Shown here: one piece after another, positions 1 to 64,000 of the stretch | Layout of the letters: every line of letters begins with the position of its first letter | Position numbering within the stretch: the stretch's first letter is position 1 | Origin: an uncultured Clostridia bacterium | GTDB lineage: Bacteria > Bacillota > Clostridia > Lachnospirales > Anaerotignaceae | DNA: 64,000 nucleotides | Assembly (NCBI GenBank): GCA_945868505.1 | Contig: CAMBLO010000005.1 | Coordinates: forward strand, 1 to 64,000 | Direction: 5' to 3' | The notes under the pieces: generated by a model | Told to the model about the DNA's origin: nothing | Database searches by the model: none | Seen by the model: only the letters and a program-made list of their open reading frames with translations | Made by a program: the position numbers and the translations under genes

Positions 1-40
1 GTAATTATCTCATAAAAACTGGCAAGCGACACGGTACTCA

Positions 41-121
41 CTATTGTGCGTTTACCTCAGATACACGGATCAGATAAGACACTTGTCCTTTTTTATTGGT
101 TTTCTTGATGATTTGTGCCAT
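41..121 (-). pseudogene. N-terminal remnant of a tyrosine integrase (MAQIIKKTNKKGQVSYLIRVSE...), stop after 26 codons
   Basis: MAQIIKKTNKKGQVSYLIRVS resembles the N-terminal arm-binding start of phage/ICE tyrosine integrases; in-frame TAG follows, a shifted frame stays open toward the window edge. Confidence 0.45.
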
Positions 122-173
122 GAAAAAAAGACCTCCTTTATTTGGATTTTGGGTATGCAAATAAAGCGGTCCT

Positions 174-219
174 GTGGTATAATGTGCTTGCTTAGGGCGT
201 GTTATACCACGGTATGACC
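174..219. repeat. Inverted repeat GTGGTATAA...TTATACCAC near the integrase remnant
   Basis: Arms gtggtataa and ttataccac read directly. Confidence 0.5.
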
Positions 220-264
220 GCTTATCCCTCACTTTGTTGGTAGCAGAGTGGGGGATTTTTTATT

Positions 265-1095
265 TTATCTTCTGGGTAATTTTTTGCGTTCTTTTTCAAG
301 TTGTTTGATACTTTTTTCTGGAGTAGGTAATTCCTCTGGTGCCTTACCGCTGATTTCTAGCATTGTTTTTCTTACTTTTGCACCGACTTCGTAATGTGTT
401 CGATTTGCTTTATCCTCTGTATTGATGCTATCGTCGTTTCTAAGTTTTTCTTCTGTTTGTGTGATACGAAAATAGTTTGCTGCAAGTTCTGTTGCTCCCA
501 TATAATCAAGGATATCATCTTTTGGTTTTAATCCTTTTCTGGATTTAATATCCTGAGCAGTTTCGCCGTTATAAAGACCTTTGTAGCCATAATTATAAAA
601 TTTTCCATAATTTACTACACCGGCTTTGTTTGCTGCATCGAACAGCTTTTTATTAAAACCTTTAACAGAATGACGAAGCTCTAATCTACGTTCATCTTCA
701 GAAAGATTGGCAAATTCGCTGGTTTCTTGTTGTCTGGTTTTTACAGCAAAATATGTTTGGCCAAGAGCAACGGTTTTCTTTCTGGGATCACCATTTTGAA
801 CTATGAGATAGCAAGCATATCTAGTAAGCATAATATCGGCAATAGGTTTAGAAGATACGCCGGCTGCTACGATTTTGTTGACCTCAACAAAATGGTCAGA
901 AGGTTCAATTTCACTGCCTTGGCAGGCAATAAATGCTTTTTCTATTACCTTATAAAAGTTTCGCCATTCTTTATATCCAAGAACTTCTTGGAGTTCTCTG
1001 GCAAGCCAGTATTCATCTCCGTATTCATTGATATGTTTGATGCTTTCAAACACGCTTTCATTATAGTTTTCAATATTGTTTGTGATAAAAATCAC
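265..1095 (-). CDS. dinD: DNA damage-inducible protein D (DinD-like)
   Basis: YWLARELQEVLGY, LTRYACYLIVQNGDPRK and ALGQTYFAVKTRQQE are DinD-family motifs. Confidence 0.85.
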   Translation of the reverse strand: MIFITNNIENYNESVFESIKHINEYGDEYWLARELQEVLGYKEWRNFYKVIEKAFIACQGSEIEPSDHFVEVNKIVAAGVSSKPIADIMLTRYACYLIVQNGDPRKKTVALGQTYFAVKTRQQETSEFANLSEDERRLELRHSVKGFNKKLFDAANKAGVVNYGKFYNYGYKGLYNGETAQDIKSRKGLKPKDDILDYMGATELAANYFRITQTEEKLRNDDSINTEDKANRTHYEVGAKVRKTMLEISGKAPEELPTPEKSIKQLEKERKKLPRR

Positions 1096-1123
1096 CCTTT
1101 CCTAATAAAACAATTTTATATAG

Positions 1124-1819
1124 TTATTCAATGTCATCCAAGTCTGTATTATTTTGATTTAAATCATCTTCGTCTGAATCATTTAAATCAAAATTGTCTA
1201 CATCCAAATCATTTAAATCAAAATTATCTACATCGCCAGAACTACTATCCAAATCATTTCTTATATAATCTAGAGCTTTTTGAACTTTGCTTAAAAAAAT
1301 ATATTTAGAATCGAACCCAGTTCCTATTGTAGTGTTTAATTCTGAACTTGGATCTGCACATGCAGAAAAAACAGCTTCGTTAATTTGTTTACATTTCTTA
1401 ATATCAAAAAAACTATTTATATTTTGAAAGAATTCTAAAGCAAAATCACTAGTGAGAATAATCTCTAACGATTCTATAACGTTATAAAGTGGTTCAACAT
1501 TATTTCTTTCTAAGTCTTTGTCTATTTTTTGTATAGTGGATAGCTGGAAGGCTGCATGATTAGATAATCCCAGTGATTGTGCATTGGCTTTTTGCATCAA
1601 ATTTTTATAATTACTCTGTCCGATTAGATAATCAACACTTACTTTAAAGAATTTTGCTAGTTTTTTTAAGGTTTCGTAGTTTGGTTCTCGTCCATTTAGA
1701 TAATAGGAAAATGCTTGAGGAGTTAAGCCTAACGAATTAGCAATCTGTGCTTGGGTTGTCTGTGGGTTATGCTCTTTATATTCATTTAATAATTCTCTAA
1801 ATCGGCTATGAAAATCCAT
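1124..1819 (-). CDS. XRE-family HTH transcriptional regulator with acidic repetitive C-terminal tail
   Basis: N-terminal HTH_3 (TQAQIANSLGLTPQAFSYYLNGREPNYETLKKLAKFFKVSVDYLIG); D/N-rich tail DVDNFDLNDLDVDNFDLND. Confidence 0.85.
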   Translation of the reverse strand: MDFHSRFRELLNEYKEHNPQTTQAQIANSLGLTPQAFSYYLNGREPNYETLKKLAKFFKVSVDYLIGQSNYKNLMQKANAQSLGLSNHAAFQLSTIQKIDKDLERNNVEPLYNVIESLEIILTSDFALEFFQNINSFFDIKKCKQINEAVFSACADPSSELNTTIGTGFDSKYIFLSKVQKALDYIRNDLDSSSGDVDNFDLNDLDVDNFDLNDSDEDDLNQNNTDLDDIE

Positions 1820-1923
1820 ATTTACACCTCCAGTCTTAGATTATCATGAAAAAGATGATTTTTCAATGATTAAATAAAAAAATAAACAAAAATAATATTT
1901 ATAAAATAAATAATAATAAAAAT

Positions 1924-1951
1924 GTTGACATTTGGATAGCGCTATGTATAA
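1924..1951 (+). promoter_or_regulatory. Sigma-70 promoter with palindromic operator ATAGCGCTAT in the spacer
   Basis: TTGACA-N16-TATAAT; atagcgctat between the boxes; divergent from xre. Confidence 0.6.
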
Positions 1952-2171
1952 TAAAAAATATGATTTTTAAAAAATAAAATCATAAAATATTTGATGGAGG
2001 TGCGTAGATGAATAAAGTAGGTCGATTTTTCAATGCTTGATCCGCTACAAATTCAGTAATATCAATTCTTGCAGAGATTTTTGACCTATGTAAAAAAGAT
2101 TGGTTGAATTGGGCATGTTTGTAGACATGGAATTCGACCTATGTCTGAAGTTATAAAATAACTTTCGAGTA

Positions 2172-2369
2172 TCATGGAACCGCATTGGTTTTATCAGACG
2201 TTTTCTGTTTTTCATCCTCTTGTATTTTTATAGCAATCATTTTATTTCTGTAAATTGCTTTAGCGATTTCTTCTCTAATCCGTGCCGCTTCCTTAGGAGT
2301 GCTCTGGCAGTAGGAAACAGTAACTTTATATTTTTTGGTGTTCTTTTGGCATAAGAAATCTCCTTTCAA
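2172..2369 (-). CDS. Small hypothetical protein (possible start-site frameshift)
   Basis: 65-aa ORF beginning TTG; the RBS-like aaaggag lies inside the called start region. Confidence 0.4.
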   Translation of the reverse strand: MKGDFLCQKNTKKYKVTVSYCQSTPKEAARIREEIAKAIYRNKMIAIKIQEDEKQKTSDKTNAVP

Positions 2370-2485
2370 AAAAACTATTTTCTATTATTTTTTGGATGAA
2401 AAGAGGGCGTTATAAATCATTGTATATTTTACAATATTTATAGAAAAATATTATGTAGTAAAGATGGATAGACAATGGGACAATT

Positions 2486-3829
2486 ATGATTGTGTTTATG
2501 AACGAGGAAAGGAGCAGGAGCTTTACCGTAGAGAATGGCGCTACTCTGAATGTGGGTGAATATAAGGTTACAGGTATTGTAAATGTAGCAGCCGGTGCCG
2601 AACTTGTTGTAGTTGATGACGGTGTAGGATGCCAAATGATCGGCGATAGTAGCATGGATATCACCGATGGTCAGGCTCAGGTTAAATTTGACACCAATAC
2701 AGAAATCATCATCCCTGCAGATACTAAAGCAGAGATTAATGGTACATTCATGGATGGCGGCAATGGCACTGAGGACGATGCTTATCGTCTGCCTAAAAAC
2801 GACAAGCTGATTGTTGCGGGTACGCTGACCGTGGCTGAGGGCAATAAGATGGAAATCGCCGGCACCACAGAAGTTACTGGCAAAGTAGATGTTAGCGGTG
2901 CAAATTCTGCTGTGGAAATCGTTGTACTTAAGAGTGGGGCAGCGGGTGGCACTCTGGATATCAAAAACGGTGGCGTTGTTTCCGTTATGGAGGGTGCAAA
3001 ACTGACGGTTCCAGATAGTAACGTAGCTTCCATTGCAGGTGACGGTAAGGTTATTACAGATGGTCAAAGTACTGTTGATGTACCCAATAATAGCATCACA
3101 GTAGAAAAGAAATATATCATCACTTTTGATGCAAATGGCGGTAGATTCCCTGATGACACGGTAACAAAGAAAGTTGAAACAGTCGATGGTAAGTTGAATA
3201 CAGTGCCTGATGACCCTACTCGCGGCGGCTATCGTTTCAGAGGTTGGGATCAAGTTGTAGACCAAGAATTTACAGAAAATACAACCATCACAGCAATGTG
3301 GAGCAAAAAAGGCAGTTCCAGCTCTAGCGGCGGTTCTTCTTCCTCCGGCAGCTCTTCCAGCACAAAACCAGCTGAAAAACCCGAAGAAAAACCTGTTGAA
3401 AAACCCGAAGAAAAACCTGCAGCACCTACAAACCCTGCAGAAGTTCCTGCAGAAGAAAAAATCGTTCTGGTTTTAAATCAGAAGGTTTCTAACGTATTCG
3501 GTGAACCCGTTGTGAACGACGTTGCTCCCATCATCCGCGAAGACAGAACCATGCTGCCTATCCGCTTCATTGCAGAAGGTTTGGGCGCAGCAGTGGCTTG
3601 GGATGACGCAGTGAATAAGGTTTCCATTACAAAGGATGATATGGTAATCGAAATTCTCGTTGATTCCGCTGTTGCTTTTGTCAATGGTGAACCAGTAGCA
3701 CTGGATTCTCCTGCATTCATCGAAAACAGCAGAACTTATCTGCCTTTGAGATTTATTGCAGAAAATCTGGGCGCAACTGTTTTCTGGAACGCTGAAACAA
3801 AGGAAGTAACTGTAGTTCCCAATAAATAA
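2486..3829 (+). CDS. Surface protein with InlB B-repeat-like module, Ser-rich/PEEKP linker and copper-amine-oxidase-N (stalk) domain; no signal peptide, possibly 5'-truncated
   Basis: ITFDANGG...GYRFRGWD (Flg_new/InlB B-repeat); PAEKPEEKPVEKPEEKP; VLNQKVSNVFGEPVVNDVAPIIREDRTMLPIRFIAEGLGA...LPLRFIAENLGATV. Confidence 0.75.
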   Translation: MIVFMNEERSRSFTVENGATLNVGEYKVTGIVNVAAGAELVVVDDGVGCQMIGDSSMDITDGQAQVKFDTNTEIIIPADTKAEINGTFMDGGNGTEDDAYRLPKNDKLIVAGTLTVAEGNKMEIAGTTEVTGKVDVSGANSAVEIVVLKSGAAGGTLDIKNGGVVSVMEGAKLTVPDSNVASIAGDGKVITDGQSTVDVPNNSITVEKKYIITFDANGGRFPDDTVTKKVETVDGKLNTVPDDPTRGGYRFRGWDQVVDQEFTENTTITAMWSKKGSSSSSGGSSSSGSSSSTKPAEKPEEKPVEKPEEKPAAPTNPAEVPAEEKIVLVLNQKVSNVFGEPVVNDVAPIIREDRTMLPIRFIAEGLGAAVAWDDAVNKVSITKDDMVIEILVDSAVAFVNGEPVALDSPAFIENSRTYLPLRFIAENLGATVFWNAETKEVTVVPNK

Positions 3830-3848
3830 TTCTCTATAAAATAATTTA

Positions 3849-3880
3849 TCCCCCGACCCAATGGTCGGGGGATTTTTTGT
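3849..3880. terminator. Rho-independent terminator
   Basis: ccccgacccaatggtcggggg followed by attttttg. Confidence 0.8.
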
Positions 3881-3894
3881 GCTGTAAAACAGAA

Positions 3895-5007
3895 TCAGAT
3901 CAGACCCAGTTCCTTTGCACATTCTTCCAGTGCATCCACAACCTTATCCAGATCTTCTTTGGTATGGTCTGCGGAAATGATGGTACGCAGGCGGGCTGTG
4001 CCTCTGGGCACCATAGGGAACTGCAGTGCCTGGGCATAAACACCTCTTTCATACATCATCTGGCTCAGTTTCTGGGCTTTTTCCGCATCGCCAACGATGA
4101 TGGGGATAACGGGAGTTACAGATGTGCCGATATTCAGACCCAGCTTGCTGAGGCGGTCTGCGAAATAGTTGCGGTTTTCCCACAGCTTATCTACCAGCTC
4201 TGTATTTTCCATCACCAGATCCACTGCCTTTGCCGCTGCTGCTGTCAAGCAGGGAGCCATGGGAGAAGCGGTGAAGATGAAGCTTCTTGCCTTGGGGCGC
4301 AGGCTTTCGATGAAATCCTTAGGGCCTGCTACGAAGCCGCCTGCGGAACCAAAGGCCTTGGAAAGGGAGCCTGTTTCGATGATGATGCGGTCTCTCAGGC
4401 CGAAGTGGTCAACAGTACCTCTGCCGGCAGGGCCCATAACGCCGTCGCCGTGGGCATCGTCTACTACCAGCATTGCGCCGTATTTATCTGCCAAATCTGC
4501 CATTTCGGGCAGGGGAGCCAAATCCCCGTCCATGCTGAATACGCCATCGGTGATGATGAGCTTTTTGCCTTCCACGGGCTCTTTCAGCAGTTCTTCCAGG
4601 TGTGCCATATCCATGTGGCGGAACACCTTGATCTTTGCACCGGACAGGCGGCAGCCATCGATGATGGAGCCGTGGTTCAGTTCATCGCTGTAGATGAAAT
4701 CGCCCTTGCCAACCAGCTGGGGAATCAGACCGGAATTGGCGGAAACACCGCAGTTGAATACCAATGTGGCTTCCACGCCTTTGAATTTTGCCAGCTTTTC
4801 TTCCAGTTCGTCATGAACGGGATAGTTACCGCAGATATTTCTGCTGGCTGTTGTGGCAACGCCGTATTTTTCCAAAGCGTCTTTTGCTGCAGCTACTACT
4901 GCGGGATGGTTTGCCAGACCCAGGTAGTTATTGGATGCCATATTGATGACTTCACGGCCATCCAGAATGATGCGGCCGCCCTGGGGGCTATATAATGTTC
5001 TGTACAT
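3895..5007 (-). CDS. Aminotransferase class II, alpha-oxoamine synthase (glycine C-acetyltransferase / BioF-like)
   Basis: NNYLGLANHP, NCGVSANSGLI, SDELNHGSIIDGCRLS, VVDDAHGDGVMG, GSLSKAFGSAGGF. Confidence 0.85.
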   Translation of the reverse strand: MYRTLYSPQGGRIILDGREVINMASNNYLGLANHPAVVAAAKDALEKYGVATTASRNICGNYPVHDELEEKLAKFKGVEATLVFNCGVSANSGLIPQLVGKGDFIYSDELNHGSIIDGCRLSGAKIKVFRHMDMAHLEELLKEPVEGKKLIITDGVFSMDGDLAPLPEMADLADKYGAMLVVDDAHGDGVMGPAGRGTVDHFGLRDRIIIETGSLSKAFGSAGGFVAGPKDFIESLRPKARSFIFTASPMAPCLTAAAAKAVDLVMENTELVDKLWENRNYFADRLSKLGLNIGTSVTPVIPIIVGDAEKAQKLSQMMYERGVYAQALQFPMVPRGTARLRTIISADHTKEDLDKVVDALEECAKELGLI

Positions 5008-5568
5008 TGGGATACCTTCTTTCTTTTTTTGTAGTACAGTTTCTTACTGATATATCATACTACAAGGACAGTGAGAGAGGAAGGATAATTTCGTACAGAA
5101 AAAGTCAATTTGAATGGGGTTTTTTCGTGTATTTGGGATGATTTGGGCGAAAAAGGGGAACGGCGCCTTCTTGGGGGAGAAGACGCCGCGTAAGGGTTGT
5201 CATTGCCACGCAGAAAAACAGTTAGGGGGCGTTTTTTGCGCTTGGGAAGCAATGACAAGAAGAGATGAAAAGTTTGATTCAAAATAGTTTGAAGTTAGGA
5301 GAAAAACCTCAAACTACAGAAGCAAGCATAGTTAAAAATACGATGTTCTAAAAAAGACACCAAAACAACAACGTGTTTGATGCCTCAGTTATCGTTCTTT
5401 CTTAAGTACATCATACATGATTTTCGATAAAATATCAATAAAAAATTTCGCTGATATCCATACAAATTTTCGAAATTCCCTCCAAAGGATGGCGGAAACC
5501 AGAAAAATATTGTCAAATGTCACCTTTTTTGCTAACATTATGAATGAGAAGAAAGGTGGGAGACGGGT

Positions 5569-5961
5569 ATGAAAACACAGGAATCCATGGAAAATTATCT
5601 GGAAACCATTTATGTATTAGATCAGAAAACAGGCTATGTACGCTCGGTGGATGTGGCAACGGAATTGGGCTTCAGCAAACCCAGCATTTCCAACGCCATG
5701 AAAAAGCTGAAAGCGGAAGGCTATGTGCAGATAGAAGAAAAAGGTCGTATCGTGCTGACGGAAAAGGGCAGAGCCTTGGCAGAAGGAACCTATGAAAAGC
5801 ATTGCGTGATCTCTCATTTGCTGATGGATATTGGCGTCAGCGAGGAAACCGCCTTGAAGGATGCCTGCCGGATGGAGCATATCCTCAGCGAAGAAACCTT
5901 TGCTTGCATGAAAGCCCATCATCAGAAATGGCATGAACTGAATCCCGACGTGAAAGAATAA
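5569..5961 (+). CDS. Metal-dependent transcriptional regulator, DtxR/MntR family
   Basis: ESMENYLETIYVLDQKTGYVRSVDVATELGFSKPSISNAMKKLKAEGYV...EHILSEETF. Confidence 0.85.
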   Translation: MKTQESMENYLETIYVLDQKTGYVRSVDVATELGFSKPSISNAMKKLKAEGYVQIEEKGRIVLTEKGRALAEGTYEKHCVISHLLMDIGVSEETALKDACRMEHILSEETFACMKAHHQKWHELNPDVKE

Positions 5962-5966
5962 AAAAA

Positions 5967-6014
5967 CAGACCCAAAGTCCTCTTGGAAGGAAAAAGGGTC
6001 TGTTCTTTTTTGTT
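5967..6014. terminator. Terminator between convergent genes
   Basis: acagacccaaag...ggtctgttcttttttg stem plus T tract. Confidence 0.65.
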
Positions 6015-7442
6015 TTATTGGAAATAGGAGTATCCGTAGAATTTGCCGTTTGCGGGGATTTCCCCGTGCTTTGCCTGAATCAGTTCGGAAACGGTCACCA
6101 GTTCATAGCCCTGCCCCTGCAGATAAGGCACCAAAATGGCGGTGGCTTCTGCGCTGGAGGTATAGATGCCGTGCATCAGGATGACTTTCCCATCCAGATC
6201 GCCGGAGGTTTTGATCACATCCAAAACAGCCTTGGCATCCCTGCTCTTCCAGTCCAGAGTATCAATGGACCAAAGGTAGATGGGCATGGGAATCTGTTTT
6301 TTCACGTTGTCATTGCATGCCCCATAGGGAGGACGGAAAACGGCGGGGTCTTTCCCCAGTGCCTTTTGGAAGGCAGCGGCTGTTTTCTGTACATCCGCAG
6401 AAATCTGTGCGGCAGTCAGTTTGCTGAAATTTTTATGGTCGTAGGAATGGCTGCCCACTTCGCAGCCCAGAGCGGCTTCCCGTTTTACCACATCGGGATA
6501 TCTTTCCACCAGATAGCCCAAGTCAAAGAAGGTAGCCTTGGCACCATATTGCTCCAGAGTATCCAAAATGGCATTGGTGGCAATGGGGTTGGGGCCGTCG
6601 TCATAGGTCAGAGCCACCATTTTCTTATTGGATTTTTCCGGAGGAAGCAGAGTATCTGCCTTGGGCACTTCGATTTTTGTCCGCATATCCTCGTAAGGGA
6701 TGGTCAGGCTGACGATACCGTAGCTGCCGGGGAAGAGGTCGTAACGGTCGAAATAGAACAGCACGCCTTCGGTGGTGAAGGCAAAGCGGTCGAAGCGACC
6801 CCCGTCCGGGGCAAGGAGTGTGGCATAGTTGCCGAAGATGCCCTTGTTATAAGGCTCTGTGGTGGTGAAATATTTCTGGGTATAGGCGGAAGCATTTTTT
6901 GCAAAATCCGTCCACATCAGTTCTTCTGCGGGAATTTCCACATCTTCGCTCAGGTCGAAATGGAAAACCTGGATGCGGGTATGGGGAGAAAGAACGCCAT
7001 CGGCTTCATGGGTCTCGAAAAATACAAGGCTCAGATGGTCGTTATCTGTCAGATAGGCTTCATAGCCCAAATACAATGTGGCTTCTGTTTCTTTGCTGTG
7101 TTTTGTTTCATTTTCCGCTGTTTCTGCCTGCAAAAATTCCTGATCGAAGGCGTTGCGGATCTCTGTCACGATGCCTGCAATGCGTTCATCCACGGCGGCA
7201 CACCCTGTTTTTGGATATTGCAGCACATAGGAAAGGGGCTTCTGATATTCCACCACGTTGGTGGCTTCTCCCGTTTCCTGATGTTCCTGATAGGCTGCCC
7301 AGTAGGTTTCCCCCTTTTGGGTCAGTTCTGTGATTTTTTTGCGATTGAGCATGGAAAGCCCGCTGCTGGTGGCGCTGCAGCCACAGCAGGAAAGGAGCAG
7401 TATGCTGAGCAAAAGGAATGCAAATATGCGTTTTGGTTTCAT
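6015..7442 (-). CDS. Polysaccharide deacetylase (NodB-like), lipoprotein-type signal
   Basis: LLLSCCGCS signal; VALTYDDGPNP, GCEVGSHSYDHKNFSKL, FRPPYGACND. Confidence 0.88.
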   Translation of the reverse strand: MKPKRIFAFLLLSILLLSCCGCSATSSGLSMLNRKKITELTQKGETYWAAYQEHQETGEATNVVEYQKPLSYVLQYPKTGCAAVDERIAGIVTEIRNAFDQEFLQAETAENETKHSKETEATLYLGYEAYLTDNDHLSLVFFETHEADGVLSPHTRIQVFHFDLSEDVEIPAEELMWTDFAKNASAYTQKYFTTTEPYNKGIFGNYATLLAPDGGRFDRFAFTTEGVLFYFDRYDLFPGSYGIVSLTIPYEDMRTKIEVPKADTLLPPEKSNKKMVALTYDDGPNPIATNAILDTLEQYGAKATFFDLGYLVERYPDVVKREAALGCEVGSHSYDHKNFSKLTAAQISADVQKTAAAFQKALGKDPAVFRPPYGACNDNVKKQIPMPIYLWSIDTLDWKSRDAKAVLDVIKTSGDLDGKVILMHGIYTSSAEATAILVPYLQGQGYELVTVSELIQAKHGEIPANGKFYGYSYFQ

Positions 7443-8221
7443 TGTTCATTCCCTCCTGTTTGATAAATGGGGTGTACATAGCGCCCGCGGGCTGCTGTTT
7501 TCTTGCCGTATTGGATGGCCTTGGCAGGGCAGCGGTTGATGCAGGCCAAACACAGATCGCATTTGTCCTCTGTCCATACGGGCTTGCCGACGGTCATGCT
7601 GATGCAGCCGCTGCTGCAGATTCGTTCACACTGCCCACAGCCGATGCAGTCGTTGGTGACATAGAAGGGTTTCGTTTTCATGCCCTTGCAGAAAGCAGGA
7701 TTCACCACCGTACTCAAAAAGCCCCCAAGCTTTCCCCGTTTTACCCGGAAGAAATCGCTCCAGTTCAATTTGATGGCACGGAGAATATTGTCCAGTGTTT
7801 TTTCTGCCTTTGCCAGCTTTTCGGCGGAGAGTTCTTCTTTTTCCGTATTGAACAGGATGACGCAGTTATCGGGCATCACCACGGAAAAGCCGCTGTCCAG
7901 CACAAGGCCGTTTTCCTCCAGTGTTGCTTCGAAAATATCAATAGATTTGCCGGCAGAGCTGCCGCAGGTGCAGACTGCAAAGATATAAGGATCACCGGAA
8001 TAATACAATTCCAGATTTTTAACAAAATCGGTCACGACTTTGGGGGGCGCCCAAGCGTAAACAGGGAATACGAAGCCCAGCCGTTCGCCTGCCTCCAAAG
8101 TATGGGTATAATTGCCTTCCCGCACAGCCAGAGCAATATCCATCAGGTCTTCGCCCAGACCATCGGCCAGTTTTTTTGCTGCTGCGTAGGAATTGCCGGT
8201 ACCGCTGAAATAATAGATCAT
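7439..8221 (-). CDS. EFR1-type flavodoxin-ferredoxin fusion protein
   Basis: IYYFSGTGNSYAAAKKLA flavodoxin start; CIGCGQCERICSSGCI and CDLCLACINRCP 4Fe-4S clusters. Confidence 0.85.
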   Translation of the reverse strand: MIYYFSGTGNSYAAAKKLADGLGEDLMDIALAVREGNYTHTLEAGERLGFVFPVYAWAPPKVVTDFVKNLELYYSGDPYIFAVCTCGSSAGKSIDIFEATLEENGLVLDSGFSVVMPDNCVILFNTEKEELSAEKLAKAEKTLDNILRAIKLNWSDFFRVKRGKLGGFLSTVVNPAFCKGMKTKPFYVTNDCIGCGQCERICSSGCISMTVGKPVWTEDKCDLCLACINRCPAKAIQYGKKTAARGRYVHPIYQTGGNEQ

Positions 8222-8525
8222 AAAAGTCCCCTCCTAATATGATGCGTCGTTTTGTCGAATGTTGTAGATAGGAATATCATAGCATATTTTCTATGGAAAA
8301 ACTCTGAAGAAAATATTAAATTTTTAATACAATTCTGAGTGGCATCAGAGACATTCCTACAGGAGCAGCTTCAAAATGTATTATATTAAAAATATGCTTT
8401 TTTCAGACGCTGCTTTCTTCATAGACGTAAAAAGAAGGAAAAAAGTTTGCATTTTTTGCCTTTACACAAATTTTTTGACAAGATATACTGAAGATAAGAA
8501 ATCTGAGGAAAAAAGGGGTGGGAAA

Positions 8526-8951
8526 ATGCTGGAAAAAGCCATTATTTTGGCGGCAAAAGGGCACACGGGACAGGTGGATAAAGGCGGTCAGCCCTATATT
8601 CTGCATCCGCTGCGGGTGATGCTAAAGTGCGAGACGTTGGAAGAGAAGACTGTTGCCATCCTCCATGACCTTTTGGAGGATACGCCCTATACAGCCGAAG
8701 ACTTGAAAAAAGAAGGATTTTCAGCAAGGGTCATTGAAGCTGTTTCCTGCCTGACCCGCGGGGAAGGGGAGGACTATATGGCATATATCCGCCGTGTCTG
8801 CCAAAACCCTTTGGCGGCGAAGGTGAAACGTGCCGATTTGATGGATAACATGGACATCAGCCGTATTCCCAACCCTACGGAAAAAGACCAACAGAGATTG
8901 CAGAAATATGAAGCTGCTTTGCGGCGAATCGAAGAAATATGGAAGGGGTGA
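8526..8951 (+). CDS. HD domain protein (RelA/SpoT HD-like small hydrolase)
   Basis: AAKGHTGQVDKGGQPYILHPLRV...AILHDLLEDTPYT. Confidence 0.82.
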   Translation: MLEKAIILAAKGHTGQVDKGGQPYILHPLRVMLKCETLEEKTVAILHDLLEDTPYTAEDLKKEGFSARVIEAVSCLTRGEGEDYMAYIRRVCQNPLAAKVKRADLMDNMDISRIPNPTEKDQQRLQKYEAALRRIEEIWKG

Positions 8952-8956
8952 GTCCC

Positions 8957-9664
8957 ATGGAAATCTGGACGAAAGCAAGCTATGCAGCCTTTCGGGAAGA
9001 GTTGTTTTCTCAAAGAGAAGAGGAATATAAGAAATTCAATGCAAAACTCCTTTGCTCGGAACTGCCTGTGATTGGGCTGCGGGTGCCCTTTTTAAGAAAA
9101 ACAGCGGCGAAGCTGGCGAAAGAGGACGGCGAGGGCTTCCTGGGCTTTTGCGGCAAGGATACCTATGAAGAACGGCTGCTCTATGGGCTGGTGGCTGCGG
9201 CGATGCCCGTTTCCTATGAGGCTTTCCTGCCCTATTGCGACCATTACACAGAGCATCTGGTGGAAAACTGGGCCCATTGTGATGTGTTCTGTTCTTCCGT
9301 AAAGAAAAAGCTGAAGGGCCATGAGAAGGAGTTTTTTCAGTATATCGAAAAATATTTGCAGTCGGAAAACCCTTGGGCTGTCCGTGTGGGCATCATTCTG
9401 ATGCTGAGCCAGTACCTGACGGCGGAATATATGCAAGAGGTTTTGGAACGCGTGGATACCATTCATTCGGAGCATTATTATGTCCGCATGGGGCAAGCGT
9501 GGCTTTTGGCGACGGCTTGGGCAAAGGAGAGGGAGGCTTCTCTGGAATATCTCTCCCATTCTCATTTGGATGACTGGACGTTCAACAAATTTATCCAAAA
9601 AGCCTGTGAGTCCTACCGTGTTTCCCCTGAGGACAAAACCTATCTGAGAAGCCTAAAAAAATGA
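8957..9664 (+). CDS. DNA alkylation repair protein (AlkD-like)
   Basis: GLRVPFLRKTAAKLAKE...WAHCDVFCSSVKK...NPWAVRVGIILMLSQYL...LATAWAKE. Confidence 0.85.
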   Translation: MEIWTKASYAAFREELFSQREEEYKKFNAKLLCSELPVIGLRVPFLRKTAAKLAKEDGEGFLGFCGKDTYEERLLYGLVAAAMPVSYEAFLPYCDHYTEHLVENWAHCDVFCSSVKKKLKGHEKEFFQYIEKYLQSENPWAVRVGIILMLSQYLTAEYMQEVLERVDTIHSEHYYVRMGQAWLLATAWAKEREASLEYLSHSHLDDWTFNKFIQKACESYRVSPEDKTYLRSLKK

Positions 9665-9877
9665 GAAATTCTTCCGGTTTATCAGGGGTGGAAAGAGAGC
9701 CGGAATCCCGTTCTGTCATTGGTCTGTGGACATTGTGAAAATATCGTCAATCAATAATAAAAAATTATCGATTTATAAAGAATAATAATTTGATTTTATC
9801 AAGAAACAGGAGTAAGCTATATGACAAAGGAAAGAATCGGCTGATATAAAGTAGAAAGAATTTTTGGAGGGATTGGT

Positions 9878-10807
9878 ATGAGTGTAACAGTAAGCAAGGA
9901 CGACATCAAAAGAGTAAAAGGCATGGGCTTCCTGCATCAGAAGGGGACAGACCTGTTCAATGCCCGTGTTATCACAAAAAACGGTAAGATTACAGCGGCA
10001 GAAGCCCATTGCATTGCAGAGGGTGCTGAAAAATTCGGCGGCAACGAAATTGCAATGACTACACGCCAGACCATTGAAGTACAGGGTATCCCCTACGATA
10101 AGATTGATGATTTTATCGCCCACATGGCAGAAGGCGGCCTGATGGTAGGCGGCACAGGCGCAAAAATCAGACCTATCGTAAGCTGCAAGGGCACAACCTG
10201 CCAGTATGGTCTGTATGACACCTACGCACTGAGCGAAGAAATCCACAATCGTTTCTTCATTGGCTACAACAATGTAAAACTGCCTCATAAATTCAAAATT
10301 GCAACAGGCGGCTGCCCCAACAACTGTGTAAAACCCGACCTGAATGACTTGGGTATCATCGGTCAGAGAAAGCCCCAGTTTGATGCAGAAAAATGCAAGA
10401 GCTGCAAAATCTGCGTAGTGGCAAAGGTTTGTCCCATGAAAGCGGCAACAAAGGCAGAGGGTGAAAAGCTGAACTTTGATACAGAAAAATGCATCAAATG
10501 CGGCAGATGCGTGACATTGGCAAAATGTCCTTTCAGCGCTATGACAGAAGAAGTAACAGGCTACAAGGTTACTCTGGGCGGCAGATGGGGCAAAAAAGTC
10601 GGTCAGGGTACAGAAATGAGCAAGCTGTTCACTTCCAAAGAAGAAGTACTGGATGTTGTAGAAAAAACAATGCTGTTCTTCAAGGATCAGGGCAATGCGG
10701 GCGAACGTCTGTCTGAAACCATCGACAGAGTTGGCTTCGACAAAGCAGAAGCAATGATTCTGTCCAACGAATTGCTGGAAAGAAAAGAAGAAATTCTGGC
10801 AAAATAA
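9878..10807 (+). CDS. Siroheme-type nitrite/sulfite reductase with inserted 2x4Fe-4S ferredoxin domain (AsrC-like)
   Basis: CKGTTCQYG...ATGGCPNNCVKPDLNDLGIIGQ siroheme/4Fe-4S motif; CKSCKICVVAKVCP and CIKCGRCVTLAKCP. Confidence 0.82.
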   Translation: MSVTVSKDDIKRVKGMGFLHQKGTDLFNARVITKNGKITAAEAHCIAEGAEKFGGNEIAMTTRQTIEVQGIPYDKIDDFIAHMAEGGLMVGGTGAKIRPIVSCKGTTCQYGLYDTYALSEEIHNRFFIGYNNVKLPHKFKIATGGCPNNCVKPDLNDLGIIGQRKPQFDAEKCKSCKICVVAKVCPMKAATKAEGEKLNFDTEKCIKCGRCVTLAKCPFSAMTEEVTGYKVTLGGRWGKKVGQGTEMSKLFTSKEEVLDVVEKTMLFFKDQGNAGERLSETIDRVGFDKAEAMILSNELLERKEEILAK

Positions 10808-10828
10808 AATCATTGAAACCTTGAAATG

Positions 10829-10866
10829 AAAATGCCGTTTGGCGTAAGCCCGACGGCATTTTTTTG
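10829..10866 (+). terminator. Rho-independent terminator
   Basis: aatgccg...cggcatttttttg. Confidence 0.65.
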
Positions 10867-10903
10867 AGAAAAGCAGCTTCCAAACAGAGAGAACGGAGGA
10901 AAG

Positions 10904-11530
10904 ATGATGAGCTATTTCCCTTTTTTCGTAGAAATCGGGCAAAAGCCCTGTCTTGTGGTGGGCGGCGGCATGGTGGCTCTCAGAAAAATTGAAAAATTAC
11001 TGCCCTTTGGCGGGGAAATCACCGTCGTTTCTCCTGCGTTTTGTCGGGAAGTGGAGGAAATGGCGGGTATCCGCCGCATCCAACGTAAATTTGAACCTGC
11101 GGATATCGAAGGGATGCTGTTCGTCATCGGTGCAACGGATGATGAAGGGGTCAATGCAGAAATTTCCGCCCTTTGCAGGGAAAGAAACATTCCTGTGAAT
11201 ATTGTGGACGACAGGGAAAAATGCAGCTTCTTCTTCCCTGCCTTGGTGAAGAAGGGGGAATTTGTAGCGGGCTTTTCCAGCGGCGGCGGCAGCCCCTTGG
11301 CGGCCCAGTTTATCCGCAAAAGGGTGGAGGAGGCCGTCCCCGAAGGGTTCGATAAGGTGGTGGAAACCTTGGCGAATGTGCGGGAAAGAGTGAAAGCGGA
11401 AATCCCCGATATCAAAAAACGCGAGCAGATATTCAAAAGGATATTTGCATTGGCTTTGGAAAAACAGGGAAATGTATCGGAAGAAGAAATTCATGAAATA
11501 CTAAGAAAGGAGGGGGAACGAAATGCATAA
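10904..11530 (+). CDS. Precorrin-2 dehydrogenase / sirohydrochlorin ferrochelatase (siroheme synthase N-terminal type)
   Basis: CLVVGGGMVALRKIEKLLPFGGEITVVSP; NIPVNIVDDREKCSFFFPALVKKG. Confidence 0.88.
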   Translation: MMSYFPFFVEIGQKPCLVVGGGMVALRKIEKLLPFGGEITVVSPAFCREVEEMAGIRRIQRKFEPADIEGMLFVIGATDDEGVNAEISALCRERNIPVNIVDDREKCSFFFPALVKKGEFVAGFSSGGGSPLAAQFIRKRVEEAVPEGFDKVVETLANVRERVKAEIPDIKKREQIFKRIFALALEKQGNVSEEEIHEILRKEGERNA

Positions 11531-12380
11531 AATCAGAGTGGGAACCAGAAAAAGCCAGCTTTCCAGCAAACAGACGGATATGGCCTTGCAGGCTTTGCAA
11601 AGTGCCCATCCCGCCTTGGAAACGGAAATCGTCCCCTTCCATACCAGAGGGGATAAAATTTTGGACAAGCCCCTTTGGGAAATCGGGGCGAAGGGGCTTT
11701 TTGCCTCCGAGTTTGAAGAAATGATTTTAAACGATGAAATTGATATCGCCATCCACAGCGGCAAGGACTTGCCCCTTTTTCTGGCGGAAGGGCTGGATAT
11801 CATCGGCGTATTGCAGCGGGATGACCCCAGAGATGTGCTGGTGATGCCCAAAGGCAGAACTCCTGAGGAATGTAAGACCATCGGCACAGGCAGCCTGCGG
11901 CGGCAGCAATGTGCGGCGAAGGTTTTCCCTTGGGCGGAATGTAAGCTGATTCGGGGGAATATCCATACCCGTCTGCAAAAGCTGATGAACGGCTGCTTTG
12001 ATGCCATCATCCTTGCCAAAGCAGGGCTGGACCGCATGGGCATTACGGAGGAGGACGGCTATACCTTCCGTGTTCTTTCTACAGAGGAATTTCTGCCTGC
12101 TGCCTGTCAGGGCATCATCGTGGCAGAGGGACGCCCTGCATTGGCGGAATTGATCGGAAAAATGACCCACGAAGAAACCAGATGGGTATTTGAAACAGAG
12201 CGGGAAGTGCTGATGCTGTTGAATGCCGATTGCAGCGAGCCTGCGGCGGCCTTTGCGGAGCTTTCGGGGGATACCATCCGCCTGCGGGCCATGTACGGCA
12301 CAGCCTATGCGGAAGGCACAGCCCCCGTGGAGAAACGATTGGAATTGGCGGCGGAGGTCGTTGGGAGGTTAAGAGGATGA
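11523..12380 (+). CDS. hemC: Hydroxymethylbilane synthase
   Basis: IRVGTRKSQLSSKQTDMAL; DIAIHSGKDLP; ATGA overlap with next gene. Confidence 0.93.
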   Translation: MHKIRVGTRKSQLSSKQTDMALQALQSAHPALETEIVPFHTRGDKILDKPLWEIGAKGLFASEFEEMILNDEIDIAIHSGKDLPLFLAEGLDIIGVLQRDDPRDVLVMPKGRTPEECKTIGTGSLRRQQCAAKVFPWAECKLIRGNIHTRLQKLMNGCFDAIILAKAGLDRMGITEEDGYTFRVLSTEEFLPAACQGIIVAEGRPALAELIGKMTHEETRWVFETEREVLMLLNADCSEPAAAFAELSGDTIRLRAMYGTAYAEGTAPVEKRLELAAEVVGRLRG

Positions 12381-13876
12381 GTGAAACAGGAAAGGTATAT
12401 CTGATAGGGGCCGGCTGCGGCGATGCGGAACTCATCACATGGAAAGGGCTGAAGCTGCTGAAAAAATGCGATGTGGTGCTGTATGATGATTTGGCGGCAT
12501 CCAAGCTGTTGGAGGAAACGAAGCAGGATTGTGAGCAGATTTTCGTGGGCAAGCGGTACGGCAAACATTCCCTGCCCCAGGAAGAAACCAATGCCCTTCT
12601 GGTGGAAAAGGCCAAGGAAGGGAAAATGGTGGTGCGGCTGAAAGGCGGCGACCCCTTTGTGTTCGGCAGAGGGGGCGAGGAAATTCTGGCGTTGCAGGCG
12701 GAAGGAATCCCCTATGAGGTGATTTCCGGCGTGACATCATCCATCGCCGTGCCTGCGGCGGCGGGCATCCCTGTGACCCATCGGAAAACCGCCCGCAGCT
12801 TCCATGTTATCACAGGTCATACGGCGGCCGGCGGGGAAACCACTCTGACGGAAAATCTGGATACACTGGCAAAGCTGGAGGGAACGTTGGTGTTCCTCAT
12901 GGGCTTGCATCATCTGGAGGAAATCACCCAAGGGCTGCTTCTGGGGGGCAAGGATGCCGAAACCCCTGCGGCAGTCATTTCCAAGGGGACGACACCCCAG
13001 CAAAAGACCGTCCGTGCAAAATTAGGCGATCTGGCGGCGGAAGTGCGAAAAGCGGAACTGGAAGCCCCTGCGGTTATTGTTATTGGGGAAACGGCGGGAC
13101 TGGATTTTACAGGAACCATCCCCCATCCCCTCCATGGGGTGAAAATCGGGGTGACGGGAACAAAATCCATTACCAGAAAGCTGCGGGACAGACTGGAAGA
13201 ACTGGGGGCAGAGGTGACGGAAATGGATTATTCCACCCTTGTGCCCTATCAGGAAAATAAAATGCTGGAGGAAGTTTTAGAAAAGATATCCGAATATCCT
13301 TGGGCGGTATTTACCAGTCCCAACGGGGTGGATATTTTCTTCGACTATCTGAAAAAGCTGAAGCGGGATATCCGCAGCCTGGCGGGGCTGAAATTTGCCG
13401 TTATCGGCACAGGCACGGCGGCGGCTTTGGAAAAACGGGGCATCTATCCTGCCTATCTGCCGGAAAAATATGATGTGGAAAGCCTTGCGAAAGGGCTTTG
13501 CCAGATGGTTGGGAAGGAAGAAAAGCTGTTGATTCTGCGGGCGGAACAGGGCTCCGAAATTCTGACGGAGGTGCTGGATGCCGCAGAAATGACATATACA
13601 GATGTGAAGATTTACGATATTCTGGTGGATGAGGAAAAACGCCGTACTGCCAATGAGAGGGTGCGGGAGATGGATTTCATCACCTTTGCCAGCGGCTCCG
13701 GTGTCCGTGGGTTCATGGAAAACGGCGGTACCATTCCCGAGGGGACGAAGGCCGTCTGCATTGGTACCTCTACCACGAAGATGCTGAAAAAATACGGCGA
13801 TTATGAGAAGATCACAGCGGAAACCTTTAACGTGGACGGTGTGGTCGAACGAATTTTGAAGGAGGTGGAAAAATGA
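12377..13876 (+). CDS. Bifunctional uroporphyrinogen-III C-methyltransferase / uroporphyrinogen-III synthase fusion
   Basis: VYLIGAGCGDAELITWKGL, VRLKGGDPFVFGRGGEE, GVTSSIAVPAAAGIPVTHR then HemD domain. Confidence 0.92.
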   Translation: MSETGKVYLIGAGCGDAELITWKGLKLLKKCDVVLYDDLAASKLLEETKQDCEQIFVGKRYGKHSLPQEETNALLVEKAKEGKMVVRLKGGDPFVFGRGGEEILALQAEGIPYEVISGVTSSIAVPAAAGIPVTHRKTARSFHVITGHTAAGGETTLTENLDTLAKLEGTLVFLMGLHHLEEITQGLLLGGKDAETPAAVISKGTTPQQKTVRAKLGDLAAEVRKAELEAPAVIVIGETAGLDFTGTIPHPLHGVKIGVTGTKSITRKLRDRLEELGAEVTEMDYSTLVPYQENKMLEEVLEKISEYPWAVFTSPNGVDIFFDYLKKLKRDIRSLAGLKFAVIGTGTAAALEKRGIYPAYLPEKYDVESLAKGLCQMVGKEEKLLILRAEQGSEILTEVLDAAEMTYTDVKIYDILVDEEKRRTANERVREMDFITFASGSGVRGFMENGGTIPEGTKAVCIGTSTTKMLKKYGDYEKITAETFNVDGVVERILKEVEK

Positions 13877-14838
13877 GAAGATTCCGAAGACTGCGCAGCT
13901 CCGAAGCTATGCGCCGTATGGTGCGGGAAACAAGGGTGGCTGCGGAGGAAATGATCTATCCCATTTTTATCATCGAAGGAGAAAATATCAAAAACCCCAT
14001 TCCATCCATGCCGGGGGTCTATCAATATTCCATCGACCGCATGGATGAAATGCTGACAGAAGTAAAAGAAAGCGGCATTGCCGGGGTGCTGATTTTCGGC
14101 ATTCCCGCGGAAAAGGATGAGGTGGGTTCTCAGGCCTATGCCCCCGATGGCATCACCCAGAGAGCCATCCGCCATATCAAGGAAAAATATCCTGAATTGC
14201 TGGTCATTGCCGATGTTTGCCTGTGCGAATATACCTCCCATGGCCATTGCGGCTTGGTGGACGGCTGCCATATTCTGAATGACGAAACATTGCCCCTGTT
14301 GGCGAAAATGAGCGTCACTTTGGCGCAGGCAGGGGCGGATATCATTGCCCCTTCTGATATGATGGACGGGCGTGTGGCGGCTATCCGTCAGGCCTTGGAT
14401 GAAAACGGATTCATCCATATCCCTATTATGGCATATAGCGCCAAATTTGCTTCCGGTTATTACGGCCCTTTTCGGGATGCGGCCCATTCTGCCCCTCAGT
14501 TTGGGGACAGACGGTCTTATCAGATGGATGTCTGTAACAAAAGGGAAGCCATGCGGGAAATCGCCGATGATATTGAAGAAGGGGCGGATCTGTATATTGT
14601 GAAGCCTGCTTTGGCCTACTTGGATGTGGTGGAGGCGGCGGCACAGCGGTTCGATTTGCCCTTGGCGGTCTATAACGTCAGCGGCGAATATGCCATGGTG
14701 AAGGCGGCGGCCCAGATGGGGTGGATTGACGAAAAGCGTATTGTCATGGAAAACCTGATTGCCATGAAGCGGGCAGGTGCCACCATTCTCATCACCTATC
14801 ATGCTTTGGATGCGGCAAAGTGGCTGAAAGAAGGCTGA
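13873..14838 (+). CDS. hemB: Porphobilinogen synthase
   Basis: RRFRRLRSSEAMRRMVRETR; VCLCEYTSHGHCG; DRRSYQMDVCNKREAMRE. Confidence 0.95.
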   Translation: MRRFRRLRSSEAMRRMVRETRVAAEEMIYPIFIIEGENIKNPIPSMPGVYQYSIDRMDEMLTEVKESGIAGVLIFGIPAEKDEVGSQAYAPDGITQRAIRHIKEKYPELLVIADVCLCEYTSHGHCGLVDGCHILNDETLPLLAKMSVTLAQAGADIIAPSDMMDGRVAAIRQALDENGFIHIPIMAYSAKFASGYYGPFRDAAHSAPQFGDRRSYQMDVCNKREAMREIADDIEEGADLYIVKPALAYLDVVEAAAQRFDLPLAVYNVSGEYAMVKAAAQMGWIDEKRIVMENLIAMKRAGATILITYHALDAAKWLKEG

Positions 14839-14842
14839 TACC

Positions 14843-15376
14843 ATGAAAAAGGAAGAAGGAAAATGGGAACGGGTGACCCAAGAATTTGCCCCCGTTTGCG
14901 ATGAAAATTGCAGGGTGTTGATTTTGGGTACAGCCCCCTCCCGCAAATCTCGAGAGGTGGGGTTTTATTATGGGCATCCCCAGAATCGCTTCTGGAAGAT
15001 GCTGGCGGCGGTGACGGGGGAGGAAATCCCCCAGACCATTAAGGAAAAGAAAGCTCTGCTGCTGCGAAACCATATCGCCTTGCATGATGTCATCCATAGC
15101 TGTGATATCATCGGCAGCAGTGACAGCAGTATCCGCAACGTGGAGCCTGCGGATTTGGAGGGGATTTTGGCGGTAACGGGGAAGGTTCCCATCCTCTGCA
15201 ACGGCGGCACGGCTTATAAATTATACAAAAAATATCAGGAAAAGCGATTGGGCATCGAAGCTCTGCAAATGCCCTCTACCAGCCCTGCCAATGCGGCATG
15301 GAAGCTGGAAATGCTGGTGGAGACATGGGGCGAAGCCCTGTTGCCCCTGATCGGAAAAGAAGGTGACAGCCAGTGA
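14843..15376 (+). CDS. DNA-deoxyinosine glycosylase / uracil-DNA glycosylase family
   Basis: VLILGTAPSRKSREVGFYYGHPQNRFWKML; MPSTSPANAAW. Confidence 0.82.
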   Translation: MKKEEGKWERVTQEFAPVCDENCRVLILGTAPSRKSREVGFYYGHPQNRFWKMLAAVTGEEIPQTIKEKKALLLRNHIALHDVIHSCDIIGSSDSSIRNVEPADLEGILAVTGKVPILCNGGTAYKLYKKYQEKRLGIEALQMPSTSPANAAWKLEMLVETWGEALLPLIGKEGDSQ

Positions 15377-16245
15377 AAGTCAGCGCAGAATGTATGCACT
15401 GTCTGGTAAAAAGACAGGCAGAAGGCATCAAAAAAGAACCAAATGAAGAGAAAAAGGCGGAATATCTGGGGAAGGTACTGGGTATTATCGCGGAAAAGGC
15501 GGCGGAAGAGCCTGCTCCTGTTCTTCTTTCTTATATTGGCAGGCTGCATGAGACATATTTCGGTAAGCCCTTCAGCTTCGACGAGTTGAAAAAGGGCTAC
15601 AATGCCATGCTGTTGGAAAAAGAAGCAGAGATTCGCAGTAAAATCAATACTGCTTCCGACCCTCTGGCACTGGCTTTGCGCTATGCCCAAATCGGGAACT
15701 ATATCGATTTTGGTGCCTTGGGCAGCGTGGATGATGAAAAACTGAAAGCCTTTCTGGAACAGGCGGAGACCCTGCCTTTGTCCATGGAAACCTATGCAAA
15801 ATTCACAGAAGAACTGAAAACGGCGAAAAAGCTGGTTTATCTGACGGATAACTGCGGTGAGATACTGCTGGATAAGCTCCTTTTGGAGACCATTGCCACC
15901 GCTGCGCCTCAGGCAGAACGGACAATCATCGTTCGTGGAGAGCCTGTTTTAAACGATGCCACCATGGAAGATGCCCTACAGGTGGGGATGGATGCTTTGG
16001 GGAAGATCCTCCCCAATGGCACGAATATCGCCGGTACATATCTCCCTTGGATTTCCGCGGAAGCGAAAAAAGCCATCGACGAAGCAGATATTCTCATTTC
16101 AAAGGGACAGGGCAATTTCGAAAGCCTCCATGGCTGTGGGCTGAACATTTATTATCTGTTCCTCTGTAAATGCCAGTGGTTTATGGAACGGTTTGGTCTG
16201 CCCCAGTTCAGCGGGGTATTCATCAACGAAAGAGACTTGACATAG
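15373..16245 (+). CDS. DUF89 (ARMT1-like, damage-control phosphatase) family protein
   Basis: ECMHCLVKRQAEGI; VYLTDNCGEILLDKLLLE; ILISKGQGNFESL. Confidence 0.85.
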   Translation: MKVSAECMHCLVKRQAEGIKKEPNEEKKAEYLGKVLGIIAEKAAEEPAPVLLSYIGRLHETYFGKPFSFDELKKGYNAMLLEKEAEIRSKINTASDPLALALRYAQIGNYIDFGALGSVDDEKLKAFLEQAETLPLSMETYAKFTEELKTAKKLVYLTDNCGEILLDKLLLETIATAAPQAERTIIVRGEPVLNDATMEDALQVGMDALGKILPNGTNIAGTYLPWISAEAKKAIDEADILISKGQGNFESLHGCGLNIYYLFLCKCQWFMERFGLPQFSGVFINERDLT

Positions 16246-16308
16246 GAAGCCATTTATGGTTTCCTATTTTTATATTTGTTGAAATAGCAACCGAAAGGAA
16301 TGATTTTT

Positions 16309-16800
16309 ATGGCATATATCCCTGTGGAATATCCTGCGGAAAAGAAGGCGTTTTATACCCTTCTGCTGGAACAGCTGAAATTGTATACAGAAAACGAAAC
16401 AGACCGTACCGCCATCCTTGCCAATGCATCTGCCGTTCTGGGGGTGGCTTTGGAACAGATCAACTGGGTTGGCTTTTATCTGGTGCAGGGGGAAGAACTG
16501 GTGCTGGGTCCTTTTCAGGGCAAGCCCGCTGTCAGCCGTATCGCCTATGGCAAAGGGGTCTGCGGTGCCGGCTGGGCGCAAAAGAGGACACAGCTTGTGG
16601 CGGATGTTCATTGTTTCCCCGGGCACATCGCCTGCGACTGCAATTCCAATTCTGAAATCGTGGTGCCCTTGCTGGATGGGAAGGGCGAGGTTCTTGGGAT
16701 TTTGGATATCGACAGCCCTGTGAGCGGTCGCTTTGATGGGGATGATTTGGATGGTCTGGAGGCTGCTGCGACCTTTTTGGCGGCAAAAATTGGTGGCTGA
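16309..16800 (+). CDS. GAF domain protein (free methionine-R-sulfoxide reductase-like)
   Basis: INWVGFYLVQGEELVLGPFQGKPA...GVCGAGWAQKRTQLVADVHCFPGHIACD...SEIVVPLL. Confidence 0.88.
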   Translation: MAYIPVEYPAEKKAFYTLLLEQLKLYTENETDRTAILANASAVLGVALEQINWVGFYLVQGEELVLGPFQGKPAVSRIAYGKGVCGAGWAQKRTQLVADVHCFPGHIACDCNSNSEIVVPLLDGKGEVLGILDIDSPVSGRFDGDDLDGLEAAATFLAAKIGG

Positions 16801-16937
16801 TGTTGTGAATCTGTCTTGTTTTTCCGTCGTTTTTCGACATTCCCCTATGCAATCTGTGGGAATTATTGGAAACGGCGGATTTTTTATTGACAGATATAGT
16901 CTTTCCCCTGTAAAATATTACAGGAAGTAAATAAAGG

Positions 16938-17037
16938 ACTTATCAAGAGTGGTTGAGGGACAGGGCCCTGTGACACCCGGCAACCGGCGGAAACGCATCG
17001 GTGCCAATTCCCCCGCAAATTTGCGGAAGATGAGATT
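16938..17037 (+). ncRNA. SAM-I (S box) riboswitch aptamer
   Basis: cttatcaagagtggttgagggacagggccctgtgacacccggcaaccgg...ggtgccaattcc...gatgaga; precedes metK. Confidence 0.9.
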
Positions 17038-17044
17038 GAAATAG

Positions 17045-17072
17045 AAAAACCCTGCAAGGGTTTATTTTTTTG
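17045..17072 (+). terminator. Terminator of the SAM riboswitch expression platform
   Basis: aaaaaccctgcaagggtttattttttt. Confidence 0.75.
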
Positions 17073-17076
17073 TTGG

Positions 17077-17344
17077 AAAGCGGAGAAAACCACAGACTGC
17101 GTTCCGGTTTGCTGCGTCTGCTTGCAGAACGCAGGAGAAAGGAACGAGGGATGGGACTTGCGGAGCAAGGACATGAGTAAGGCAAAGCCTTACGAATGGT
17201 TTTTCCGTAAAAAGCGGAGAAAACCACAGCCTGCGTTTCGGCTTGCTGCGTCTGCTTGCAGAACGCAGGAGAAAGGAACGAGGGATAGGACTTGCGGAGC
17301 AAGGGCATGAGTAAGGCCAAGGCCTTACGAATGGTTTTCCCGTA
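17077..17344 (+). repeat. Two tandem copies of a 134-bp modular repeat in the metK leader
   Basis: aaagcggagaaaaccaca[g]... starts at 17077 and again at 17211, nearly identical. Confidence 0.85.
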
Positions 17345-17425
17345 AAAACAATTCAGACAAATCTCTCCTTAAAAAACTTTATTTACAGTTACTAAAAATT
17401 TGTGTAGAAAAAAGGAGAACAGAAA

Positions 17426-18604
17426 ATGAGCAGAAGATTATTCACATCCGAATCTGTTACAGAGGGGCATCCCGATAAAATCTGTGACCAGATTTCCGAC
17501 GGCGTGCTGGACGCACTGCTGGCAAAAGACCCCAATGCACGTGTAGCCTGCGAAACCTGTACAACAACAGGCGTGGTTTTCGTTATGGGCGAAATCACAA
17601 CAGACGCTTATGTAGACGTAGAAAAAATCGTCAGAGAAACACTGGAAGAAATTGGCTATACCAGAGCAAAATTCGGTTTCGACAGCGAAACCTGCTCCGT
17701 ACTGACAGCTATCCACGGTCAGTCCCCCGATATCGCTATGGGCGTTGACCACTCTCTGGAAAACAAAAACGGCGAGGACGACAGCGAATTTGATACAGGT
17801 GCCGGCGATCAGGGCATGATGTTCGGTTTCGCTTGTGATGAAACAGAAGAACTGATGCCTCTGCCTATCTCCCTGTCCCATAAGCTGACAAGAAGACTGA
17901 CAGAAGTGCGGAAAAACGGCACACTGGCATACCTGCGTCCCGATGGGAAGGCACAGGTAACCGTAGAATATATCGATGATAAGCCCGCAAGAGTGGACAC
18001 AGTAGTTGTATCCTCTCAGCATGACCCTGATGTGGAACACAGCCAGATCGAAAAAGATATCATCGAAAACGTAGTAAAGAAAGTCATCCCCGCAGAACTG
18101 CTGGATGACAAAACAAAATACTACATCAACCCCACAGGCAGATTCGTAATCGGCGGCCCTATGGGCGACTCCGGTCTGACAGGCAGAAAGATCATCGTTG
18201 ACACCTACGGCGGCTATGCAGCCCACGGCGGCGGTGCTTTTTCCGGCAAAGACCCCACAAAGGTTGACCGTTCCGCTTGCTATGCAGCAAGACACGTTGC
18301 CAAAAATATCGTTGCCAGCGGCATTGCAACCAAATGTGAAGTGCAGCTTGCTTATGCCATCGGCGTAGCGAAGCCCGTTTCCATTCTGGTAAACACATAC
18401 GGTACAGGTAAAATTTCCGACGAGGAAATCACAGAAATCGTAAACAAAAACTTCGACCTGCGTCCTGCTGCCATCATCAAAAACTTCGATCTGCGCAGAC
18501 CTATCTACAAACAGGCAGCTGCTTATGGTCACTTTGGCAGAACAGACCTTGACCTGCCTTGGGAAAAACTGGATATGGTAGACGTATTCAAGGAAAGACT
18601 GTAA
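17426..18604 (+). CDS. metK: S-adenosylmethionine synthetase
   Basis: [61 protein letters not shown]. Confidence 0.97.
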
Positions 18605-18617
18605 TTTTTGAAAAATC

Positions 18618-18658
18618 ACAGAGCCCTGAACCTTTTTGGTTTGGGGCTTTCTTTTTTT
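18618..18658 (+). terminator. Terminator after metK
   Basis: agccctgaacctttttggtttggggctttcttttttt. Confidence 0.6.
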
Positions 18659-18724
18659 GTCCATGCACCGGAACCTGCTTCTTGGGATATATTGAAAATA
18701 ACAAATTCCCGAGGAGGGAAGGGC

Positions 18725-18967
18725 ATGGATAGATGGAAAAATATCACGGAAATCCCCGTGGAACAGCCCTGCTTCGTGCAGGAGGTGCAGGGGGAATGTC
18801 GTTTGCGTTTGTTTGATCTGGGATTTTTCCGAGGCAGCCGGGTCTTGCCGATGTATGAATGTGCAGGCGGCGGTACGCGGGTGTATCGGGTGAAGGATAC
18901 CTTGATTGCCCTCAGAAATACCGATGCGGAGCGGATTGCTGTGGAGGAGGCGAGGCGGGATGGCTGA
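18725..18967 (+). CDS. feoA: FeoA domain protein (ferrous iron transport)
   Basis: Small SH3-like protein overlapping feoB; ECRLRLFDLGFFRGSRVLPMYEC...YRVKDTLIALRNTDAERIAV. Confidence 0.8.
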   Translation: MDRWKNITEIPVEQPCFVQEVQGECRLRLFDLGFFRGSRVLPMYECAGGGTRVYRVKDTLIALRNTDAERIAVEEARRDG

Positions 18968-20201
18968 GCAGAAACGACTGTGTATCGCCTTAGCGGGAAA
19001 CCCCAATACGGGAAAAAGCACCGTTTTTAATGCCCTGACGGGCTTGAAGCAGCATACAGGCAACTGGTCGGGGAAAACGGTAGGCAATGCCGTGGGGGAA
19101 TTTTCTCTGGGAAAATGGGAGGTAGAGTTGTATGACCTGCCGGGGATTTATTCCCTTTTTTCCGATTGTGCCGAGGAGTGCGCCGCCAAGGATTTTATCT
19201 GCTATGAAAACCCCGATATCGTCATTGTCATTCTGGACGCCACTTCCTTGGAGCGCAACCTGCCCTTGGGCTTGCAGATTATGGAACTGACGGACAACGT
19301 TATCTTTTGCTTGAACCTGACCGATGAAGCCAAAAAAAAGGGGATTTCTGTTGATAAAGCACGTTTGGATGAATTGACGGGCATTCCCGTTGTGGAAATG
19401 GCGGCAAGGCAGGGAATTGGATTGGCGGAACTGAAGGAGCTGCTGCTGGATGTGGCGGAGGGGCGGCGGCATATCTACCCCAAAGGACTGGATTGGGATA
19501 GCTTTGCCCCGGAAACGGAAGAGGGCTACCAAACGGCGGCATTTCAGGAAAATCGTTCCCTTGCTTTTCTGGAACGCTCCAAGGAAATCTGCGCCGAAGT
19601 GGTGCGAAAAAAAGAAGAACGGGACAGCCATACGGAACGCATCGACAAAATCATACTTTCCCCTAAAACGGGCATCCCCATCATGCTGCTGCTGTTGGGC
19701 GGGGTGTTTTGGATTACGGTGGCGGGGGCAAATGTGCCCTCCGATTTTTTGATGCAGTGGTTCAGCCAGTGCGGGGAAGTGATGCGAAGGGGGCTGGTTT
19801 CTCTGGATACCCCCCTTTGGCTGGAAAGCCTGCTGATGGATGGGGTCTGGCTGACGGTCAGCTGGGTGGTGGCTGTGATGCTGCCCCCCATGGCAATCTT
19901 TTTCCCCTTGTTTACCCTGTTGGAGGATTTTGGGCTGCTGCCCCGCATCGCCTTCAATCTGGACGGCTTGTTTCAGAAGGCGGGCGCCCATGGCAAACAG
20001 GCGCTGACCATGGGGGTGGGGGCTTATTTGGGTGCGAAATGCTTAGAACGGGGAGGAAACAGGCGGAACACCAAGAAAAATCAACAGAAAAGAATTGCGA
20101 AACAGGGGAAAATACGATATATTTTACATATAAAAGACTTTGTAGGATTTCTTTTTGATAAAAGAGATGAGATAAAGCAAGTGTCCGAAGGGAGGAAGTA
20201 A
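18960..20201 (+). CDS. feoB: FeoB ferrous iron transporter, 5' segment, interrupted after codon at 20012 by a mobile element
   Basis: LAGNPNTGKSTVFNALTG G1 motif, YDLPGIYSL, LNLTDEA; FeoB sequence ends at AHGKQALTM, then element-encoded residues. Confidence 0.9.
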   Translation: MAEQKRLCIALAGNPNTGKSTVFNALTGLKQHTGNWSGKTVGNAVGEFSLGKWEVELYDLPGIYSLFSDCAEECAAKDFICYENPDIVIVILDATSLERNLPLGLQIMELTDNVIFCLNLTDEAKKKGISVDKARLDELTGIPVVEMAARQGIGLAELKELLLDVAEGRRHIYPKGLDWDSFAPETEEGYQTAAFQENRSLAFLERSKEICAEVVRKKEERDSHTERIDKIILSPKTGIPIMLLLLGGVFWITVAGANVPSDFLMQWFSQCGEVMRRGLVSLDTPLWLESLLMDGVWLTVSWVVAVMLPPMAIFFPLFTLLEDFGLLPRIAFNLDGLFQKAGAHGKQALTMGVGAYLGAKCLERGGNRRNTKKNQQKRIAKQGKIRYILHIKDFVGFLFDKRDEIKQVSEGRK

Positions 20202-20202
20202 T

Positions 20203-21543
20203 ATGGGATTGATTAAAGCGGCATTTGGCGCTGCAGGCGGTGTTCTGGCGGATCAATGGAAAGAGTTCTTTGTGTGTGATTCCATGCCGGCCGAAGTGAT
20301 TATGATGAAGGGGTACAAAAAGGTGACCGGGCGCTCCAGCAATAAGCGAGGCGACGAAAACATTATTACCAATGGCTCCATCATTTCTGTTGCGGAAGGG
20401 CAGTGTATGATCATCACGGAGCAGGGGAAGGTTGTTGACCTCTGCGCAGAACCCGGCGAGTACAGATACGATACCTCCACAGAGCCTTCTGTATTTACAG
20501 GGAATCTGGGTGAAAGTGTGAAGGCTGTATTCCAGAATGTAGGAAAACGTTTTACCTTCGGCGGCGAAGCACCCAAGGACCAGAGAGTGTATTATTTCAA
20601 TACAAAGGAACTGACAGGGAATAAATATGGCACACCTTCACCGGTACCCTTCCGTGTGGTGGACGAAAGAGCTGCCATTGATATTGATATTTCCCTTCGC
20701 TGCTTTGGTATTTACAGCTATAAAGTGGTGAATCCACTGCTGTTCTATCAGAATGTCTGTGCCAATGTGACGGAGGTTTATACCCGTGAGGAATTGGACG
20801 AACAGCTCAAGAGCGAGCTGCTGACAGCATTGCAGCCTGCCTTTGCCAGAATTTCTGCCATGGGCATCCGTTATTCTGCCCTGCCCGGTCATACAACAGA
20901 GCTGGCAGAGGCTTTGAAAGAGGAACTTTCCGCAAAATGGAAGGATTTCCGCGGCATTGAAATGCAGAGCATTGGTATTTCCTCTGTGAAGGCCAGCGAA
21001 GAAGACGAAAAGATGATAAAGGAACTGCAGCGCAACGTTGCATTTATGGACCCTGCCCGTGGGGCTGCCCACATGGTAGGCGCCCAGGCTTCCGCCATGC
21101 AGGGTGCGGCAAACAACCCTAATGGGGCCATGATGGGCTTCATGGGCATGGGCATGGCCCAGCAGGCTGGCGGCGTGAATGCCCAGGGGCTTTACCAGAT
21201 GGCACAGCAGCAACAGCAGATGCAGATGCAGCAACAACAGATGGCACAACAGCAAGCAGCAGCACCTGCAGAGGGATGGACCTGTGCCTGCGGTGCGGTG
21301 AATACAGGCAAATTCTGCACAGAATGTGGACAGGGTAAGCCTGTGGCAGCAGAAGGCTGGACTTGCAGCTGCGGTGCGGTAAACAAAGGAAAATTCTGTT
21401 CCGAATGCGGCAGCAAAAAGCCTGCGGGAATCCCCCAGTATCGCTGTGATAAATGCGGCTGGGAGCCTGCCGACCCTACAAAGCCGCCCAAATTCTGCCC
21501 GGAATGCGGCGACCCCTTCGATGACGGAGATATCAAGGCGTAA
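20203..21543 (+). CDS. SPFH/band-7 domain protein with Q-rich linker and three C-terminal zinc ribbons
   Basis: FFVCDSMPAEVIMMKG...; WTCACGAVNTGKFCTECG, WTCSCGAVNKGKFCSECG, YRCDKCGW...KFCPECG. Confidence 0.85.
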   Translation: MGLIKAAFGAAGGVLADQWKEFFVCDSMPAEVIMMKGYKKVTGRSSNKRGDENIITNGSIISVAEGQCMIITEQGKVVDLCAEPGEYRYDTSTEPSVFTGNLGESVKAVFQNVGKRFTFGGEAPKDQRVYYFNTKELTGNKYGTPSPVPFRVVDERAAIDIDISLRCFGIYSYKVVNPLLFYQNVCANVTEVYTREELDEQLKSELLTALQPAFARISAMGIRYSALPGHTTELAEALKEELSAKWKDFRGIEMQSIGISSVKASEEDEKMIKELQRNVAFMDPARGAAHMVGAQASAMQGAANNPNGAMMGFMGMGMAQQAGGVNAQGLYQMAQQQQQMQMQQQQMAQQQAAAPAEGWTCACGAVNTGKFCTECGQGKPVAAEGWTCSCGAVNKGKFCSECGSKKPAGIPQYRCDKCGWEPADPTKPPKFCPECGDPFDDGDIKA

Positions 21544-21596
21544 TGCCTGTAAAGGACAAGGATAAGCTGTTGCACTTGAGAAGGGGAGGGAAGAAA

Positions 21597-22430
21597 ATGA
21601 AAAAACGCAGATTTTTGGCATGTTTGATGGCGGCGGCAATGACTGCTTGCGTACCTGTAACCGCAGCAGCGGCGGCAGATGAAATTCAGGTTTTTGTGGA
21701 CGGACAGAAGCTTTCCTTCGACCAGAAGCCCGTGGTGCAGAATGGCCGCACACTGGTGCCTATGCGGGCAATTTTTGAAGCGCTGGGTTCCGAAATTGAA
21801 TGGAATCAGGCGGAGAAAAAGGTCACAGCCTTTTGGGGCATCAATCGTCTGGAGCTTTCCATTGGCAGTTGTGAAATCTCCATGGGAGATGGTTCCGTAG
21901 TGACCATTGATGTACCGGCACAGGTGATGAACGGGCGAACCTTGGTGCCCTTGCGGGCAGTGTCCCAGTGCATGGGGGCAGAGGTGCTTTGGGATGGCAG
22001 CGCAAAGACCATCAACATCAACCGTCCGGCTGCCTATAACAGATTCTATCAAAATTCGGAATATTTGTTTGAATATACGGCACCGGAGGGCTTTTATGTG
22101 GCATGGGAACCGGAAGCGATGGATGGCTGTTGGCTAACCCATGAAACAGACCCTGTAAATATTGCTGTATACGGTGGGGATTTCTCCGGGGAGCTGAAGG
22201 ATTTGTTCAACTATTATTTTGAACTGGATGAGGATGCTCTGATTTATGGGGATTATATTGATGAATATTCCTTTGGTCTGGTGAGCTATCGGGATGGCTT
22301 GTATACCTTTGAGAAGCATATGCTCTACGGAGGTACGGAATATGCCATCTGTATGGACATTCCCGAGGAGCTTTGTGAAAAATATGAACCTATGATGGAG
22401 GATATTTTCAGCGGGATGATTTTTGGCTGA
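21597..22430 (+). CDS. Secreted copper-amine-oxidase-N (stalk) domain protein
   Basis: Signal peptide MKKRRFLACLMAAAMTACVPVTAAAAA; VFVDGQKLSFDQKPVVQNGRTLVPMRAIFEALGSEIEW...GRTLVPLRAVSQCMGAEVLW. Confidence 0.85.
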   Translation: MKKRRFLACLMAAAMTACVPVTAAAAADEIQVFVDGQKLSFDQKPVVQNGRTLVPMRAIFEALGSEIEWNQAEKKVTAFWGINRLELSIGSCEISMGDGSVVTIDVPAQVMNGRTLVPLRAVSQCMGAEVLWDGSAKTININRPAAYNRFYQNSEYLFEYTAPEGFYVAWEPEAMDGCWLTHETDPVNIAVYGGDFSGELKDLFNYYFELDEDALIYGDYIDEYSFGLVSYRDGLYTFEKHMLYGGTEYAICMDIPEELCEKYEPMMEDIFSGMIFG

Positions 22431-22451
22431 TTCTCATAGGAAAATTGGTTT

Positions 22452-22492
22452 GAACCTGAGGGGGCGGCATCTGACGACCGCCCCTTTTTCAT
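22452..22492 (+). terminator. Terminator
   Basis: ggggcggcatctgacgaccgcccctttttc. Confidence 0.7.
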
Positions 22493-22529
22493 TATAATAG
22501 AATTACATAGGAAAGGGGATGGAGCAGAT

Positions 22530-23393
22530 ATGGCAAAGGGCTTCTTTGATATGCTTCTGGATGAGATATTCGATGCCGATTGGAAGGGGCATCGGGGGGA
22601 GAAGCTGACGGAGCGAGAATTGAAGCTGGTGGGGTTTTTAGGGCGAAAGGGAAAGATTCTTCGGAATATTTATCTGCCGAAGGAGAAGGGGGAAACCACG
22701 GAAATTGATGTGGTATATATCACACAAAAAGGGATTTTTGTGATTGAGAGCAAGAACTATTCGGGATGGATTTTTGGCGATGAAAAAGCGACTTACTGGA
22801 CGGCAATGCTTCCCAATAAAGAAAAGAACCGCTTTTATAATCCCATCAAGCAGAACCGTACCCATTTGAAATGGCTGGGGAAATATGTGGGGGAGGAAGT
22901 TCCTTTGTTTTCTTTGATCGTATTTTCAGAGCGATGTGAATTGAAGAAGGTTACGGTAGATAGTCCGGAGATAAAAGTCATAAAGCGGGACCGCCTGTAT
23001 GCCGCAGTCCGCAGCATTTGGGATACCGCGGAGGATAAATTAGCAGAGGAACAGGTGGATGAGATATATGGGATGCTGCAAAAGATGACGGATGTTGACC
23101 AAGCAGTCAAGGAAGCCCATGTGAAAAATATCAATGCAAAGTATAAGAAGGCAGATGCCGCTGAAACAGCTTTGCAAGAAGATGTTTCGGAACCGACAGT
23201 ACAATTACAGGAGGCAGAAGAGAGCAATATACAGAAAGCAGAGGAAGCACCTGAGCCGGGTGTGGAGGAGCTGCTTTGCCCTCGCTGCGGCAGCAAGCTT
23301 GTTTTGCGTACGGCAAAGAAGGGGACCAATGCAGGGAATCAGTTTTATGGATGCAGCAGATTTCCCAAGTGTCGCTACATTCAAAACCGGTAA
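22530..23393 (+). CDS. NERD nuclease-related domain protein with C-terminal topoisomerase-type C4 zinc finger
   Basis: GRKGKILRNIYLPKEKGETTEIDVVYITQKGIFVIESKNYSGWIFG; LLCPRCGSKLVLRTAKKGTNAGNQFYGCSRFPKCRY. Confidence 0.88.
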   Translation: MAKGFFDMLLDEIFDADWKGHRGEKLTERELKLVGFLGRKGKILRNIYLPKEKGETTEIDVVYITQKGIFVIESKNYSGWIFGDEKATYWTAMLPNKEKNRFYNPIKQNRTHLKWLGKYVGEEVPLFSLIVFSERCELKKVTVDSPEIKVIKRDRLYAAVRSIWDTAEDKLAEEQVDEIYGMLQKMTDVDQAVKEAHVKNINAKYKKADAAETALQEDVSEPTVQLQEAEESNIQKAEEAPEPGVEELLCPRCGSKLVLRTAKKGTNAGNQFYGCSRFPKCRYIQNR

Positions 23394-23518
23394 AAAATTT
23401 TTGTACCTGAAAAAGCAATACTGCTTGTACTTCAACTGCCATACCACCCTCACCAAAGGTGAAAATCCCATAAGAAACGGAACCTCACAATGAAATCCAA
23501 TCCTTTAAAAATGATGAG

Positions 23519-23563
23519 ATTGACCGCAAGCTTTCGCTTTACCGGAAGGTTTGCGGTTTTTCT
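23519..23563 (+). terminator. Terminator
   Basis: gaccgcaagctttcgctttaccggaaggtttgcggtttttc. Confidence 0.65.
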
Positions 23564-23651
23564 ATGCCAATAATTGACGCATACCGTAAAAAGTGGATAT
23601 TGTTTCATCGTTCCTCTAATAGATTGATAAAAACGCAGGGAGGGGAATTCT

Positions 23652-23753
23652 ATGGCAAAATACCAAAAAATAGAGATTGTGTTGCACCCGGGACAGGTGC
23701 CTCTTTATGATTTGTTGTATGAACTATTGATGGCACAAGGACGGCAGATTTGA
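23652..23753 (+). CDS. 33-aa small ORF upstream of the recombinase (MAKYQKIEIVLHPGQVPLYDLLYELLMAQGRQI)
   Basis: Strong RBS gggaggggaattct before ATG; below the ORF-track length cutoff. Confidence 0.5.
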   Translation: MAKYQKIEIVLHPGQVPLYDLLYELLMAQGRQI

Positions 23754-23780
23754 GGAAAAGGGGGAATCGCACTGACTCGA

Positions 23781-25409
23781 ATGGCGGCAAGTGATCTGAA
23801 AAGGAATCCATGCGCCCTCTATCTCCGCCTCTCCAAGGAGGATGAAACGGGGATGGAGAGTACATCCATTGAAACCCAACGAAAGATTTTAAGAGAATAC
23901 GCTGAAAAAAATGGATTTTTTATCTACGATGAATATGTGGATGACGGGTATACGGGGACGGATTTCAACCGTCCCGCCTTCCAGCGAATGCTGCGGGATG
24001 TGGAGAATGGCAGGATTCAAATTGTAATCACAAAAGACCTTTCTCGTTTGGGGAGAAACAGCGGCAGAATCAATGTGCTGATGGATGAATATTTTCCGGA
24101 GCATCAGGTGCGGTATATTTCCGTCAGCGAAGGGATAGACACAGCGGAACGGACGGCGGCAAACAGCATTGTAGCCCCGGTGCAGAATCTGGTGAATGAG
24201 TTGTATGCAGGGGATATTTCCAGAAAGATTCAAGCAGCTTTTGATATTAAGAGGAAAGAGGGAGCATACATCAGTGCCTTTGCTCCTTATGGATACAGAA
24301 AAGACCCGAAGAATAAAAATCATTTGTTGGTGGATGAAGCATCTGGGACAGTTGTAAAGCGTATGTTTGCCATGGCAAAGGAAGGGTATAATCCCTCGCA
24401 AATTGCGGATAGATTCAATGGCGAGGGCATCCTAACACCCTCCCAATATCGGTATCATACCAACCCACAGCTTGCAACGGAGCATTTTCGTGGCGCAACG
24501 GAATGGAAAAGCACCAATATCAATAAAATGCTGCGGAATGAAATCTACTTGGGGCATACTTTGCAGGGAAAGACCTGCAAGCCCAGTTTTAAGAGCAAAT
24601 ATTGCTATGCAAAGCCCAGAGAGGAATGGGTTGTGGTACGCAATACCCATGAGCCCCTAGTGAATGAGGAAACTTGGAACATCGTACGCAAGCGGATGCA
24701 GAGCCATACCCAGAAACGGGAAAAGGGTTTTGTGAATTTATTTTCAGGATTGGCAAAATGTGCCGACTGCGGCAAAAATATGTCCACCGCAGGCACAAGG
24801 AAGAAAGGGAGCGCTGCAAACCTGAGCTGCGGCGGCTATAAGCTAGGGGGCAGAAAATACTGCACCAACCACACCATCGACTATGATGTACTATATCAGG
24901 CAGTGCTGACGGCATTGCGGGAGCAGATGCACCTATCAGAGCAGGAAAAACAGCGGCTTTTGCAGGCTTTGCTGCAGGACGAAAAACGGCAGGAGGGCTT
25001 TCCGAAAATAGAACTGGAACGCAAAATCCAATCCATGGGTAAAAAACTGGAGCAGCTTTTTGAGGATAAATACGATGGACTCATTGGGCAGGAGCAGTTT
25101 ACCCGACTGCATCAGCGGTACACCAAAGAATTGACGGAATTGGAAGAAAAACAAAGGACTTTGAGGGAGTCACAAGGGGCGAGAAAGAATTTTGCTGGGG
25201 AAAAACAAAGACATGAGCAGCTCTGCAGACGGATAGATGCCCTTGCCGATTTACAGGCATTAGATTCGGAGCTTTTATTCAAGCTGATTGAGCGCATTGA
25301 AATCCATCAGGGGGAATATATGGAGGGAGAGAAGCGGCAGCGCATCGATATCTGGTTTCGATTTCCATGCCAGCAAAAGGCCATGGAGCTTACGTTTGCA
25401 CCCAAATAA
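23781..25409 (+). CDS. Large serine recombinase (resolvase N-terminal, recombinase, zinc ribbon, coiled coil)
   Basis: ALYLRLSKEDE catalytic Ser; VDDGYTGTDFNRPAFQRML; KDLSRLGRNSG; YGYRKDPKNKNHLLVD; zinc ribbon LAKCADCGKNM. Confidence 0.95.
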   Translation: MAASDLKRNPCALYLRLSKEDETGMESTSIETQRKILREYAEKNGFFIYDEYVDDGYTGTDFNRPAFQRMLRDVENGRIQIVITKDLSRLGRNSGRINVLMDEYFPEHQVRYISVSEGIDTAERTAANSIVAPVQNLVNELYAGDISRKIQAAFDIKRKEGAYISAFAPYGYRKDPKNKNHLLVDEASGTVVKRMFAMAKEGYNPSQIADRFNGEGILTPSQYRYHTNPQLATEHFRGATEWKSTNINKMLRNEIYLGHTLQGKTCKPSFKSKYCYAKPREEWVVVRNTHEPLVNEETWNIVRKRMQSHTQKREKGFVNLFSGLAKCADCGKNMSTAGTRKKGSAANLSCGGYKLGGRKYCTNHTIDYDVLYQAVLTALREQMHLSEQEKQRLLQALLQDEKRQEGFPKIELERKIQSMGKKLEQLFEDKYDGLIGQEQFTRLHQRYTKELTELEEKQRTLRESQGARKNFAGEKQRHEQLCRRIDALADLQALDSELLFKLIERIEIHQGEYMEGEKRQRIDIWFRFPCQQKAMELTFAPK

Positions 25410-25422
25410 AACCCCACCCATG

Positions 25423-26259
25423 TGCATGGGCTTTGGGTGCAACGCGGCGGGGGTTACCGCCTGTCGTATCATCGAATCTCCCAGAGAACGGCTCATTGCC
25501 ATTCTGACGAATAACTTCGTGCCCTGCAACGGTCGGTTTCCCACGCTGATTTTGCTTGCCAGCTTCTTTTTTGCCGCCGGGAACCCCCTTGCCGCCGGGG
25601 GCTTTGTATTCCTGCTGATTGCCTTGGCGGTGGCGGTGACCTTGGGCGTATCCTTTCTGCTGAGCCGAACTTTGCTGAAGGGTGTTCCCTCGGCTTTTGT
25701 TTTGGAATTGCCCCCCTATCGTCGCCCGAAAATCGGGGATGTTATCGTCCGTAGCATGCTGGACAGGACGATTTTTGTGCTGGGGCGGGCGGTAACGGTC
25801 GCCATGCCTGCCGGGGCCATCATCTGGATTTGTCAGAATGTGGAGGTGGGCGGGTTTACGCTTTTGTATGGCTTGACAACCATATTGGAGCCCATCGGTT
25901 CCCTGATGGGGCTTTCGGGGGTCATTCTGGCGGCATTTTTGCTGGGCATCCCCGCCAATGAAATTGTTTTGCCCATCCTGCTGATGGTCTACAGCCAAAG
26001 CGGGATGCTGGTGGAGGCAGAGGGTATTTCACAGGCAGGGGCGATTTTGCAGGCCAACGGCTGGACCTTTGTTACGGCTATTTGTGCCATTTTGTTTTCC
26101 CTGAATCACTTTCCCTGTGCCACAACCCTGCTGACCATCCGCAAGGAAACGGGAAGCTGGCTCTGGACAGGTGTGAGCTTCCTCCTGCCCACATTGGTGG
26201 GCGTTTCCCTCTGTATTCTGGTAAATCTGCTTGCTTATATCGGGGGAATGATTTTTTGA
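25423..26259 (+). pseudogene. feoB: FeoB, 3' segment disconnected from start by the element
   Basis: CMGFGCNAAGVTACRIIESPRERLIAILTNNFVPCNGRFPTLI is the canonical FeoB transmembrane segment. Confidence 0.92.
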
Positions 26260-26352
26260 AAAAAAGATTTTCATGTATGAAAATTAGTGCTATACTTTTT
26301 GGTAAAGGCGGAGAAAATCAGCCAAAACAAAAGAAGAAATGGGGGAAGCATT

Positions 26353-26637
26353 ATGAATGAACAATTATACAGGCTGCTGCAGAAAGCCAGAAATGATTTT
26401 GAACTGCGGGAGCGTATCTGGGCTGCAAAGGATGCCAAAGACCCTGCCTTGGCTCTGTGCGAGCTTTGCACGGCGGAAGGTTTTCCGCTGACCGTAGGCG
26501 GTCTGTTTTCCGAACAGGAAGAATTTTTCTGCAACCTTTTCCGCAGCTGCAACGGCAGTGCCGTACAGCCCTTGGATGGCTGGGATGACCCTTTTGATAT
26601 GTTTTTTGCGGCTATGGAAGCCTTGGAAAAAGAATAA
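26353..26637 (+). CDS. Small protein, possible Nif11-like domain
   Basis: LYRLLQKARNDFELRERIWAAKDAKDPALALCELCTAEGFPLTVGGLF resembles Nif11 pattern. Confidence 0.5.
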   Translation: MNEQLYRLLQKARNDFELRERIWAAKDAKDPALALCELCTAEGFPLTVGGLFSEQEEFFCNLFRSCNGSAVQPLDGWDDPFDMFFAAMEALEKE

Positions 26638-26645
26638 GAGACAGA

Positions 26646-26680
26646 AAAAGACACAGTCAATTTTGACTGTGTCTTTTTTG
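26646..26680. terminator. Terminator
   Basis: aaaaagacacagtcaattttgactgtgtctttttt. Confidence 0.85.
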
Positions 26681-26713
26681 TAAAGAGGGTGTACTTTGCA
26701 TAGGCGATATCTC

Positions 26714-26835
26714 AGCTTGCTTTCATTTCCAGCCGCAGCCGATCTGCAATGAGGGCGATAAACTCTGAATTGGTGGGTTTGCCCTTATGGTTGTTGACGG
26801 TATAACCGAAGAGGGCATCGATGGCATCTACCTTG
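26714..26835 (-). repeat. 122-bp duplicate of the spo0A 3' end (distal copy)
   Basis: Identical by eye to 31279..31400; encodes [40 protein letters not shown]. Confidence 0.92.
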
Positions 26836-27185
26836 ATATATCAACGTTTTTAAGCCTTGTATGATATCGGCAATTACACCCAATAAATTAAGATTCGTTG
26901 CTGTGAACAAAAAAAGTTTATAGGTTTGGATTTTACAGTTTATTGCTCTGAACAAACTGAGTGCAGATTTTTGTTCGTTGGCTTAAAGTCTAATCTTTTT
27001 TAGATGGAAAGTCAAGGAGATAATAAAAATATGGATGTGAATGAAAAAACGATATTTTGTTAAAAAAACGAAAAAATATACCTTTTTTGCAAATTTTGTT
27101 GCCTTTTTACAACATTTTATCTGAATTTTGAATTAGATTGTCAATAGAAATTACGCACAATGTGTGTTATCATTAAATAAAGAAA

Positions 27186-27290
27186 AAAGAGGCACTACCA
27201 AAACTGCTGGCGGTTTGCCCTGAAAAAATGAAAAATTATCACAAAAGAGTAATCATCAAGTTTCCTAGGCTCGGATGATTACTTTTTTGC
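27186..27290 (+). ncRNA. Candidate small RNA ending in intrinsic terminator
   Basis: Hairpin ggcactaccaaaactgctggcggtttgcc; terminator GTAATCATC...GATGATTACttttttg; no ORF. Confidence 0.35.
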
Positions 27291-27454
27291 GTTTTTGCCA
27301 TGTTTATATCCAAGGTTGTATACCAACTTAATATCGGAAAATTATTTTATAGAATAATTTGATTTACAAGCATATTTTTGTTTATTTTGTATGTGGTATT
27401 TTTCGCAGGATTGTGTATAATATAAGTACAGAAGTTCAAACTTCTTATGTAGGC

Positions 27455-27576
27455 GTTTGTCAGAAGTGCCTGTCTAAAAAAAACTGAAGAAATTGTGAGG
27501 GGTTCGTCAGATGCACCTGTCTAAAAAAAGCTGAAGAAATTGTTGTTGAAAGGGAACTTAATTGTTCCCTTTTTCA
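27455..27576 (+). ncRNA. Type III antitoxin RNA candidate: two 47-nt tandem repeats plus terminator
   Basis: GTTTGTCAGAAGTGCCTGTCTAAAAAAAACTGAAGAAATTGTGAGGG / GTTCGTCAGATGCACCTGTCTAAAAAAAGCTGAAGAAATTGTTGTTG, then aaagggaacttaattgttccctttttc; TATAAT upstream at 27416. Confidence 0.8.
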
Positions 27577-27593
27577 TTTGTGAGGTAAAATAT

Positions 27594-28070
27594 ATGGAAC
27601 CAAAATTATTTTATATAAGAGAGAGTTATTTCACAGATAATAGTACATTTAAAAAAATGCTTGATACAGGTAATTATTCAAAGCAATCAAAAAGAACACA
27701 TTTATGTATGCTAATTGAAAGCAATTCAAATAATTTTTATATTCCTTTAAGAAATAACTTAGGGGATGATATGAGAAAATATGGAAGAATCGGGCATCAT
27801 GTTCCGTCTGAAAAAAGAAAAGATGCCGGGTTAGATTTTCGTTATACTTTAATTGTTAATGATGATAAATACATAGAATTTCAAACACAAAGTAAAATAC
27901 CTAATTCGCAACTTCGCAAAATTAAGAATGATTACGAAATAATTCAAAATGAATTTTCAGTATATTTAAATGGATTTATAAAAGCGGCAAAAAAAGGACG
28001 TATCGAGAAAGAGCCTTTATATAGAGAATCAAGTTTAATCAATTTTCTTTCTGAGTTGGGAATAAAATAA
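27594..28070 (+). CDS. Type III toxin-antitoxin toxin, ToxN/AbiQ/CptN-like endoribonuclease
   Basis: 158-aa protein MEPKLFYIRESYFTDN...KRTHLCMLIESNSNNFYIPLRNN; position directly behind repeat RNA and terminator. Confidence 0.75.
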   Translation: MEPKLFYIRESYFTDNSTFKKMLDTGNYSKQSKRTHLCMLIESNSNNFYIPLRNNLGDDMRKYGRIGHHVPSEKRKDAGLDFRYTLIVNDDKYIEFQTQSKIPNSQLRKIKNDYEIIQNEFSVYLNGFIKAAKKGRIEKEPLYRESSLINFLSELGIK

Positions 28071-28275
28071 ATTATTATATTTTTTATTCCCCATTTTACC
28101 CCAAAATCCTAGCATACAACTAAGAATTTAGAACACATCTAACATCCCTTGACTTATTCATTGTCGAAATACAATGCCCCTGAAATCAAGCAATAATCAT
28201 TGAATTTCTGGAAATGATAGGGTATAATAGACGAAATTAGATTGCGTATTATAATGCGCTTTTAGGGGTGATAGA

Positions 28276-28485
28276 TTGACACTACAACAGAAAGTAAAAG
28301 CAGCTTGTGATGTGGCTGGCATTAGTTTAACGGAACTGGGGCGCAGAATGGGAATGTCTCAAGCTTCTATTTCTCAAAGGCTGAAAACAGGTAAGTTTTT
28401 AAAAGAAGAACTAGAGCAAATGGCAGATGCACTTGGCTGTGAATATGTTTCTTATTTTAAGTTTCCAGACGGCACAAAAATTTAA
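28276..28485 (+). CDS. Small XRE/Cro-type HTH regulator (TTG start)
   Basis: AACDVAGISLTELGRRMGMSQASISQRLKTGKFLKEELEQMADALGC. Confidence 0.8.
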   Translation: MTLQQKVKAACDVAGISLTELGRRMGMSQASISQRLKTGKFLKEELEQMADALGCEYVSYFKFPDGTKI

Positions 28486-28567
28486 AGAACGCTATACATG
28501 AAAATGTATGGTGTTTTTTTATGTGAAAAATAATAATGAAAACTTTATATAAAATAATGAAAATACA

Positions 28568-28627
28568 TTGACATAATGAAATCATTATGATATATTTACG
28601 GAAACAAGCCATAATGATTTCATTATG
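28568..28627 (+). promoter_or_regulatory. Promoter with two 18-bp palindromic operators CATAATGAWWTCATTATG
   Basis: TTGACA(28568)-N17-TATATT(28591); cataatgaaatcattatg 28572-28589 and cataatgatttcattatg 28610-28627. Confidence 0.7.
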
Positions 28628-28689
28628 ATTGATGGTTTTCAAAGCATAGCAGTTTTCCCATCCATTATAGGACAAAAAACGATAGGGTG

Positions 28690-29010
28690 TAGTGAGCCGA
28701 TGCTATAAAATCACTCGCAGCCACATTTGCGCCATATCAAAGCCCGTGGTATGCGTCAGTGGGAACTCTGCCAGTGAAAACCCACAATAAACAAAGAAAT
28801 GGTGGTTGGAAGATTCAAAGCGGATATAGAGTTGATGGGATGGGTTGAATTGTCCCGCTGAAAAGCTAGGCTCTACTGATGAAAATCAGGCTCATACGGC
28901 ACAGGATGAGAGTGGACGGCTCCGAAGTGGTGATGTTATCCCCATGAAACGGGATAACTCCCAGAACTCAAGCCGAACCCACCAAAATGGTAATTTTTCA
29001 ACGGCAAAAG
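28690..29010 (+). ncRNA. Large structured RNA candidate (possibly HEARO/omega-RNA-like, unverified)
   Basis: Multiple hairpins e.g. ctgatgaaaatcag, gttatccccatgaaacgggataac, gtgggaactctgccagtgaaaacccac. Confidence 0.4.
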
Positions 29011-29041
29011 TCAAGTGTTTTTTAAAAGGAGAGTGCAAAAA

Positions 29042-29218
29042 ATGAAAAAAAGAGAATACAGAACAGAAGATTTACTTGACATTATCGCAGCGCAGAATGA
29101 AATGATTGAAGAATTACTGGAAAGAGTTGGCGAACTGGAAGATAGAATTGCTAGTAGGCGTAAACCTGCCGTTGTTGAAAATGGTGTGCTGGTTCAGCTT
29201 GAAAGATTTGTGGTTTAA
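29042..29218 (+). CDS. Small coiled-coil hypothetical protein
   Basis: ATG with gagagtg RBS; MKKREYRTEDLLDIIAAQNEMIEELLERVGELEDRIASRR. Confidence 0.5.
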   Translation: MKKREYRTEDLLDIIAAQNEMIEELLERVGELEDRIASRRKPAVVENGVLVQLERFVV

Positions 29219-29257
29219 GGATGAAATTTTAATGCAGAAAATATGTTCGTAAAAAGT

Positions 29258-29402
29258 GTTGACAACAGAACGGATGTTTGATATACTTTAGATACGGTGA
29301 ATCCGTTATGATATCTCATAACGATTACCCTTTGTGTTTAAATAATTTTAGTTTTCCACCGAGAAAGGCTATCCATATACGGCAGGGTAGCTTTTTTCTT
29401 GC
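29258..29402 (+). ncRNA. Candidate small RNA: promoter, two hairpins, terminator
   Basis: TTGACA-N17-TATACT; ACGGtgaatCCGT; GTTATGAtatcTCATAAC; ggctatccatatacggcagggtagctttttt. Confidence 0.5.
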
Positions 29403-29490
29403 GTATTTGGAGAAAAATGTAACGATTTTAAAATTCTATAAAATGTCGTGTAAATACCGAAAAATCAATGTTTTCTCGAAGCTGTTTTCA

Positions 29491-29765
29491 AAACTGAGAT
29501 TTTCCTATATGGATATAAACAATAAAAATGGAAAATCCGAAAATTAGAAAATCAAAAACAAGCTATGAACACATTGAAAAATAAGGGTTTTTTCATGGTT
29601 GATTCATAAACTGAGATTTTTCTATATGGATATAATATTAGTGTTCAACGACCATTTTAAAAGCTGTGGACACAATCAGGCAAAAAAAACACCTTAAAAA
29701 GCCCGAGAAATCAACACTTTTATAAATTGGTTCCAAAAATTGAGATTTTCCTATATGGATATAAT
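29491..29765 (+). repeat. Three dispersed ~28-bp repeats aaactgagattttcctatatggatataa
   Basis: Copies at 29491, 29608 and 29735. Confidence 0.8.
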
Positions 29766-29856
29766 ATATATGTGCGAGTATCTAAGCAGGTGAATCACCT
29801 GAACAAGTGAGTACAAAGCACCTGTTTTTATGTACATTCAGCATTTTTTATGGTTT

Positions 29857-30012
29857 AAAAACGTTGATTTTTAGGGATTTTTAACAGTTTCTTTAAGTCG
29901 TCTAATGAAGGAAATGAATAATGCATAGTTTTTCGGGACACCTGACGAATTATCACTTGTAAAAACATTGATTTTTAGGCATTTTTAACAGTTTCTTTAA
30001 GTCGTCTAATGA
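29857..30012 (+). repeat. Two ~52-bp direct repeats (period 104)
   Basis: aaaaacRttgatttttaggSatttttaacagtttctttaagtcgtctaatga at 29857 and 29961. Confidence 0.85.
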
Positions 30013-30232
30013 GGGGAAGCATTCTAAATTGCTACTAGCAATATAGGAACATTTCTAACCGACTGTCAGTCGCTTAGAGCAGTTATCGGAGGTCACTGAC
30101 AGTGACTTTGAAATGATGGGAAAGAGTATTTTCTAAATTCCAAACAGCAATACAAAAGGAGGCAATCCGTCTGCGAATGATGGGTATATATACCCTTCTC
30201 GCAATTTTACACTGCCCTCAAATATAAGAATA

Positions 30233-30565
30233 GTGGGTATGTATAAATTATTAGCGTCTGGTGGCTCTGGTCATAGTACAGTGGTCACTTTAAAAATCGG
30301 GAATACAACACGCAGTATTTATGTTAGGGATAAAAATGGAGATTATTCTGTTTTTAATATTAAAGGAGCATTAACGGATATCCAACCCGGAGCAAGCGGA
30401 GAGGTAACCACAATAGAAGAAGCTATGTTTGCGGCGATTTATTTGGATAGTGGTCATAGAATTGGAACCAGTGATGCCGAGAGAGAATTGACTTTAAAAA
30501 TGAAAATTACAGATGGCAATAAAGGATATAGAACAAATTATATATTCTATTATATTGAGGAGTGA
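30233..30565 (+). CDS. Hypothetical protein (likely 3' remnant of a longer gene)
   Basis: Protein-like reading frame extends upstream without ATG (IPNSNTKGGNPSANDGYIYPSRNFTLPSNIRIVGMYK). Confidence 0.45.
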   Translation: MGMYKLLASGGSGHSTVVTLKIGNTTRSIYVRDKNGDYSVFNIKGALTDIQPGASGEVTTIEEAMFAAIYLDSGHRIGTSDAERELTLKMKITDGNKGYRTNYIFYYIEE

Positions 30566-30574
30566 GGCAATTCA

Positions 30575-30769
30575 ATGTTTTTGTATCTGAACAAAGATAA
30601 ACGAATTACAGCATATGATGATTCATCAACCAGAGAACAAATGAAAGAAGAAATTAAAAAAGAAATGGGCGTTTGGTATGACGGTGACTTTGATTTCTTC
30701 ATGGGAGAGGATAAGCCGGGGATGCAGAAAGACTTCTACTTGAATGAGGATAACACTATCCGTAGGTGA
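30575..30769 (+). CDS. Hypothetical small protein
   Basis: MFLYLNKDKRITAYDDSSTREQMKEEIKKEMGVWYDGDFDFFMGEDKPGM; adjacent to upstream gene. Confidence 0.4.
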   Translation: MFLYLNKDKRITAYDDSSTREQMKEEIKKEMGVWYDGDFDFFMGEDKPGMQKDFYLNEDNTIRR

Positions 30770-31097
30770 AAAAGGCTTTCATGTTACGGATGTAATTGTT
30801 GACGGTGGTTGCTGTAATAGGTTTGCCTAAATCTGTTCTGTTTTCGGGATAGTTATAGCATCTTGAATTATCATTTGTTACAACTTCATATTTTCCCCTT
30901 GTTTGTAAAAACCGAATATATTTAATAATAATAGTAGGAGTGATTTTATCAACGTTATCAATTCCTTCATCCCTTGCCCAGCGTTCAAAAAGTTTAAGGG
31001 TTTGTTCATAACTTCTGATGGTTTTTCGGGCTAGATTTTTGCTTTTGCAAAATAAAAGATAATCTTCAATGTGAAAATAAAGTTCTGATGGCTGCAT
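30756..31097 (-). pseudogene. Truncated tyrosine recombinase (N-terminal SAM-like domain only)
   Basis: YLLFCKSKNLARKTIRSYEQTLKLFERWARDEGIDNVDKIT...TVNNYIRNMKAFFTYG*; no catalytic domain. Confidence 0.75.
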
Positions 31098-31276
31098 AAA
31101 ATAAACCTCCTAGTTTAATAAAGTTGTTGTAAAAAGCACAGCCTATAAACTAAAAGGTTTATTGTCATGAGCAATAAAAATTTATTGGGGTGTAAAAATA
31201 AAAATGTGTAAAATTACACTAAATTATCAATGTTGAGAATAGCAGAAAGCGTTGATATTTCGGCGTTTGTCAGGTT

Positions 31277-32068
31277 TTAGCTTGCTTTCATTTCCAGCCG
31301 CAGCCGATCTGCAATGAGGGCGATAAACTCTGAATTGGTGGGTTTGCCCTTATGGTTGTTGACGGTATAACCGAAGAGGGCATCGATGGCATCTACCTTG
31401 CCCCGGTTCCATGCCACTTCGATGGCGTGTCGGATGGCCCGTTCCACACGGCTGGGGGTGGTGTTGCATTTCTTGGCGATGGAAGGATACAGCTCCTTCG
31501 TAATATAATTCAGCACATCCATGTCGTTGACGCTCATGATGATGGCCTCCCGCATATAATGATACCCGCGGATATGGGCGGGTACGCCGATTTCATGGAG
31601 AATATTTGTGACCTTTGTTTCCAAATCGTATGCGGCAGAATTACCTGCAGCGGGAGCAGCAGTTCCTGTTTTCAGCAGGGGCTTCTGTTCCTGCATGAGC
31701 TGGCGGATACGCTGGGTGAGGGCATCCATATCAAAGGGCTTCACCATGTAATAGCCTGCCCCCAAATCCAGTGCCTTCTGTACCACCTTGTCCTGACTGA
31801 GGGCGGAAAGGATGATAGTGACAGGGCGGTCGGCTTCTTCCACCTTTTGCAGCCGTTCCAAAACGCCCAGCCCGTCCAAGCGGGGCATGATGCCGTCGAT
31901 GATGGCAACATCGGGGTGGGTATCGCGGATTTTGTTCATGGCATCAATGCCATCCATAGCCACAGCCACCACAGTGATATCTTCCTGTTTATTCAAATGA
32001 TCGACGATGATGTCGCAAAAATCCTTATTGTCGTCTGCCAGCAAAACTTTTATTGTATTTTGATTCAA
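31277..32068 (-). CDS. spo0A: Sporulation transcription factor Spo0A
   Basis: [16 protein letters not shown]...[17 protein letters not shown]...C-terminal [39 protein letters not shown] start with ggaggg RBS. Confidence 0.96.
31279..31400 (-). repeat. 122-bp duplicate of the spo0A 3' end (in-frame copy)
   Basis: Identical by eye to 26714..26835. Confidence 0.92.
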
Positions 32069-32412
32069 ATTGATCCCTCCAGTTGTAGTTTCGTGAATGT
32101 TTATGCAGAACTTCCTTGCTTTTGGGTTGATTATAGTATAGAAAAAAGAGAACGACAAGAACCATTCGTAGGACAAAAAAAGCGCGGAAATTCAAGGAAA
32201 ACTGACGTTTCCACATTCTTTTTGAAACCGCGCGCAAACGCTGCAAAACGCCGTCGAATGGTGTCTGTCGAAATTGTATATTTTGGAGGAAAAACGAAAA
32301 AAAGGCGGACGAAATATTGGCGAAAAGCGGTAGGGAAAAGAGGGGAAAGTTGTATTGACTTTTGCGATTGCATATATTATAATTTATGCGAGGGCAGAAA
32401 AGAGGTGATGAA

Positions 32413-32595
32413 ATGTCTCCAAGAACGGGCAGACCTCCGAAGGCAGAAACCTCCAGAAACAAAAGTCTGAACTTGAGACTGACTGAGGAAGAAGCGAATG
32501 ATATTCAGTATTGTGCCGAAAAACTAGAAATTTCCAGAACGGATGCAATTATGAAGGGGATTCGGATGATAAAAGCCCAACTAGATGAAAAATAA
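32413..32595 (+). CDS. Ribbon-helix-helix (CopG-like) small protein
   Basis: GRPPKAETSRNKSLNLRLTEEEANDIQYCAEKLEISRTDAIMKGI. Confidence 0.7.
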   Translation: MSPRTGRPPKAETSRNKSLNLRLTEEEANDIQYCAEKLEISRTDAIMKGIRMIKAQLDEK

Positions 32596-32718
32596 AAAGG
32601 ACACCCACCGTCCCGCTAAGACAAAGTGTGAGTGTCCAACCCCAAACAGAGGTATGTAAATAGTATAGCACTGCATCCCTCCGTTTGGCAAAGGAAATTT
32701 GAAACGGAGGTTATTTTT

Positions 32719-32976
32719 ATGGAAGAATTGAAGCAACAGCTTGATGACCTGCAAAATCTGTCGGTACAATTAGATTATATCAGCGGGTTAGTTTATATCC
32801 TGCGGGAGGCATTGCGGCTGAATGAGGATGTTTTGAATATCCATTACACCATGTCCTCTGCCTATATCAGCAACCTCATCATGGATTTTGAGGAAGAATT
32901 TGATACATTGATGGAAAATATGTTTCGCTCCTTTGGGGCGTGGACAGGGCTGGCAAAGCCTGTTTTTGCAAAATAA
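32719..32976 (+). CDS. Small hypothetical protein
   Basis: RBS ggagg before ATG; MEELKQQLDDLQNLSVQLDYISGLVYILREALR. Confidence 0.6.
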   Translation: MEELKQQLDDLQNLSVQLDYISGLVYILREALRLNEDVLNIHYTMSSAYISNLIMDFEEEFDTLMENMFRSFGAWTGLAKPVFAK

Positions 32977-33000
32977 CAGAGTTGTTTTTCCCAACAAGAA

Positions 33001-33030
33001 AGCCTATCGGATTTCCGATAGGCTCAATTT
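33001..33030. terminator. Bidirectional terminator
   Basis: agcctatcggatttccgataggctcaatttt. Confidence 0.7.
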
Positions 33031-33908
33031 TATTTCGCTGCTTTTCTTTCGGCAATGCGGTCCGTTAATGCCGCAAATTCCTCCAGACCCAAGGCTTCGC
33101 CGCGGATGCGTTCATCCCAGCCAAGGCTCTGCAAAATTTCTGTCAGCTCCTCTTTGCTAAAGCCCAGATTGCCCAGATTGAACAGGCAGTTCATGAGGGT
33201 TTTTCTCCGTTGGCCGAAGGCGCATTTCACGATATGGAAGAACAGCTTTTCATCGGCTGTTTTCACCTTCCGTTCAGGCAGTACCTTCAAAGTAATGACT
33301 GCCGATGCCACCTTGGGGCGGGGCATGAAGCAGGAGGGCTGTACGATCATATCCAGGTTGGCGTCGCAGTAATACTGCACGGCAACGGACAAGGCACCGT
33401 ATTCCTTATCCTTGGGGCCTGCCTGCATCCGTTCTGCCACTTCCTTCTGCACCATGACGGTGATGCTGTCCACATGGCGCTCGTTTTCCAGCAAATCCAT
33501 GATGATGGGAGTGGTGATGTAATAGGGCAGGTTGGCAACGACCTTAATGGGTCTGCCGCCGTTTTTTTCCTGAATGATGGCGTCGATATCTGTTTTTAGG
33601 ATATCCTGATTCAGAATTTCGATGTTGTCATAATCCGCCAAGGTCTGCCGCAGGATGGGGATGAGGGTATTGTCGATTTCCACCGCTACTACCTGTCTGG
33701 CGTTTTCCGCCAATACCTGGGTCAGAGAGCCGATGCCGGGGCCGATTTCCAGCACGCAGTCGTCTTTGGTTACGCCGGCGCAGAAAGCGATGTTATCCAA
33801 AATGTTGGAATCGATCAGAAAGTTCTGACCGAAGTTTTTCTTGAAAGCGAAGCGGTTGGCTTCGATGATTTCTTTCGTTTTGCTGGGGGTTGAAATTCTT
33901 TCTGCCAT
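33030..33908 (-). CDS. rsmA: 16S rRNA (adenine(1518)-N(6)/adenine(1519)-N(6))-dimethyltransferase
   Basis: KKNFGQNFLIDSNILDNI; VLEIGPGIGSLTQVLAE; VVANLPYYITTPI. Confidence 0.95.
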   Translation of the reverse strand: MAERISTPSKTKEIIEANRFAFKKNFGQNFLIDSNILDNIAFCAGVTKDDCVLEIGPGIGSLTQVLAENARQVVAVEIDNTLIPILRQTLADYDNIEILNQDILKTDIDAIIQEKNGGRPIKVVANLPYYITTPIIMDLLENERHVDSITVMVQKEVAERMQAGPKDKEYGALSVAVQYYCDANLDMIVQPSCFMPRPKVASAVITLKVLPERKVKTADEKLFFHIVKCAFGQRRKTLMNCLFNLGNLGFSKEELTEILQSLGWDERIRGEALGLEEFAALTDRIAERKAAK

Positions 33909-33925
33909 AAGTGAGTTGCCTCCTG

Positions 33926-34423
33926 TTAAATAATACTGCCAAGTACGCCGAAGCTCAAAATAGAAACGATGATGCCTGCCGTCAGGACACCTACCATGAT
34001 GATGGGGAAGGTCTTTTTGGGGTCCATGTTCAGCATGGCACTGATGAGGGCCCCCATCCATGCACCGGTGCCGGGCAGGGGGATGGCTACGAAAAGAAAC
34101 ACGCCCCAATAGGCATATTTTCTGATTTTGTCACTTTTGGCATCTGCTTTTCGTTCGCACCATTCCACGAAGCCCCTGAGAGGGGTCTGCTTCAGCACCC
34201 GGAAGATAAACCGGATGAATAGCAGGATAAAGGGAATGGGCAAAAGATTGCCGATATATGCGATGATGAAGGTGGGCAGCCATTCCATGCCCATGGCGAA
34301 GCCGGCAATGATGCCGCCTCTCAGCTCCAGAATGGGCAGCAGGGATACCAGAAATACGATGAGTTCTCTGGAAAGGGTGCCGGACAGGTTTTCTACAAAC
34401 CAGTTTGCTAAGGTTTCAGCCAA
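33926..34423 (-). CDS. COG2426 small multidrug export-like membrane protein
   Basis: LPILELRGGIIAGFAMGM...LPIPFILLFIRFIF...AIPLPGTGAWMGALISAML. Confidence 0.85.
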   Translation of the reverse strand: MAETLANWFVENLSGTLSRELIVFLVSLLPILELRGGIIAGFAMGMEWLPTFIIAYIGNLLPIPFILLFIRFIFRVLKQTPLRGFVEWCERKADAKSDKIRKYAYWGVFLFVAIPLPGTGAWMGALISAMLNMDPKKTFPIIMVGVLTAGIIVSILSFGVLGSII

Positions 34424-34444
34424 ATTTTTCTCCTCCTAATTGTA

Positions 34445-34672
34445 TTTCGTCGAAATCAGGATTTCGACGAGTGAGACAGAAGAATAAACAGATAAGTTCC
34501 AGCGGTGCAAGCACCTTGAAACTTCCTGTTTTCCTCGGACGAGCAAAGCCCGCCCTGCGGATTTCAGTCGGGAAACAACTCACCGCCCAAGAAGGGGCGG
34601 CAGGCAAAGCCTGCTTTGCGGAGCAAAGTGATGACAAGTTTGTTTTCCGAACCCTTCCGCGGCATGATATTC
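34445..34672. repeat. Modular palindromic intergenic repeat, copy 1
   Basis: tttcgtcgaaatcaggatttcgacga...gacagaagaataaacagataagttccagcggtgcaagcaccttgaaac...; matches 55455-55585. Confidence 0.85.
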
Positions 34673-34944
34673 TTTTTGTCTACATTGGTTATATTTTTAT
34701 AGTTCTATTATTATACCTTATGCGGCGGGAAGGAACAATAAAGAATTTATTAAATTGTGGGTGTTTCTGCCGGAAAAAACGGCGGGGAATGTACTTTTTT
34801 CTGTAATTTGGAACATTTTGGAAGGGGGCTATTGAAAAAAACGGCTTGATGTGTTTCAATGAAGAATAAGAGAGGGACATTTGAACGTCTCTCGCATACA
34901 AAAACAGAGGATATATGATTTCTATATGGAGTAGGTGAAAAGGC

Positions 34945-35808
34945 ATGACAGAGGAATTGAGAGCCCAGCTCATGGGTGTAAAGCTAACAAAAAAAGAAAA
35001 ACTGATTGCGGAATTTGTGCTGGATAACTTTGCGGAAGCCTGCTTCATCACTTCTACAGAGATTGCGAAGCGGCTCCATGTCAGCGATTCCTCTGTGATT
35101 CGTTTTACCAGAACCTTGGGCTACAGCGGCTTTATGGACTTCCAGAAGGCCATTCGCAAGACCTATACGGAACGCATCAACAGTGTTTCGGAAAATATCA
35201 CCATTCCTTCGGAACGATTGAAGCTGAGTATTTCCAAGCTGGATCAAAATGATATTATGGAAAGTTATTTTTCCAATGTGATGCAGAATCTGAATTCCTG
35301 CATCAATAATAACGATACCATCGCCTTTGAACGGGCGGCGGGGCTCATCGCCGGCAGCAAGCGGAAATTTATCGTCACTTCCCGTGCCAATAGCTGCGTG
35401 GGGGATATGCTGCTGCTGTTGCTGAAGCATTTATTGCCCGATGTCTATGAAACTTCCCACCCGGCGCTGAATGTCATCGACCACCTTTGCGATATCACGG
35501 AAAACGACTGTATCATTGCCGTCAGCTTCCCCAGATATTCCGAAATGGACCTGTTGGCAGCCCAGATGGCCTATGATGCAGGGGCGAAAATCGTCCTCAT
35601 CACCGATAAGGCCAGCTCCCCTCTGGCGAAATATGCCACCCAGCTTTTGACCGTCAGTGTGGACAGCAACACCTTCTTCAATTCCTATGTGGGGGTACTG
35701 TTCACCATGGAGCTGCTCTGCTCCTTTATCAGTAAGCGCATGGGCTATTCCACAGAAGCCAAACTGGAACTGATTGACAGATACCTTTCCAAGGTAGGGC
35801 TGTTCTAA
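34945..35808 (+). CDS. MurR/RpiR-family transcriptional regulator (HTH + SIS)
   Basis: LTKKEKLIAEFVLDNFAEACFITSTEIAKRLHVSDSSVIRFTRTLGYSGFMDFQ; SIS domain. Confidence 0.92.
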   Translation: MTEELRAQLMGVKLTKKEKLIAEFVLDNFAEACFITSTEIAKRLHVSDSSVIRFTRTLGYSGFMDFQKAIRKTYTERINSVSENITIPSERLKLSISKLDQNDIMESYFSNVMQNLNSCINNNDTIAFERAAGLIAGSKRKFIVTSRANSCVGDMLLLLLKHLLPDVYETSHPALNVIDHLCDITENDCIIAVSFPRYSEMDLLAAQMAYDAGAKIVLITDKASSPLAKYATQLLTVSVDSNTFFNSYVGVLFTMELLCSFISKRMGYSTEAKLELIDRYLSKVGLF

Positions 35809-35924
35809 AAAAGAGAAACAGAGGTTGTTTTTGAGGCAGGATAAGTCTTGCAAATTTGTTTTATTTTTGATATACTCACTCTATATAGCATAAAAAACAG
35901 TTACGGTCTGACAGACCAAAGAAA

Positions 35925-36034
35925 AAATGGCAAAGCCGCTGAAAGGCGGTGACGCAAAGCTGAGTGTCTACAGCAGAAATATCTGCCATGATCGACTGGC
36001 TGCAGGTTCTTGAAAAAGGATTTGCAGCTTTTTT
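35925..36034 (+). ncRNA. Cyclic di-GMP-I (GEMM) riboswitch with overlapping terminator
   Basis: ggcaaagccgctGAAAggcggtGACGCAAAGCtgagtgtcta...ccatgatcgactggctgcagg; gctgcag...tgcagcttttttatt. Confidence 0.88.
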
Positions 36035-36040
36035 ATTGCC

Positions 36041-36760
36041 GTGGTGAGGGAAGGAGTGAGGGCGTTGCAACAGGTTTTGCGGCTGGAAAAGAAATATCTG
36101 CTGACCTTGGAGGAGGCCAAGCGCATGAGCGGGAAGCTCCAGCAAATCATGCACCAAGACCCCCATAACGGGGCGGAGGGGTATCTGATTCGTTCCCTGT
36201 ATTTCGATACCATCGTGGATGGGGATTATTTCGATAAGCTGGATGGACTGGAGGTGCGGCGAAAGCTGCGGCTGCGCTGCTACGGCCCCGAGGATGCCTT
36301 TGCCAAGCTGGAAATGAAGCAGAAGCAGGGGGAACAGCAGAAAAAACGCTCTCTGAAACTTTCCAGAGAGGAGGCAGAAGCCCTTTGCAGGGGGGACTAT
36401 CACATCCTTTTGACGAAGGAGGAGCCCTTTGCAGCAGAATGTTATGCCCTGATGCAGATGCGGTGCTATCGCCCTCGCAGTGTGGTGGAATATCGCCGTA
36501 TGGCATTCATTGCCAAGGAAAATAACATTCGTGTCACCTTTGACCGGGATATCCGTGCCAATGAGGCTTGCTTCGACCTCTTTTCACCGAAGCTTTGCCT
36601 GACGCCGGTGTTCGACCCCAGCCATGTGGTGGTAGAGGTAAAATATAATGGCTTTTTGCTGAGTTATCTCAAGCGGCTGCTGGATGAGCTGGACCGGCGG
36701 GAGCTTTCCGTAGGGAAATACAGCCAAGGGCGCAGTGTGGCCTATGGCAGTCAATTTTAA
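36041..36760 (+). CDS. VTC domain protein (polyphosphate polymerase-like)
   Basis: RLEKKYLLTLEEAKRM...YLIRSLYFDT...GLEVRRKLRLRCYG...KLEMKQKQG...VVEVKYNGFLLSYLKRLL; exact start uncertain. Confidence 0.88.
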   Translation: MVREGVRALQQVLRLEKKYLLTLEEAKRMSGKLQQIMHQDPHNGAEGYLIRSLYFDTIVDGDYFDKLDGLEVRRKLRLRCYGPEDAFAKLEMKQKQGEQQKKRSLKLSREEAEALCRGDYHILLTKEEPFAAECYALMQMRCYRPRSVVEYRRMAFIAKENNIRVTFDRDIRANEACFDLFSPKLCLTPVFDPSHVVVEVKYNGFLLSYLKRLLDELDRRELSVGKYSQGRSVAYGSQF

Positions 36761-36771
36761 GGAGGAATACC

Positions 36772-37449
36772 ATGAAACAAGCGTTATTTGAACTGTTTGA
36801 GCAGACGGGGCAGTTGACCCTGGTGGAAGTATTGACCCGCATGGGGGTGGCATCCATTGTTGCTCTGGTCATCTATATTTCCTATGCCTTTACCCATCAG
36901 GGGACGATATACAGCCGTAAATTCAACGTGACCCTGCTGATGCTGACGGTGCTGACGACAACGGTCATGACGGTCATCGGCAACAACATCGCCCTTTCCT
37001 TAGGTATGGTGGGTGCGTTGTCCATCATCCGTTTCCGTACGGCGGTCAAGGATTCAAGGGATACGGCCTATATTTTCTGGACGATTATTGTGGGCATCTG
37101 CTGCGGCGTGGGGGACTATGCCGTGGCGGCGGCAGGCAGTGCCATCGTATTCCTTCTGCTGCTGTTTTTGGGGCGTGTGCGCAGCGATGGGCGCTTGCTA
37201 CTCATCATCCGTGGCAACCGTTCCCTGGAACAGAAAATCGAAGGGGTGGTATTTACCCTCTTTGACCGACAGGCACTCCTGCGGGTGAAAAATTCCACGG
37301 AGCAGGATGTTGAACTGATTTATGAGCTTTCCCGCAAGGCGGTGGACAAGGCGACCCGTCAGGGAAAAAATATCAACGATACCCTGTATCGTCTGGGCGG
37401 CATCGAATATGTGAATCTGGTGGCCCAGAACGATGAAATCAGCGCCTGA
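36772..37449 (+). CDS. DUF4956 membrane protein
   Basis: NIALSLGMVGALSIIRFRTAVKDSRDTAYIFWTIIVGICCGVGDYAVA. Confidence 0.88.
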   Translation: MKQALFELFEQTGQLTLVEVLTRMGVASIVALVIYISYAFTHQGTIYSRKFNVTLLMLTVLTTTVMTVIGNNIALSLGMVGALSIIRFRTAVKDSRDTAYIFWTIIVGICCGVGDYAVAAAGSAIVFLLLLFLGRVRSDGRLLLIIRGNRSLEQKIEGVVFTLFDRQALLRVKNSTEQDVELIYELSRKAVDKATRQGKNINDTLYRLGGIEYVNLVAQNDEISA

Positions 37450-38906
37450 TGCGGTATAAGCTGATTGGGCTGGCAGTCTGCGCCTTCGCCTTGGTGACGG
37501 CACTGCTGGCTACAAACTATGAAGATCATACAAAGCACCGCTATCACCAGCATTTGGAGGAGGCGGTCTATACACCCTGCACCGACCATGGGGAAGAAAC
37601 CTTCTGCTCCCATCTGCCCCTGGTTTTTATTGAAACCGGCGGGACAGAGATTCCCGGTGCGCCCCTTTCCGAGGAAAGTACAGAATATACAACAGCGGCA
37701 GACGGCAGTACTACTATTCCTTGTACCATTCGGCTGATAGACCATGCCGAAGGAAACAATCACCCCACCGACAGAGCAGAGGTGGAATCCAATGCTGACA
37801 TCCGTATCAGGGGAAACACCTCCCGATTTTTTGAGAAAAAAAGCTATTATTTTAATCTGAAGGAGGAGGATGGTCTGGAAAATCGTTCCATCCCTCTTTT
37901 GGGGATGGATGCGCACCACGAATGGGCCCTCCATGGCCCCTATCTGGATAAAAGCCTGATACGGAATTATATGTGGTACAACATTGCGGGGGAAATCATG
38001 GAGTATGCCCCCAATGTGCGCTTCTGCGAAATTTTTATTGATGGGGAATATCAGGGGTTGTATGTGCTGACAGAAACCATTACCAATGGGGAGGATGCCC
38101 GGCTGAGACTGAGCCAGCCCATCGAAAATCTGTCCCAGACGCCCTATGTTCTGCGGTTGGACAGCGGCAGCAGCAATCCCATGAAAAATATTGATACTTT
38201 TACCCAATATGCCCTCCGCACCCTTGGGGTGTTGGATATTGTTTACCCCGGTACTATGAGCTTGACACAGGAGCGGATTGATTATATCCGACAGGATTTT
38301 TCTGATTTTGAAAAATCCCTCTATTCCTATGATTACGATACGGGAAAATACGCTTGGACAGAGCAGGCGGATATAGATTCCTTTGTGGACTATTTTATCC
38401 TCAATGAATTTACCTGTAACTATGATGCGGGGAATCTTTCTACTTATATTTATAAGGATGTGGCAGGAAAGTATAAAATGTGTATCTGGGATTTCAACTC
38501 AGCCTGCGACAACTATCGGGATTCTATGGTTAACCCCCAGCGGTTCCAGATGCAGAATGATACATGGTTCTGGATGATGGTAAAGGACGAGGATTTTGTG
38601 GAGCGTGTCATCAGTCGTTACCGTCAGTTCAGAAAAACGTATCTGAATGAGGCTTATTTGGATGCCTATATGGATGATGTGACAGCATGGCTGGGGCCTG
38701 CCATCGACAGGAACTTTACGGTTTGGGGCAGCAGCCTTACGGACTGGCATCCTTTGCTGCCGGAGGAAAGAAACCCTTCCAGTCAGGCGGAGGCTTTAGA
38801 GAAGATGAAGGAATTCTGCCGCGTCCGCGGGGCTTGGCTGGATGAGAATATCGAAATTTTGCGGCAGTATTGCCATGAATCCAAGGTGAAGAAATTCAAC
38901 CATTGA
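37449..38906 (+). CDS. CotH kinase family protein
   Basis: IRIRGNTSRFFEKKSYYFNLKEEDG...GMDAHHEWALHGPYLDKSLIRNYMWYNIAGEIM...FVDYFILNEFTCNYD. Confidence 0.9.
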   Translation: MRYKLIGLAVCAFALVTALLATNYEDHTKHRYHQHLEEAVYTPCTDHGEETFCSHLPLVFIETGGTEIPGAPLSEESTEYTTAADGSTTIPCTIRLIDHAEGNNHPTDRAEVESNADIRIRGNTSRFFEKKSYYFNLKEEDGLENRSIPLLGMDAHHEWALHGPYLDKSLIRNYMWYNIAGEIMEYAPNVRFCEIFIDGEYQGLYVLTETITNGEDARLRLSQPIENLSQTPYVLRLDSGSSNPMKNIDTFTQYALRTLGVLDIVYPGTMSLTQERIDYIRQDFSDFEKSLYSYDYDTGKYAWTEQADIDSFVDYFILNEFTCNYDAGNLSTYIYKDVAGKYKMCIWDFNSACDNYRDSMVNPQRFQMQNDTWFWMMVKDEDFVERVISRYRQFRKTYLNEAYLDAYMDDVTAWLGPAIDRNFTVWGSSLTDWHPLLPEERNPSSQAEALEKMKEFCRVRGAWLDENIEILRQYCHESKVKKFNH

Positions 38907-38937
38907 TTTTATCATAAAAGGGAAGGAGGGAACGTCC

Positions 38938-41157
38938 TTGAAAAAATTTGTCATTACTGTGACGATTTTGCTGTTGGTGCTGTTGGGGCTGGATACGGCT
39001 TACTATCGTCTGGGCTGGTATATCAATCTGCATGGGGATACAGCCGAAGTCACCAGCTTTACCTCTACCGACGAGGATACCATCTATGTGGATCAGGGGG
39101 ACGGGCCCCAGCCCTTTGTCATCAAGGGCGTGAATCTGGGGGTCGGCATCCCCGGCCATTGGGCAACGGATTACGCCATTGATAAGGAAACTTACCTGCG
39201 CTGGTTTCGTCAGATACAGGAAATGGGAGCCAATACCATCCGTGTCTATACCATTTTGCAGGATGATTTTTATAACGCTTTTTACGAGTATAACAAGGAT
39301 AACCCGGAGCCCCTGTATCTGCTCCATGGGGTCTGGGTCAATGACTATGTGCAAAATTCCCATCGGGATGCCTATGATGCGGATTTTCTGGCAGCCTTCC
39401 TGCGGGATAGCCGCACGGTAGTGGATATCCTCCATGGGAAGAAAAAGCTGAATCTTGGGGTAGAAACCGGCTCCGGTATCTATCGGAAGGATGTTTCCCC
39501 TTGGGTACTGGGCTATATCCTCGGGGTGGAATGGGAGGATGTGACGGTGACCTATACCGATCATAAATTCCCCGATACCGAACCCTATCAGGGGAAATAT
39601 CTGCAAGCAACGGCTGATGCCAGTGCCTTTGAATCCATGCTGACCCAAGTGGGGGACAACATCATTGCCTATGAAACGGAACGCTATGGGGCCCAGCGTC
39701 TGGTTGCCTTTTCCAACTGGCCCACTACAGACCCCTTCCAGTATCCGGCGGATATCACCCGATTTTTTATGAAGTGCGCCGTGGTGGATGTGGAGCATAT
39801 TCAGGCAACGGATGCCTTTCTATCGGGGCAGTTTGCCTCCTATCATGTTTACCCCTATTATCCTGACTATCTGAATTATTTGTTGGGGGAAGGGGAGGAG
39901 AAAAGCACCACGGAGGAAGCGGAACGGGTCATGAGCCTGACGGAAGCGGGCGTACCCTATACAGAGCTGCTGGAAGGAACAGACGAAGCCGCCTTTTTGG
40001 ACAGCAAGGGCAGGGTGAATACCTATTTGGCTTATTTGAAAATGCTGACAAAGCACCATACCATGCCTGTGGTCATTTCCGAATTTGGCGTTTCCACCGG
40101 GCGGGGCATGGCCCAGCGGGACTTTAATACCAACCGCAATCAGGGGCACATGTCGGAAACGGAGCAGGGGCAGGCCTTGGTGGAATGCTGGGAGGATATC
40201 ATGGCGGCTGGCTGCAATGGGGGATGTGTGTTCACCTGGCAGGATGAATGGTTCAAGCGTACATGGAACACCATGCACGCCGTTGACCTGCAGCGGACGC
40301 CCTATTGGAGCGATTATCAGACCAACGAGCAGTATTTCGGGCTCCTTTCCTTCGACCCCGGCAAGGAAACCTCTGTCTGCTATGTGGACGGAAAGGTTGA
40401 TGAATGGAGGTCGGAGGATTTGGTTTTCCAAGAGGGAGACTTGGCTCTTTCCGTGAAATATGATGAAAGATTCCTCTATTTCCTCATCCGCAAGGAGGAG
40501 GACGGACCCTTTTATCTGCCCATTGATACCACCCAGAAAAGCGGCAGCAAAACCTGCGAAGGAAAAAATCTGACCTTTGACCGGGATGCGGATTTTCTGC
40601 TGGTTTTGGACGGCAAGGAAAACAGCCGCCTTCTGGTGCAGGAGCGGTACGAGGTGCTGCGGGCCATGTATTACCATGAAACCCACGATGAGGATGCCTA
40701 TATTTATCCTCCTGCCAAGGATTCCCCGGTGTTCAAGCCTGTGGAGCTGCTGCTGCAAACGGCAACGCCTCTTTTGACGGGGGAATGGGCTGCATCATCG
40801 GAGACCTATGAAACGGGGCTTTTGACCTATGGCAATGCCAACCCCAAGGCTGCGAATTATAATTCTTTGGCAGATTTTATGTTTTCCGCCGACGGGCAAT
40901 ATATCGAGGTGAAGCTGCCATGGCAGCTATTGAATTTTGCTGACCCCTCCTCCATGGATATCCATGATGATTATTATGAGCATTATGGCGTGGAGAAACA
41001 GACCATCAAGGAATGTTATATTGGTCTGGGGGATGGCAGCGAAACGATTTTCATGGAAACAGTTCCGTTAAAGGGCTGGGGAAATAAAGTGACATACCAT
41101 GAACGGCTGAAGCCGTCCTACTATAGATTACAGGAGCTTTGGACTGCCGCAGAATAA
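38938..41157 (+). CDS. Membrane-anchored glycoside hydrolase-like (TIM barrel) protein
   Basis: N-terminal TM; IKGVNLGVGIPGHWATDYAIDKETYLRWFRQIQEMGANTIRVYTIL; MPVVISEFGVSTGRG; TTG start. Confidence 0.7.
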   Translation: MKKFVITVTILLLVLLGLDTAYYRLGWYINLHGDTAEVTSFTSTDEDTIYVDQGDGPQPFVIKGVNLGVGIPGHWATDYAIDKETYLRWFRQIQEMGANTIRVYTILQDDFYNAFYEYNKDNPEPLYLLHGVWVNDYVQNSHRDAYDADFLAAFLRDSRTVVDILHGKKKLNLGVETGSGIYRKDVSPWVLGYILGVEWEDVTVTYTDHKFPDTEPYQGKYLQATADASAFESMLTQVGDNIIAYETERYGAQRLVAFSNWPTTDPFQYPADITRFFMKCAVVDVEHIQATDAFLSGQFASYHVYPYYPDYLNYLLGEGEEKSTTEEAERVMSLTEAGVPYTELLEGTDEAAFLDSKGRVNTYLAYLKMLTKHHTMPVVISEFGVSTGRGMAQRDFNTNRNQGHMSETEQGQALVECWEDIMAAGCNGGCVFTWQDEWFKRTWNTMHAVDLQRTPYWSDYQTNEQYFGLLSFDPGKETSVCYVDGKVDEWRSEDLVFQEGDLALSVKYDERFLYFLIRKEEDGPFYLPIDTTQKSGSKTCEGKNLTFDRDADFLLVLDGKENSRLLVQERYEVLRAMYYHETHDEDAYIYPPAKDSPVFKPVELLLQTATPLLTGEWAASSETYETGLLTYGNANPKAANYNSLADFMFSADGQYIEVKLPWQLLNFADPSSMDIHDDYYEHYGVEKQTIKECYIGLGDGSETIFMETVPLKGWGNKVTYHERLKPSYYRLQELWTAAE

Positions 41158-41175
41158 GGAAAGGAGGGGTCAGAA

Positions 41176-42303
41176 ATGTTTCGGATTGAACTACTGGTAT
41201 ATTTTTATATCATCATTTGTATCAGTATGATTTTTTTCAATGTGTTTCTGATCCTACATTATCGGCGACGGGAACAGAAGCAGGAGACCCGCAGCCGGAA
41301 GCTTTTGCACTTGGTGCAGGAACAGGCGGCTCGTATGGAACAGACAGGAGGAACGCTGCCGGAAAAAGAATGGGAGCGTCTGGCGAAAAAGCTGTATCGG
41401 GCGGAAAAGTTGCTGACCTTTGACCGGACACTGACAGACCTGCAGCAGAACCAACCCCAACGAGCAGAGGTTTATATTGGCGGTCTTCTGCCCCTGTTTC
41501 GGCAGCTTTGCTGGCGTTACCGCAGGAAAGAACCCATCCAGCGGGCCTATCTGGCCTATCTCATGGGGCGGTATGCCATCGTCGAGCAGGAAAAACGGGG
41601 TGGATTGCTCCATCAGTTTTTAAAGGAGCTGCTCTTTTCTAATAACCTCTATTGCAGGGAAAATGCTTTGAGAGCTTATTATGGCACCAAGGATGGGAAA
41701 GCAGTGCTGGAAGCAATTCGTATTTTGGACAAAAATCAGTTTTTCCACCATGGAAAGCTGCTGACCGAGGGCTTGATGAGCTTTCAGGGAGACCATTCTC
41801 AGTTGATCGAAATGCTTTGGGCGGAGTTGGATGCCTTTCGGGTGGAAAATCAGGTAGCAATCTTGAACTATATCCGCTTTCGCAAGGGCGGCTATGAGGC
41901 CCGGATGCTGGCTCTTTTGCAGGATGAAAAGAAGGATCCGGAGCTGCATTTTGCTGCCATTCGCTATTTGGGGAAATACCCTTATCCCCCGGCACTGGAT
42001 ACGCTGCTGCGGCTGGCAAGGGACAGGGACGAGGCCCGATGGAATTATGCCGCCATCAGTGCCACCTCTCTGGCTTCCTATCCCGGGGAACAGACGGTGG
42101 AAGTGCTGAAGCGTGCCCTCCATCATAGGAACTGGTATGTCCGTTATAATGCGGCAGTTTCTCTGGAAGCTATGCACCTGAGTTATGTGGATATGGCGGA
42201 TATCCTGACAGGAGAGGACCGCTATGCCAGAGAAATGCTGGAATACCGCATGGAGGAACGGGCACAGAAGGAACGGGAGGAGGCGGTACGATGCCAGACT
42301 TGA
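41176..42303 (+). CDS. Membrane-anchored HEAT-repeat protein
   Basis: N-terminal TM; ELHFAAIRYLGKYPYPPALDTLLRLARDRDEARWNYAAISATSLASYPGEQTVEVLKRALHHRNWYVRYNAAVSL. Confidence 0.8.
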   Translation: MFRIELLVYFYIIICISMIFFNVFLILHYRRREQKQETRSRKLLHLVQEQAARMEQTGGTLPEKEWERLAKKLYRAEKLLTFDRTLTDLQQNQPQRAEVYIGGLLPLFRQLCWRYRRKEPIQRAYLAYLMGRYAIVEQEKRGGLLHQFLKELLFSNNLYCRENALRAYYGTKDGKAVLEAIRILDKNQFFHHGKLLTEGLMSFQGDHSQLIEMLWAELDAFRVENQVAILNYIRFRKGGYEARMLALLQDEKKDPELHFAAIRYLGKYPYPPALDTLLRLARDRDEARWNYAAISATSLASYPGEQTVEVLKRALHHRNWYVRYNAAVSLEAMHLSYVDMADILTGEDRYAREMLEYRMEERAQKEREEAVRCQT

Positions 42304-43715
42304 CACAATATATGGACCTTATCAAAATGATCTATCGAGGCATTGGCGTCTTTTATGTTCTGTATCTTCTGGGATATTCCACCTTTTTGTTCCTTTCCGT
42401 GGTGGTGGGTTCTTCGGAGCTGTATCACCGCAGGCGGCAGGAACGGCTGAAAAATGACCTGACACAGGATTATTTCATTCCCATCAGCATCATCGTCCCT
42501 GCCTATAATGAGGAGGTCACCGTAGAACAGACGGTGCGTTCCCTGTTGACGCTGGAATATCCTCTTTATGAAATCATTGTGGTAAATGATGGCTCTAAGG
42601 ATGCCACGGCACAGGTGGTCATCGATGCCTTCGACCTGAAGGCTATCCATCGTCCGGTACAGCGGCAGCTCAAATGCAAACCCATGAAAAGTATTTATCA
42701 AAGCAATGCCCATAAGGTGCCCATTACCCTTGTAAATAAACAAAACGGCGGCAAGGCGGATAGCCTGAATATGGGCATCAATGCTTCTCGTTATCCGTAT
42801 TTTATCTGTATGGATGCCGATTCTGTTCTGCAGTATGATTCCCTGAGCCTCATCGTCCGTCCTGTGCTGGAGGATGAACGGGTGGTTGCCGTGGGCGGTG
42901 CCATTCGTCCTGCCAATGGGGTGCATCTGGAGCAGGGGCGGGTGGTGCAGTATCACATGCCCAAAAAGCCATTGGTGGGGATGCAGGTTTTGGAATATGA
43001 CCGTTCCTTTTTGGCATCCCGTATCCTGTTTGATAAATTCAACGGAAATATCATCATTTCCGGTGCCTTCGGGCTGTTTCGGAAGGATATGGTCATTGCC
43101 GCCGGGGGCTATGATGCCTCCACTATGGGGGAGGATATGGAGCTGGCGGTCAAGCTGCACGTTTTTTGCCGGACAAACCTGATTCCTTACAGTATCCGCT
43201 ATGCGCCCGATGCCGTTTGCTGGAGTCAGGCGCCGGAATCCTTGAAGGATTTGAAAAACCAGCGGCGCCGCTGGCATATCGGGCTGATGCAGTGTATGGC
43301 GAAGCATAACGCTATTTTTGCCAACCCCCGCTATGGCTTGGTCAGTTTTATTTCCTATTTTTACTTTTTGCTGTATGAGCTGTTTTCCCCTGCCATCGAG
43401 TGCTTTGGTATCCTGACGGTGTTGATGGCTTGGGCATTGCAGCTTTTGAATGTGCCGTTTATGATTTTGTTTTTCCTGATCTATGGGGCCTTTGGTATGA
43501 TTTTGACGCTGACGGCGTTTTTTGCCCGTACCCAGACGCTGAATCAGCGGCTTACGCCCATGGACGTGGCGCGGGCGGTGCTGCTTTGCCTGTTTGAAGT
43601 GGTAGCGCTGCGGTTTGCCATTGCCTTTGTGCGGGCGAAGGCGTTGTTTACCTATTGGAAAAAGAAGCCTCAAAGCTGGGGGAGAATCGAACGGAAAAAA
43701 ATGGATGTCAAATAA
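42291..43715 (+). CDS. Family 2 glycosyltransferase, processive type (BcsA/PgaC-like)
   Basis: ISIIVPAYNEEVTVEQTVRSLLTLEYPLYEIIVVNDGSKD; NKQNGGKADSLNMGINAS; CMDADSVL; TMGEDMELAVKLH; QRRRWHIGLMQ. Confidence 0.92.
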   Translation: MPDLTQYMDLIKMIYRGIGVFYVLYLLGYSTFLFLSVVVGSSELYHRRRQERLKNDLTQDYFIPISIIVPAYNEEVTVEQTVRSLLTLEYPLYEIIVVNDGSKDATAQVVIDAFDLKAIHRPVQRQLKCKPMKSIYQSNAHKVPITLVNKQNGGKADSLNMGINASRYPYFICMDADSVLQYDSLSLIVRPVLEDERVVAVGGAIRPANGVHLEQGRVVQYHMPKKPLVGMQVLEYDRSFLASRILFDKFNGNIIISGAFGLFRKDMVIAAGGYDASTMGEDMELAVKLHVFCRTNLIPYSIRYAPDAVCWSQAPESLKDLKNQRRRWHIGLMQCMAKHNAIFANPRYGLVSFISYFYFLLYELFSPAIECFGILTVLMAWALQLLNVPFMILFFLIYGAFGMILTLTAFFARTQTLNQRLTPMDVARAVLLCLFEVVALRFAIAFVRAKALFTYWKKKPQSWGRIERKKMDVK

Positions 43716-43733
43716 GGAAGGGGAGAAAAGCCC

Positions 43734-45317
43734 ATGAAGAAAAACGGAGGAAAGAGGAAAAAAAGTTCGGCGATGCTTTTGGCGCTGCTGTCTGTTTTGC
43801 TCCCCACGACGGCGTTGGCGTGGGAGCTGCCTCAGTCTGGGCAGGTAACATTTTCCCGCCTGACGGAGCAGATGGCACTTTACGGTCTTCCGGTTTCTGA
43901 AAACTGGTTTTGGGCGGCCTTGGGGGCTGCGGGAACGGCAGTCGTGCTGTTGCCTGTGTTTTTGTTCCTGCAGCAACGTAAGTGGAAGAAAAAAGAAGAA
44001 AAAAATCGGATGCATGATTTTGTGACCGATTTGGGCAATGAGAAATATTTTGCGAAGGCTTTTGCAGATATTCACGAAAAATGCCGGGTATTATATTGCG
44101 TGGTGTTGTTTCAGGTGGATCTGGAACGTTTGCATCGTTTTTTGGGACAGGAAGGAGCGAGAGAGGCTCTGCAGAAAATTGCTGCGCTTTTGCAGGAGCA
44201 AAAGGGAGAGGAAGATTCTCTGGCCCGCTGTGGGGATGCCAGTTTTGCAGTACTGCGCCAGGCTTTTTCAAAACAGGATCTGGAGCCGTGGCTGAATGAG
44301 GTGTTCACCCGCCTTCGTACACTGGATCAGGAATCCATCGGCGGACAAAGCCTGCATATCCACGCCGGTATCTATTTCCTTTCTGGGGAGGATGAAGATG
44401 CCGAGGCTGCACTGTTTCATGCAGAGCAGGGGTGCTGGCTGGCGGAAGATCAGGGCGTGGATTATGCCGAGTCCGAAACAAAGGTTTTGTGGGAATCTCA
44501 GAGGCTGCGCCAAAACCTGATGGAAACGGAAGAAGCCATTGAAAAGGAGGAGATGAAGCTGTTCCTGCAGCCCTTGGCAGATGCAAGAAGCGGCGACATC
44601 ATCGGGGCAGAAGCCCTCACTCGCTGGCAGCATCCGGAGCTAGGGCTTTTGGGGCCTGCCCAGTTTGTGGATATGATGGAGCGGGAAGGCACCATTTCCA
44701 AACTGGATTATTATGTTTTGCGGAAGGTTTGTGAACTGCTGGAGGATCTGCAGCGAGAGGACAAGGAACAAATTTTCATTACCTGTAATTTTTCCGCGTT
44801 CACCATAGATTCTCCCGAACTGGCAGAACGCTTTGAGGAAATTCTGGAGGGCTATACTTTTACCCGAAAAAATCTGGTGGTGGAAGTGACGGAGGGTGTA
44901 CTTTCCCAAAATCCCCGCCAGAGACAGAAGAATTTGGAAAGTCTGCGGGAGATGGGGCTTTCTGTGGCGCTGGATGATTTCGGCAGCGGCTATACCTCCT
45001 TCCGCGACTTGTCCACCCATTCCTATGATTATGTGAAATTAGACCGCAGCTTGCTGTTGGATGCGGTGCAGCCCTTCGGGAAGGTGGTTTTGGAGGAACT
45101 GATTCGGTTTAGCCATGCGCTGGAGCTGTATGTGCTGTGCGAAGGGGTGGAGACGGAGGAGCAGGTGGAACTGCTGCGAAATATGGATTGTGATATTTTG
45201 CAGGGCTTCTATTTTTGCCGCCCCATTCCGGCGGAGGAGGGGAAAAAGCTGTTCCCTCAATCGAAAAAGAATGCCACGATTCGCTTTCCCGGCAGCCTTT
45301 CTGTAAATGGCAGTTGA
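43734..45317 (+). CDS. EAL-domain c-di-GMP phosphodiesterase with degenerate GGDEF domain
   Basis: GDASF in place of GGDEF; EALTRWQHPE, NFSAF, EVTEG, DDFGSGYTSF, KLDRSLL, CEGVETEEQ, QGFYFCRP. Confidence 0.93.
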   Translation: MKKNGGKRKKSSAMLLALLSVLLPTTALAWELPQSGQVTFSRLTEQMALYGLPVSENWFWAALGAAGTAVVLLPVFLFLQQRKWKKKEEKNRMHDFVTDLGNEKYFAKAFADIHEKCRVLYCVVLFQVDLERLHRFLGQEGAREALQKIAALLQEQKGEEDSLARCGDASFAVLRQAFSKQDLEPWLNEVFTRLRTLDQESIGGQSLHIHAGIYFLSGEDEDAEAALFHAEQGCWLAEDQGVDYAESETKVLWESQRLRQNLMETEEAIEKEEMKLFLQPLADARSGDIIGAEALTRWQHPELGLLGPAQFVDMMEREGTISKLDYYVLRKVCELLEDLQREDKEQIFITCNFSAFTIDSPELAERFEEILEGYTFTRKNLVVEVTEGVLSQNPRQRQKNLESLREMGLSVALDDFGSGYTSFRDLSTHSYDYVKLDRSLLLDAVQPFGKVVLEELIRFSHALELYVLCEGVETEEQVELLRNMDCDILQGFYFCRPIPAEEGKKLFPQSKKNATIRFPGSLSVNGS

Positions 45318-45326
45318 TAGTTACAT

Positions 45327-45384
45327 ATTGTAATACAAAAACACCTTCGGATTGTAGAATGGATACAGTCCGAAGGTGTTTTTT
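45327..45384. terminator. Terminator
   Basis: aaaacaccttcggattgtagaatggatacagtccgaaggtgttttttg. Confidence 0.85.
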
Positions 45385-45398
45385 GTATGCTATGCAAT

Positions 45399-45929
45399 TT
45401 AGTATCTTCGATTGACATATTCGTCAATAACAGATTTCTTACTTTCCTCCTGAAACACTCCTTCCTCCCGCAGATATTTCAAAATCAGAGGGCTGGTGGA
45501 GTGGAGGATGATATTTTCTTCTTTTATGATGATTTCAAAAAGCTTTCCCTTTAAATATTTGCTCCGCACCTTTACGAAATATGCCTCTACGCCCTTAAAA
45601 TCCAGCATCCTAAGGGCAGTCAGGGTGGCTCTATCCTTTTTGCTGTAATAATAATTGCTTTTTTCCAGATAATCCTGTTTCAGCTCATAGTCCATATCTC
45701 TGGTGGTGCTGATGGTCTTATTTTCCTTTGCCAGTGCGTTATAATACTGATAATTGAACAGGGCTTTTTCCACCGTATCCATGTTGCGGAAAGGGCCAAT
45801 ATCCCCATAGACCACCGCCTCGTAATTTTTCTGGAGATATTCCCGCTTGGTCATATCGCCCTTGGCATATTGGTCGATCAGGCTTTGTCTGTATTTGAAA
45901 TATTTCTGAATGGCATTCATCATAAGCAA
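45399..45929 (-). CDS. Conserved hypothetical protein (possibly DUF6648-like)
   Basis: KYRQSLIDQYAKGDMTKREYLQKNYEAV...FNYQYYNALA; long ORF with its own terminator. Confidence 0.6.
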   Translation of the reverse strand: MLMMNAIQKYFKYRQSLIDQYAKGDMTKREYLQKNYEAVVYGDIGPFRNMDTVEKALFNYQYYNALAKENKTISTTRDMDYELKQDYLEKSNYYYSKKDRATLTALRMLDFKGVEAYFVKVRSKYLKGKLFEIIIKEENIILHSTSPLILKYLREEGVFQEESKKSVIDEYVNRRY

Positions 45930-46011
45930 CCTCTTTCCATCCTTTCCCGCTAGGCATGGCCGCTTTTGCCCTGTTACAATGGGGGAAAGGCGCGCGAAGG
46001 GGGAGAATGAT

Positions 46012-46431
46012 ATGCGGACTTTTTTGGAGTATTATCAGCGGAAAATACAGCCGCAGATAGAAACCATAGATATTTTTTTGAAAACGGAAGACCCGCCCTA
46101 CAACATAGATGCAGTGGCGGAGGTATTGGAGCTTTCTTCTCAGGGGATGGAACAGCTTCTGGCGGAGGAGAAGGTTTCTCTCATTACCAAAGGTGTTTTT
46201 TTCCGCCTGATGCAAAGGGGGACATCGCCCCTCTGCGGTATGTTTCGCAGAGCCATGGCCTGCAACTTGCCAGAATGCTACACACCGGAGGAGGTGGCGT
46301 ATATTTTCGACCTGCCTTTGGCTGATGTGGCACAGGCGACGGAAAAAGCGGGGGTGACATCCTATACGGATGAAACACTGCCCCAGCTTTTTTCACAGAT
46401 TCTTATCTGCGAAAAACGATATCAGCGGTAA
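46012..46431 (+). CDS. Hypothetical protein
   Basis: 139-aa ORF, gggagaatgat upstream. Confidence 0.6.
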   Translation: MRTFLEYYQRKIQPQIETIDIFLKTEDPPYNIDAVAEVLELSSQGMEQLLAEEKVSLITKGVFFRLMQRGTSPLCGMFRRAMACNLPECYTPEEVAYIFDLPLADVAQATEKAGVTSYTDETLPQLFSQILICEKRYQR

Positions 46432-46951
46432 GGGCTTCGGCTGTTTTTGCATCGGTCAAAAGCTCTGCCAGCTTCAGGGCAAAGGGGATGGCTGTGCCGG
46501 GGCCGCGGGAGGTGACCACATTGCCGCTGACGCAAACTTCATCGGTCACAGGCTCTGCACCGATGAGGTGTTCCTCCATGCCGGGGTAGATGGTGGCATG
46601 TCTGCCCATGACGATGCCCAAGCCACCCAATACCATAGGGGCTGCACAGATGGCACAGACCCATTTGCGGGCTTCATACTGGGCCAGCAGCAGCTCTGCC
46701 AAGCCTTGATGGGCCTGCAGATTCAATGTGCCGGGCATACCGCCGGGCAGCACCAGTGCATCAGCGTCTGTATCAATTTCTTCGAACAGCAGGTCAGCTT
46801 GATAGGTGATGCCGTGGGCCCCTGTGACAGCCTTGCTGCCTGTGATGGATACAAATTTGGCATCCACGCCCACCCGGCGCAGCAGGTCAACGGGGGTTAC
46901 GGCTTCCATTTCTTCAAAGCCTTCTGCAAGGAATACATATACTTTTTTCAT
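46403..46951 (-). CDS. DJ-1/PfpI family protein
   Basis: VYVFLAEGFEEMEAVTPVDLLRRVG; LVLPGGMPGTLNL; VCAICAAPMVLG. Confidence 0.92.
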   Translation of the reverse strand: MKKVYVFLAEGFEEMEAVTPVDLLRRVGVDAKFVSITGSKAVTGAHGITYQADLLFEEIDTDADALVLPGGMPGTLNLQAHQGLAELLLAQYEARKWVCAICAAPMVLGGLGIVMGRHATIYPGMEEHLIGAEPVTDEVCVSGNVVTSRGPGTAIPFALKLAELLTDAKTAEALTADIVFRR

Positions 46952-47113
46952 GGGTGAATCCCTCCTATTTTTCTTAGTTTGTCCTGTTTTTCTTATTGTA
47001 TCTGAAAAGCTGCCCTTTTTCAAGGAAGGAGAACAGGGGAATTTTGCAGACTTGCAGGATACGGACGAAAATGATATGCTTATTGGAATGAAATAGATGA
47101 AAGGGGGAGAAAA

Positions 47114-48232
47114 ATGGTAAGGGGAATAGATACGATAAAAAGAGTACTGCTCCGCGGGGGACTTTCGGAAGAAGATTTTCGTCAGATTCAAAGAAGTGCA
47201 GAGGAGAGCAATCGGAATAATCTGATTGTTTTTTCAGCTTTTGCTGCAGTATTTTTGGCGGGTGTGTTTTTGCTGTCCTGTTTGCTTGAGGATATCGTGG
47301 CATCCAAAGAGATTTTTGGTTTTTTCATGCTGATTATGCTGCTGGTGTTTGCCGTTGCACGTTTTTGTACCTTTCGGCAGCCTTGGTTTCTTCTTTGCAA
47401 TGTTTATATTTTTATCGGCTGTTTGTTTGCCTTTGGCATTGTTCTTGGAACGGTAGGAAGCCCGAATCAGCTGAGTGTAACCTTTATCGCTCTGCTATTT
47501 ACGATTCCTCTGCTGTTTACAGACCGCCCCATCCGCATGATTGGTATGATTTATCTTTCTGTGCTGGCATTTTCGCTGGCGGCCTGCCGAACAAAGCAGC
47601 CGGAGGTGCTTTGGGTGGATATCATTGATGCCATAATTTTTGGCACCATCAGCACTATTACCAGCAGCTATATGATGTGGGTGAAATATCAGAAGAATTT
47701 GTATGAATGGAAGGCGATTTTTCTTAGCAAGACAGACCTGCTGACAGGACTGCGGAATCGAAATGCCTATGAGCAGAGCCTGATGGGATATCCTGCATTG
47801 TGCCGCAAGGAGTTATACTGTATTTATGTTGATGTAAACGGACTCCATGAGCTGAACAATACCAAGGGGCATCAGGCGGGGGATGAAATGCTGCAATATA
47901 TTGCTAAAAGCCTTTTGGCAGAATTTGGAGAGGAAAATACCTACCGTATTGGCGGGGATGAATTTGTAGTCTTTGCCGTGGACTGGAGGTCTGCTGCCCT
48001 AGAGAAAACCATAAAGGGCGTGGTTCAGCGAGTGGAGAAGGCGGGATATCATATCGCCATAGGGATAGAGACGCAGGCTGCTCCTGACATTTCTATGGAT
48101 AGGCTGATAAAAAATGCGGAGAAGAAGATGTACGAGGCGAAATATCGGTATTATCAGGAGAATGGCACGGAACGGTGCATTTCTGCCCATCTTGGGGCGG
48201 AAGAACCGAGGGAGGAAGCATATGGAAATTGA
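47114..48232 (+). CDS. Membrane diguanylate cyclase (GGDEF)
   Basis: KTDLLTGLRNRNAYEQSL; YRIGGDEFVVFAV; six or so TM segments. Confidence 0.92.
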   Translation: MVRGIDTIKRVLLRGGLSEEDFRQIQRSAEESNRNNLIVFSAFAAVFLAGVFLLSCLLEDIVASKEIFGFFMLIMLLVFAVARFCTFRQPWFLLCNVYIFIGCLFAFGIVLGTVGSPNQLSVTFIALLFTIPLLFTDRPIRMIGMIYLSVLAFSLAACRTKQPEVLWVDIIDAIIFGTISTITSSYMMWVKYQKNLYEWKAIFLSKTDLLTGLRNRNAYEQSLMGYPALCRKELYCIYVDVNGLHELNNTKGHQAGDEMLQYIAKSLLAEFGEENTYRIGGDEFVVFAVDWRSAALEKTIKGVVQRVEKAGYHIAIGIETQAAPDISMDRLIKNAEKKMYEAKYRYYQENGTERCISAHLGAEEPREEAYGN

Positions 48233-48689
48233 ACGGAAATTTTTAACGAAGTACATCCCCTTTGATATCACGGCATACCCCTGCCTGCAAATTTCTCAAG
48301 CGTATATTTCCTTTTCCCCCACTATCCGTATCCGCCAAAGCAATGAGGATTATATCCTGACGGTCAAGGGAAAGGGCCACTTGGCGAGGGAGGAATTTGA
48401 ACTACCCCTAAGCAAGGAGGACTACGACAGGCTTTTTCAGAAAACAGAAGGCACACCTGTCATCAAAAAACGGTATCTCGTCCCTTTGGAGGGCGGCTTG
48501 ACGGCGGAAGTGGATATTTACGAAGGAGAACTGGCAGGACTGATGACCACGGAGGTGGAATTTCCCTCTTTGGAGGCGGCGGAAGGATTTGCTGCCCCTC
48601 AATGGTTCGGCAAGGACGTTAGCGAGGAAAAAGCATACAAAAATACATCCCTTTCCTTATACGGAAAACCCAAGGAACCTCTGGATTGA
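48222..48689 (+). CDS. CYTH domain protein (tripolyphosphatase-like)
   Basis: MEIERKFLTKYIPFDI...QAYISFSPTIRIRQSNEDYILTVKGKGHLAREEFELPL. Confidence 0.9.
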   Translation: MEIERKFLTKYIPFDITAYPCLQISQAYISFSPTIRIRQSNEDYILTVKGKGHLAREEFELPLSKEDYDRLFQKTEGTPVIKKRYLVPLEGGLTAEVDIYEGELAGLMTTEVEFPSLEAAEGFAAPQWFGKDVSEEKAYKNTSLSLYGKPKEPLD

Positions 48690-48770
48690 GGTTCTTTTTT
48701 TCGTTTGCCCCTCATACCCTGTAACAGTGATGCTATGGAAAAAAGACAAGCAGAGCGGAGGAGGAAGGGT

Positions 48771-49940
48771 ATGTATAACAGACGATATGATAAGGTATTC
48801 CTGATGCTGCGGCAGGAGGTGGCGGGCTATGCCCTTGGTAAGCGTCCCCCTTGGGGCAGTTGTGTCATGGAATTGAAAAATGGCAAGGGCAAGCTGCATC
48901 TGACGGTACAGGGGTTGAAGCCCTTGGACCGTGGCTATGCCGTTTATGTCATGGCGGGGGAGGAAAGCATTTACTGCGGAGAACTGCGCCCCGACAGCAG
49001 AGAAGGCCGCGGAGAACTGAAATGGGAATTCCAGCCCGATGCTGTGGGCCAAGGAAAAACAGCCGAGGATTTTCATACAGTTCTGATTCTGGCGGAGGAT
49101 GGTAAGGGCGGCGTTTCCGCCCCCTTGACGGCTTATTTTGGAGAAAAGAAGAACTGGAAGAAGGATTTCAAGGCAAGAGAAAAAACACTGCAGCCTGTGG
49201 CAGAGAAAATCAATATGTCGACGGCGGAAGAAGAAATCAAGATTCAGGCGGCGGAGGCGGCGGTTTTGACGCCCCCTGTGGTGGAAATGATACCGTTTGT
49301 TGCTGAACAGCGAAAAGAGGGGGCGGAACAGCCCAAAGGACCTAACGGCAAGGACACCAATGCTAAAGTGGCGGAAACCCAAAAGACCAGTTATCACGGC
49401 AGCTTTCAGGGGCTTTTGGCAAAATTCCGACAGGAACTGGAAAATCTGGAGGAAACGGGTATTTTGACCCCGCAGGAAACGGAAAATATCCGCAATCTGG
49501 GAGCGAAGCCTGCTCCCATCCCTCTGGAAAAAAAAGAACAGGCATCATCGGAAGAAACGCCAAACGAAATGGAAAAAACAGCAGAGCCAGAGGCACAGCC
49601 CTTGTTGGAAACTGTGGAACAGCAGGAAAGCTTTTTCGCCAAAAATCGGGAATTGGAGCCCTTCGGGGATGGGGAACAGTGGAAGTGCCTTTCCTTGGAG
49701 GAACTGACGGTATTATCCCAGATTCCCCTGAAATGGCAGCGGGAGTTTTTCTTTCTCCTGCCCTATCGCCGCTATCATCATCTGATTTTGCAGGAGAAGG
49801 AAGATGGTATCTGGCTGGGGCTGCCGGGCTTTTATGATGCTAAGGATGAAGCCGATGCCAAGTCCTTTGGCTTTGGGGAATTCCGTCGGGTGGATGATGA
49901 ATGGGGCTACTGGATGGCATTTTTACGGCGGGAAGGTTGA
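48771..49940 (+). CDS. Hypothetical protein
   Basis: Strong RBS gaggaaggg; long ORF MYNRRYDKVFLMLRQEVAGYALGKRPPWGSCVMEL. Confidence 0.65.
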   Translation: MYNRRYDKVFLMLRQEVAGYALGKRPPWGSCVMELKNGKGKLHLTVQGLKPLDRGYAVYVMAGEESIYCGELRPDSREGRGELKWEFQPDAVGQGKTAEDFHTVLILAEDGKGGVSAPLTAYFGEKKNWKKDFKAREKTLQPVAEKINMSTAEEEIKIQAAEAAVLTPPVVEMIPFVAEQRKEGAEQPKGPNGKDTNAKVAETQKTSYHGSFQGLLAKFRQELENLEETGILTPQETENIRNLGAKPAPIPLEKKEQASSEETPNEMEKTAEPEAQPLLETVEQQESFFAKNRELEPFGDGEQWKCLSLEELTVLSQIPLKWQREFFFLLPYRRYHHLILQEKEDGIWLGLPGFYDAKDEADAKSFGFGEFRRVDDEWGYWMAFLRREG

Positions 49941-50010
49941 AAAAAGGGGGATTTCCATGTATACTCTATTGTGATATTTTCGAAATTTCAAACATTAAAG
50001 GAGTATATAT

Positions 50011-50646
50011 ATGAGAGTCAGAAAGAAACCCTGGGCAGCGCAGGAATTATTGGAGAACAGCCTTGTCATCAACGATGCCCCTGAAAAAAAGGGCAAATGG
50101 AAAGAATATTTCGGCAACGACAATCCCATTTATGTGGAGATTGGCTGCGGCAAAGGGGGCTTCCTGCGGAAAAACGCGGAAACCTACCCCGATGTGAACT
50201 TCATCGGCATCGAACGGCAGGAAACGGTGGTAGCCATGGCGGCAAGAAGGGCCGACGAGGAACTGCCCAATCTGGCCTTTGTCTGGGATAATGCCAGCCA
50301 TCTTTCCGATTTGTTCGAGGTGGGGGAATTTCAGCGGCTGTATCTGAATTTCAGCGACCCTTGGCCCAAAAAGCGTACCTATAAACGCCGCCTGACCTAT
50401 CGGGGCTTTTTGCAGGAATACCGCCGCATCATGGGGGAAAATGCGGAAATCTTCTTCAAAACAGACAACAGAGGGCTGTTTGAATTTTCCCTGAATGAAT
50501 TTTGTGCCGATGACTGGAAGCTTTCCAATATCAGCCTGGACCTGCATAACAGCGATTATGAAGGCAATATCATGACAGAATATGAAGAAAAATTCTCTTC
50601 CCAAGGCGCACCCATTTATCGTCTGGAAGCGAGAAACAGGAAATGA
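50011..50646 (+). CDS. trmB: tRNA (guanosine(46)-N7)-methyltransferase
   Basis: IYVEIGCGKGGFLRKNAETYPDVNFIGIERQ; LYLNFSDPWPKKRTYKRRLTY. Confidence 0.95.
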   Translation: MRVRKKPWAAQELLENSLVINDAPEKKGKWKEYFGNDNPIYVEIGCGKGGFLRKNAETYPDVNFIGIERQETVVAMAARRADEELPNLAFVWDNASHLSDLFEVGEFQRLYLNFSDPWPKKRTYKRRLTYRGFLQEYRRIMGENAEIFFKTDNRGLFEFSLNEFCADDWKLSNISLDLHNSDYEGNIMTEYEEKFSSQGAPIYRLEARNRK

Positions 50647-50647
50647 T

Positions 50648-51307
50648 ATGAAGCAGGAATTAGAAAAGGCATTCCCTTTTTGGGAGAGCCTGAACCAAGA
50701 AGAACAGACCTTGGCGGCGGAAAATATGGCAAGCCGAGAAATGCAGAAGGGGGAATCCATGCATCGGGGCTGCGGCGAATGTAGCGGCATCGTCTATGTT
50801 GCCAAAGGGCAGCTGCGGGTCTATATTGTTTCCGAGGAGGGCAGGGAAGTGACCCTCTATCGGGTGCAGCAAGGGGAGCTTTGTGTTCTGTCGGCCTCCT
50901 GCCTGATGGATGCCATCGTGTTTGATGTGCTGATCGAAGCGGTGGAGGAAACAGAGCTTGCTGTTTTGCCGTCCCCTGTTCTCAATGGCATTATGGAGAA
51001 AAATCCTCTGGTGGAGTTGTCCCTTTACCGCATGGTGACGGAGCGTTTTTCCGATGTGATGTGGACTATGCAGCAGATCTTATTCATGGGGGCAGATAAA
51101 AGGGTTGCCCATTTCCTTTGGGATGAAATGGCGAAAACGGGAGAGACTACCATCCGCCTAACCCATGATGAGGTGGCTCGCTTCATCGGCAGTGCCAGAG
51201 AAGTGGTGTCCAAGGTGCTGAAATATTTTGTGGAAGAAGGGGCAGTGGCCCTTTCCCGGGGAAAAATCGAAATCATTGATAAAACCAAACTGCGAAGCTA
51301 TTTGTAA
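50648..51307 (+). CDS. Crp/Fnr-family transcriptional regulator
   Basis: cNMP-binding-like N-term; LTHDEVARFIGSAREVVSKVLKYFVEEGAVALSRGKIEIID. Confidence 0.92.
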   Translation: MKQELEKAFPFWESLNQEEQTLAAENMASREMQKGESMHRGCGECSGIVYVAKGQLRVYIVSEEGREVTLYRVQQGELCVLSASCLMDAIVFDVLIEAVEETELAVLPSPVLNGIMEKNPLVELSLYRMVTERFSDVMWTMQQILFMGADKRVAHFLWDEMAKTGETTIRLTHDEVARFIGSAREVVSKVLKYFVEEGAVALSRGKIEIIDKTKLRSYL

Positions 51308-51326
51308 TGTAAGTTTGTCACAGACG

Positions 51327-51370
51327 GAACATCCTCTTTTTGATAGAATTGTATCATTGAGAGGATGTTC
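51327..51370. promoter_or_regulatory. Nested inverted repeat between crp-like gene and ferredoxin (operator or attenuator)
   Basis: gaacatcctctttttgatagaattgtatcattgagaggatgttc. Confidence 0.5.
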
Positions 51371-51404
51371 TGTTTTTGGTTATAGGAGAAAGAAGGGGAA
51401 AGAA

Positions 51405-51605
51405 ATGAGAAAGAAAAAATGGGCAATGCCCGATGAAAAAATTTGCGTTTCCTGCGGTGCCTGCAGAAAGGTCTGCCCCAGAGAAGCCATTTCCATCTGG
51501 AAGGGCTGCTATGCGGTGGTAGATGAGGAAAAGTGTGTGGGCTGCGGCATTTGTGCCAAAACTTGCCCCGCAGGTTGTATCGAAATCAAGGAGGAAGAAG
51601 CATGA
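51405..51605 (+). CDS. 2x4Fe-4S ferredoxin
   Basis: CVSCGACRKVCPREAI; CVGCGICAKTCPAGCI. Confidence 0.9.
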   Translation: MRKKKWAMPDEKICVSCGACRKVCPREAISIWKGCYAVVDEEKCVGCGICAKTCPAGCIEIKEEEA

Positions 51606-52174
51606 AAAAGAAACACTGGTATGACTATCTCTGGATTTGGGAGATTATTTATTTTACGCTGGGCTTTTTCAATATCCTCTTTGCATGGCTGGGGATGATT
51701 GAATTTTTGCTGCCTTTGCTCATCGCCATCATCGGCGGGAATAAAGCCTTCTGCAACAATTTCTGCGGCAGAAGCCAGCTTCTTACAAAGCTGGGCACCA
51801 CCTGTAAATGCTCCAGAAATAAGCCCACGCCGAAATTCCTGTATTCCAAGGCCTTCCGCTATGGCTTTTTGGTGTTCTTTATGACCATGTTTGCCAATAT
51901 GGTTTTCCAGACCTATCTGGTAGCATCGGGAGCGGGGACGCTGAAAGAAACCATAAAGCTTTTCTGGACCTTCCGTGTGCCTTGGGGCTGGGCCTATACG
52001 GCGGGAACAGTCAGCGACTGGGTGGCACAGTTCAGCTTTGGCCTCTACAGTATGATGCTGACTGCGACATTGATCGGGCTTATTGTGATGGTGTTGTTCA
52101 AGCCCAGAACTTGGTGTACCTTCTGCCCCATGGGCAGCATGACCCAGGGCATCTGTAAGCTGAAAGCAAGATAA
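51602..52174 (+). CDS. 4Fe-4S membrane protein (NapH-like)
   Basis: FCNNFCGRSQLL and CTFCPMGSMTQG; multiple TM helices. Confidence 0.75.
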   Translation: MKKKHWYDYLWIWEIIYFTLGFFNILFAWLGMIEFLLPLLIAIIGGNKAFCNNFCGRSQLLTKLGTTCKCSRNKPTPKFLYSKAFRYGFLVFFMTMFANMVFQTYLVASGAGTLKETIKLFWTFRVPWGWAYTAGTVSDWVAQFSFGLYSMMLTATLIGLIVMVLFKPRTWCTFCPMGSMTQGICKLKAR

Positions 52175-52178
52175 ATAA

Positions 52179-52217
52179 AAAAGCGACTTTGGGAGATTCG
52201 CCTCAAGTCGCTTTTGT
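52179..52217. terminator. Terminator
   Basis: aaaaagcgactttgggagattcgcctcaagtcgcttttg. Confidence 0.75.
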
Positions 52218-52229
52218 TATTTTATGTAG

Positions 52230-52808
52230 TTATTCCTCGGAATCTTCTTTTTCTCTCCGGGGAAATTCCGTATCCTCCGCTGCCAGAGCAGCCAGAAAAT
52301 TGCGGTAATACTGATTTACGTGTTTGCGCCAGTTGCGGCAGACCTGCTGTGCCTGTGCCTTGGAAACCACGGAAACGCTGATTTCCATAAGTGTGGCACC
52401 GCTGTCATCGCAAAGGCCGCATTTTACCAGAAAATCCCCATTCATTTCAGGAAAATAATTTGCTGTTACGGCATATTCTGCCCGAATACGTCTGCTGTTT
52501 TCATGGACATAGGTATTGATTTCGTTCTTCACCTCGTCGGAAATGCGGTTGATGAAGTAATTGATGACTTCCTCCCCGTCGTCCGTCAGGGTGTAGCGGG
52601 TGTTGTTTTGCTCTCGGGTCTTTTCCAGCCAGCCTGCGCTTTCCAGCTCCGCCAGATATTGCTGTACGGAAAAATAATCCATATAATTTTTTTCCAGCAG
52701 GAATTGGCAGATTTCGCTGTTGGAAAGAGAGATACCCATTTTCTGCAATAGATGCAGGATGATGAGCTTATGCTCCGCCAGCTTTTTGGTAGAATACTGG
52801 GTGGACAT
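52230..52808 (-). CDS. DUF4364 family protein (winged-helix-like)
   Basis: AEHKLIILHLLQKMGISLSNSEICQFLLEKNYMDYFSVQQYLAELESAG. Confidence 0.85.
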   Translation of the reverse strand: MSTQYSTKKLAEHKLIILHLLQKMGISLSNSEICQFLLEKNYMDYFSVQQYLAELESAGWLEKTREQNNTRYTLTDDGEEVINYFINRISDEVKNEINTYVHENSRRIRAEYAVTANYFPEMNGDFLVKCGLCDDSGATLMEISVSVVSKAQAQQVCRNWRKHVNQYYRNFLAALAAEDTEFPRREKEDSEE

Positions 52809-52908
52809 GGAAAGACCTCCTTTCTTGGGTGTTGACAAAATTGACACCCTTCGTCAAAGTCAACTGTCTATTGCGTTTTTATTTTAGCATATTTTATATC
52901 AAATCGCA

Positions 52909-53847
52909 TTAAAAACTTTTATATTTTATCCCTTGCCGTATTTGATTTTCTTTTAGATATTTATGGAGGGAATTTAGGACATCCCGCTTCCGCAGGCTCC
53001 AGAGGGGAGCCAACAGGGTATTTTTATCCCCATCGCCCGTCAGGCGGTGGATGACGATATCCTCCCGCAGATGGGCGATACAGTCCCCCACAAGGGCGAT
53101 GTATTCCTCTTTGGTGAGGGGCGTATAGTTTCCTGCATCGTAAATCTCTGCCAAGTCGCTGTCGGAAAGAACGTGCAAAAGCTGCAGCTTGATGCCCTGT
53201 ACGGGCAGGCGGTTTACACAGTCGATGGTGTTCAGCACCGTTTCCCTCGTTTCCCCGGGCAGGCCAAGAATGACATGGACAACCACAGAAATATTCCGTT
53301 CCGCCAGAGCATAAACCGCCTGTTCAAATACGGAAAGGGGATAGCCACGGCGGATGCGAATTGCTGATGCTTCATCGGCAGTCTGCAGGCCCAGCTCCAC
53401 CCATAGCTTCGTTTTCTTGTTCAGCTCCGCCAGCAGGTCTAACACATCCTCCGGCAGGCAGTCGGCTCTGGTGGCGATGGAAATGCCCTCCACACCGGGG
53501 CAGGCGAGGGCTTCCTCATATTTCTGCCGCAGCTCTGCCACAGGGGCATAGGTGTTGGTGAACGCCTGAAAATAGGCGATATAAGCGGGGTCTTTCCATT
53601 TTTCGGCGGTCTGGGTTTTGCCCCGTTCAATTTGCTCTGTAATGGAAAGGGCGGCATTTTCCGCAAAATCCCCGCTGCCGCCGCTGCTGCAAAAAAGGCA
53701 GCCCCTTGTGCCACAGGTTCCGTCCCGATTGGGGCAGGTGAAGCCCCCATCCAGAGAGATTTTTGCCGTTTTTCTGCCAAAAATCTCCCGATAATATTCA
53801 TTTAAGCTGCGGTAGGGTTTATTTTCCACGGCAGGACTTCCTTTCAA
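52909..53847 (-). CDS. TIGR01212-type radical SAM protein
   Basis: KISLDGGFTCPNRDGTCGTRGCLFCSSGGSGDF; YFQAFTNTYAP; WVELGLQTADEASAIRIRRGY. Confidence 0.92.
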   Translation of the reverse strand: MKGSPAVENKPYRSLNEYYREIFGRKTAKISLDGGFTCPNRDGTCGTRGCLFCSSGGSGDFAENAALSITEQIERGKTQTAEKWKDPAYIAYFQAFTNTYAPVAELRQKYEEALACPGVEGISIATRADCLPEDVLDLLAELNKKTKLWVELGLQTADEASAIRIRRGYPLSVFEQAVYALAERNISVVVHVILGLPGETRETVLNTIDCVNRLPVQGIKLQLLHVLSDSDLAEIYDAGNYTPLTKEEYIALVGDCIAHLREDIVIHRLTGDGDKNTLLAPLWSLRKRDVLNSLHKYLKENQIRQGIKYKSF

Positions 53848-53853
53848 TGCTAT

Positions 53854-54321
53854 TCAATGCTGTATATTTCTTTGCCTCAATTTTTCGCAAAGGGCGGTCA
53901 GGGCATCCCATTGCTCCTGATTTTCCGCCGTCTGGTGGATGAGCAGGAGAAAATCCGCTTTGCTGCTTTCCAGAAAATTGCGGGTGCGCTCGGCCTTTGG
54001 TTCCTTGCAGGCAGAAAGAAAGAGAGAAAAGCTTTCCTCCGTCACTGCTAAGGGGATACAGGTCTCTATCTTTTTCAAGATTTCCCCCACGGTTGCTTTG
54101 CCGCAGGTCTGCTTTGCCAGATGGTGATATAAGGCCCTGCTGTTGAGAAAAATCACATTGGGGGCGGGAAATAGCTCCTGCCCGCCGATTTGATTGCGTA
54201 ATAGAGATAAATAGCCGCAAAGATCTTTGCGGCTGATTGTCTGGTTCAATGAAATCACCTCAAAACGATGTTGAAATGGTCGTTCTAAGATAATATGTGC
54301 AGTTCCTATGGTGTTTACCAT
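53854..54321 (-). CDS. Hypothetical protein
   Basis: 155-aa ORF in operon position. Confidence 0.55.
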   Translation of the reverse strand: MVNTIGTAHIILERPFQHRFEVISLNQTISRKDLCGYLSLLRNQIGGQELFPAPNVIFLNSRALYHHLAKQTCGKATVGEILKKIETCIPLAVTEESFSLFLSACKEPKAERTRNFLESSKADFLLLIHQTAENQEQWDALTALCEKLRQRNIQH

Positions 54322-54330
54322 AGCAATTTT

Positions 54331-55428
54331 TTACGCTTCCACCCACTGCTTCAATTCCTGCAACAGGGCTGCATTGTGTTCAGGAGAAAGGATGCAGAAG
54401 CGCAGGAAGGTTTCATCCAAAAAGGTGAAGGAAGATGCATCACGGATGAGCATTTTTTTCACGATACATTTTTCAAATAAATCATGGGCAGTCACCTTGT
54501 CCGTTTTCAGCTTCAGCAGGATGAAGTTTGCTTCGGAGGGGTAAGCCTTGATGTTTTTCCAAGTGGAAAGCTCTGCAAAGGCTTTTTTTCTTTCTTCGGA
54601 AACCAGCTTCTGGGTAGCTTTGTGGAATTCTACATCGCTGAAAATATGCTGCCCGATGAAATCTGCCAGAGAATTTACGCTCCAAGGGTTCTGGTTGGTT
54701 TTCAGCCGTTCCAGAAAAGCCTGATTGGAGGACATCCCATAGCCCAGACGGATGCCGGGGGCGGCGAAGAATTTGGAAGTGCCGCGGATAACGAACAGGT
54801 TATCAAATTCCTTTACCAGAGGGATGGAGCAGATTTCCGGCAGGATATCGGAAAATTCGATATAGGTTTCATCCACCATCACGGAAATGCCCTTTTCCTT
54901 GCAATGGGTCAGGATTTTCCGCATTTCGTCGGTGTGGATGGCGGTGCCTGTGGGGTTATTGGGGTTGCAGGCGATGAACATACCGATTTCGGGGGTCAGC
55001 GCCGCCAGCAAGGCTTCCAGATTCAGGCGGAAGTTATCTTCCTCTTTCAGGGGGAAGTAGGCAAATGTACCGCCGGTCAGGGAAACCTCTCTTTCATATT
55101 CTGAATAGGCAGGCCCCATAATGATGGATTTTTTCGCATTTACCGTCTGGATGAAAGTGGAAATCAGCTCTGTAGAGCCGTTGCCTACCACGATATGGGC
55201 AGGGTCTGCACCGGTATATGCGCCGATGGCCTGTTTCAATGCAAGATAGTTTTTATCGGGATAGGTTTTGATGAGATGCAGATTTTCTTTCAGGGCATTT
55301 TCCGCCTTTTTGGGAAAGCCCAAGGGGTTGATGTTGCCGCTGAAATCAATGATTTCCTCTCTGGGGATGCCGTAGGCTCTCTGGATGGCGTCCAGATCGC
55401 CGCCGTGGGCATGGGTCAGTGCTGCCAT
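54331..55428 (-). CDS. PLP-dependent histidinol-phosphate/threonine-phosphate (HisC/CobD-like) aminotransferase
   Basis: HGGDLDAIQRAYG...DFSGNINPLG...CNPNNPTG...RGTSKFFAAPGIRLGYG. Confidence 0.88.
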   Translation of the reverse strand: MAALTHAHGGDLDAIQRAYGIPREEIIDFSGNINPLGFPKKAENALKENLHLIKTYPDKNYLALKQAIGAYTGADPAHIVVGNGSTELISTFIQTVNAKKSIIMGPAYSEYEREVSLTGGTFAYFPLKEEDNFRLNLEALLAALTPEIGMFIACNPNNPTGTAIHTDEMRKILTHCKEKGISVMVDETYIEFSDILPEICSIPLVKEFDNLFVIRGTSKFFAAPGIRLGYGMSSNQAFLERLKTNQNPWSVNSLADFIGQHIFSDVEFHKATQKLVSEERKKAFAELSTWKNIKAYPSEANFILLKLKTDKVTAHDLFEKCIVKKMLIRDASSFTFLDETFLRFCILSPEHNAALLQELKQWVEA

Positions 55429-55454
55429 GATAACATTACCTTCTTTCAAAAATT

Positions 55455-55635
55455 TTTCGTTAAAATCAGGATTTTGACGAGGGGACAGAAGAATAAACAG
55501 ACGAGTTCCATCGGCATAAATGCCTTGAAACCCGCTGTTTTCCTCGGCGGAAGTGAATTCCGCCTGCGGATTCCATTCGGGAAACTTCTTTGTTTCCCGA
55601 ACCTTTCAGCGATACAAATATCGCTTTGTTTTATA
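55455..55635. repeat. Modular palindromic intergenic repeat, copy 2
   Basis: Same block order as 34445-34576 (gacagaagaataaacaga..agttcca.cgg...ccttgaaac...ctgttttcctcgg...cctgcggatt.ca.tcgggaaac). Confidence 0.85.
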
Positions 55636-55640
55636 TATTT

Positions 55641-57227
55641 TTAGAAGATTTCGTCAATCTTCTCCTGTTCGATGATCTTGGGGCTTTGCTTGGTGACACG
55701 GGGATACATCAGGTAGGGGTTGCCCTTGCCTTTTTCCATGATCTCCAAAGAAAGCGCCATGGTTCTATTCTGGGTGGGGTAGAGCATCAGCTTGCTGCCC
55801 GCTTCAATGGAAAGCTCCTGCAAATCCTTGCCGTTGGCCTTATTGATGGAACGTTTGGAGCCCCTTGCAGAATATTCTACGGGAAAGCCGTTTTTGTCGG
55901 GCACAGAAAGCAGATAATCCGCCCGTTCTTCCATGCAGAAGGCGGCACAAAGGTCGCGGCAGAGCAGGTTTACATCCATATCCTGTCCCACTTCGATGAC
56001 CTTCCAAAGCTCCTCGTCATTTGTATGGGAGACCTTGATGGCAAGAACATCGGGGACGACCTCCATCAGGAACATTCTTTCCCTAGTTCGCATCTCCGAT
56101 TCCTGCAGCACTGCCTCCAGTAGCTGTTCATAGGGCAGGGTACGGGGCATTTTCTGCTTGTCGATTTCCTTAGAGTCGGGATCGGCGAAAAGCTCCTTAC
56201 CCAATGCCGTCAGGCTGTAATAGGTGGGGGGAGTGAATAATTCCGCCCCCAGATTATGCTCCATCAGTACCAATGCCGCCAGATTATTTACCAAAGAAAA
56301 GAAACGTATGGGCGTAAAGGCAATGGGGCGGATAAAGCGGAAGAAGAGACTCATGGGGGTCAGGAACCATTTATCCAGCATGATGCCTGTAAATAAGAAG
56401 GAAGAAACGATGGATTTTTCCTCCACGTTCAGGTTTTCGGGCGGGGTTTTCCAGATATCCTCGATATTTACGTCTACTTTATGATAAAAATCCACGAAGA
56501 TGCTGTCTACTTCCTTGTGACTTTCCAATAAGCTGTAAAAGAAATCCGGTGTTGCGATGCCTTCCTCCAAGTCCATAGACCAAGTGAAGCGTTCCGAAGC
56601 AAGGGTGCAGGCGGTTTCGCCCAATTGGAAGAGGATATCCCTTGTTTCCTGAGAAAAGAAGAAAGCACATTCCTCCGCAGGCCGTACCCTTTGGGTATGG
56701 ATGGCGGGCATGGGAACCAAAAGCCCGTGGAGCCATGCCAGTCTGGTCAGATATTCCAGATAGAAATCCACCTTCAGGCTCAGCTGTTTCAAAATGCCGT
56801 CTTTTTCTTCGGGCAGAAGCAGCCCGTTTTCATCTGTGGCACGGTCGGGGGTGCAATAGTCGATGAGGGCGTGCAGGTCGTCCACCAGAGGATGGCTTTC
56901 TGTAGAGTAGCCCACCAGAGCAAAGCTGTATTCAGAGATAAACTCTGCATCGGGCTGTTCTTCCGCAGGCTTTGTCCGCATCACATAGGCATATTCTGTT
57001 TTTTTGTCTGCATCCTTTTCCAAATCCAGTGCCAGCAGATTGGCAGGGGAAAGGATGGTTTCAGAGGCCAGTGCCGTATAATGCCATTTGCCGAAGGCCA
57101 GAGGGGCGATATCCAGCAGAGGGCGGCGGCAGGGCGCATCCATTTTTTGACGCATATTTTCATATCCGTTCAGGAACAGCCCCAGAAGAGGAGCGTGCTT
57201 CGCCTGCACGGGTCTTGCCTGTTTCAT
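55641..57227 (-). CDS. Hypothetical protein, possible pRiA4b ORF-3-like C-terminal domain
   Basis: 528-aa ORF; LAIKVSHTNDEELWKVIEVGQDMDVNLLCRDLCAAF. Confidence 0.6.
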   Translation of the reverse strand: MKQARPVQAKHAPLLGLFLNGYENMRQKMDAPCRRPLLDIAPLAFGKWHYTALASETILSPANLLALDLEKDADKKTEYAYVMRTKPAEEQPDAEFISEYSFALVGYSTESHPLVDDLHALIDYCTPDRATDENGLLLPEEKDGILKQLSLKVDFYLEYLTRLAWLHGLLVPMPAIHTQRVRPAEECAFFFSQETRDILFQLGETACTLASERFTWSMDLEEGIATPDFFYSLLESHKEVDSIFVDFYHKVDVNIEDIWKTPPENLNVEEKSIVSSFLFTGIMLDKWFLTPMSLFFRFIRPIAFTPIRFFSLVNNLAALVLMEHNLGAELFTPPTYYSLTALGKELFADPDSKEIDKQKMPRTLPYEQLLEAVLQESEMRTRERMFLMEVVPDVLAIKVSHTNDEELWKVIEVGQDMDVNLLCRDLCAAFCMEERADYLLSVPDKNGFPVEYSARGSKRSINKANGKDLQELSIEAGSKLMLYPTQNRTMALSLEIMEKGKGNPYLMYPRVTKQSPKIIEQEKIDEIF

Positions 57228-57508
57228 AGTATCAAAACTCCTTTTGTCTGCGGTTTTTACCGCAAGCCTAATTCATTTATTGTAACAGAAAAAGTGGGAT
57301 TTTGAAACCAAAAAGCAGAAAAAAACCTGCTTTGGCGGAAAAACCAACAAAAACAGATGAAAAAAACGAAATTTTCTTTATACAATGACAAAAATTCATG
57401 GGTCGAGGACATTTTTGTTTTTTTGTACTTGCCAAGGAAGGTTTTTTATGATATAGTCCTTTTGTCAAAAACAAATGTTTTTAAAAGAGAAACAGGAGGA
57501 AAGATTTC

Positions 57509-57952
57509 GTGAAAGAAGATAAGAATTTTTATATCGTTGATAAAAGCGTACTGCCTGAGATCTTTTTGAAAGTCATGGATGTAAAAAATCTGCTGGAAAG
57601 CAAGAAGGAAAAAACTGTGCAGGATGCCGTAAATCGTGTGGGCATCAGCCGCAGTGCTTTCTATAAATATCGTGATGCGGTCCATCCTCTTTACGAAAAC
57701 ACAAGAGGCAAGACTGTGACCATCTCCATGAATCTGGACCATACCAGAGGTCTGCTGTCCTCTGTTTTGAACGGCATTGCCACAGAAGGCGCAAATATCC
57801 TGACCATCAACCAGACCATCCCCATCAATGGGATCGCCAACGTGACCGTTACCATCGAAACCAATGAGATGCAGGGCGAACTGGGCCGATTGATGGCTCG
57901 CATCGAAGGATTGCAGGGTGTACAGTCCTTGAAGATCATCGCAAGAGAATAA
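57509..57952 (+). CDS. ACT domain protein (UPF0735 / PheB-like)
   Basis: VGISRSAFYKYRDAVHPLYE then ACT domain VTISMNLDHTRGLLSSVLNGIATEGANILTINQTIP. Confidence 0.9.
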   Translation: MKEDKNFYIVDKSVLPEIFLKVMDVKNLLESKKEKTVQDAVNRVGISRSAFYKYRDAVHPLYENTRGKTVTISMNLDHTRGLLSSVLNGIATEGANILTINQTIPINGIANVTVTIETNEMQGELGRLMARIEGLQGVQSLKIIARE

Positions 57953-58016
57953 TATGTAAGAAAGGCGGCTGTCACAGCCCCTTGACAATACTACCATATA
58001 TTAGGAGGGAACAAAC

Positions 58017-58919
58017 ATGATTCATATTCAGATCCCGGCGACATCCGCAAATATGGGTCCCGGCTTTGACAGCATCGGCATCGCAGTGCAGTTATACAAC
58101 CACATTTGGGTGGAAGAACAGCCTACCGGCTTGACCATCGAAGTGAAGCACAAACAGGCGATTCCCGTTCCCACCGATGAAACCAATCTCATTTATCAAA
58201 CCATGAAATATTTCTACGACCAGAAAGGGCTGAAAATGCCCGGGGTGCATATCATCCAGGAGGATTATATCCCTATGGTAAGAGGTTTGGGCAGCAGCGC
58301 AGCCTGCATCGTTGGCGGCCTTTTTGCAGCCAATGAGCTGGCAGGCAGACCCTGCGATAAGGAAGAATTGGCGCAGATGGCGGCAAAGCTGGAGGGTCAC
58401 CCCGATAATTCCAATCCTGCCATCTTCGGCAGTATGGTTGTCGGCGCTCTGGATGAAAAAGAGATGAAACATGTGCGTTTGGAGTTGCCTGAGGATTTGA
58501 TTTTTGCTATAATGGTTCCGGATTTTCCTGTTTCTACCGAAAAAGCCAGAGGCGTGCTTCCGGATGCTTATTCCCGTAAAGATATGGTGTTCAATGCATC
58601 TCGCGCCGCTCTTTTGGTCGCATCTATGCTGACAGGAAAATATGAGAATTTCCATGTGGCTATGGAGGACAGAGTGCATCAGCCCTACCGCAGTGCCCTC
58701 ATCCCCGGCATGAATGAAATTTTTGCCCATGCTAGGGAATATGGTGCCGTTGCCAGCTATCTGAGCGGTGCAGGCTCTACCCTGATGGCCATGGTAACAA
58801 AGGAGAAAGCGGAGGAATTCGAAAGAAGAATGTCTGAATATTTACACCATTTGGAGCATCATTGGGAATTGACCTTATTAAAGCCCGATATGGAAGGCGT
58901 AAAAATTGAACGGGAATAA
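58017..58919 (+). CDS. thrB: Homoserine kinase
   Basis: IPATSANMGPGFDSIGIAV; MVRGLGSSAACIVGGLFAANEL; LSGAGSTLMAM. Confidence 0.93.
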   Translation: MIHIQIPATSANMGPGFDSIGIAVQLYNHIWVEEQPTGLTIEVKHKQAIPVPTDETNLIYQTMKYFYDQKGLKMPGVHIIQEDYIPMVRGLGSSAACIVGGLFAANELAGRPCDKEELAQMAAKLEGHPDNSNPAIFGSMVVGALDEKEMKHVRLELPEDLIFAIMVPDFPVSTEKARGVLPDAYSRKDMVFNASRAALLVASMLTGKYENFHVAMEDRVHQPYRSALIPGMNEIFAHAREYGAVASYLSGAGSTLMAMVTKEKAEEFERRMSEYLHHLEHHWELTLLKPDMEGVKIERE

Positions 58920-58981
58920 GTTTCCCTTCACAGATGGGAGGTTCCTATCTGAATAAGACAGAAAAACGGGAGGAAATAACA

Positions 58982-60226
58982 ATGTTGATTGTGCAGAAAT
59001 ACGGCGGTAGTTCCGTCGCAGATGCAGAAAAAGTGTTCAATGTTGCGAAGCGCATCATGCGAACAAGAATGGAAGGCAATGACGTAGTGGTTGTGTTGTC
59101 TGCACAGGGCAAAACAACAGATGGATTGATTGCGAAAGCGAAAGAGATCAACCCGAAACCCAGCCGCAGAGAAATGGATATGCTCTTGTCCACAGGGGAA
59201 CAGCAGTCCGTTGCTTTGATGGCGATGGCCATCAGTGCCATCGGCGGCAGAGCAGTTTCTTTGAATGCTTCTCAGGTGGGGATCGAAACAACGAATACAT
59301 ATAGCAATGCCCGTATCCGTACCATCAATACAGAACGTATTGAAAATGAATTGGATGAAGGCAGTATCGTTTTGGTAACAGGCTTTCAGGGTGTGAACCA
59401 GATCGGTGATACCACAACATTGGGCCGCGGCGGTTCCGATACCTCTGCTGTTGCACTGGCAGCAGCTCTGCACGCGGATATTTGTGAAATCTATACAGAC
59501 GTAGAAGGCGTTTACACAGCGGACCCCCGCGTGGTGCCTGATGCAGCCAAGCTGGATGAAATCAGCTACGATGAAATGCTGGAGCTGGCATCTTTGGGTG
59601 CAAAGGTACTGCACAGCCGTTCTGTAGAAGTAGCGAAAAAATACAATGTGAAACTGGTTGTACGTTCCAGTATGTCTGAAGCGGAAGGTACAGAAGTTAA
59701 GGAGGACGTAAAGATGGAAAGAATGCTGGTTAGCGGCGTTGCAGCGGATAAAAAAGTTTCCCGTATCTCTATTATGGGTATCAATGACGAACCTGGTAAA
59801 GCCTTTGAAATTTTCTCTCTGATGGCAAAGGAAAAAGTAAGTGTAGATATCATCCTGCAGTCTACCGGTCAGGATGGCAAACAGAATATCTCCTTCACCA
59901 TCGGTGAGGATGATCTGGATATCGCCCTGAAGGCTCTGGAAAAGAATAAAGAACGCCTGACTGCAAAAGAAATCCTTCACGATGAAAACACAGCAAAGCT
60001 GTCCATCGTTGGCGCAGGTATGGCTACAAATCCCGGTGTTGCAGCAATGTTTTTTGAAGCAATGTATGATGCCGGTGTAAATATCCAGATGATCTCCACT
60101 TCCGAAATCAAGATCACAGTCCTGATTGCAAAGGATGATGTGGATGCAGCTATGGTAGCCGTACATGATAAATTCAAAATGGCTTCCGTGAATATGAGAA
60201 AAGCTGCCATCGGCGAAGATGAATAA
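58982..60226 (+). CDS. Aspartate kinase
   Basis: IVQKYGGSSVADAEKVFNVAKRI; TTLGRGGSDTSAVALAAAL; two ACT domains. Confidence 0.95.
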   Translation: MLIVQKYGGSSVADAEKVFNVAKRIMRTRMEGNDVVVVLSAQGKTTDGLIAKAKEINPKPSRREMDMLLSTGEQQSVALMAMAISAIGGRAVSLNASQVGIETTNTYSNARIRTINTERIENELDEGSIVLVTGFQGVNQIGDTTTLGRGGSDTSAVALAAALHADICEIYTDVEGVYTADPRVVPDAAKLDEISYDEMLELASLGAKVLHSRSVEVAKKYNVKLVVRSSMSEAEGTEVKEDVKMERMLVSGVAADKKVSRISIMGINDEPGKAFEIFSLMAKEKVSVDIILQSTGQDGKQNISFTIGEDDLDIALKALEKNKERLTAKEILHDENTAKLSIVGAGMATNPGVAAMFFEAMYDAGVNIQMISTSEIKITVLIAKDDVDAAMVAVHDKFKMASVNMRKAAIGEDE

Positions 60227-60239
60227 GAATCAGAAGCAG

Positions 60240-60272
60240 AAAGACACTATCGAAAGATAGTGTCTTTTTTTA
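60240..60272. terminator. Terminator
   Basis: aaagacactatcgaaagatagtgtctttttt. Confidence 0.85.
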
Positions 60273-61508
60273 TCTCTTGTATTCTTGTTGTAAAACCTTT
60301 TCATATAGGTCATAATGCTCTGTCAGATCCACATCGCCGTAATAATAGGTCAGCTCCAATATCTTTTGCCCGGAAATCAGATACAGCTCGGTGATATCTC
60401 CTTTTTCTGCCAGAACGGCATAGTCGAAGGGGGTATCTGTCAGGGTGGTGCAGGTCCATCCTCTGCCGTCGGAATGCCAGAACTGTAAATATTCTTCCAA
60501 ATATTCCGTAGGAGAAACGAAGGAGGACAGTTCTTTATAGTCAACCCAAAGGACAGATTCATAGGGTTCTCCGCTGGCGTCCAGCTTTCCATCAATGCGT
60601 CCTGCCTGATTGAAGGAAATATCCATGGGGGCGCCGATGCTAGGCTCCGAATAGGCTCGATTGGCTTCCCGTTCCCACCATTCCTCTTTTGGTCCATTGT
60701 CCCTTTGGTAATAGGTCTCCACAGAATAGAAATCGGGGTCGTTTTCCAGCTCCGCTAAAGATACCATAGGCAGTGGGTGCTTCAGTTCTTCAATGGGCTT
60801 ATCGGAAAAGGTGAATGCCCAAGGCAGTAGGGGAAAGAAAAAGGATGCCAAAAGACCAATATAGCCCATATAATGCAGCCTGTGTTTCCACCGCAGGCGG
60901 GTATCCATCCAATCTCCGTCTTGGGGGTGGGGATTGCCTTCTGCCAAGGATTTTTGCAGTCGCTGCATCCCAGCCAGCCTTTGACCGGGAAACAGGGAAA
61001 ACAGGATCATGGGAAGGGTATCAAAGGGCAGTTCCATATCATGCACCCAATCATAAGCAGTTTTATGCCGAAGGGATAGGATTTCTCCAATGACAAAGGC
61101 AGCAATCAGTAACCCATAAAAGCAATAAAGGAAGAGTGGACTGTTCCAGAAACGCTCCTTCTTTGCATAGGTCTGATAGCATTTGCTTTCCTCTTTCGGG
61201 TTATCAAAATAATCCGCTGTACCTTCTTCGGCTGCGTAAATAAAGAAATACTTCCCCAGCTCCGTAACAAATTCCCAGCCCTTTTCCTTGTGGGATTCCT
61301 TTTCCTTGTCAGCAGGTCTGTCGGGCAGCCCGTCCAGCTTTGCCTCCATGCGGTAGATCATCCGCTTTTCTTCTTTTTCCTCGAAGGTGGCGAAAAAGGT
61401 GTTTGCAGCATAGAGATGCAGCCCTTCTGCGGAAAGGTCGGAAAACCAGCGTTCCAGCGCATCGATTTCATAAGGTTCTACGGGTATCAATTTTCTTACA
61501 TATCTCAT
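60270..61508 (-). CDS. DUF2812 domain membrane protein
   Basis: RKLIPVEPYEIDALERWFSDLSAEGLHLYAANTFFATFEEKEEKRMIYRME. Confidence 0.8.
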   Translation of the reverse strand: MRYVRKLIPVEPYEIDALERWFSDLSAEGLHLYAANTFFATFEEKEEKRMIYRMEAKLDGLPDRPADKEKESHKEKGWEFVTELGKYFFIYAAEEGTADYFDNPKEESKCYQTYAKKERFWNSPLFLYCFYGLLIAAFVIGEILSLRHKTAYDWVHDMELPFDTLPMILFSLFPGQRLAGMQRLQKSLAEGNPHPQDGDWMDTRLRWKHRLHYMGYIGLLASFFFPLLPWAFTFSDKPIEELKHPLPMVSLAELENDPDFYSVETYYQRDNGPKEEWWEREANRAYSEPSIGAPMDISFNQAGRIDGKLDASGEPYESVLWVDYKELSSFVSPTEYLEEYLQFWHSDGRGWTCTTLTDTPFDYAVLAEKGDITELYLISGQKILELTYYYGDVDLTEHYDLYEKVLQQEYKR

Positions 61509-61677
61509 AGGATCGCCCCCTTATCCTGTGCTATGTCTTTTTTTCAGTATAGCAAGGCGAAAAAGAGCGTGTCAACGGAGGGGTGGTATTTGTAAGAAAG
61601 TCTTAAGGATTTAAGGCGTTCTCTGGGATTTTTACAAAGAAAAAGAACACCGATGGATCGATGTTCTTTCAGTCTGC

Positions 61678-62091
61678 TTATTTTTTGCGGCATTCTGCAC
61701 AGGTACCATAGAGGATGAGCTGTTCACATTCAATGTCAAAATCCAGATCCGGCACCAGTTTTTTCGCAACCTCTGTCAGTGCCCCTATACGCAGGTCTTC
61801 CACCCGACCGCATACCTTGCAAACGGTGTGTGGATGACACTGGACCACAGCGTCATAACGGGAACTGGGCTCGCCAACGTTCAATTCCTGCACCAGTCCC
61901 AGCTGCTTGAAGAAATCCAGTGTTTTATACACGGTAGCAAGGCTCATGGTGAGGTTGGTAGGTTCCAGCGTTTTGTAGATCATTTCCGCATTGGGATGCT
62001 CGTGGCTGTTGCAGAGCATATTATAAACGGCAATGCGCTGTGGGGTGACTTTCAATCCTTTTTCTCTCAGGGTCTGAGCAATTTCCTTCAT
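61678..62091 (-). CDS. Fur/PerR-family transcriptional repressor
   Basis: LREKGLKVTPQRIAVYNMLCNSHEHPNAEMIYKTL...CHPHTVCKVCGRVEDL...CAECRKK. Confidence 0.92.
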   Translation of the reverse strand: MKEIAQTLREKGLKVTPQRIAVYNMLCNSHEHPNAEMIYKTLEPTNLTMSLATVYKTLDFFKQLGLVQELNVGEPSSRYDAVVQCHPHTVCKVCGRVEDLRIGALTEVAKKLVPDLDFDIECEQLILYGTCAECRKK

Positions 62092-62322
62092 TTGTTACAC
62101 CCCTTTCCAACGAATAACTATTGTTATTTAATAATAATATAGATTCTTATTTGCGTCAATGGGAAAATATACTAAAATACAAGGAATTTCAAAATTTCAG
62201 CAAAAAAACGGTGATAAATGTTTGGTTATTTTGCCCGTCAGGCTTTTGCCGTATAGTTGTTTTTTGGAAATGCCTGTGCTACAATATTTTTCAGAAATTT
62301 TCCAGAGAAAGGAAGGATAACG

Positions 62323-62811
62323 ATGCATATCGTTTTGCTGGAACCGGAAATCCCCCAGAATGCAGGGAATATTGCCCGCACCTGTGCGGTAACAAATTCT
62401 GTGCTGCATTTGATCAAGCCCTTGGGATTTTCCGTAGAGGATAAATATTTGAAGCGGGCAGGGCTGGATTATTGGAAGCTGCTGGATATCCGCTATTATG
62501 AAAATTTTCAGGATTTTTGTGAGAAAAATCCCGGTGCAAAGATTTGGATGGCATCTACGAAAGCCCGTCATGTCTATTCTGATGTGACTTATGGGGAAAA
62601 TGATTATATCATGTTTGGCAAAGAAAGTGCCGGCATCCCCGAAGAGATTTTGATGGACAACGAAGCCAACACCATCCGCATTCCCATGCTGGAAGCGGCA
62701 CGGAGCCTGAACCTCTCCAATTCTGTTGCCATTATCATTTACGAGGCCATGCGGCAGCAGGGATTTCCCGGTATGCTGATGGAAGGACAGCTGCACCATC
62801 ATAAGTGGTAA
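62323..62811 (+). CDS. trmL: tRNA (cytidine(34)-2'-O)-methyltransferase
   Basis: MHIVLLEPEIPQNAGNIARTCAVTNSVLHLIKPLGF; FGKESAGIPEEIL; IPMLEAARSLNLSNSVAIIIYEAMRQQGFPG. Confidence 0.95.
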   Translation: MHIVLLEPEIPQNAGNIARTCAVTNSVLHLIKPLGFSVEDKYLKRAGLDYWKLLDIRYYENFQDFCEKNPGAKIWMASTKARHVYSDVTYGENDYIMFGKESAGIPEEILMDNEANTIRIPMLEAARSLNLSNSVAIIIYEAMRQQGFPGMLMEGQLHHHKW

Positions 62812-62818
62812 GATTTAT

Positions 62819-62860
62819 AAGAAAACGGCTAGAACGATCAAGTTCTAGCCGTTTTTATAT
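62819..62860. terminator. Terminator
   Basis: aaaacggctagaacgatcaagttctagccgttttta. Confidence 0.8.
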
Positions 62861-62869
62861 GGGTTTGGT

Positions 62870-64000
62870 TTATTCTTCCTGCGTTTCTTCGGTCACATCG
62901 TCAAGGGGTTCTTCCGCAGTCGGTTCCTCCGCAGGGGGAGCAGGGGGTTCTGTTGCCGGGAATTTCACATAAGCCTTGAACAGATCGCCTTCGATTTCTA
63001 GAGAGAATTTCCCTTTCTGCAAGCCTACCAAGGATTGGGCGATATTCAGACCCAAGCCGCTGCCCTCCGTATGGCGGGAACTATCGCCCCGGACAAAGCG
63101 TTCCATCAGCTCTTCCACGGGGATATTCAAGGCATCTTTGGAAATATTCTTCATGGAAACCGTCACAAGGTCTGCTTCTTTTTTGATATCAATATAGAGC
63201 CGTGTATTTTCCTGAGAATATTTGCAGGCATTGCTCAAAAGATTGCTCAGCACCCGCCAAGTCAGGTTGCCGTCTACCATGGCAAATGTGGGAGAGTCCA
63301 AGCCATTGAGGACCACTTCCAAATGGGCTTTTTCCAGCCGTTCTTCGTATTCAGCCACAGCCTGAGCCACCAATTCGCCCATATCTGTAGGGGCAAGATT
63401 CACTTTCAGGTTGCCGGTGGATGCTTTCGATGCTTCCACCAAATCCTCCGTCAGCTTTTTCAGACGGCGGGACTGGCGATCCAGCACTTCGATATATTCC
63501 GCCGCCTGCCCTTCCAGACCTTCCTTTTTCAGCAAGTCAACATAGTTGATGATAGAAGTCAGGGGGGTTTTGATATCGTGGGAAACGTTGGTAATCAGCT
63601 CTGTTTTCAGATGTTCGCTCTTCATCTTCTGCTCCAGTGCGATAGAGAAGCCCTTGGAAATGCTGTTCAGGTTTTCCCCATGCTTGCGGAACATGGAAAA
63701 CATCCCCTTGGTGTCTATCTTGTGGGTCAATTTGCCCTTTGCCAGAGCCTCTCCGCCTTTCAGCAGCTTCTGTGCCTGAGAAGTCATCAGGCAGAAAACA
63801 AACATCAGCGCCAGATTTAAGAGGACCGCACCGAATCCGCCGCCCACATAGACGGAAGAAATCACCAGCCATGCCACAGCCACCTTCCACATGGCAGGAA
63901 GGGCTTTCATGGCATCCAGCCCTGTGCTGAAAACTGCCCCAAAAAGCTTCCAGCAAAAATGCAGCACCTTATAGATAATGGTATTCTGATAGAAATATTT
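62870..64000 (-). CDS. Sensor histidine kinase, partial (continues beyond right edge)
   Basis: TELITNVSHDIKTPLTSIINYVDLLKKEG H box; HATPase SNACKYSQEN...GSGLGLNIAQSL; frame open to base 64000. Confidence 0.92.
   Translation of the reverse strand, partial: KYFYQNTIIYKVLHFCWKLFGAVFSTGLDAMKALPAMWKVAVAWLVISSVYVGGGFGAVLLNLALMFVFCLMTSQAQKLLKGGEALAKGKLTHKIDTKGMFSMFRKHGENLNSISKGFSIALEQKMKSEHLKTELITNVSHDIKTPLTSIINYVDLLKKEGLEGQAAEYIEVLDRQSRRLKKLTEDLVEASKASTGNLKVNLAPTDMGELVAQAVAEYEERLEKAHLEVVLNGLDSPTFAMVDGNLTWRVLSNLLSNACKYSQENTRLYIDIKKEADLVTVSMKNISKDALNIPVEELMERFVRGDSSRHTEGSGLGLNIAQSLVGLQKGKFSLEIEGDLFKAYVKFPATEPPAPPAEEPTAEEPLDDVTEETQEE

Follow-up and report, generated by a model that had tools for sequence, protein, structure and literature searches.

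Two direct repeats, an intrinsic terminator and an open reading frame for a 158-residue protein follow one another, all on the forward strand, in the 64-kb stretch of clostridial DNA analysed here (64,000 nucleotides in all; hereafter ‘the window’). Do they form a type III toxin-antitoxin locus, in which a repetitive RNA restrains an endoribonuclease, and, if so, to which family does the locus belong? A sequence-only reading had proposed a ToxIN/CptIN-like system. The type III part of that proposal is supported by toxin family, predicted fold, RNA covariation and conserved gene order; the family, on the other hand, is TenpIN, according to the NCBIfam model NF047358 (E=3.7e-19). The score lies below the equivalog cut-off for TenpIN, yet the four lines of evidence agree on type III, and we consider it very probable that the module is a TenpIN-family toxin-antitoxin system for which an RNA-caged RNase mechanism can be proposed.

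The layout had been described correctly in its main elements. The -10 promoter box of the antitoxin-toxin operon, TATAAT, is present at 27416–27421, and a box occupies the matching position before the repeats in most relatives. The -35 box that precedes it is weak, and a consensus promoter scan did not call a promoter at 27416–27421; TTGAC-like -35 boxes are found at the equivalent place in several relatives. A short 5′ hairpin, AGAAGU(UCAA)ACUUCU, lies ahead of the first repeat (27430–27445). A stem of varied sequence occupies this position in most relatives and is absent from a few; across the relatives the best stem has a mean length of 7.2 bp (5.1 bp for shuffled sequences), while the window hairpin taken by itself is not significant. 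The two direct repeats (27451–27496 and 27498–27543) are the pair that had been placed at 27455 and 27502, with the register shifted: non-identical copies of 46–47 nt, identical at 40 of 46 positions, with a spacing of 47 and in the same orientation upstream of the toxin. Against these 40 matches, 300 dinucleotide shuffles of the 1.1-kb region yielded a 46-mer self-match of 30 at best, and no second 46-nt tandem (spacing 40–69, at least 36 matches) occurs elsewhere in the 64-kb window. The intrinsic terminator (27548–27573; 10 pairs, a 6-nt loop and a T tail) separates the repeats from the toxin gene, which runs from an ATG at 27594 to a TAA ending at 28070 and is preceded by a GAGG ribosome-binding site at 27582–27585. 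Directly past the toxin stop, an inverted repeat (28058–28091; 87% complementary, 4-nt gap) may be a further terminator.

Each repeat lies within an RNA unit for which covariation points to an H-type pseudoknot with two stems, S1 and S2. In unit 1 (27448–27493), S1 pairs 27451–27455 with 27467–27471 (AGGCG/UGCCU) and S2 pairs 27460–27463 with 27484–27487 (UCAG/CUGA). Among 23 distinct sequences of this unit, 96.1% of cells are paired, against 14–39% when the partner is slid; cells in which both sides have changed number 30, where shuffles average 9.7, and such changes affect three pairs in S1 and two in S2. In unit 2 (27494–27541), S1 pairs 27498–27502 with 27514–27518 and is broken by a G.A at its fourth pair, and S2 pairs 27507–27510 with 27531–27534; here 97.4% of cells are paired among 19 distinct sequences, against 21–47% when slid, with 15 double-change cells compared with 4.5 in shuffles. 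These controls are to be read with the caveat that the shuffles keep relatedness in and that sliding favours the structure of origin. The covariation nonetheless includes direct swaps of A-U for G-C at several pairs, within both stems, and a pairing register one column off gave no support. The minimum-energy fold of the leader has a z of -1.0, which we do not count against the structure because minimum-energy folding cannot model pseudoknots.

A search of Rfam at gathering and permissive thresholds returned no antitoxin family for these units; elsewhere in the window, Rfam reports a SAM riboswitch and a c-di-GMP-I riboswitch, at 16937–17036 and 35919–36007. A covariance model of both units, run against 392 genomes of the class, recovered the window and two further genomes (G154 and G225), in each case beside a TenpN gene or its remnant: a model built from RNA only thus converges with the toxin search on the same loci. 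One other match (G393, E=1e-3) lies in AT-rich coding sequence, away from any toxin, and was set aside as chance.

How widely is this arrangement kept? A scan of GTDB genomes yielded 28 loci, mostly in Lachnospiraceae-type gut and rumen genomes, with toxins up to 74% identical to that of the window. Relatives on phages and viral contigs are 45–48% identical, and more distant ones come from plasmids of Bacillus and Listeria and from a small Vibrio phage. In its own genome the window toxin is the sole TenpN-like gene, and the gene is absent from 57 other genomes of the family. In a toxin tree of these relatives and of NCBIfam-scoring TenpIN toxins, the window belongs to a clade of 27 members (support 100/99) that is separate both from the Bacillus/Listeria branch and from the toxins that pass the NCBIfam cut-off. 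The order repeat-repeat-terminator-toxin is kept in nearly all of the approximately 28 loci, and nearly every intact one has the same anatomy: a TATAAT box, in most cases a short 5′ hairpin, a pair of non-identical units (43–50 nt), a terminator and the toxin. The terminator-like stem, with its T tail, sits at the equivalent place in nearly all loci and is unrelated in sequence. Distant TenpN relatives (Bacillus plasmids, Listeria and Vibrio phage records) keep the same order; in three loci (L004, L005 and L007) the layout is shared, the repeat sequences are unrelated and the spacing is 49–52 nt, and in another (L006) the two repeat copies are visible by eye only. Flanking genes are not conserved among the sampled relatives: they are either phage genes or various unrelated genes of the host, cobalamin genes among them, so that the operon behaves as a free-standing cassette. 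One such cassette (L035) has a tetrapyrrole methylase gene on one side and a cbiJ/cobK fusion gene on the other, in an apparent cobalamin operon.

In the window, the cassette lies within a 4.4-kb integrated element (26714–31399). The locus had been linked to a ‘spo0A island’: the linkage to spo0A stands, and the island can be refined to a small integrated element at the 3′ end of that gene. Its left boundary is a displaced copy of the spo0A 3′ end (26714–26835, reverse strand), an att-type direct repeat that is 100% identical over 122 bp to the 3′ end of the intact spo0A at the right boundary (31278–31399, reverse strand). A genome of the same genus (G010) has the empty site, with the flanks joined in one 586-column alignment at 76.8%. 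On the strength of the 122-bp repeat and this empty site, sequence comparison identifies the module as cargo of an integrated element that would regenerate spo0A on insertion. Near the right boundary lies a truncated tyrosine integrase of 113 aa (30756–31097, reverse strand) that has only the N-terminal SAM-like domain (PF02899, E=8e-9); in another genome of the genus (G009), a full-length tyrosine recombinase of 333 aa, with an N-terminal part similar to the 113-aa remnant, lies beside spo0A. A second spo0A 3′ copy is also seen in G009 and a partial copy in G011; in this genus, spo0A is apparently a hot spot for integration. A stretch of the element that has no clear genes contains three 88-nt direct-repeat copies (29431–29764; 66–70% identical, sharing a TTGAGATTTTCCTATATGGATATAA-like sequence in their 3′ halves) together with a 59-nt repeat in two copies (29856–30018; 93%); these may represent promoters, iterons or small RNAs. 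A feoB-like gene (18906–26259) is apparently split by an insertion with a large serine recombinase (23781–25409; PF00239/PF07508), about 1 kb away from the element.

The truncated integrase means that the element may be a fossil, and, together with the weak -35 box, it invites the view that the toxin-antitoxin module itself is a degenerate relic that is no longer made or active. Decayed modules do exist elsewhere: L053, with a frameshift; L054; L046; and the G225 locus, with one repeat and a broken toxin. In those decayed loci, however, the toxin is broken, unlike that of the window, where the open reading frame is full length, the conserved residues are intact, the ribosome-binding site and terminator are present and every S2 pair is kept in both pseudoknots. 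The module thus looks intact even if its element is not, and we regard an inactive relic as improbable. In the G225 module (L096; C1:378500–379106), which lies next to a fragment of a TnpB-like zinc-ribbon protein, repeat loss goes with toxin breakage: one RNA unit is left, and TenpN is frameshifted. An intact TenpIN-type module remains our reading.

The family of that module is decided mainly by the toxin. NF047358 aligns with residues 10–155 of 158 at 69.3 bits, against an equivalog cut-off of 90, and no match to Pfam, PADLOC or other NCBIfam families was found at E up to 10. A single-sequence search of the PDB returned chance antibody matches only, ToxN not being among them, and neither a CptN model nor the CptN structure 4rmo was matched by sequence; when a profile of the toxin family was used instead, the best PDB sequence match was a weak one to ToxN (4ato, E=0.09). 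The structure prediction that the sequence-only reading had called for bears out its claim of a ToxN/CptN fold. An AlphaFold2 model based on an alignment of 30 sequences, with phage and plasmid rows left out, has a pLDDT of 93.3 and a pTM of 0.88 (pLDDT is 39 from the single sequence). Searched against the PDB with Foldseek, its top five matches are, in order, AbiQ (4glk), ToxN-Bt (4ato), CptN (4rmo), ToxN-Pa (2xd0) and ToxN-Ec (7d8o), at probabilities of 0.99–1.00 and TM scores of 0.52–0.56: these are all five solved type III toxins, and the PDB matches include no solved TenpN structure. MazF/Kid proteins come next (TM ~0.3, rmsd 6–8), which reproduces the structural neighbourhood reported for type III toxins (PMC5086642). 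Six residues are invariant in the family and intact in the window toxin (R34, P51, R53, G79, D81 and L148). Three of them (R34, P51 and R53) lie near the ToxN catalytic positions (Tyr29, Lys33, Thr52, Ser53 and Lys55). It is from the fold that we predict the toxin to be an RNase of the ToxN/MazF-like type.

Membership in ToxIN or CptIN, as first proposed, has some points in its favour: fold and layout are common to ToxIN, CptIN and TenpIN, the top fold matches include CptN (4rmo) and ToxN (4ato), and CptI has units of 45 nt in two repeats. We nevertheless judge it very unlikely, in that the toxin sequence matches the TenpIN model only, and its relatives grade into TenpIN-scoring toxins through the Bacillus and Listeria homologues. 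Repeat length speaks in the same direction. ToxI units are 34–36 nt long and are repeated 2.8–5.5 times, whereas the window has two units of 46–48 nt, and the figures published for TenpI are ~50 nt and 2.1 repeats (PMC12373285). The earlier remark that only two repeats are present is therefore right as a count and not as a deficiency: two units of ~47 nt are the TenpI norm.

Comparison with individual systems sharpens this placement in TenpIN. With the Photorhabdus luminescens TenpIN/NF047358 family, the window shares the toxin profile, two RNA repeats of ~50 nt, the terminator and the order of parts; it differs in its sub-cut-off score and in the fixed G.A within S1 of unit 2. Clostridial TenpIN loci that score with NCBIfam have toxins 17–25% identical to the window toxin and a different repeat motif. 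The TenpN-like loci of Bacillus and Listeria plasmids are closer in the toxin (35–37% identity) and have two repeats 49–52 nt apart and a terminator; their repeat sequences, however, are unrelated, and some of their toxins have a C-terminal extension. CptIN of Eubacterium rectale (4rmo) resembles the module in fold (TM 0.52–0.53), in having two pseudoknot units of ~45 nt and in its Lachnospiraceae-type hosts, but it belongs to another sequence family and forms a heterotetramer. ToxIN/AbiQ systems (2xd0, 4ato, 7d8o, 4glk) share the fold (TM 0.53–0.56), the operon layout and a pseudoknot antitoxin, and differ in toxin identity (12–15%), in their 34–36-nt units and in their higher copy number.

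The least credible alternative is a type II MazF/PemK-like toxin with a protein antitoxin, such as the 69-aa HTH protein encoded after the toxin gene (28276–28485), and with the repeats as a cis leader: MazF/Kid do come next in the fold search, but far more weakly than the type III toxins, and the HTH protein, which we rejected as the antitoxin, has no tblastn match in the relatives’ loci, where RNA units, terminator and toxin stay together.

Another observation to emerge from the TenpIN relatives concerns the two RNA units, which are not equivalent. The fourth S1 pair is standard in unit 1 of 20 of the 23 sequences and is G.A in unit 2 of all 19 (L027–L054); in a locus with three units, the toxin of which is broken (L054), the G.A is again in the last unit. 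Mean identity across loci is 85% for unit 2 and 81% for unit 1, while the units within one locus are 78% identical, less than the same unit across loci, which argues that they are not being kept alike. As the last unit has this invariable G.A in its stem 1 and evolves apart from unit 1, we tentatively raise the possibility, itself somewhat doubtful, that the units are specialised, each perhaps with its own role in processing or in the complex. Such an asymmetric antitoxin would contrast with ToxI, the repeats of which are interchangeable. In one of the decayed loci (L046, 5802–5935), a hairpin-like insertion of ~38 nt is present in loop 2 of repeat 1, and the C-terminus of the toxin is altered.

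The mechanism that we propose is modelled on known type III systems (PMC5086642, PMC4627078). One promoter would give a transcript that mostly ends at the terminator, so that a small RNA made up of two pseudoknot units would be in excess, and occasional read-through would supply the toxin mRNA. The toxin would be expected to cut the precursor in its A-rich linkers, and the resulting ~47-nt units would then occupy the toxin’s active site in a closed RNA-protein complex. If the supply of antitoxin were to drop, because the element is lost or a phage shuts off transcription in the host, the toxin would be freed to cut A-rich mRNAs and growth would stop, so that the element might be kept in the population, phage infection might be aborted, or both. 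Processing, complex formation, toxicity and biological role are all inferred here by analogy. As to the role, the suggestion of phage abortive infection or element maintenance draws on other TenpIN and CptIN systems, and either is possible: Photorhabdus TenpIN aborts coliphages and phages of Pectobacterium and Serratia (PMC5086642, PMC5377504, PMC5449768), whereas CptIN stabilises plasmids and did not abort the phages against which it was tested.

The window thus holds a member of the known TenpIN (type III) family, in a gut-bacterial branch that had so far gone unlabelled; this branch is a coherent group and adds about 30 loci to what is the least studied of the type III families. Phage-defence surveys that rely on Pfam, PADLOC and Rfam, all of which miss the branch, would not count it. 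The aligned RNAs provide a covariation-supported pseudoknot for TenpI, together with a specific asymmetry between its units, and the host element places a type III module at spo0A, the master regulator of sporulation.
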